A DNA stretch of 34,980 nt from contig JAJYUW010000009.1 in the NCBI GenBank assembly GCA_021792335.1, forward strand, positions 1 to 34,980, in the 5' to 3' direction. The position numbers were made by a program, and so were the translations under genes. The DNA comes from Pseudomonadota bacterium (GTDB taxonomy: Bacteria; Pseudomonadota; Gammaproteobacteria; Burkholderiales; Sulfuricellaceae). Below the pieces are notes generated by a model, which was not told the DNA's origin, made no database searches, and was given only the letters and a program-made list of their open reading frames with translations. How positions within the stretch are numbered: position 1 is the first letter of the stretch; every line of letters begins with the position of its first letter. Below, piece after piece: positions 1 to 34,980 of the stretch.

Positions 1-2
1 AT

Positions 3-395
3 ATCGAGTTGGGATCGGGCGGAGGCGATTTTCACATCTGCATGCCCTATGCTATGATCGAGCCGATTCGCGATATCCTGTACAGCAGCATGCAAGGCGA
101 GCGCATGGAAGTCGATGAGCGCTGGGCGAGGTTGCTGACGGCGCAGATGCAAACGGCGGAGGTGGATCTGGTTGCAACCTTGGGGCATGCGCCCATTACT
201 CTGGGACAGATTTTGAGCATGAAGGAAGGGGACGTGATCTCCCTGGAGATCCCGGAAGCAATCATCGCCGAAGTAGACGGCGTACCTGTTCTGGAATGTA
301 AATACGGCGTTCTCAACGGCCAGTACGCGCTCAAAGTGAACAAAATTATTGCCGGAGCGGTTGACGAGCCCGGCCACGGAGGCCAGCATGGCTGA
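3..395 (+). CDS. fliM: Flagellar motor switch protein FliM, C-terminal part (5' truncated by window edge)
   Basis: Frame is open from the window start; FliM C-terminal (SpoA-like) sequence 'LGSGGGDFHICMPYAMIEPIRDIL...LGQILSMKEGDVISLEIPE'; followed directly by fliN. Confidence 0.93.
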   Translation: MELGSGGGDFHICMPYAMIEPIRDILYSSMQGERMEVDERWARLLTAQMQTAEVDLVATLGHAPITLGQILSMKEGDVISLEIPEAIIAEVDGVPVLECKYGVLNGQYALKVNKIIAGAVDEPGHGGQHG

Positions 396-894
396 CGAAA
401 ACGCTGATAACCCGGCCCCAGTCGACGATTGGGCTGCAGCTATGGCCGAACAGGCTGAATCGGAGGCGGCGGGCGGTGCCTCATCCGCCGAGGACGACTG
501 GGGCGCGGCGTTGTCCGAACAAGCTGCCGCCACGCAGCAGGGCGCCTCATCGGGCCCGGCGGGAAATATTCCCTCGGCTGCAAAGGCCCAGTTCGAAAAA
601 TTATCCCCATCCGGCGCTCTGGCCGGGGCGCCCAACAATATCGACATGATCATGGATATCCCGGTCAGCCTCACGGTTGAATTGGGACGCACCAAGCTTG
701 CCATCCGCAACCTGCTGCAATTGGCCCAGGGATCGGTGGTGGAGTTGGACGGGTTGGCAGGCGAGCCTATGGACGTGCTGGTGAACGGCTGCCTGATCGC
801 TCAGGGAGAAGTGGTGGTGGTGAATGACAAATTTGGAATTCGCTTGACCGATATCATTTCTCCTTCCGAACGCATCCGCAGATTGCACAAATGA
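388..894 (+). CDS. fliN: Flagellar motor switch protein FliN
   Basis: C-terminal 'NIDMIMDIPVSLTVELGRTKLAIRNLLQLAQGSVVELDGLAGEPMDVLVNGCLIAQGEVVVVNDKFGIRLTDI' is canonical FliN; ATG at 388 preferred over the ORF-track start at 349. Confidence 0.95.
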   Translation: MADENADNPAPVDDWAAAMAEQAESEAAGGASSAEDDWGAALSEQAAATQQGASSGPAGNIPSAAKAQFEKLSPSGALAGAPNNIDMIMDIPVSLTVELGRTKLAIRNLLQLAQGSVVELDGLAGEPMDVLVNGCLIAQGEVVVVNDKFGIRLTDIISPSERIRRLHK

Positions 895-1355
895 ACCTGA
901 TGAAAGCGGCTATTCTGCGGCTTCGTACCGGGTTTCCTTTTTTTCTTCTTTCCTTTTCCAGTTACGCGGCCCAGCCAGCCGCTCAAGCGCCGGTGCCAAT
1001 AGTTTCCCCGGTTTCCTTTGGCGGCATGCTGCAGATCCTGCTTGGTTTAGGTTTGGTGCTTGCGGCAGTAGCAGGGACAGCCTGGTTGCTCCGTCGGTTT
1101 TCCCCCGGACAGATCGGTGCTGGCGGCGCATTGAAAGTCATCGGTGGTGTTGCTCTTGGACCTAAGGAACGTCTCGTGCTGGTTGAAATCGGCGAAACCT
1201 GGCTTGTGCTGGGAGTGGCGCCAGGGCAGGTAAACACCCTACACACCATACCAAAACCGGAAGGCGGGGCATTCACGGTCGAAGCATTGCCGGGTGGGAG
1301 CAGCGCTTTTGCTGCCTGGCTGAAACAGGCGATGCAGGGGCGCAAACTTGGATGA
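891..1355 (+). CDS. fliO: Flagellar biosynthesis protein FliO
   Basis: Small membrane protein '[26 protein letters not shown]...[29 protein letters not shown]'; position between fliN and fliP; overlaps fliN stop. Confidence 0.9.
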
Positions 1356-2130
1356 TATAAACGTGTTTTTCGCGCGCAGGGGTAAAATATTTTTTGTTGC
1401 AGTGTTTGCCGTCCTCGTCGCAGTAGCGCCACTGCTTGCGCGGGCGGCCGATCCCGGTCTGCCGGCCTTTACCAGCACCCCCTCGCCGGGGGGAGGGCAG
1501 ACTTACACCCTCAGCATCCAGGCTCTGCTGATGATGACTGCGCTGACGTTCCTCCCGGCCGTGCTGCTGATGATGACGGCGTTCACCCGGATCGTTATCG
1601 TGCTGTCGCTGCTACGCCAGGCTATCGGCACCATGCAGGCTCCGCCCAATCAGGTCCTGATCGGTCTTTCCCTGTTTTTGACATTTTTCGTGATGGCACC
1701 GGTATTCGACAAGATTTACGCTGAAGCCTATAAACCCTATGCCGATCAGAAAATCGATTTTACCCAGGCGCTGGAGAAGGGTTCCGCCCCACTGAAGGCT
1801 TTTATGCTGAGGCAGACCCGGCAGGACGATCTGGCGTTGTTCGTTAAACTTTCCAACAGCGCGCCCTTGCCTGGCCCGGAGGCGGTGCCGATGAAGATAC
1901 TGGTTCCGGCTTACGTCATCAGCGAACTCAAAACAGCGTTTCAGATCGGCTTTGTGGTGTTTATCCCCTTTCTGATCATAGACATGGTGGTGGCCAGCGT
2001 GCTCATGTCCATGGGCATGATGATGCTTTCGCCCGTCGTAATATCCATGCCGTTCAAGCTGATGTTGTTTGTCCTGGTGGATGGCTGGAATCTCCTGATC
2101 GGATCCTTGGTTCAGAGCTTCTACACATGA
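1348..2130 (+). CDS. fliP: Flagellar type III secretion export gate protein FliP (TTG start at 1348 or GTG at 1363)
   Basis: '[54 protein letters not shown]' FliP signature; N-terminal signal peptide. Confidence 0.96.
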
Positions 2131-2396
2131 CGCCGGAAAGTTTCATCACAATCGGGCAGCAGGCGCTCGAAGTGACCATCCTGATTTCGTCTCCGCTGCT
2201 TCTCTCGGCGCTTGCTGTCGGCTTGCTGGTGAGCGTTTTTCAGGCCGCAACCCAAATCAATGAGATGACTCTGTCGTTTATTCCGAAGCTGCTGGTGATG
2301 TTCGTCATGCTAGGAGTGGCGGGGCCCTGGATGCTAACTTTATTGATGGATTTCACACGCCGTTTGTTTACCGGCATTCCTGGGTTGATAGGCTAG
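2127..2396 (+). CDS. fliQ: Flagellar export protein FliQ
   Basis: 89 aa, '[54 protein letters not shown]'; overlaps fliP stop (ATGA). Confidence 0.96.
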
Positions 2397-2483
2397 GAGC
2401 CTGTCGGACTTGAAGAATCGAAGCGAAATATGGATCGGCCAGGCGGATTTGCAGCCGATTTCCTTCAAGTCCGACAGGCTCCT
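2395..2483. repeat. MITE-like inverted-repeat element (21-bp perfect arms) between fliQ and fliR
   Basis: Left arm 2395-2415 aggagcctgtcggacttgaag is the exact reverse complement of 2463-2483 cttcaagtccgacaggctcct; left arm begins inside the fliQ TAG stop. Confidence 0.85.
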
Positions 2484-2506
2484 CGTGGGTTTCCGGTAAA
2501 GCAGAG

Positions 2507-3298
2507 ATGATCAGCATTACATCAGCGCAGTTGAGTGCCTGGCTGGCGGCGTTCATCTGGCCCTTTTTTCGCGTCATCGCTTTGGTCAGCAGTGCGCCCA
2601 TTCTGGGTAACCCCAGTGTTTCGCCGCAAGTCAAGATTGGCCTTTCCTTTGCCATTACTCTTGTCCTGGCGCCCATTCTCGACCCTATGCCTGCGGTGGA
2701 GCCCGGTTCTGCGATAGGGCTGTTGATTTTAGTCCAGCAAATCGTGATCGGCGTGGCAATGGGCTTTGCCATGCGCATTATTTTTACTGCGGTGGAAATG
2801 GCCGGCCAAATCATCGCCATGCAGATGGGGCTGGGGTTTGCAGTGTTTTTCGATCCGCAGAATGCCGCTCAGACCCCGGTGGTAGGACAGTTTCTCGGTC
2901 TTATCGGTATCCTCGTGTTTCTCGCGCTGAACGGCCATTTGATGATAATTGAAGTGCTGGCTCAAAGCTTTCAGGCACTGCCGGTGCTGGCGCAGCCCTT
3001 TTCCTCCGCTGGTTGGAGGGCTGTGGCGGGTTGGGGGGGCGAAGTGTTTCTTGCCGGGCTATTGCTGTCGATGCCTATCATGGCAGCGCTTCTGATTACC
3101 AACCTGGCCCTCGGTATTATGACCCGTGCTGCGCCACAGCTTAATGTATTTTCAGTCGGATTCCCGATCACGCTGGCTGCAGGCTTTGTCGTGCTTGCCG
3201 TTGCCCTGCCATTCTTCGCGCCCTTGTTTGAGCGCCTTATCCAGGACGGGGTACAGATGGCGCTGCAAATCGTCCGCTTGGCAAAGCCCGTCAGTTAA
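2507..3298 (+). CDS. fliR: Flagellar export protein FliR
   Basis: 263 aa membrane protein; 'FFRVIALVSSAPILGNPSVSPQVKIGLSFAITLVLAP', 'AAPQLNVFSVGFPITLAAGF' FliR signature. Confidence 0.95.
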   Translation: MISITSAQLSAWLAAFIWPFFRVIALVSSAPILGNPSVSPQVKIGLSFAITLVLAPILDPMPAVEPGSAIGLLILVQQIVIGVAMGFAMRIIFTAVEMAGQIIAMQMGLGFAVFFDPQNAAQTPVVGQFLGLIGILVFLALNGHLMIIEVLAQSFQALPVLAQPFSSAGWRAVAGWGGEVFLAGLLLSMPIMAALLITNLALGIMTRAAPQLNVFSVGFPITLAAGFVVLAVALPFFAPLFERLIQDGVQMALQIVRLAKPVS

Positions 3299-3825
3299 TG
3301 AATTCCTTGTTTGTTTCCGAGCCTTCCGAGTGGGTGGTGCGCTGCGCGCCATATATTCGCCCCGGTGGGCTGATACTGGATGTTGCATGTGGATGCGGCA
3401 GGCATACCCGCTTTCTAATTCATGCAGGGTTTGAGGTCGAGGCGGTGGATCGAGATGCCGCCGCGTTGGCTGGCATTGCTGGTTTAGCCGGCGTCACGGT
3501 GCGACAAGCGGATTTGGAAAATGGCCCTTGGCCTTATCGCATCGCTGCATTTGACGGCATTGTGGTGACCAATTATTTGCACCGTCCTCTTTTCATTCAT
3601 CTGTTCAATGCGCTTAAGATGGGCGGGGTACTGATTTACGAAACCTTCGCCGAGGGTAATGAACTGCTCGGCAGGCCGCGTAATCCGGATCATCTTCTCA
3701 AATCCGGTGAATTGTTGGAACGGGCGGAAGGTTGGCTTGAAGTCAACGCTTATGAGGAATTGTGCGTTATAAATAACAAGCGTGCCATAGTGCAGCGAAT
3801 ATGTGCCACCAAAGTTGCTGGATAA
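3298..3825 (+). CDS. Class I SAM-dependent methyltransferase
   Basis: Motif I 'GLILDVACGCGRHTRFLIHAGFEVEAVDRDAAAL'; start ATG overlaps the fliR TAA stop (TAATG). Confidence 0.85.
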   Translation: MNSLFVSEPSEWVVRCAPYIRPGGLILDVACGCGRHTRFLIHAGFEVEAVDRDAAALAGIAGLAGVTVRQADLENGPWPYRIAAFDGIVVTNYLHRPLFIHLFNALKMGGVLIYETFAEGNELLGRPRNPDHLLKSGELLERAEGWLEVNAYEELCVINNKRAIVQRICATKVAG

Positions 3826-3917
3826 TATTTTTGTCGGTCTCTTTATTTTTCCGCGAAACGACCGATATGGTAAATGTAGCTGCCTGAGAGAAATAGGCGG
3901 GAAAGCGGAGGTGAATC

Positions 3918-4145
3918 ATGATGGTGACAATGGATATGTGCTCGTGCAAAGCGGATAGCGACTATACTTTGGAGGTGATGTGCGCCAGCTGGAACCCTGA
4001 GATTGCAACACTGCAGGGCAAGGCAGCGGAAGTTGCGGCACAGTTGATCCGTCATCAATCGCAGCGCGCGAGCGGTATGTCGGCGGACGTTGCGGCGCTG
4101 GATGTCGAGGCCTTCCTGGAGCGGATGTACGCATCTCAGCGGTAG
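3918..4145 (+). CDS. Small hypothetical protein (75 aa), Cys-containing N-terminus
   Basis: Strong Shine-Dalgarno ggaggtgaatcATG; no family recognised; followed by an intrinsic terminator. Confidence 0.6.
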   Translation: MMVTMDMCSCKADSDYTLEVMCASWNPEIATLQGKAAEVAAQLIRHQSQRASGMSADVAALDVEAFLERMYASQR

Positions 4146-4173
4146 GGCTTTAAACCCGATGAGGGGTTAAATC

Positions 4174-4210
4174 AGCGAGGGCTGCAAGGCAGCACCTCGC
4201 TTTTTATTTT
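4174..4210 (+). terminator. Rho-independent terminator
   Basis: agcgagg-gctgcaaggcagca-cctcgct hairpin followed by tttttatttt; ends 13 nt before the nrdJ ATG. Confidence 0.85.
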
Positions 4211-4223
4211 CTAGAGGCTCCGG

Positions 4224-6047
4224 ATGGTCGAGGGACATTTTCTCTCGGATATTTCTTTCCGCATATGGGATATCCGTTACCGTTACCGCAAAGCAGGCAA
4301 GCCTGTTGATCAGGCCGTGCAAGATACCTGGCGCCGTGTTTCCCGTGCGCTCGCCGGGGTGGAGCCACGAGACCAGGATGCCTGGGAGCGGCGATTTTAC
4401 GAAATCCTGGAAGGGTTCCGCTTCCTGCCGGGCGGACGCATCCTTGCCGGCGCGGGCGCATCCCGTCGAGTAACCTTGTTCAACTGCTTTGTCATGGGGT
4501 CAATCGAGGATTCTCTGGATGGCATATTCGAGGCGCTGAAGGAAGGCGCGTTGACCATGCAGCAGGGCGGGGGGGTGGGTTATGATTTTTCCACCCTGCG
4601 TCCGAGCGGCGAACTTGCGCATGGGGTTGGTGCCACCGCTTCCGGCCCGGTCTCATTCATGCACATCTGGGACAGCATGTGTGCCACGATTCTATCCACC
4701 GGTGCACGCCGCGGCGCGATGATGGCGACGTTGCGCTGCGACCACCCGGATATCGAGGTTTTCATCGCAGCCAAGCGCGACCCGCAGGTTCTGCGTCACT
4801 TCAATCTGTCGGTGCTGGTGACCGACGACTTCATGCAAGCGGTTAAGGAGGATGCGGAATGGCTGCTGGTGTTCCCACTGGCCGATGATGAACTGGCGGT
4901 GGGTGAGGTGGTCGAGCGGCTGTGGTCGGGCGGCAGCGTTTCTCGCCGCTGCAAGGTGGTGCGCCGGATCAGTGCGCGGGTGTTGTGGGACAAGATCATG
5001 CGAGCAGCCTATGAGTATGCCGAGCCCGGCGTGCTCTTCATCGACCGTGTTAACCGCATGAATAATTTATGGTACTGCGAACGGATCAGCGCTACCAATC
5101 CCTGCGGTGAAATTCCGCTGCCCTGCTATGGCGCCTGCAACCTGGGTGCGATCAATCTGACCCAATTCATCCATGCGCCTTTCACCTCCAGCGCAGCACT
5201 GGATCTGCAAGGAATTCGAGCTGTCGCGGCGACGGCTGTGCGCCTGCTCGACAATGTTTACGATTTTTCCCGCTTCCCTTTGGAAAGACAGGCGCAAACC
5301 GCCTGCGCCTCACGGCGGATCGGTCTTGGTCTGACCGGGCTGGCCGATGCCCTTGCGATGCTGGGCATCTGTTATGGCAGTACGGAGTCGTTTGATTTGG
5401 GCGGGAAGATAATGCAGGAAATTAGCCACAGCGGGTACCGGGCCTCGATCGAACTGGCACGGGAAAAAGGCGCATTTCCAGAATTTGACGTCGACAAGTA
5501 TCTGTCAGGCGAGTTTATCCGTACCCTGCCCGTGGATATTGTGCAAGGGATAGCACGTTATGGCATACGCAACAGCCATTTAACCGCAATCGCGCCAACC
5601 GGCACGGTCAGTCTGCTGGCAAACAATGTTTCCAGCGGACTGGAACCGATCTTCGATTTCGAGTACGAACGCCGCATTCGTAAGGCGGACGGCAGTTTCA
5701 ATACGGTCAGCGTGGGTGATTATGCTTTTCGTCAGTTCCGCTTACAGCATGGAGAGAATGTGGCGCTGCCGGGCACGTTTGTCCGCGCCAGGGAAATTCC
5801 GCCGGAGGCGCATCTCGAAATGCAGGCGGCATTGCAGCAGCACGTTGATAACGCCATTTCCAAAACCATCAATGTGCCGCGTGAATACAGTTTCGACGCG
5901 TTCCGTTTCATTTACGAAAACGCTTATGCCAAGGGCCTGAAAGGCTGCACCGTTTTCCGCCCCAACCCGTTTACTGGTGAGGTCTTGCTTGCCGATGGTG
6001 CCGCTGCCGAGAGACAGTGCTGCTCCATTGAGCGCGAAGCAGACTAG
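4224..6047 (+). CDS. nrdJ: Adenosylcobalamin-dependent (class II) ribonucleoside-diphosphate reductase
   Basis: 607 aa; 'FRFLPGGRILAGAG', 'LFNCFVMGSIEDSLDGIFEALKEGALTMQQGGGVGYDFSTLRP', 'ISATNPCGEIPLPCYGACNLGAINLTQF', C-terminal CC pair; single-subunit class II RNR pattern. Confidence 0.92.
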   Translation: MVEGHFLSDISFRIWDIRYRYRKAGKPVDQAVQDTWRRVSRALAGVEPRDQDAWERRFYEILEGFRFLPGGRILAGAGASRRVTLFNCFVMGSIEDSLDGIFEALKEGALTMQQGGGVGYDFSTLRPSGELAHGVGATASGPVSFMHIWDSMCATILSTGARRGAMMATLRCDHPDIEVFIAAKRDPQVLRHFNLSVLVTDDFMQAVKEDAEWLLVFPLADDELAVGEVVERLWSGGSVSRRCKVVRRISARVLWDKIMRAAYEYAEPGVLFIDRVNRMNNLWYCERISATNPCGEIPLPCYGACNLGAINLTQFIHAPFTSSAALDLQGIRAVAATAVRLLDNVYDFSRFPLERQAQTACASRRIGLGLTGLADALAMLGICYGSTESFDLGGKIMQEISHSGYRASIELAREKGAFPEFDVDKYLSGEFIRTLPVDIVQGIARYGIRNSHLTAIAPTGTVSLLANNVSSGLEPIFDFEYERRIRKADGSFNTVSVGDYAFRQFRLQHGENVALPGTFVRAREIPPEAHLEMQAALQQHVDNAISKTINVPREYSFDAFRFIYENAYAKGLKGCTVFRPNPFTGEVLLADGAAAERQCCSIEREAD

Positions 6048-6101
6048 GCGTTTCCCCTAGCCGGATAATCGGGTAAACTACAAATTTTTGCGGAAATTTT
6101 C

Positions 6102-6980
6102 ATGCTTAAAGGCAGTCTGGTTGCGATCGTTACTCCGATGCATGATGACGGCAGCTTGGACCTGCCCCGTTTGCGTGCCTTGGTCGATTTTCATGTGGAT
6201 GAAGGGACCGATGGTATTGTCGTCGTCGGCACCACCGGCGAATCTCCGACGGTAGACGCCGACGAGCATTGCCTGCTGATCCGCACTGTAGTGGAACAAG
6301 CCGCTGGACGTATTCCGGTCATTGCGGGTACCGGAGCAAACGCCACCCGCGAGGCGATCGAGCTGACGCAATGCGCCAAGAAAGCGGGCGCTGATTACAG
6401 TCTGTCGGTCACGCCATACTATAACAAGCCCACACAGGAAGGGCTGTTCCTCCATTTCAAAGCGATTGCCGAAGCGGTGGACATCCCGCAGATTTTGTAC
6501 AATGTGCCTGGCCGCACCGCCTGCGATCTGGCCAACGAGACTGTGCTGCGGCTGGCGCAAATTCCAAACATCGTCGGAATTAAGGATGCCACCGGCAATG
6601 TCGAACGTGGCAGTGATCTACTGCTGCGTGCACCGGAAGAATTCGCAATCTACAGCGGCGATGACGCCAGCGGCCTTGCATTGATGCTGCTGGGGGGGCA
6701 TGGCGTAATCTCGGTGACTTCCAACGTTGCACCCAGGCTGATGCACGAGATGTGCGAGGCGGCGTTCAGGGGGGATTTGGTGACGGCGCGGTCGATCAAC
6801 AACAAGCTGCTTGGTCTGCATCAGAAGCTGTTTGTCGAAGCCAACCCGATCCCGGTTAAATGGGCGGTAGCGCAAATGGGATTGATCGGCGCAGGCATCC
6901 GTTTGCCTCTGACCCCGCTTTCCGCTGCTTATCACGATATTTTGAAACAGGCCATGCGCCAGGCAGGCGTAATTCAGTAA
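6102..6980 (+). CDS. dapA: 4-hydroxy-tetrahydrodipicolinate synthase
   Basis: '[20 protein letters not shown]...[15 protein letters not shown]...[34 protein letters not shown]' DapA signature. Confidence 0.97.
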
Positions 6981-7012
6981 TACAGCTGCTGGCGCATAAT
7001 TATAGGATGTTT

Positions 7013-8158
7013 ATGAGAAACAAAAGCTTATTGTTCTTGGTTGCGGCAACGTCAGTGCTTGTGGTGATGTCGGGTTGCGGTTCGACTTCCTTGTTGGAAG
7101 GCAAAAGGGTCGACTACAAGTCGGCCGGCAAGCTGCCACCGCTGGAAATTCCTCCCGACCTGACTTCGCCCACGGCTGATAACCGCTTCGCGGTACCCGA
7201 CGCCAGCCCGCAGGGCAGCGCTACTTTCTCCGGTTACAACAAGGAAAGGGCTGGCCAGCCTCAGGCTGCGACAGCATCCACCCTGCTCCCTGCCCAGGAA
7301 AAAGTCAGGGTCGAGCGCGCTGGAACGCAGCGCTGGCTGGTGGTGAATGCCACGCCGGAACAGGTGTGGCCAGTGGTGAAGGAGTTCTGGCAGGAGATGG
7401 GTTTCCTCGTCAAGCTTGAAGTGCCAGAGTCTGGCCTGATGGAAACTGACTGGGCTGAAAACCGGGCAAAAATTCCTCAAGACCCGATTCGCAATGTGTT
7501 GAGCAAGGTAGTGGACGGACTTTATTCCACCGCCGAGCGTGACAAGTTCCGCACCCGACTGGAACGTGGCGCGGAGTCGGGCACTACGGAAATATATATC
7601 AGCCATCGCGGCATGTATGAAGTGATAGAAGGGGGCGATGGGGGCACTCGGACGGTGTGGCAGCCACGTCCGGCGGATCCCGAGATTGAGGCCGACATGC
7701 TGCGCCGGTTGATGGTGAGGTTCGGGGTCGAGGAGGCGCGTGCGAAATCCGTAATGACGGCGGACGGCAAGCACGAGCAGGCCAGAATTACGCGCAGCCA
7801 GGAGGGGGCCGGTAACCTCACCCTGTACGATACGTTCGACCATGCCTGGCGTCGAGTCGGCCTGTCTCTTGACCGGGTCGGGTTCACGGTAGTTGACCGT
7901 GACCGCTCCAAGGGGCTGTATTATGTCCGTTATGTCGATCCGGAAGGCGACGGTGTCAAGGAAGAAAAAGGCTTCCTGTCCAAGCTGGCTTTCTGGAAGG
8001 GGGATGGCAAGAGCAAGGATAAGCCGGAGCAATATCGGATCCAGGTTGCAGCCTCGAGCGACGGTAGCGTGGTCAGTGTGCTGAACAAGGATGGCGCGCT
8101 TGAAAAATCCGATACCGCATCCAGGATTCTCAATCTGCTGTTCGAACAACTTAAATAA
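7013..8158 (+). CDS. bamC: Outer membrane protein assembly lipoprotein BamC (NlpB)
   Basis: Lipobox 'VLVVMSGC'; two tandem BamC domains; conserved dapA-bamC adjacency. ATG at 7007 or 7013 (ORF-track start at 6860 overlaps dapA). Confidence 0.9.
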   Translation: MRNKSLLFLVAATSVLVVMSGCGSTSLLEGKRVDYKSAGKLPPLEIPPDLTSPTADNRFAVPDASPQGSATFSGYNKERAGQPQAATASTLLPAQEKVRVERAGTQRWLVVNATPEQVWPVVKEFWQEMGFLVKLEVPESGLMETDWAENRAKIPQDPIRNVLSKVVDGLYSTAERDKFRTRLERGAESGTTEIYISHRGMYEVIEGGDGGTRTVWQPRPADPEIEADMLRRLMVRFGVEEARAKSVMTADGKHEQARITRSQEGAGNLTLYDTFDHAWRRVGLSLDRVGFTVVDRDRSKGLYYVRYVDPEGDGVKEEKGFLSKLAFWKGDGKSKDKPEQYRIQVAASSDGSVVSVLNKDGALEKSDTASRILNLLFEQLK

Positions 8159-8171
8159 TCTGAGCGTGGTA

Positions 8172-8936
8172 ATGCGTTTCGCCTCCCTGGGGAGCGGCAG
8201 TCGGGGTAACGCGTTGGTGGTCGAGGTCAAGCAAACCCGCTTGCTCCTCGACTGCGGATTTGGTATCAGGGAAACAGCCTTGAGGCTTTCGCGCCTCGAG
8301 TTGCGGCCGGAAGACCTCAGCGGCATTCTGATCACTCACGAGCACACCGACCATATCGGCGGCGCAGTCAAGTTTGCGCGTCGGCATGCGCTTCCTGTAT
8401 GGCTAACGCACGGCACCTTCAAGAATCACCCCCCTGCTGAAACCTTGCCCGAGGTCCATCTGATAGATGGACACTGCGTGTTCCAGGCCGGCGACATTGA
8501 AGTGCAGCCCTTCCCGGTTCCCCATGATGCCCGCGAGCCGGTGCAATATGTTTTCAGCAATGGCCTCAGGCGGTTGGGCGTGCTAACCGATACCGGCAAG
8601 TCCACGCCGCACATCGAAGCGATTCTGAGTGGTTGCGATGCTCTGGTTCTGGAATGCAATCACGATCCGGACATGCTGCGTGACGGGCCTTATCCGCCCG
8701 GATTGAAGCGGCGAGTTGCCGGTTATTTCGGGCACCTCGACAACGGCGCTGCGGCACGGTTACTGGCGGAACTGGACAATAGCAGGTTGCAGCATTTGAT
8801 TGCGGCGCATCTGAGCGAAAAGAACAATGCGCCGGAACTGGCGAGGGCGGCATTAAGCCCGGTTTTGAACTGCGAACCGGAATGGATAGGTGTGGCTGAT
8901 CAGATGAACGGGTTTGGCTGGCGCCAGGTTTTCTAA
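8172..8936 (+). CDS. MBL-fold metallohydrolase (YycJ/WalJ-like)
   Basis: 'MRFASLGSGSRGNALVVEVKQTRLLLDCGFGIRETALRLSRL...ILITHEHTDHIGG' metallo-beta-lactamase motif HxHxDH. Confidence 0.9.
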   Translation: MRFASLGSGSRGNALVVEVKQTRLLLDCGFGIRETALRLSRLELRPEDLSGILITHEHTDHIGGAVKFARRHALPVWLTHGTFKNHPPAETLPEVHLIDGHCVFQAGDIEVQPFPVPHDAREPVQYVFSNGLRRLGVLTDTGKSTPHIEAILSGCDALVLECNHDPDMLRDGPYPPGLKRRVAGYFGHLDNGAAARLLAELDNSRLQHLIAAHLSEKNNAPELARAALSPVLNCEPEWIGVADQMNGFGWRQVF

Positions 8937-8969
8937 CCCCGGGAAGAGGGATTAGCGTACAGAGGGCAT

Positions 8970-9000
8970 AAAAAAACCGGCGCAGGGCGCCGGTTTTTTT
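8970..9000. terminator. Bidirectional intrinsic terminator
   Basis: aaaaaaa-ccggcgc-agg-gcgccgg-ttttttt, between convergent genes. Confidence 0.92.
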
Positions 9001-9014
9001 GCCGAATGCCAGAA

Positions 9015-9230
9015 TTACTTGGCAGGAGCGGCAGGAGCGGCAGGAGCCGGGGCTTCAGCCGCAGGGGCAGCCGGAGCCGGGGCTTCAGCAGCAGGGGCAG
9101 CCGGAGCGGCAGGAGCCGGGGCTTCAACTTTAGGTGCTTCCATAGGAGCAGGAGCAGGGGCTTCTTCTTTTTTGCCGCAAGCGGTCAAGGACAGGGCCAA
9201 CAGAGCGGCGAGCAGGACGGAGTGTTTCAT
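9015..9230 (-). CDS. Small Ala/Pro/Glu-rich lipoprotein
   Basis: Signal peptide plus lipobox 'MKHSVLLAALLALSLTACGKKEEAPAPAP...'; low-complexity EAPAPAAPAA tail. Confidence 0.75.
   Translation of the reverse strand: MKHSVLLAALLALSLTACGKKEEAPAPAPMEAPKVEAPAPAAPAAPAAEAPAPAAPAAEAPAPAAPAAPAK
9043..9102. repeat. Two tandem 30-bp repeats inside the lipoprotein gene
   Basis: ggagccggggcttcagc[c/a]gcaggggcagcc at 9043-9072 and 9073-9102, one mismatch; partial third unit downstream. Confidence 0.85.
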
Positions 9231-9447
9231 TTATTATTCCCTTTAACTGAATTTGTGAGGATTTTTACAACAATACCATTGATGCAAATCGGCTTCCACA
9301 TCAACGATGTCCAACCGACTCCGCGATTCTAGCAGATTCTATAAATATTTCCAGTGTCTTATTGTTAATAATCTATGTATGGGCAGTTTGCGCCCGGAAA
9401 TTCCATAGTCATACAGGGTTTACGCATGCCATGCCAAACGAATAAGG

Positions 9448-9951
9448 CTACAGCCCCAGTGTCGTCGCGGTAATCGCGGGCGCAGAAGCATCGCGGATTT
9501 CCGCGAAGCGATTGATCAGCACGTGACTGCCTTCAACGTCGTTGAGTGCAAGCAGTGCGCGCGGGCCATCATAATGGAAACGATGCACATAACACGTCAG
9601 GTCTGCGACGGCGAAAGGGTCGTAGATGCATTTTGCTTCGGGTGTCGCTTTCATGATGGTGACGGCATGGCTGAATTGCTTGAACAGCATGATCATGCGC
9701 GGGCAAAAGCGGGTAAGGTAATCGGTGTCGTGCAGCACGATCTCAAGGCGGTTGCTGCGGCTTGCGAGGAGAAAGGTGCGCAGCAGTTCGAAGCGCCGCA
9801 AGGTGTTGTACCCGCCGTCTTCCAGATTGTAGTCAAAAATGCGCAAGTGCCGCCGCGCGAGTTCGATCAGGATATCGAGCGCTTCCTCATATTCCGCAAC
9901 GCCGTTGATTTGCCGGCGCAGCAAAACCGGTTTGTCTGGATTTTCGCTCAA
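9448..9951 (-). CDS. Conserved hypothetical protein
   Basis: 167-aa ORF 'LLRRQINGVAEYEEALDILIELARRHLRIFDYNLEDGGYN...', protein-like composition in an otherwise unoccupied interval. Confidence 0.75.
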   Translation of the reverse strand: MSENPDKPVLLRRQINGVAEYEEALDILIELARRHLRIFDYNLEDGGYNTLRRFELLRTFLLASRSNRLEIVLHDTDYLTRFCPRMIMLFKQFSHAVTIMKATPEAKCIYDPFAVADLTCYVHRFHYDGPRALLALNDVEGSHVLINRFAEIRDASAPAITATTLGL

Positions 9952-10030
9952 AATAATTTAATTATGGCAGGTGTTAATTCAAGCCGGAAGAAATCGTTTA
10001 AAATGTTGGCGTGCAGTCACAGGAGTTGCT

Positions 10031-10495
10031 ATGTTGCAAATCGGACAGCCTGCCCCCAAGTTTAGTTTGCCTGACGCGGAAATGGAAATCGCCAAGCTTT
10101 CCGATTTCAAGGGAAAGTATGTCGTCCTGTACTTTTATCCCAAGGATGATACGCCGGGGTGCACCATTGAAGCCATCGAATTCAGCGATCTGGATGATGA
10201 GTTTTCCCGTCTGAACGCGGTTGTGCTCGGCGTCAGCCGGGATGACTGTATCAGCCATGCCGCATTTCGCGACAAACATGGTATCGCAGTGCATTTGTTG
10301 TCTGATGCCGATGGCAAGGCGTGCGAGAAATACGGGGTGTGGCAGGAGAAAGAAAAAGACGGTGTGAAAAAAATGGGGATCGTCCGCTCGACGTTTGTCA
10401 TCGACAGGCAGGGCATCCTCAGGCATGCGCTGTACGGGGTCAATCCCCGCGGACACGCTGCAGAAGTTGTAAATTTAATCAAGGACATGGAGTAA
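10031..10495 (+). CDS. bcp: Thioredoxin-dependent peroxiredoxin, Bcp/PrxQ type
   Basis: 'MLQIGQPAPKFSLPDAEMEIAKLSDFKGKYVVLYFYPKDDTPGCTIEAIEF'; RBS aggag upstream of ATG 10031. Confidence 0.92.
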   Translation: MLQIGQPAPKFSLPDAEMEIAKLSDFKGKYVVLYFYPKDDTPGCTIEAIEFSDLDDEFSRLNAVVLGVSRDDCISHAAFRDKHGIAVHLLSDADGKACEKYGVWQEKEKDGVKKMGIVRSTFVIDRQGILRHALYGVNPRGHAAEVVNLIKDME

Positions 10496-10499
10496 TATT

Positions 10500-10982
10500 A
10501 TGCAGGTTTCAAAAAATTCAGTGGTGTCCATCAGTTTCGAGTTGAGCGACACCGCCGGCAAGCTCCTGGAAAAAAGCGAGCAGCCCATCAGCTACCTGCA
10601 CGGCGGCTATGACGGAATTTTCCCGACCGTGGAAGAAGCGCTGGAGGGTGTTGCCGAAGGCGGTTCTGTCGCGGTCACGCTGGATCCCGAGAACGCCTTC
10701 GGCGAGTTTGACGAAGAGCTGGTGCGCATCGAGCCTCGTGATGTTTTTCCAACGGACGATATTGAGGTGGGGATGCAGTTCCAGGCCGGCGCTGAAGGTT
10801 CGGATGAAGATATGATCTTCACGATAACGGACATCACAGCAGACAAAGTGGTGATCGACGGGAACCATCCCCTGGCCGGGCAGACGCTGCTGTTCAAATG
10901 CACAGTGGAAAGTGTTCGTCCCGCGAGTGCCGAGGAAATCGCCCATGGCCATGCGCATGGCGAGCACGGCCACCACCATTAA
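10500..10982 (+). CDS. slyD: FKBP-type peptidyl-prolyl cis-trans isomerase, SlyD-like
   Basis: 'SVVSISFELSDTAGKLLEKSEQPISYLHGGYDGIFPTVEEALEG...PENAFGEFDEELV', His-rich C-terminus HGHAHGEHGHHH. Confidence 0.9.
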   Translation: MQVSKNSVVSISFELSDTAGKLLEKSEQPISYLHGGYDGIFPTVEEALEGVAEGGSVAVTLDPENAFGEFDEELVRIEPRDVFPTDDIEVGMQFQAGAEGSDEDMIFTITDITADKVVIDGNHPLAGQTLLFKCTVESVRPASAEEIAHGHAHGEHGHHH

Positions 10983-11129
10983 CAGGCTGTTGAAATTCGT
11001 CCGGAATGCCCTTCGATACGCGCTTCGCGCTACTCAGGGCGAACGGTAATGTATTGATTCCGTTCGTGCTGAGTAGGCGGCTTTGCCGCCGTATCGAAGC
11101 ACAATAAGCGTTTTTCAACAACCTGTTAA
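10979..11129. repeat. Compound palindromic repeat between convergent slyD and mutS
   Basis: Outer 17-bp arms ttaacaggctgttgaaa (10979-10995) / tttcaacaacctgttaa (11113-11129), one mismatch; inner arms cttcgatacg...ctactcag..cgaacgg pair with ccgttcg..ctgagtag...cgtatcgaag. Confidence 0.85.
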
Positions 11130-13690
11130 TCCAGCAGTTTTCTCAGCTTATATACCAGATCCAGCGCTGCTTTCGGGGTGAGCTCGTCCGCTTCCACCCC
11201 GCGCAGCGTTTCCTCTAGCACTGAAGGCGCCGCAATCTGCGGCGTTTCGACAAACAGATCTCCCTGCATGCCGTCGCTGATGCCCTGCTGTTCCAGTTGC
11301 AGCAGGCGCCTCTTCGCCGCCTGGATCACTGCGGCGGGCACACCTGCCAGCGCCGCCACCTGCAGGCCGTAGCTCTGGCTCGCCGGCCCTTCCTGCACGC
11401 TGTGGAGGAACACGATGTGGTCGCGGTGCTCGAGCGCATCGAGGTGGACATTGGCAACCTGCCTGAATTCCTGCGCCAGCCGGGTGAGTTCGAAATAATG
11501 CGTGGCGAACAGGGTATGGCAGCGGGTCTTCTCGATCAGATGGCGGGCGATCGCCCAAGCCAGGGCAAGGCCGTCGAAGGTGGAAGTGCCGCGCCCGATT
11601 TCGTCCAGCAGAACCAGGCTATGTTCGGTTGCGCTGTGCAGGATGCTGGCTGCTTCCGTCATTTCCACCATGAAGGTGGAGCGGCCGCCGGCCAAATCGT
11701 CGGAGGCGCCGATGCGCGTGAATATCTGGTCGACGGGGCCGATTCTCGCACTGCTGGCCGGCACAAAGCTGCCACAGTGGGCGAGCAGTACGATCAGCGC
11801 GGTCTGGCGCATGTAGGTGGATTTTCCACCCATGTTCGGGCCGGTGACCAGCAGCATCTGGCGGGTGCGGGAAAGGCGTGCATCATTGGCGATGAAGTTG
11901 GCGGTTTGTGCCTCGACCACCGGGTGGCGCCCACCCACGATCTCGATTTCCGCAGTGTCGCTGAATTCGGGCGCGGTCCAGCCCAAAGTATGGGCCCGCT
12001 CCGCCAATGCAGCCAGCACGTCAAGCTCAGCCACCGCAGCGGCGATCGCCTGCAGTGCCTGGATGTGAGGGGCCAGCTTGTCCAGTAGCGCCTCGTACAG
12101 CAGTTTCTCACGTGCCAATGCCCGTTCCGAGGCCGACAGGGCTTTGTCTTCGAAGGCTTTCAGCTCCGGGGTGATGTAGCGTTCTGCGTTTTTCAGTGTC
12201 TGACGGCGGCGGTAATCGTCCGGCACCGCATCTGCCTGGCTGCGGCTGACTTCGATGTAGAAGCCGTGCACACGGTTGTATTCCACCTTGAGATTGGTGA
12301 TGCCGCTACGCTCGCGTTCCCTGGCTTCGAGGGCAAGCAGAAAATCACCGCAGTTACTCTGGATGGCGCGCAGTTCATCGAGCTCGGTGTCGTAGCCGTC
12401 GGCAATTACGCCACCGTCACGCAACACAACGCTCGGCTCGGGTTGGAGCGCGAACTTCAACTCGGACGCCAACGTTTCCGGTACATGCAGCAGACTGGAC
12501 AGTTGCGTCAGACGCGGGCTGTCGAGCTGTGCCGTTTCACGGCCTAACTGCGGCAGCAGCAGCAGGCTGTCGCGCAGGCCGGAGAGATCCCTGGGCCGGG
12601 CGCTTCGGAGTGCGATGCGCCCGGTGATACGCTCGATGTCGGCGATCTGCTTCAGTGCTTGATGGATGCGCGGGTAGGTCGCCAGGCCGGATTCCCCGAT
12701 GAGCGTTGAGATGGCGTCGAGGCGGGCGCGCAGTTCGGCTCTGTCGCGCAGCGGGTGATGCAGCCAGTGGCGGAGCAGGCGGCTGCCCATGCTGCTTGCC
12801 GTGGTGTCGATCTGCGAAAGCAGCGTTGGCGCCGGCTCTCCGCGCAGGGTTTCGGTAATTTCCAGGTTGCGCCGGGCAGCAGCGTCAAGCAGGACGTAGC
12901 CGTTTTCGTGTTCGACCCGGAGTGCCCTGATATGGGGAAGCGCGCCGCGTTGGGTGTTCTTGACGTATTCCAGCAAGGCGCCGGCGGCCCCGATGGCGCA
13001 ACTCAGATCGCCGCAGCCGAAACCCTGCAAATCCAGCGTGGCGAATTGCCGGCATAGTCCCTTCAGTGCCGAGTCATGATCGAACTGCCAGGGCGGCAGG
13101 ATCCTGCGGGCGCATTTCAGGTTTTCCAATGCGGCGTGGGTGTAGCCCTCCGGCAATAGAATTTCCGACGGCTTGAGGCGCTCCAGAACCGAACCGAGCC
13201 GTTCGGGGGGGGCTTCCGCGACAGTGAAGCGGCCGCTGGCGAGATTGAGCCAGGCCAGCCCCAGGATGGCATTCTGGGGCATCAGGGCGAGCAGCAAGCT
13301 GTCCTGCTTCTCGTCGAGCAGGGCGGAATCGGTCAAAGTTCCGGGGGTGAGGATGCGCATCACCTTGCGCTCTACCGGTCCCTTGGATGTCGCGGGATCG
13401 CCGACCTGCTCGCAGATCGCCACCGCTACGCCCAGCTTTACCAGCTTGGCGAGGTACTGCTCCGCAGCATGATATGGGACGCCCGCCATCTTGATCGGCT
13501 GCCCTGCCGTAGCGCCGCGCGTAGTGAGGGTGATGTCCAGCAGTTGCGCCGCTTTCTCCGCATCATGAAAGAACAGCTCGTAGAAGTCTCCCATGCGGTA
13601 GAACAGCAGCATGTCCGGGTGCTCTGCCTTGATGCGCAGATACTGCTGCATCATGGGCGTGTGCCGGGACAGGTCCTCCTGGGTGTTCAT
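11126..13690 (-). CDS. mutS: DNA mismatch repair protein MutS
   Basis: 854 aa; '[31 protein letters not shown]', Walker A '[14 protein letters not shown]', '[12 protein letters not shown]'. Confidence 0.98.
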
Positions 13691-13705
13691 GGCGTCGGTG
13701 CGGGT

Positions 13706-14500
13706 TTAATTGGCTTTGGCGGCGAGATGCGGCGCGATGGTCTGCAGCAGTTGGACAAAAATTTTCGGGTTGCCGGCCAGGATGTTGCCGCTTTGCAGGT
13801 AGTCAGGTTCGCCTTTGAAGTCGCCGACCAGTCCGCCCGCTTCCTGCACCATGAGTGCGCCGGCAGCGATATCCCAGGCATTCAGGTCGAATTCCCAGAA
13901 GCCGTCGAAGCGCCCGGCGGCGGTATAGGCCAGGTCCAGTGCGGCTGAACCGGGCCGGCGCAGGCCGGCGGTTTTCTGCATCAGTTCGCGGAAGATGCCG
14001 AGGTAGGCGTCGAGGTGGGTAAAGTCGCGGAACGGGAAGCCGGTGCCGATCAGGGCATCCTTGAGATATTCGCAGCGGCTCACGCGCAGGCGGCGGTCGT
14101 TGAGGAAGGCGCCGGCGCCGCGTGTGGCGGTGAACAGGTCGTTTCGGCTGGGGTCGTAGATCACGCCGTGGGTCAGCACGCCCTTGTGCTGCATGGCGAT
14201 CGAAACCGAATACTGCGGGAAGCCGTGGAGGAAATTGGTGGTGCCGTCAAGCGGATCGATGATCCACTGGTATTCCGAGTCGCCCTGTGCACCGCTTTCT
14301 TCTGCTAAAATCGCATGTTTCGGGTAGGCTTCCAGCAGGATTTCCTTGATTGCGTCTTCCGCTTTTTGATCCACTTCACTAACGAAATCGTTGAAGCTCT
14401 TGTGCTTGACCGTAAGCGAACTCAGGTCTAAAGAAGCGCGGTTGATGATCTGACCGGCGCGGCGCGCGGCCTTGACCGCGGTGTTGAGCATGGGGTGCAT
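13706..14500 (-). CDS. suhB: Inositol monophosphatase family protein SuhB
   Basis: '[26 protein letters not shown]', '[17 protein letters not shown]'; start ATG at 14500 ([16 protein letters not shown]). Confidence 0.95.
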
Positions 14501-14570
14501 GAGGCTTCCTAAAGGGTTTAATGAACAAAAACGCTGGGCGTATGGCCGCCATTTTAATGGGAAACCCCGG

Positions 14571-15320
14571 ATGAAGAAACAAAATGTCCTGAATAATATT
14601 CGTATCGTGCTTAGCCACACCAGCCATCCCGGCAATATCGGTGCCGCAGCGCGGGCAATGAAGACGATGGGCCTGGGCCGCCTTTGTCTGGTTAACCCCA
14701 AGTCCTATCCGGACCCTGTGGCTGATGCGCGCGCAACCGGTGCAGTCGATGTGCTTGAAAGTGCGCGGGTTTGCACAACCCTGGATCAGGCATTGTCCGG
14801 TACGGTTCTTGCCGTGGCCGTGACCGCCAGGCGACGCGATTTATCCCATGAAATGCTGGCCGCGCGCCAGGCGGCGTCCCGCATGCTTCTGCACGCCGCC
14901 CATGGTGAAGTGGCGCTGGTGTTCGGCACAGAGATGTCGGGACTTTCCAATGCCGAACTGGGCAAGTGCCAACTGCTCGCTACCATACCCGCCAACCCAG
15001 AATTTTCGTCACTGAACCTGGCGGCGGCGGTGCAGATTCTTTCCTACGAGCTGCGCATGGCATTTCTTGGCGAAACAGAAATGCCTGCGGCAAAAGCGAC
15101 GGAAACCGCCAGTTTTGAGGAGGTGGAGCGGTTCTACCAGCATCTAGAGCGCACGATTATCGATACCGGGTTTCTCGATCCAGCCAACCCCGGCCGCTTG
15201 ATGCAGCGCTTGAGGCGTCTGTTTGCGCGAGCGCAGATGGAAAAGGAGGAAGTCAGCATACTGCGCGGAATTCTGACTTCAATGGATAAATTTATCCGAA
15301 AAAGTGAAAAAAACCTATAG
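14571..15320 (+). CDS. trmJ: tRNA (cytidine/uridine-2'-O-)-methyltransferase TrmJ
   Basis: '[35 protein letters not shown]', '[18 protein letters not shown]', SpoU/TrmH family; divergent from suhB. Confidence 0.93.
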
Positions 15321-15341
15321 TTGACTAAAGGGGTCTGGAAT
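15317..15341 (+). promoter_or_regulatory. Candidate IscR type-1 site upstream of cysE
   Basis: atagttgactaaaggggtctggaat resembles the IscR type-1 consensus (ATASYYGACTRWWWYAGTCRRSTAT as I recall it); overlaps trmJ stop. Confidence 0.5.
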
Positions 15342-15375
15342 ATAATGGACTTCTTATATATTTCGGAATCTGCTG

Positions 15376-16128
15376 ATGTTTGAGCATTTGCGTGAAGATA
15401 TAGCGGTTGTGTTCGAGCGGGATCCGGCCGCGCGTTCCACCTGGGAGGTGTTGACCACCTATCCGGGTGTGCACGCGCTGCTGGTTTACCGTCTGTCGCA
15501 TCGCTTGTGGCTCTTGAACCTGAAATGGCTGGCACGCTTCGTCTCCTATCTGGGGCGTTGGCCCACTGGCATCGAAATCCACCCGGGCGCGACTATAGGC
15601 CGGCGCGTTTTCATCGATCATGGCATGGGCGTGGTAATCGGTGAAACAGCCGAGATCGGCGATGATTCCACTCTATATCATGGTGTCACGCTGGGCGGAA
15701 CCTCATGGAACAAGGGCAAGCGCCACCCGACCTTGGGCAAGGGCGTGGTGGTGGGGGCCGGGGCCAAGATTCTCGGCCCAATTACAATAGGCGATGGCGC
15801 CAAAGTCGGCTCCAATGCGGTGGTGGTAAAGGATGTGCCGGTGGGCGCCACGGCCGTCGGTATTCCGGCGCGGATACTTGATCCGGCACAGGCGGATGCG
15901 CGCGAAAGCAAGGCGCAAAAGATGGGATTTTCCGCCTATGCCATCAGCGCAGACATGAACGACCCGGTGGTCAAGGCTATCCATGGTTTGCTTGACCACA
16001 CCGTGGTGTTGGACCAGCGCATCGAACTGATTGTGACGCAGCTGAAGAAATTAGGTGTCGAGCCGGAGCAGTTGGTGCCGCCAAAAGATAAATTCGATGC
16101 GAACTATCTGAATAAAATAGTTGACTAA
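15376..16128 (+). CDS. cysE: Serine O-acetyltransferase
   Basis: Hexapeptide repeat '[47 protein letters not shown]' CysE signature. Confidence 0.96.
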
Positions 16129-16141
16129 AATAATAAGGTAT
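16117..16141 (+). promoter_or_regulatory. Candidate IscR type-1 autoregulatory site upstream of iscR
   Basis: atagttgactaaaataataaggtat, same 5' half ATAGTTGACTAAA as the cysE site; 39 nt before the iscR ATG; overlaps cysE stop. Confidence 0.6.
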
Positions 16142-16179
16142 TATAGAGTTGCACCGTAACTTAACGGGAAGGAACAATC

Positions 16180-16668
16180 ATGCGACTGACAACAAAAGGG
16201 CGTTTTGCGGTGACTGCGATGCTCGACCTGGGTTTGCGCCAGGGCGAGGGACCAGTGACGCTGGCCGGGATTAGCGAGCGCCAGAAAATCTCCTTGTCTT
16301 ATCTCGAGCAACTGTTTGGCAAGCTGCGCCGTCATGCCCTGGTGGAGAGCGTTCGCGGACCGGGAGGCGGTTATTACCTTGCCAAGGGGCTGGACGATAT
16401 CGCGGTCTCGGACATTATCAAGGCGGTAGACGAGTCGATCGACGCCACCCAGTGCGGCGGGCTGGGCAACTGCCACGACGAGCACGAGTGCATGACGCAC
16501 GATTTGTGGACCAACCTGAACACCAGGATCTTCGATTATCTGGCCTCTGTCAAATTGTCGCATTTGGTGGCGCAGCAGCGTGGCGTACCCGTGGGCCAGT
16601 TGCATGATGCCGGGGTGGTGCAGAAACGGCGTGGCGAGGTTAAGGCGGATGTTGCCGGCGTATTTTGA
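16180..16668 (+). CDS. iscR: Fe-S cluster assembly transcriptional regulator IscR (Rrf2 family)
   Basis: 'MRLTTKGRFAVTAMLDLGLRQ', cluster-ligand motif 'CGGLGNCHDEHECMTHDLW'. Confidence 0.96.
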   Translation: MRLTTKGRFAVTAMLDLGLRQGEGPVTLAGISERQKISLSYLEQLFGKLRRHALVESVRGPGGGYYLAKGLDDIAVSDIIKAVDESIDATQCGGLGNCHDEHECMTHDLWTNLNTRIFDYLASVKLSHLVAQQRGVPVGQLHDAGVVQKRRGEVKADVAGVF

Positions 16669-17854
16669 CCATAACGCCACCACGCCGCTCAGCGGGCGCG
16701 TGCTGGAGGCGATGCTGCCATACTTCACGGAAAGTTTCGGCAATGCCTCCAGTCGCCACGCCTTCGGCCGGGCGGCGCGCAAGGCGGTAGACGATGCCCG
16801 CGAGCAGGTGGCGGATGCCGTCGGTGCCCACCCATCGCAGGTCTATTTCGTCAGCGGCGGGACTGAAGCCAACAACCTGCTGATCAAGGGCGCGGCGGCC
16901 CGGCTCAGGCCGTCCCAGGCCGCAGTGAGCGCCGTGGAACACCCGTGCGTGATGAAACCGGCCCTGGCGCTGCGTGAGTCAGGCTGGAAGTTCAGGCAGT
17001 TTTCGGTTGATAATGCCGGCCGGCTTGATATGACGGACGTGCAGGCCGCGCTACGAGAGCCAACCGGTCTGGCCTCGGTGATGTTGGCTAACAATGAGAC
17101 TGGTGTGGTGCAGGATGTCGCGACCGTGGCGGAAATGGCGCGGGGTGCGGGCGCAGTTGTCCATACCGATGCGGTTCAGGCGTTTGGCAAGGTGCCGGTC
17201 AGTTTTGCCGATTTGAACGTGCATGCAATGACGCTTTCCGCACACAAGATATATGGACCAAAAGGCATAGCTGCCCTGATTCTGGACAAGCGCATCGACA
17301 TCATGCCGCAGATTATCGGCGGAGGGCATGAGAAGGGTTTGCGCGCCGGTACCGAGAACGTTCCGGCGATTGTCGGTTTTGGCGCTGCCTGCTCCCTGGC
17401 CGTGAGCGGCCTGGGGCGGTCGTCCCTTCAGCTTCAGCCATTACGGGAACGTCTGGATCAGGGGTTGCACGCGATGGGTGCGGTGTTGTTCGGCGCTAGC
17501 GCCGCACGTTTGCCCAATACCAGCTACTTTGCTTTTCCCGGGGTTGATGGTGAAACCCTGGTGATGGCCTTGGATCGTGCCGGATTTGCGGTGGCAAGCG
17601 GGTCTGCCTGTTCCAGCGACAGCACCGAGCCGAGCCCGGTATTGCTGGCCATGGGAGTCGAGCGCGAACTGGCGCGCTGCGCCGTGCGCGTCAGTTTGGG
17701 CAGGGGAAATGATATGGGCCAGGTTGAGCGGTTTTTGCAGGTGCTACAGGAAGAAATCTTCAGGTTGAAGCGGCTAATGACGGTCGCCCCACAAGGGGAC
17801 TCCGATCCGCTGCGAGCCATGAAACAGGCTCGTGCGGGGTCGTATACGCTTTAA
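16649..17854 (+). CDS. NifS-like cysteine desulfurase / class V aminotransferase with repeat-derived C-terminus
   Basis: 'AYFDHNATTPLSGRVLEAMLPYF', PLP lysine 'LSAHKIYGPKG', 'GFAVASGSACSSDSTEPSPVLLAMG'; ATG 16649 overlaps the iscR 3' end. Last ~22 codons lie in a dispersed repeat. Confidence 0.88.
   Translation: MLPAYFDHNATTPLSGRVLEAMLPYFTESFGNASSRHAFGRAARKAVDDAREQVADAVGAHPSQVYFVSGGTEANNLLIKGAAARLRPSQAAVSAVEHPCVMKPALALRESGWKFRQFSVDNAGRLDMTDVQAALREPTGLASVMLANNETGVVQDVATVAEMARGAGAVVHTDAVQAFGKVPVSFADLNVHAMTLSAHKIYGPKGIAALILDKRIDIMPQIIGGGHEKGLRAGTENVPAIVGFGAACSLAVSGLGRSSLQLQPLRERLDQGLHAMGAVLFGASAARLPNTSYFAFPGVDGETLVMALDRAGFAVASGSACSSDSTEPSPVLLAMGVERELARCAVRVSLGRGNDMGQVERFLQVLQEEIFRLKRLMTVAPQGDSDPLRAMKQARAGSYTL
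17782..17845. repeat. Copy of modular hairpin repeat at the 3' end of the NifS-like gene
   Basis: ggtcgccccacaaggggactccgatccgct...gcggggtcgtat; shares the exact 26-mer gccccacaaggggactccgatccgct (17786-17811) with 31028-31053. Confidence 0.85.
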
Positions 17855-17899
17855 ACCGGGTGCGGCAAACGAGAATTTTGGAAAGTGGAGAAACAGAAG

Positions 17900-19111
17900 A
17901 TGATTAAGCTACCGATTTATATGGATTATTCAGCGACCACGCCAGTTGACCCGCGGGTTGCCGAAAAAATGATTCCCTATCTGACCGAGAAGTTCGGCAA
18001 CCCTGCCAGCCGTTCCCATGAATTCGGCTGGGTGGCCGAAAAGGCGGTGGAAGAGGCGCGCGAGCAGGTTGCTGCGCTGGTCAATGCCGACCCCAGGGAA
18101 ATCATCTGGACCTCGGGTGCGACCGAATCGAACAACCTCGCCATCAAGGGCGCGGCGCACTTTTACAAGGGCAAGGGCAAGCATCTGGTTACCGTGATGA
18201 CGGAACACAAGGCGGTGATCGATACCATGCGCCACCTCGAAAGCGAAGGCTATGAGGTGACCTACCTCGTGCCGGAAACCAACGGCCTGGTGGATTTGGA
18301 GAAATTCAAGGCTGCCCTGCGTCCCGACACGACCGTCGCCTCCATCATGCTGGTCAATAACGAGATCGGCGTGATTCAGGACATCGCGGCGCTGGGCGAG
18401 GTTTGCCGCGCCAAGGGCGTCATTTTCCACGTCGATGCGGCACAGGCGACAGGCAAAGTGGCGATAGATCTGGCTAATCTCAAAGTGGATCTGATGTCCT
18501 TTTCCGCTCACAAGACCTATGGGCCGAAAGGTGTCGGCGCATTGTATGTGCAAAGGAAGCCGCGTATCCGTTTGGAGGCTCAGATGCACGGCGGAGGACA
18601 TGAAAGAGGCTTGCGCTCCGGCACGCTGGCGACACACCAGATTGTCGGTATGGGCGAGGCTTTCCGTATCGCACGTGAAGAGATGGCTACCGAGAACGAG
18701 CGCATCCGTTACCTGCGCGACCGGCTCTACAAGGGCCTGTCGCAAATCGAGGAGGTGCATGTCAATGGCGACATGGAACAGCGCGTGCCGCATAATCTCA
18801 ATATCAGCTTCAACTTCGTCGAGGGCGAATCGCTGATCATGGCGATTCGCGATCTCGCGGTTTCCAGCGGTTCCGCCTGTACCTCGGCCAGTCTTGAGCC
18901 TTCCTATGTGCTGCGTGCACTGGGGCGTAGCGATGAACTGGCGCACAGCTCGATCCGTTTCAGCATCGGCCGCTTCACCAGCGAAGCAGAGGTTGATTAT
19001 GCGATTGAACTGCTTAAAGCCAAGATCGGCCGCCTGCGCGAAATGTCGCCACTGTGGGACATGTTCAAGGAAGGTGTCGATTTGAGCACTGTGCAGTGGG
19101 CTGCCCATTAA
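17900..19111 (+). CDS. iscS: Cysteine desulfurase IscS
   Basis: '[44 protein letters not shown]', '[19 protein letters not shown]', '[23 protein letters not shown]'. Confidence 0.97.
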
Positions 19112-19134
19112 AGTATTTTTGAAGGAGAATTGTC

Positions 19135-19545
19135 ATGTCTTACAGCAACAAGGTATTGGATCATTACGAAAACCCCCGCAATGTCGGGGCCTTTGACAAG
19201 GATGATGCTGGAGTGGCCACCGGCATGGTGGGCGCCCCCGCCTGCGGCGACGTGATGAAACTGCAGATCAAGGTCAACAAGGACGGCGTGATCGAGGATG
19301 CCAAGTTCAAGACCTACGGCTGCGGTTCCGCGATTGCCTCCAGTTCGCTGGTGACGGAATGGGTCAAGGGCAAGACCTTGGACGAGGCGCTCACCATCAA
19401 GAACACCCAGATCGCCGAGGAGTTGGCGTTGCCGCCGGTGAAGATCCACTGTTCGGTACTGGCTGAAGACGCGATCAAGGCCGCTGTGGCCGATTACAAG
19501 TCCAGGCATGGCGCGATGGTGGAAACCGCCGCCTGCAAGGGCTAA
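19135..19545 (+). CDS. iscU: Fe-S cluster assembly scaffold IscU
   Basis: 'MSYSNKVLDHYENPRNVGAFDKDDAGVATGMVGAPACGDVMKLQIKV...TYGCGSAIASSSLVTEWVKGK', 'LPPVKIHCSVLAEDAIKAA'. Confidence 0.97.
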   Translation: MSYSNKVLDHYENPRNVGAFDKDDAGVATGMVGAPACGDVMKLQIKVNKDGVIEDAKFKTYGCGSAIASSSLVTEWVKGKTLDEALTIKNTQIAEELALPPVKIHCSVLAEDAIKAAVADYKSRHGAMVETAACKG

Positions 19546-19572
19546 TGCATACTTTTGGTTGAGGAGAGGACA

Positions 19573-19896
19573 ATGGCTGTAACCCTGACTGAGAAAGCAG
19601 CAACCCACATCAAGAACTTTATCGCCAAGCGCGGCAAGGGGGTCGGTCTGCGCCTGGGCGTGCGCACAAATGGCTGTTCAGGCATGTCGTACACGCTGGA
19701 GTTCGCGGATGAACTGAACGATACCGACAGCCAGTTTGAAAGCCATGGCGTCAAGGTGCTGATCGATCCAAAGAGCCTGGCGTACCTCGATGGCACTGAA
19801 CTGGATTTCGCGCGCGAAGGTTTGAATGAAGGCTTTAAATTCAACAATCCCAACGCCAAGAACGAGTGCGGCTGCGGCGAGAGCTTCGGCGTCTAG
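19573..19896 (+). CDS. iscA: Iron-sulfur cluster assembly protein IscA
   Basis: '[46 protein letters not shown]...[11 protein letters not shown]'. Confidence 0.96.
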
Positions 19897-19911
19897 CCGG
19901 ACCAAGCTGCG

Positions 19912-20445
19912 ATGAATATCGATTTCAGCAAGAACCATTTCGAGCTGTTCGGTATCGCACCGGCCTACCAGATAGACCCTATCCGGCTGGAACAGGCCTA
20001 TCGCGACATCCAGGCCCAGGTTCATCCGGACAAGTTTGCCTATCTTTCCGATGCCGAGCGCAGGTTGTCGATGCAATGGGCGACACAGGCCAACGAAGCC
20101 TATCAGACCTTGCGTCAGCCGCTTGGCCGGGCGCGCTACCTGCTCCATCTGAACGGCGTCGAGATTCATGAGGAAACCAATACGGCGATGTCGCCGGCTT
20201 TCCTGATGCAGCAGATGGAGTGGCGCGAGGCGATCGGCGAGGCCAAATCAGCCAAGGATGTTCCCGAGCTGGGGCATTTGAGCGGCCAGCTGCGTGCCGA
20301 GATGCAGGTGCAGCAGCACAAGTTGGCGGATTTTCTGGACCGCGACCGGGATTTTGCCAAAGCGGCGGAAATTGTACGCGAACTCAAATTCATGGAAAAA
20401 TTGCGCGAGGAAATAAACCAAGCGCTGGAGGCTTTGGAAGCATAA
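19912..20445 (+). CDS. hscB: Fe-S cluster co-chaperone HscB (J-domain)
   Basis: '[36 protein letters not shown]' with HPD motif. Confidence 0.95.
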
Positions 20446-22313
20446 TGGCTTTGTTACAGATCGCAGAACCCGGCATGAGCGCCGCCCCGCATCAGCATCG
20501 GCTGGCGGTGGGTATTGACTTGGGCACGACGAACTCTCTGGTGGCAACGGTCAGGAGCGGCATGAGCGTTGTGCTGCACGATGAAAACGGCCGGGCCCTG
20601 CTGCCCTCGGTGGTACGTTACCATGCCGATGGCAGCACCGATGTCGGCTATCCCGCACAGGCCATGCAAAGCAGCGATCCGCACAACACCATCGTTTCGG
20701 CGAAGCGCTTCATGGGCAGGGGGCTGCGCGATCTGCCCGACGCCGGCAGCTTGCCCTACCAGTTCGCGGATGCGCCCGGCATGGTGCAGCTCAAGACTGT
20801 CGCCGGGGCGAAAAGTCCGGTCGAGGTTTCCGCCGAAATTCTCAAGGTTCTGCGCGATCGCGCCGAGAAATCCATGGGTGGCGAGCTGGTTGGTGCCGTC
20901 ATCACGGTGCCGGCCTATTTCGACGATGCCCAGCGCCAGGCCACCAAGGATGCGGCCAGGCTTGCCGGTCTTAATGTGTTGCGTTTGCTCAATGAACCCA
21001 CTGCGGCGGCGGTTGCTTACGGCCTCGACAATGCTGCCGAGGGGGTATACGCGGTGTATGACCTGGGCGGGGGCACTTTCGACATCTCCGTTCTGCGCTT
21101 GTCCAAGGGCGTTTTCGAAGTGCTCGCTACCAACGGCGATTCCGCCCTGGGGGGTGACGATTTCGACCACCGTATTTATTGCTGGATCCTGGAGCAGGCA
21201 AAGCTGTCCGGCATTAAGCCCCAGGATGCGCGCCTGCTCCTGACCCGCGCACGCGAAGCCAAGGAAGATCTGACCGCTCATCCCGAGGTGCGCATTACCG
21301 CAGTGCTCAGCACGGGTGAAATGGTTGATCTCACGCTGAGCTCGGAAGTTTTCACCGAAATTACCCGCAGCCTGGTCAACAAGACCTTGGTGCCCAGCAA
21401 GAAAGCGCTGCGCGATGCCGGGCTGGAGGTCGAGGACGTGAAGGGCGTGGTGATGGTGGGCGGATCAACCCGCATGTCCCAGATCCAGCATGCGGTTGGA
21501 GAGTTTTTCCGCCAGGAGCCGCTCAACAACCTCGATCCGGACAAGGTTGTCGCGCTGGGAGCGGCGATCCAGGCCAATGTCCTGGCAGGGAATCGCTCCG
21601 ACGATGACTGGCTGTTGCTGGATGTGATCCCGCTTTCGCTGGGCATCGAAACCATGGGCGGACTGGTGGAGAAGATTATTCAGCGCAACTCCACCATCCC
21701 CGTGGCACGTGCCCAGGAGTTCACCACCTTCAAGGACGGCCAGACCGCGATGAGCATCCATGTGGTGCAGGGGGAACGCGAACTGGTGAGCGATTGCCGC
21801 TCTCTGGCCAAATTCGAGCTGCGTGGCATTCCGCCGATGGTGGCGGGGGGCGCGCGTATCCGTGTCACCTTCCAGGTGGATGCCGATGGCTTGCTCAGTG
21901 TCTCTGCGCGTGAAAAAAGCAGCGGCGTTGAGGCTTCGGTCGTGGTGAAGCCCTCCTATGGCCTGAGCGACGATGAAATTACCAATATGCTGCGTACTTC
22001 GCAGGAAAATGCCAAGGCTGACATGACGGCGCGCGCTTTGCGCGAGCAGCAGGTTGAGGCTGGACGCCTGATCGAGGCGATCGAGGCGGCGCTACACGAA
22101 AACGGTGACCATCTTCTTAGCGCTGCTGAACGTGCCGAGATCGATGAGGGAATGGCATCCCTGCGCAGCGCATTGGAAGGCCGGGACCATTTGGCGATCA
22201 AGGAACAGACAGAAAGACTGAATCATATCTCCGAAACGTTTGCCGCACGCCGCATGGACCAGAGCGTGCAGAAAGCGCTGACCGGACATAAACTAGAGGA
22301 ACTCGAGATCTAA
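20445..22313 (+). CDS. hscA: Fe-S cluster chaperone HscA (Hsp70)
   Basis: '[18 protein letters not shown]', '[14 protein letters not shown]', '[37 protein letters not shown]'; ATG 20445 overlaps the hscB stop. Confidence 0.96.
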
Positions 22314-22314
22314 A

Positions 22315-22653
22315 ATGCCACAATTGATAGTGTTACCACATGAACATCTTTGTCCGGAAGGCGCCGTGATCGAGGCCCGACCCGGCATTTCCATCTGTGA
22401 TGCGCTGCTCGAAAATGATATCGAAATCGAACATGCCTGTGAGAAATCCTGTGCCTGCACCACTTGTCATGTGGTGGTGCGCGAGGGTTACGAGTCGCTC
22501 GAGCCCGCCGAAGAACTGGAAGACGATATGCTGGACAAGGCATGGGGGCTGGAGCCCACTTCGCGTCTGTCCTGCCAGGCGATCGTCAAGGATCAGGACC
22601 TGGTGGTCGAAATCCCCAAGTACACCATCAATCTGGCCAGCGAACATCACTAA
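22315..22653 (+). CDS. fdx: ISC-type 2Fe-2S ferredoxin
   Basis: 'CEKSCACTTCHVVVREGYESLEPAEELEDDMLDKAWGLEPTSRLSCQ' ligand spacing. Confidence 0.96.
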   Translation: MPQLIVLPHEHLCPEGAVIEARPGISICDALLENDIEIEHACEKSCACTTCHVVVREGYESLEPAEELEDDMLDKAWGLEPTSRLSCQAIVKDQDLVVEIPKYTINLASEHH

Positions 22654-22663
22654 AGGGGTCGTC

Positions 22664-22858
22664 ATGAAATGGACCGACACGCTCGATATCGCGATCGGGC
22701 TTTATGAAAAAATGCCTGACGTGGATCCCCGCTATGTCCGTTTTACCGATTTGCACCGCTGGGCTACCGAGCTTGAAGGCTTCAGTGACGACCCGAACAA
22801 ATCCAACGAGAAGATCCTCGAAGCGATTCAGATGGCATGGATAGCCGAGACCGAATAA
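22664..22858 (+). CDS. iscX: Fe-S cluster assembly protein IscX
   Basis: 'MKWTDTLDIAIGLYEKMPDVDPRYVRFTDLHRWATELEGFSDDPNKSNEKILEAIQMAWIAE'. Confidence 0.96.
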   Translation: MKWTDTLDIAIGLYEKMPDVDPRYVRFTDLHRWATELEGFSDDPNKSNEKILEAIQMAWIAETE

Positions 22859-22931
22859 TTCCCTCCGGCCCATGCTAGAGGCATATAATAGGGTTCGCTC
22901 TGCCGGATAATCACCCCGCTTCCTCTACTAT

Positions 22932-22965
22932 ATCTGGTGGAAATCATGTAAACTATCCACCAGAT
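22932..22965. promoter_or_regulatory. Operator-like inverted repeat upstream of flhB
   Basis: Perfect 10-bp arms atctggtgga / tccaccagat with 14-nt spacer, 36 nt before the flhB ATG. Confidence 0.5.
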
Positions 22966-23001
22966 GTTGCTACCTGCGCTGCCCTATGGCCGGGGGGATG
23001 A

Positions 23002-24144
23002 ATGGCAGAAGACAGCGATTTAGAACGAACAGAACCTGCGTCGTCGCGACGTATAGAGCAGGCCCGCGAGAAGGGGCAGATTGCCCGTTCCCGCGAGCTG
23101 GCTACATTCACCGTGTTGCTGGCCGCTGGTGGCGGACTAATGCTGATGGGTCCGCAACTGATGGACAGCCTGGCGGGGCTGATGCGCAATGGTTTGACGC
23201 TCGACCGGGCGGTGGCTTTCGATCCCCTGCTCATGCTGCCACGCCTGCATCAACTGGCATTGAGCGCTCTCTATGCTTTCTTTCCCTTTCTTTTGTTGAT
23301 GGTTGTCGCTGCAATAATGGCGCCGCTGGTGATGGGCGGCTGGCTTTTTTCTTTTCAGGCATTGCAACCCGATTTTTCTCGTCTCGATCCACTCAAGGGT
23401 TTTGGCCGCCTCTTTTCTTCGACCAGCCTGGTTGAATTGGTAAAGGCGCTGGCCAAATCGGCGCTGATCGGTGGTGTCGCGTTATGGGTTTTCTGGCATC
23501 ACAAGGAGGCGATGTTTTCGCTCGCGGGCGAATCGTTCAATCAGAGCGCCGCGCATTTGGGCAGCCTGCTTGGGACTACCTTCCTGTACATCGTTGCTTC
23601 GCTGCTTCTGATTGTGGCGATCGACGTGCCCTTCCAGTTATGGGAGCACGCCCGCAAGCTGAAGATGACGAAAGAGGAGGTGCGCCAGGAAAACAAGGAA
23701 ATGGAAGGCTCGCCCGAGGTCAAGGCTCATATCCGCCGGATGCAGCGCGAGCTTGCACGCGGGCGCATGATGGCGGAAGTGCCCAAAGCCGATGTGATTG
23801 TGACCAACCCGACCCATTATGCCGTAGCGCTTCGCTACCAGGACAAGGCCCATACCGCTCCGGTCGTCGTCGCCAAGGGTTCGGCCCTGCTGGCGGCGCG
23901 CATCAGGGAGCTGGGCGAGGAACACCATGTTCCGATTCTGGAAGCGCCGCCTCTGGCGCGTGCCCTGTTCCGCCATGCCGAACTCGGCGAGGAGATCCCC
24001 TCCGCCCTTTATACCGCGGTGGCCGAAGTGCTCGCCTATGTTTATCAGTTGCGCAATTACGAGGCGGGGGTAGGTGAGCAGCCCCAGCCGCCGCAACATC
24101 TGCCGGTGCCACCGGACCTCGACCCGGAAGGTGAGGCCGCATGA
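23002..24144 (+). CDS. flhB: Flagellar export protein FlhB
   Basis: 'TEPASSRRIEQAREKGQIARSRELATF', autocleavage motif NPTH in 'ADVIVTNPTHYAVALRY'. Confidence 0.96.
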   Translation: MAEDSDLERTEPASSRRIEQAREKGQIARSRELATFTVLLAAGGGLMLMGPQLMDSLAGLMRNGLTLDRAVAFDPLLMLPRLHQLALSALYAFFPFLLLMVVAAIMAPLVMGGWLFSFQALQPDFSRLDPLKGFGRLFSSTSLVELVKALAKSALIGGVALWVFWHHKEAMFSLAGESFNQSAAHLGSLLGTTFLYIVASLLLIVAIDVPFQLWEHARKLKMTKEEVRQENKEMEGSPEVKAHIRRMQRELARGRMMAEVPKADVIVTNPTHYAVALRYQDKAHTAPVVVAKGSALLAARIRELGEEHHVPILEAPPLARALFRHAELGEEIPSALYTAVAEVLAYVYQLRNYEAGVGEQPQPPQHLPVPPDLDPEGEAA

Positions 24145-26225
24145 ACGCCAGGATTGAAAGCATGGCCGTGCCGGGCGGCATGAATCTGACCAAACTGGCG
24201 GGCCCGATTCTGATCATCATGATCCTGAGCATGATGATCCTGCCCTTGCCGCCGATCGTGCTCGATCTGCTGTTCACCTTCAATATCGCTCTGGCGATGA
24301 TTGTGCTGCTGGTCAGCCTGTACACCACCAAGCCGCTCGAATTCGCCGTCTTCCCCACTGTGCTGCTGGTGACGACACTGCTGCGGCTGTCACTCAACGT
24401 CGCTTCCGCCCGGATTGTGCTGCTCGAAGGGCATACCGGTGCCGATGCCGCGGGCAAGGTGATCGAGGCCTTCGGCCATTTCCTGGTGGGCGGCAACTAT
24501 ACGGTGGGGATCACGGTATTTATCATCCTGGTGATCATCAATTTCGTGGTGATCACCAAGGGTGCTGGGCGTATCGCCGAGGTCAGCGCGCGCTTCACCC
24601 TGGACGCCATGCCCGGCAAGCAGATGGCGATCGACGCCGACCTCAACGCCGGACTGATCGGCGAAGAGGAAGCCCGAAAGCGCCGTACCATCATTTCCCA
24701 GGAAGCGGACTTTTTCGGCTCGATGGACGGCGCCAGCAAGTTCGTGCGCGGCGACGCAGTCGCCGGCATCCTGATCATGCTGATCATGATCATCGGCGGT
24801 CTGGCGGTGGGCGTGCTGCAGCACAACCTGGACTTCGCCACCGCGGCCAACAACTACACCCTGCTCACCATCGGCGACGGCCTGGTGGCGCAGATTCCCG
24901 CCCTGGTGATTTCGACAGCGGCGGGCATCGTGGTGAGCCGTGTTTCTACCGACGAGGACCTGAGCCAGCAGCTACTCGGCCAGTTGTTCAGCCAACCCCT
25001 GGTGCTCTACATTACGGCTGCGATTCTTGGTGTTATGGGCCTGATTCCGAACATGCCCCATTTTGCCTTCCTGCTGCTGGCCGCCTTGCTCTCCGGCGCC
25101 GCCTATTACATCGAACAGCGTGCACGGCGGCCTGAGCTACTGGAAGTGCCGGTTCCGGTGCAGGCACCGGCAGAGCCGGTGGAAGTGAGCTGGAACGACG
25201 TGATGCCGGTGGACACCTTGGGGCTGGAGGTTGGCTATCGGCTGATTCCCCTGGTGGACCGGGCACAGGACGGTGAATTGCTGCGCCGTATACGTGGCAT
25301 CCGCAAAAAGTTTGCCCATGAAATGGGATTCGTGGTGCCGGCCGTGCATATCCGGGATAATCTGGAGCTCAAGCCCAACGGCTACCGTTTAACCTTGAAA
25401 GGCGTCGAGATGGGGCATGGCGAAGCCTATGTCGGCATGTATCTGGCGATCAATCCCGGCCGGGTCATGGGTACGCTGGCCGGCACGCCGACGCGCGACC
25501 CCGCCTTCGGCCTGCCCGCTGTCTGGATCGAGGCCGAACTGCGCGAGCAGGCCCAGACCTTCGGCTACACCGTGGTGGATGCCAGCACCGTTATCGCTAC
25601 CCATCTTTCCAACATTATCCAATCTCACGGCGCCGAGTTGCTGGGTCGTGAAGAGGTGCAGCAACTGCTGGAGCACCTGGCGAAGGAATCGCCCAAGCTG
25701 GTCGAAGACCTGGTGCCGAAGCAGTTGTCGCTGACCACCTTGCACCGGGTGTTGCAAAACATGCTGGAAGAGGGGGTGCACATCCGCGACATGCGCACCA
25801 TCATCGAAACCCTCGCCGAGCATGCGCCGCGTACGCAGAACGTGGACGAACTGGCGTCCCTGGTACGGGTCGCCCTGGGACGTGCTATTATCCAGCAAAT
25901 TTATCCGGGCACGGACGAACTGCAAGTGATTTCGCTTGATCCCGGGCTGGAGGGCCTGCTGTTGCAGGCAACGCAGACTTCGGGTGGCGAGGGCGCCGGT
26001 CTGGAGCCGGGCCTGGCAGAGAACCTGCTGGCACAGGCGCAGAACGTGGCGCAGAATCAGGAGCAACTCGGTCTGCCGGCCGTGCTTCTGGTGCAGGCTC
26101 CGCTACGCGGCTTGATGTCACGTTTCCTGCGGCGGGCAGTGCCGCAACTCAAGGTCATTTCCCATGCCGAGGTGCCGGATTCCAAAACGATAAGAGTGAC
26201 TGCTGTATTGGGGGGTAGGGAATGA
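24141..26225 (+). CDS. flhA: Flagellar export protein FlhA
   Basis: 'FPTVLLVTTLLRLSLNVASARIVLLEGH', 'RFTLDAMPGKQMAIDADLNAGLIGEEEARKRR'. Confidence 0.97.
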   Translation: MNARIESMAVPGGMNLTKLAGPILIIMILSMMILPLPPIVLDLLFTFNIALAMIVLLVSLYTTKPLEFAVFPTVLLVTTLLRLSLNVASARIVLLEGHTGADAAGKVIEAFGHFLVGGNYTVGITVFIILVIINFVVITKGAGRIAEVSARFTLDAMPGKQMAIDADLNAGLIGEEEARKRRTIISQEADFFGSMDGASKFVRGDAVAGILIMLIMIIGGLAVGVLQHNLDFATAANNYTLLTIGDGLVAQIPALVISTAAGIVVSRVSTDEDLSQQLLGQLFSQPLVLYITAAILGVMGLIPNMPHFAFLLLAALLSGAAYYIEQRARRPELLEVPVPVQAPAEPVEVSWNDVMPVDTLGLEVGYRLIPLVDRAQDGELLRRIRGIRKKFAHEMGFVVPAVHIRDNLELKPNGYRLTLKGVEMGHGEAYVGMYLAINPGRVMGTLAGTPTRDPAFGLPAVWIEAELREQAQTFGYTVVDASTVIATHLSNIIQSHGAELLGREEVQQLLEHLAKESPKLVEDLVPKQLSLTTLHRVLQNMLEEGVHIRDMRTIIETLAEHAPRTQNVDELASLVRVALGRAIIQQIYPGTDELQVISLDPGLEGLLLQATQTSGGEGAGLEPGLAENLLAQAQNVAQNQEQLGLPAVLLVQAPLRGLMSRFLRRAVPQLKVISHAEVPDSKTIRVTAVLGGRE

Positions 26226-27547
26226 ACGTCCGGAAGTTCTATGCCAGCACCACGCGTGAGGCTTTGCGCCAAGTGAGGGATGCCCTGGGCGCAGATGCGA
26301 TTATCCTTTCCAACCGTCAAGTGGCTGGCGGAATAGAGATTATGGCGGTGGCAGACATGGATGTCGCATCCTTGACGGCCAATCCTCCGTTGACAGCGGT
26401 GACACCGGTAGCCAAGCCTAAGCCGCCTGCCGAAGAACTTCATCCGGCACCGGCGCCATCGTCTGTTGCTGCACTGGCACCGGTTTCCCGGGCTAAAATT
26501 GCCGAGCTGCAGGAGAAGGGTAAACCTGCGCCGCCAGAAAAAGAAGTGTTGCCGGGAGAGACATCCCAGGAAATTATCCGCGAAATAAAATTTCTGCGCG
26601 GCATGCTGGAGGGACAGCTGGCCGGTTTTGCCTGGGGCGAACTGCAACGGCAAGAGCCGTCCAAGGTGGAAGCCATGCGCCACATGCTGAACACCGGTTT
26701 CAGCCCTTTTCTTTCACGTCAGCTGCTGGAAAAAATGCCGTCCGGCTACGATCTCGAGAAGGGCCTGCGTTGGTTGAAAGCGGCGCTGATGCACAACCTG
26801 CGGGTAGCGAAGGCGGGCGATGACATTGTCGAGCATGGCGGGGTGTACGCGCTGACCGGGCCGACCGGTGTCGGCAAGACCACCACCGTGGCGAAGCTGG
26901 CGGCGCGCTGCACTTTGAAGCATGGGCCGGCCAGTCTGGCCCTGATCACCACCGATACCTACCGGATCGGCGCCCATGAGCAGCTGCGTATCTATGGCAA
27001 GATTCTCGGCGTGCCGGTATATGTAATCAAGGATGAAGCGGACTTGCAGCTTACCCTGTCCGATTTGCAGAACAAGCATCTGATCCTGATCGACACCGTC
27101 GGCATGAGCCAGCGCGACCGTCGCCTTAGCGAACAGGTGGCGTTGTTGTCCGGCGGCGGGCGCAGCATCAAGCGTTTGCTTCTGCTTAGCGCCAACGGCC
27201 AGGGGAGTACCCTGGAAGATGTCGTTCGATCCTATCACGTGGAAGGCATGGATGGCTGCATCCTGACCAAAATCGACGAGGCGATCAGCATCGCTCCGGC
27301 CTTGGACGTGATAATCCGCCATAAAATGCTGCTTCATTATGTGACCAACGGCCAGCGCGTGCCGGAAGACCTGCATCTTCCAAATCTGGTTTACCTGGTG
27401 GACCGGGCCTTGAAATCCGTGTCGGATGATTCCCCTTTTACTCCGCTGGAAAGTGAATATCCGCTGGTAATGGCTGCAGCAGGCGGCTTGGACGATACGG
27501 CCGGTTTTGCGGACGCCAAGCGCAATGCCGGAGCTTTCCGTGGCTGA
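26222..27547 (+). CDS. flhF: Flagellar SRP-like GTPase FlhF
   Basis: 'MNVRKFYASTTREALRQVRDALGADAIILSNRQV', G1 'ALTGPTGVGKTTTVAKLAARC', 'LITTDTYRIGAHEQLRIYGKI'. Confidence 0.96.
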   Translation: MNVRKFYASTTREALRQVRDALGADAIILSNRQVAGGIEIMAVADMDVASLTANPPLTAVTPVAKPKPPAEELHPAPAPSSVAALAPVSRAKIAELQEKGKPAPPEKEVLPGETSQEIIREIKFLRGMLEGQLAGFAWGELQRQEPSKVEAMRHMLNTGFSPFLSRQLLEKMPSGYDLEKGLRWLKAALMHNLRVAKAGDDIVEHGGVYALTGPTGVGKTTTVAKLAARCTLKHGPASLALITTDTYRIGAHEQLRIYGKILGVPVYVIKDEADLQLTLSDLQNKHLILIDTVGMSQRDRRLSEQVALLSGGGRSIKRLLLLSANGQGSTLEDVVRSYHVEGMDGCILTKIDEAISIAPALDVIIRHKMLLHYVTNGQRVPEDLHLPNLVYLVDRALKSVSDDSPFTPLESEYPLVMAAAGGLDDTAGFADAKRNAGAFRG

Positions 27548-28424
27548 TGTCCAGCAGGATCAGGCCGAGGGACTGCGCCGCCTGCTTGCGCGGGACTCTG
27601 TGCGGGTTGTGACGCTGACCAGCGGCCGGACCGGGGTCGGAAAAACCAATGTCGTCGTTAATCTGGCCGCGGCACTTGCCAAGCGCGGCCGGCATGTGCT
27701 GGTGCTGGATGAGCAGCAGGGAAAAGACAGCACGGAAACGCTGCTTGGCCTTTCATCGTACTATAACCTGATGCATGTGATCCGGCGTGAAAAAACCTTG
27801 GAGGAGGTGATTCTGCACGGCCCGGAAGGGATGGACATTGTTTCCGCCGGCCAGGGGTTGCGCGTGCTGGGCGATCTGGGGCAGGAAGATCAGGATAGTC
27901 TGGTGCAGTCGTTCAGTCAGCTGTCGAAAACGGTGGACGTGGTGCTGGTGGACGCGGTTGCCGGGATCGCCAGCAATGTTCTTCCGCTTTCCCTGGCCTC
28001 ACAGGAAATCGTGATTGTGGTGTCCCAGCATCCTTCTTCGATTACCGATGCCTATGCCTTGATCAAGGTGCTCAATCAGCGCTTTGCCATTCATCGTTTC
28101 CACATCCTGGCCAGCAAGGTGCAGAATGAGTCGGAGGCGCTGGCATTGTTCAGCAACATGGCCGAGGTGGCGGAGCGCTTTCTCGATGTGTCGCTTGATT
28201 TCATGGGCTACGTACCGTTTGACGAAAAAATGAAGCAATCCGCAAGGATTTTCCGTCCGGTGGTGGATGCATTCCCGGCGGCTTCCTCAGCCAAGGCGGT
28301 CAGAAATCTGGCCGAAACCATGGAACAATGGCCTTACCCGTCTGGGGAGAATGGACGTCTGGAAGCATTCATGCAGCGTCTGATCCAGAGCAGCCGTATG
28401 GCGGCAGAAGGATTTCGCCTATAA
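27525..28424 (+). CDS. flhG: MinD-like ATPase FlhG (FleN)
   Basis: 'VRVVTLTSGRTGVGKTNVVVNLAAALAKRGRHVLVLDEQQG'; follows flhF with overlap; start near ATG 27525. Confidence 0.93.
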   Translation: MPELSVADVQQDQAEGLRRLLARDSVRVVTLTSGRTGVGKTNVVVNLAAALAKRGRHVLVLDEQQGKDSTETLLGLSSYYNLMHVIRREKTLEEVILHGPEGMDIVSAGQGLRVLGDLGQEDQDSLVQSFSQLSKTVDVVLVDAVAGIASNVLPLSLASQEIVIVVSQHPSSITDAYALIKVLNQRFAIHRFHILASKVQNESEALALFSNMAEVAERFLDVSLDFMGYVPFDEKMKQSARIFRPVVDAFPAASSAKAVRNLAETMEQWPYPSGENGRLEAFMQRLIQSSRMAAEGFRL

Positions 28425-28433
28425 AATCGCGCT

Positions 28434-29147
28434 ATGAATGCTAAAACCGAACTGGAGAAAAACGAACAATACGCCATCCAGTTTTCTCCCCTAGTTAAAC
28501 GTATCGCTTATCATCTCATGGCAAGGCTGCCAGCCAGCGTGCAGGTTGACGACCTGATTCAGGTAGGCATGATCGGCCTGCTCGATGCCGTGAACAACTA
28601 TGACTGCACGCAGGGCGCGCAGTTTGAAACTTATGCCGTGCAACGCATCCGCGGCGCAATGCTGGATGAATTGCGCCAAGGCGACTGGCTGCCGCGATCG
28701 GCGCGCAAGGGCATGCGCCAGATTGAAGCGGCGATGAATGCCTTGGAGCAGCGCCTGTGCCGTTCGCCTGCAGAACGCGAGGTGGCCGACGAATTGAATT
28801 TGAGTCTGGACGACTACCAGCAGATGCTGTTGGATGCGCGGGGCTGCCAGTTGCTGCACTACGAGGATCTGCAGGAGGGCGGGGGAGAGGATTTCCTGGA
28901 ACGTCACCATGAAGACAACTCGTCCGAACCATGGGCAAATCTGCATGACGGAAGGTTCCGGGAGAGGCTGGTCGAGGCGATCGGCGTTTTGCCGGAACGT
29001 GAGAAACTGATGATGGCAATGTATTATGAGGAAGAACTGAATCTGCGCGAAATCGGCGAAGCGCTGGGGGTGAGCGAGTCACGTGTGTGCCAGTTGCACA
29101 GCCAGGCCATCGCGCGCCTGCGCAGCCATTTGAAGGGGTGGCTTTGA
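28434..29147 (+). CDS. fliA: Flagellar sigma-28 factor FliA
   Basis: 'VKRIAYHLMARLPASVQVDDLIQVGMIGLLDAVNNYD', 'LPEREKLMMAMYYEEELNLREIGEALGVSESRVCQLHSQAIARLRSHL'. Confidence 0.97.
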   Translation: MNAKTELEKNEQYAIQFSPLVKRIAYHLMARLPASVQVDDLIQVGMIGLLDAVNNYDCTQGAQFETYAVQRIRGAMLDELRQGDWLPRSARKGMRQIEAAMNALEQRLCRSPAEREVADELNLSLDDYQQMLLDARGCQLLHYEDLQEGGGEDFLERHHEDNSSEPWANLHDGRFRERLVEAIGVLPEREKLMMAMYYEEELNLREIGEALGVSESRVCQLHSQAIARLRSHLKGWL

Positions 29148-29159
29148 AAAAAGAGGATG

Positions 29160-29320
29160 AGAGCCTGTAAATGAATAACCTGAATATTCTGGCTGTGCTG
29201 GCGGGCGCGCTACGGTGTCGCCTGCCGCTTGCATGGAATGGCCATGCGGCGTGCCAGGCGCCTTGCATCGCATCCCGCCAGCACACCCATAATTATCCAT
29301 GTTATTCATTTACAGGCTCT
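29160..29320. repeat. MITE-like palindromic element (161 bp) between fliA and motC
   Basis: Perfect 20-bp terminal arms agagcctgtaaatgaataac / gttattcatttacaggctct; internal tgtgctggcggg (29194-29205) pairs with cccgccagcaca (29274-29285); inner core cgcctg..gcatgg..ccatgc..caggcg also foldable. Confidence 0.87.
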
Positions 29321-29361
29321 AAGCAGCGGATGAGCTGGAAATTCGAAAACCGGGCAGGTTC

Positions 29362-30102
29362 ATGGATATAGTCAGCATCCTCGGCATTACGCTGGCTTTT
29401 GCCGCCATTCTCGGCGGCCAGCTTCTGGAGGGGGGGCACGCGGGTTCCCTGCTGCAACTGACCGCGTTCATTATCGTCATGGGCGGAACCATAGGCGCGA
29501 TCATGCTGCAGAGTTCGTCCAAGATTTTTTTTCAAGGCATGAAGCTGACCAAATGGATCATTTTTCCGCCCAATGCTGTGCCGCATGACCTGATCAACCA
29601 TGTCCTTGGCTGGAGCGGGATCGCGCGTAAAGGCGGATTGCTGGCGCTGGAACCACAGTTGGACGACTTGCCGGATGCCTTTACCAAAAAGGGGCTGCAA
29701 ATGCTGGTGGACGGCGCCGAACCTGAGAAAATCCGTGTGGCGCTCGAAGTCGAAATTGCCACTTATGAGAAGCATCACCTGGATGCCGCGAAAGTCTGGC
29801 AGGCGGCGGGCGGTTATGCGCCAACCATTGGTATTCTGGGCGCGGTAATGGGCTTGATCCATGTCATGGAAAATCTGAGCGACCCCTCCAAACTCGGCTC
29901 CGGCATTGCCGTGGCTTTTGTTGCCACCATTTATGGCGTGGGTTCAGCCAACCTGTTTTTCCTGCCAATTTCGAGCAAACTTAAATCCATTATCGAGCAG
30001 GAGGTGATCATGCGTGAGATGCTGATTGAAGGGCTGGTGTCCATCGCCAATGGCGAGAATCCGCGTGTAATCGAATCGAAGTTGCAGGGCTACATCATTT
30101 AA
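29362..30102 (+). CDS. motC: Flagellar motor stator protein, MotA family (MotC)
   Basis: 'MDIVSILGITLAFAAILGGQLLEGGHAGSLLQLTAFIIVMGGTIGAIML', 'AAGGYAPTIGILGAVMGLIHVMENLSDPSKLGSGIAVAFVATIYGV'. Confidence 0.94.
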   Translation: MDIVSILGITLAFAAILGGQLLEGGHAGSLLQLTAFIIVMGGTIGAIMLQSSSKIFFQGMKLTKWIIFPPNAVPHDLINHVLGWSGIARKGGLLALEPQLDDLPDAFTKKGLQMLVDGAEPEKIRVALEVEIATYEKHHLDAAKVWQAAGGYAPTIGILGAVMGLIHVMENLSDPSKLGSGIAVAFVATIYGVGSANLFFLPISSKLKSIIEQEVIMREMLIEGLVSIANGENPRVIESKLQGYII

Positions 30103-30125
30103 CCCCGCTGGGCGGCGAGCATACT

Positions 30126-30983
30126 ATGGCGCGCAGAAACAAACCCGAAGAACATGAGAACCATGAACGCTGGCTGGTTTCCTACGCTGACTTCATTACA
30201 CTGCTGTTTGCATTTTTTGTTGTCATGTACTCGATTTCCCAGGTGAACGAGGGGAAATACCGGGTGCTGAGCGATGCGCTGGTCAATGCCTTCAAGGCTG
30301 CGCCGACGAACACAACCCCGATCGCGCCGGCACTGATGATCGATGCTTCTACCAAGGGCCAGTCAAGCACCGCCAGGTCGCAAGCACAAAAGCAAACGTT
30401 CATCGTGCTCAAGAATGATCCTGCCCAGGAAGCCCGTCAGAAACAGCAAGCAGAAAAAATGAAGGGGATTGCCAGGGATATTCTCAAGGTGATGGAATCC
30501 TTAACCAAGAATGGCCAGGTCAAGGTCAGCCAGAGCGTCCATGGTATCGCCATAGAGATAAATGCCAGTTTGCTGTTCGCATCCGGTCAGGCAAGTCTGG
30601 AGGCCGGTTCGATCAAGGCGCTCAAGGCGGTAGGAAAGGTTCTGGCTGATGTGCCTAATGATATTCAGGTGGAAGGGTTTACCGATACCACCCCGATCAA
30701 TACCGTTGCGTTTCCATCCAACTGGGAGTTATCCAGTGCCCGCGCAAGCAGTGTGGTGCGCTTGTTCGTCGACAGCGGCGTGCCACCGGAGCGTTTGGTG
30801 GCGGTGGGGTATGGTGAATTTCGCCCGATTGATTCCAATAGCACGGCAGAGGGGCGAGCCAGAAACCGCCATGTGACGGTGATGATCCTGTCGGAACAGC
30901 AGGAGAAGATCACCGATATACCGGTTGCGAGCCAGGCTTCCAAAGTTGTGCAGGAAGCAGCTGGTCCTGCCCGGAAACCCTAA
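30126..30983 (+). CDS. motD: Flagellar motor stator protein, MotB family (MotD), OmpA-like C-terminal domain
   Basis: 'ENHERWLVSYADFITLLFAFFVVMYSISQVNEGKYRVLSDAL', OmpA 'VEGFTDTTPINTVAFPSNWELSSARASSVVRLFVDSGVPPERLVAVGYGEFRP'. Confidence 0.95.
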   Translation: MARRNKPEEHENHERWLVSYADFITLLFAFFVVMYSISQVNEGKYRVLSDALVNAFKAAPTNTTPIAPALMIDASTKGQSSTARSQAQKQTFIVLKNDPAQEARQKQQAEKMKGIARDILKVMESLTKNGQVKVSQSVHGIAIEINASLLFASGQASLEAGSIKALKAVGKVLADVPNDIQVEGFTDTTPINTVAFPSNWELSSARASSVVRLFVDSGVPPERLVAVGYGEFRPIDSNSTAEGRARNRHVTVMILSEQQEKITDIPVASQASKVVQEAAGPARKP

Positions 30984-30985
30984 AA

Positions 30986-31082
30986 GGACTCCGACTTTCT
31001 ACGGGCTAAGCCCGTGAAAGGTCGTATGCCCCACAAGGGGACTCCGATCCGCTAGGCGCTAAAACTCCTGCGGAGTCGCATG
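30986..31082. repeat. Tandem pair of modular hairpin repeats between motD and flgN
   Basis: Module A 30986-31028 ggactccgac-[tttctacgggctaagcccgtgaaa]-ggtcgtatg; linker ccccacaagg; module B 31039-31082 ggactccgat-[variable]-gagtcgcatg. Confidence 0.82.
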
Positions 31083-31084
31083 AC

Positions 31085-31585
31085 CTAAACCTTACCGAGA
31101 GGTCGCCCCAGTCCGCTTGTATGGGTCTGTCCGTCCGGCCCGTAAATGCCTGTCTGGTTGGCGGCGGTCTGAAGCAAGGAAAGGGCTTGCTGGTTGAATC
31201 TGAGCTTGGTTTCGATCAGGCTGCCATTGACCTGATTGATCTGTTGAGCGATTTTTGCCTGTTCCAGCAGTTGCTTCCAGGCTTCGACAGTATGCGGTAT
31301 TTCGCCGCCGTGCTGCTGCAGCCATCTGTCCATGCCACCCTGCTCCGGGTTGTGGCCATTTGCGGCCAGATAACGGTTGCGGCGTTCCGCGAACTGAGAC
31401 AGCAGGAGAACCTTCTCGGACTTTAGCCGGGCAAGCTCGATCAGCCTGTCGACATCACCCTGGACCAGTGCTTCCTGCTCGGTCTGTAATACTCGGACGA
31501 AATCACTGAATGCGCTTAATTCCGCATCCACGCTTTGGGAAAGATCGCCGGGGGAGGCGATGATGACCCGGTTGTCAGCCAACAT
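31085..31585 (-). CDS. flgN: Flagellar chaperone FlgN
   Basis: Helical 166-aa protein 'VLQTEQEALVQGDVDRLIELARLKSEKVLLLSQFAERRNRYL'; adjacent to flgM. Confidence 0.88.
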   Translation of the reverse strand: MLADNRVIIASPGDLSQSVDAELSAFSDFVRVLQTEQEALVQGDVDRLIELARLKSEKVLLLSQFAERRNRYLAANGHNPEQGGMDRWLQQHGGEIPHTVEAWKQLLEQAKIAQQINQVNGSLIETKLRFNQQALSLLQTAANQTGIYGPDGQTHTSGLGRPLGKV

Positions 31586-31908
31586 CAGCCTTTTTGATTC
31601 CGCACCAAGTCCTGGACTGTCGCAAGCAGGCGATCCGCGATGACTTCGGGATTGACCTTGAAGCGTCCCTCGCTGATGGCTTGCTTGATCGCGTCCACAC
31701 GTGCCGTATCCACCACCGGCACATTGTCCATGCTGCTCTCCATGGCATGAAGCTGGGACGAAAGCGTGGTGATCTGGACGTTGTCCTGGGGGGACGGGTT
31801 CTTTTGCGGCGCGGCAGCCGTCGTTCCCGTGCCGGCTTTCGAGGTGCGCGGTGCGGCCTCTTTTATGCCTGTGCTGGCCGGCGACTTTACTGAGGCATCG
31901 ATCTTCAC
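31585..31908 (-). CDS. flgM: Anti-sigma-28 factor FlgM (GTG start proposed at 31908)
   Basis: 'VKIDASVKSPASTG...VDTARVDAIKQAISEGRFKVNPEVIADRLLATVQDLV' FlgM C-terminal signature. Confidence 0.92.
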   Translation of the reverse strand: MKIDASVKSPASTGIKEAAPRTSKAGTGTTAAAPQKNPSPQDNVQITTLSSQLHAMESSMDNVPVVDTARVDAIKQAISEGRFKVNPEVIADRLLATVQDLVRNQKG

Positions 31909-32060
31909 GGTAAATTCCTTCGGGTTATGGATCGCTTTTTGGCGGCGGCAGCGCTGCCGCTTCACGATCCGCTGGCGGTTATCCGAATCTTTGATAGGGT
32001 TAACGGCATGAACTGATGAAACTTTAGTGGAGAATCAATGTTTTTACAAGCAATACGGGT

Positions 32061-32510
32061 TTAAACCCAACGCTGCACGGCTGTTTCATCGCTTTCATGC
32101 GCGTCCACCCAGCGCGCACCCGCTTCGGTCTGTTCCTTTTTCCAGAACGGCGCGCGGGTCTTCAGGTAGTCCATGATGAATTCGCAGGCGGCGAAGGCGG
32201 CGCCGCGGTGTGCGCTGCTCACCGCCACCAGTACGATCTGGTCGGCGGGTTTGAGCGATCCGACGCGGTGGATCACCAGTGCATCGATGATGCTCCAGCG
32301 CTGTTTTGCCTGTTCCAGGATTTCGGCCAAAGCCTTTTCCGTCATGCCGGGGTAGTGCTCCAGGGTCATTTCGGCAACCCTGGCGTTCTCGTTGAGGTCG
32401 CGAACCAGGCCAACGAAGCTGGCAATGGCGCCGATTCCGGAATTGCCTTGGCGTAGTTTGAGGATTTCCGCGCCAAGATCAAAATCCTCGTTTTGCACTC
32501 GGACTGTCAT
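32061..32510 (-). CDS. moaE: Molybdopterin synthase catalytic subunit MoaE
   Basis: 'GAIASFVGLVRDLNENARVAEMTLEHYPGMTEKALAEI', 'VHRVGSLKPADQIVLVAVSSAHRGAAFAACEFIMDYLKTRAPFWKKE'. Confidence 0.96.
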   Translation of the reverse strand: MTVRVQNEDFDLGAEILKLRQGNSGIGAIASFVGLVRDLNENARVAEMTLEHYPGMTEKALAEILEQAKQRWSIIDALVIHRVGSLKPADQIVLVAVSSAHRGAAFAACEFIMDYLKTRAPFWKKEQTEAGARWVDAHESDETAVQRWV

Positions 32511-32511
32511 C

Positions 32512-32766
32512 TCAGCCCCCCGTCACCGGCGGGAAGAAAGCGATTTCATCTCCGTCGCATACAGCCCTGTCCGGACCGGCCATGTCCTGGTTGACGGCCA
32601 CGCGCACAGGCCTGCTCTGGGCGAGCTCCTCTTGCCAGGCTCCGCCACGTTGCCGCAGCCATTCGGTCAGCGACCGGACGTCGACGACATGGGCAGGCGG
32701 GTGCGCCTGTTCCGAGGAGATGCCGAAGCTTTCGCGCAGCCGGGCGAAATAGAGCAGGGTGATCAT
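32512..32766 (-). CDS. moaD: Molybdopterin synthase sulfur carrier subunit MoaD
   Basis: 84 aa ubiquitin-like; C-terminal 'DGDEIAFFPPVTGG' with diglycine. Confidence 0.95.
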   Translation of the reverse strand: MITLLYFARLRESFGISSEQAHPPAHVVDVRSLTEWLRQRGGAWQEELAQSRPVRVAVNQDMAGPDRAVCDGDEIAFFPPVTGG

Positions 32767-32780
32767 GCGCGCATCCTTGT

Positions 32781-34004
32781 TCAGTTGAGCAATTCGGAAA
32801 AGGGGAGAAACCTGACGGTTTCGCCGCGGCGGATGAGGGTGCCTTCCGCTACTTCAACCAGGCCGTCGGCCCACGCGGTGGAGGTCAAAACGCCGGAACC
32901 CTGGTTCGGATAAAGCTGTACGCCGATGCTGCCATCTTCCGCCGTGTGCAGCCTGGCGCGCAGGAATTCGCGGCGCTTGTCGGGTCTTGGCCAGTCGAAA
33001 TCCGCCTTCAGGGAGAGTGCCTGCGGTGCGGTTGCAGCCACGCCCTGGCAGCGCAAAATGAATGGGCGCACAAGCAGGATGAAAGTGACAAAGGCCGAAA
33101 CCGGATTTCCCGGCAGGCCGATGAAAGGCGTGCTGCCTACGCTGCCGAAAGCCAGCGGTTTGCCCGGTTTGATGGCGATTTTCCATAAATCGAGCTTGCC
33201 GACTTTTTCCACCGCGGTTTTGACGTGGTCTTCCTCTCCCACGGAAACGCCGCCGCTGGTGATGATCAGATCGGCGCTGGCTGCGGCTTGTTCGAGCACT
33301 TTAACGGTGGCGGCGGAATCATCCGGCACGATGCCGAGGTCGATGACTTCGCAGCCGAGGGCCTGCAGCAAGCCGGTCAGCACGAAGCGGTTGGAGTTGT
33401 AGATCTGGCCGGGCTCAAGTGGCTGACCAGGCATGACTATTTCGTCGCCGGTAAAGAAAGTGGCTACTTTCAACCGGCGGAAAACCGGAAGCCGCGCCAA
33501 GCCGACGGATGCCGCCAGTCCCATTTCTTGCGGACGCAGCCTGATACCGGCAGGAAGTATTTCCGCCCCGACGGCGATGTCTTCGCCGGCGCGACGGATG
33601 TTTTCACCCCTAATGGGCGACTTGTTGATTGCCACCACGTCGCCTTCCGTGCTGCAATTTTCCTGCATCACCACGGCATCGCAGCCTGCGGGCACCGGCG
33701 CCCCGGTGAAAATCCTGGCTGCGGTGCCCGCTTCCAGCGGCTTCCCGACCGTGCCTGCAGGGATGCGTTGCGCTACCCGAAGCCGGGTCGACCCGGCCGC
33801 GAGATCGGCGAGCCGGACTGCATAGCCATCCATTGCGCTGTTGTCCAGCGGCGGGACGTTGATGGCGGAAACCTGATGCTCAGCCAGTACCCGTCCCAGC
33901 GTTTCGGCTGTGGCGACCTGTTCGATTTCGCCAGGCTGGCGTACGCGATCCAGGAGGAAGGCGAGTGCCTGATCGGCGCTAAGCATGTTCTGTTTTTTGT
34001 CCAT
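32781..34004 (-). CDS. moeA: Molybdopterin molybdenumtransferase MoeA
   Basis: '[15 protein letters not shown]', 'PPLDNSAMDGYAVR', 'IITSGGVSVGEEDHVKTAVEKVG', 'FIGLPGNPVSAFVTF'; start ATG 34004. Confidence 0.96.
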   Translation of the reverse strand: MDKKQNMLSADQALAFLLDRVRQPGEIEQVATAETLGRVLAEHQVSAINVPPLDNSAMDGYAVRLADLAAGSTRLRVAQRIPAGTVGKPLEAGTAARIFTGAPVPAGCDAVVMQENCSTEGDVVAINKSPIRGENIRRAGEDIAVGAEILPAGIRLRPQEMGLAASVGLARLPVFRRLKVATFFTGDEIVMPGQPLEPGQIYNSNRFVLTGLLQALGCEVIDLGIVPDDSAATVKVLEQAAASADLIITSGGVSVGEEDHVKTAVEKVGKLDLWKIAIKPGKPLAFGSVGSTPFIGLPGNPVSAFVTFILLVRPFILRCQGVAATAPQALSLKADFDWPRPDKRREFLRARLHTAEDGSIGVQLYPNQGSGVLTSTAWADGLVEVAEGTLIRRGETVRFLPFSELLN

Positions 34005-34500
34005 ATTGATTGAGACCTGTCTGTTGCAAAATAAATTCGGCGATTTCTCCCGCCTGGTCCAGCGTGAACTGCGGCAGCGCCGTTTCCACCGGAATGTCGC
34101 TGGCAATGGCTGCGATATTCGTATCCTGCGGAAAAATCAGTTGTTTTCCGCTGCCGGCACGGTGCACCTCCAGCTTGGCGATCGCTTCACGTTTGAAGCT
34201 TTCCACCAGTACCAGATCGCACGGCGAGAGCCGCGCCACCTGTTCTTCCAGCGAGGGCTCCGCTTCACCGCGCAATTCGTGGATCAGCGCCCAGCGGAAG
34301 GCCGAGGTGACCAATACCTCGCTGCAGCCTGCGGTACGGTGGCGATGGGAATCCTTGTCCGGTTGATCAATCTCGAAATCGTGGTGGGTATGCTTGATCA
34401 GCGAAACTTTCAGCCCTTTGGCCACGAACAGTGGAATCAGTTTCTCGATCAGGGTGGTTTTGCCGCTGCCGGAGTAGCCGGCGATGCCGAAAATTTTCAT
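33979..34500 (-). CDS. mobB: Molybdopterin-guanine dinucleotide biosynthesis protein MobB
   Basis: '[58 protein letters not shown]'. Confidence 0.95.
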
Positions 34501-34943
34501 ACCTTGTTCCGCATCAGCCTTTGTTTCTCGCGCTGCCAATCGCGTTCTTTTTCAGCTTCACGCTTGTCGTGCTGCTTCTTGCCCTTGGCCAAACCGATTT
34601 CTAGCTTGATATGGCCACGGCTGTAGTGCATGTCCAATGGCACCAGGGTATAACCAGCGCGCTCCACCTTGCCGATCAGCTTGTCGATTTCCTCGCTGTG
34701 CAGCAGCAGCTTGCGGGTGCGCACGGGATCGGGGTTGATGTGGGTGGAAGCGGTCGGCAGCGGGCTGATATGGCAGCCAATGATGTAGAGCTCCCCGCTG
34801 CGGATGATGACATAGGCTTCCTTGAGCTGCACGCGGCCGGCACGGATGGCTTTCGCTTCCCATCCCTGCAGAACGATGCCGGCTTCGAGTTTTTCCTCGA
34901 TGAAGAAGTCGTGGAAGGCCTTTTTGTTTTGCGCGATGCTCAT
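34497..34943 (-). CDS. smpB: SsrA-binding protein SmpB
   Basis: '[61 protein letters not shown]', basic C-terminal tail. Confidence 0.97.
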
Positions 34944-34980
34944 CGGCAGGTGAGTTTCCCTTGAAAATAGTGTATTTTAA

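Follow-up and report, generated by a model that had tools for sequence, protein, structure and literature searches.

The window analysed in this study is a stretch of 34,980 nucleotides from the genome of a Sulfuricella-like betaproteobacterium (2.65 Mb in 262 contigs, 75% complete). Between the convergent genes motD and flgN, it contains an array of two head-to-tail copies of a hairpin family (30978-31082; 51 + 54 nt), which abut without a spacer (Table 1). A preliminary description of this DNA had reported two consecutive modules with like ends and unlike cores between these two genes; the modules are present in the sequence, and the location is borne out by the Pfam assignments. Their extent, given here by the family boundaries, was drawn differently: the start of the array had been placed at 30986, which misses the first 8 nt of copy A, and the supposed joiner CCCCACAAGG is the 5' part of copy B rather than a separate element.

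Table 1. Hairpin-family copies and neighboring genes in the window.
Feature	Coordinates	Strand	Description	Evidence
Third window copy	17787..17846	+	60 nt; in frame within ORF 16580-17854 (NifS/IscS-like cysteine desulfurase), at its 3' end; encodes ...PQGDSDPLRAMKQARAGSY(TL)	Model match 17789-17847, E 1.4e-10; ORF translation
motD	30126..30983	+	MotB_plug and OmpA domains; upstream convergent neighbor of the array	Pfam
Copy A	30978..31028	+	51 nt; CCCTAAAAGG + ACTCCGA + outer stem CTTTC/GAAAG + core ACGGGCTAAGCCCGT + GTCGTATG; 3' end TATG	Covariance-model match, E 5e-16
Copy B	31029..31082	+	54 nt; CCCCACAAGGGG + ACTCCGA + outer stem TCCGC/GCGGA + degenerate core + GTCGCATG; 3' end CATG	Model match, E 6e-14
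flgN	31085..31585	-	Downstream convergent neighbor of the array	Pfam PF05130

The stop codon of motD (TAA, 30981-30983) lies inside copy A and is supplied by the CCCTAA of that copy. The strand of the array folds better than its dinucleotide shuffles, with z values of -3.7 as RNA and -3.9 as DNA. In several relatives of the same genus that lack the array, i.e., unoccupied orthologues, the motD and flgN stops are 3 to 4 nt apart. The closest relative (G006) carries an array at the same site, with another first core and a truncated second unit. Other relatives (L237, L242, L244, and L247) hold differing palindromic repeats in this gap (GGCTTTCGCC-type, CCCGCGAAGGCGGG-type, and GTAGGGGCGAATTGATTCGCGCC), and the gap therefore seems to be a general landing place for hairpin repeats. 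The array in the window most likely has no function for the host.

From 5' to 3', each unit of the family is composed of a short hairpin (CCC-TAAA-GG or CCCC-ACAA-GGGG; consensus CCCTAAAGG or CCCCACAAGGGG), ACTCCGA, a long stem-loop with a bulged T, and TCGTATG. The outer stem is of three main types (CTTTC/GAAAG, TCCAC/GTGGA, and TCCGC/GCGGA), and the core stem following the bulged T is ACGGGC, ATGGGC, ACGCGC, or one of several others, with a loop that is mostly TGAA or TAAA. The conserved fold of the family is CGA-YYYYC-T-A(core)T-G-RRRRR-R-TCG, in which the T is bulged after the outer stem and the stem consists of 13 to 14 pairs with bulges. The GACTCCG/CGGAGTC pairing proposed earlier for copy B is a local alternative and not this fold. 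Among 90 distinct sequences, 98% of the cells are paired, and changes on both sides are observed in 12 of the 14 pairs, with 195 cells as against 60 expected, a value that none of 500 shuffles reaches. The covariation score is 0.42; it is 0.17 for shuffles and does not exceed 0.09 when the partners are slid. Alignment A2 was fitted to the model, and alignment A1, which was aligned by sequence only, gives the same covariation result. The predicted hairpin is thus strongly supported by compensatory change.

The unit length is 51 nt (71 units) or 54 nt (64 units) in 135 of 151 units, and it is a multiple of three in 141 of the 151. The association between outer and core types is not significant (p 0.11), which agrees with the earlier term "modular", but both are associated with 5' hairpin length, so the term is only partly apt. 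In the 54-nt type, the frames that usually stay open are +0, +2, and two on the reverse strand, and units overall usually have three to four open frames. This count does not exceed that of shuffled sequence, so that no selection on the element itself is needed for coding compatibility. The ends, CCC(T/C).. and ..TATG, are not inverted repeats, i.e., there are no terminal inverted repeats. A terminal GTAG is absent from the alignment of 23 units, in which CTA is invariant inside the stem; (G/A)TAG is found only inside the stem, on the reverse strand. The CGTC tag is absent from the consensus. The same genome contains another small hairpin repeat, CCCTACAC...GGGTCGCATAGGACAAGAG, which is nested in the hairpin tip of some copies of the family (L052:1501-1586, which is C129 of this genome, L029, L006, and L012).

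The family is clearly not confined to the array. In the genome of the window, a 125-nt query gave 39 blastn matches and covariance model R1, which was built from 23 units, gave 43, numbers well above what chance would give; the genome has about 40 hairpin copies. The modular family that the preliminary description had proposed, with constant ends, differing cores, and head-to-tail repetition, is supported, since copies elsewhere, covariation, and reused ends were all found; the family is dispersed, and its cores are compensated. The family is present in all 12 genomes of the genus searched, with 3 to 42 copies each, in six of eight genomes of one sister genus and in neither of two of another; across 39 other families of the order, almost none was found. 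Among the matches listed in a pattern scan of named genomes are Sulfuricella, Thiobacillus, Sulfuriferula, Hydrogenophilales, and a few other betaproteobacterial assemblies, and these include the isolates Thiobacillus denitrificans RG and Sulfuricella sp. T08. There was no match in a plasmid collection, and matches to Rfam were at chance level, far below the gathering score cutoffs. An earlier description of the family was not found in the open literature searched.

Insertion points were located by comparing the joined flanks of single copies with relatives without that copy. A gap-free unoccupied match was obtained for 44 sites, 23 of which are distinct, and GC is at the insertion point in 20 of these 23. 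Empty sites show no duplication or loss of the target beyond a positional ambiguity of 1 to 2 nt. Examples are GCGCGCGCCATG^CCGCGCG and CCCAAG^CGCCAG in nifJ and GAATTG^CCGCC in ubiH. The base preceding the target G is mostly T or A and never G. Each insertion leaves TATG^C at its 3' end; because the unit ends in TATG with the target C next to it, insertion rebuilds the target. Long ORFs (at least 120 aa) harbor the copy at 26 of 44 unique single sites, as against 82% expected for random insertion at G^C, which indicates that insertion is not gene-seeking and that insertions in genes are partly purged and partly tolerated. No bias in the orientation of copies relative to local GC skew was seen, although this is a weak test of coupling to replication. 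Complementarity between the flanks is slightly above that of re-paired flanks, with at least 8 pairs at 5 of 68 sites compared with 0.3 expected. A preference for landing in the tips of other hairpins is a minor trend that rests on a few host repeats (CTCTCCCGC..GCGGGAGAG).

Copies were also located inside protein genes. At the position of the element, an 18-residue gap relative to solved homologues is observed in DnaE (L075), UbiH (L036, in the window's own genome), and pyruvate:ferredoxin oxidoreductase (PFOR; L183), and a 15-residue gap is observed in BioD (L198). In MurB (L227), the element is near the N-terminus, ahead of the aligned domain. Pfam or NCBIfam domains span or flank the element in UvrD (two species), RnfC, YicC, a PIN protein, UbiH-like proteins, and a cation P-type ATPase, and the element is between domains in REC-Hpt kinases and Ppx/GppA. 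In G001, the sole dnaE match carries the element with the frame intact (1193 aa). The third copy in the window encodes the C-terminal tail of the cysteine desulfurase, the profiles of which stop at about residue 400. The encoded peptides include PQGDSDPLRAEARAESYA, PHKGTPTFYGLKPVKDRM, AYDSARASARSGSESPCG, and HTIPHGLQPIADRSPLVG; further types are DSDPLRAEAR-type and HTIPHGLQPIADR-type. These peptides are most likely tolerated passengers without a function. The element, which the preliminary description had considered to be possibly a transposable non-coding element, does behave as a transposable element, but it is not simply non-coding, as a substantial share of its copies is in frame in real genes.

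The frame is open at 26 of 37 long-ORF sites, as against 58% for random insertion at G^C, which is only suggestive of frame selection in host genes, since overlapping spurious ORFs confuse the choice of frame; some of the long ORFs are spurious in these GC-rich genomes. Six cases with a stop in frame were checked, and the clearest is in a transposase-like gene (L187:1651-1703), with a Mu-transpos_C_2 domain just downstream. This copy is apparently an inactivating insertion in a dispensable gene, as would be expected if the element is translated and not bypassed. In a few apparent N-terminal cases (L045 and L046), the copy is probably upstream of the true start.

Head-to-tail orientation is found in 27 of 29 neighboring pairs, and the joint is 0 to 1 nt in 21. 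Three-unit arrays were observed at L162:6905-7059, L084:1447-1607, and L171:750-910; that of L162 is in frame as LKDSDPLRAEARVESYA x3 within a 381-codon ORF. If tandem duplication on the spot had been the only source of these arrays, each from one ancestral copy and with no insertion into existing arrays, joined neighbors should be alike, as is the case for the almost identical neighbors in a few arrays, e.g., L084 and L065. Most joined neighbors, however, are unlike in the length of the 5' hairpin, the outer stem, or the core, as are copies A and B of the window, which argues that the arrays are not mainly local duplications, and single copies have demonstrably been inserted at many unrelated sites; we therefore consider an origin by duplication only to be quite improbable. 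Exact head-to-tail arrays would instead follow from insertion at a fresh TG^C, i.e., the arrays would grow by insertion at the target rebuilt by the previous copy. Such arrays, together with exact insertion without target duplication and a folded, single-strand-like hairpin with an extrahelical base, would also be features of an integron attC-like cassette end that is mobilized by a tyrosine recombinase and not by a transposase. The joints are exact with no cassette between the units, none of the attC core-site motifs considered is visible in the aligned units, and a recombinase neighbor was not identified, and we regard this origin as equally improbable. The recombination cassette of the preliminary description would apply only in the sense of exact, site-specific insertion.

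The position of the array between convergent stop codons and its strong folding as RNA would suit a terminator, which the preliminary description had thought to be bidirectional, or an RNA-processing array of the RNase III type. Against this, a scan for a T-run, a terminator-like site, or a promoter site at the array was negative, the array is missing between motD and flgN in several relatives, and copies in both orientations are inside dnaE, uvrD, nifJ, and ubiH, the messages of which would be destroyed; such a role is very unlikely, the least probable of the explanations considered. A conventional GTAG-type REP, mobilized by a RAYT (TnpA-REP) enzyme of the genome, would be similar in size, hairpin, irregular stem, and intergenic use, and RAYT genes flanked by GTAGGAGCG-type repeats do exist in this genome. 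The terminal GTAG is nevertheless absent, its only counterpart being the reverse-strand (G/A)TAG within the stem, and none of the 35 Y1 loci is flanked by the hairpin family. In addition, head-to-tail dimers, which dominate here, are absent or rare in GTAG families (PMC3733652), and the TnpA-REP enzymes tested cut at CT, and one also at CA (PMC8266576), whereas the site here is G^C. This explanation is also unlikely, though marginally less so than the duplication and attC-like origins.

The explanation that we prefer, and that we consider to be highly probable, is a mobile hairpin element, non-autonomous and 51 or 54 bp long, which inserts exactly at G^C, is tolerated in phase in genes, and would be moved in trans. 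Sequence comparison shows that it inserts exactly at G^C, has spread to sites that are unrelated to one another, and is tolerated in frame; movement in trans is inferred. With a unit length divisible by three, the element is always in phase when it inserts into a gene. Where an open frame is used, the host gene keeps its reading frame and gains 17 to 18 codons, and copies of this sort have persisted in conserved genes.

An enzyme of the HUH/Y1 type that acts on single-stranded DNA and reads the bulged hairpin is the most likely mobilizing enzyme, a tentative choice to which we would give slightly less than an even chance. It is the best guess because the hairpin has a conserved unpaired base, because there is no duplication, and because other RAYT-REP pairs exist in the genome. 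The E. coli TnpA-REP is known to require an unpaired state in the REP stem (PMC8266576). Against this enzyme type, in a search for PF01797 in 13 genomes, none of the 35 Y1_Tnp loci had a confident copy within 1.5 kb (best match, 13 bits, E 0.39), and a Y1 gene was found in only one of the copy-carrying loci. The G^C target also departs from the CT at which the tested TnpA-REP enzymes cut, and the copies lack an orientation bias. In the window's own genome, Y1 genes are near GTAGGAGCG or GTAGGATGCGG hairpins at L031 (C171), L034 (C225), and L035 (C215), and these have the appearance of usual RAYT-REP pairs that belong to other repeat families. A bolder possibility, which we hold to be rather doubtful, is that the element rebuilds its target by its own 3' end (TATG^C) and is moved in trans by a new type of single-strand DNA enzyme, and that its 3n length makes insertion in genes survivable often enough for modules of 17 to 18 codons to be added repeatedly, singly or in arrays, to core proteins.

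Among known systems, the family differs from the GTAG and CGTC REPs in its tag, transposase linkage, and dimer orientation and from MITEs in inverted repeats and duplication. Both REP superfamilies are likewise short dispersed hairpins, some of which lie in frame within genes, frequently those for replication and repair, and the CGTC families are likewise without a linked transposase (PMC3733652). They favor head-to-head dimers, with negligible head-to-tail ones (PMC3733652), whereas the hairpin family shows the reverse and has neither terminal tag; the CGTC REP has a stem of 8 to 9 bp and a loop of 4 to 5 nt, compared with 13 to 14 pairs with bulges here. REPIN/RAYT elements and the ends of IS200/IS605 share the single hairpin with an unpaired stem base and insertion without target duplication (PMC8266576, PMC3116915), and a short sequence 5' of the hairpin might, speculatively, act as a guide as in these systems. 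They differ from the hairpin family, which has no linked Y1 gene, has a G^C rather than a CT or tetranucleotide target, and lacks GTAG. ERIC/RU and Correia-type MITEs are also small non-autonomous repeats that are fused in frame to genes (PMC2759123, PMC2229807); unlike the hairpin family, they have terminal inverted repeats, mostly TA duplications, and lengths of 100 to 170 bp.

The protein-coding palindromic repeats of Rickettsia (Rickettsia palindromic elements, RPEs), Wolbachia, and Methanocaldococcus jannaschii are likewise small palindromes that are intergenic as well as in frame in conserved genes, with no known dedicated transposase (PMC2229807, PMC2996958). Compared by description, RPEs are 105 to 146 bp long with terminal inverted repeats (PMC2229807), whereas the hairpin family is 51 or 54 bp long and has none. 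The hairpin family is a dispersed palindromic repeat, both intergenic and intragenic, which is in frame in conserved genes and absent from their homologues; it is therefore of the RPE, or intragenic-REP, kind, in kind only and not as an RPE family. It is distinguished from the RPE-type repeats by its G^C insertion, its exact head-to-tail arrays, and its sulfur-oxidizing betaproteobacterial hosts.

The spread of protein-coding palindromes and the tolerance or use of their peptides by the host have been studied mainly in the obligate intracellular Rickettsia and Wolbachia. The hosts of the family described here are free-living and include isolates, many of its sites are resolved in the occupied and the empty state, and its target rule is a single dinucleotide; the mechanism, the enzyme, and the consequences for the proteins are therefore directly testable. 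The finding is also a caution that a mobile element is the source of short in-frame insertions in the core genes of these organisms.
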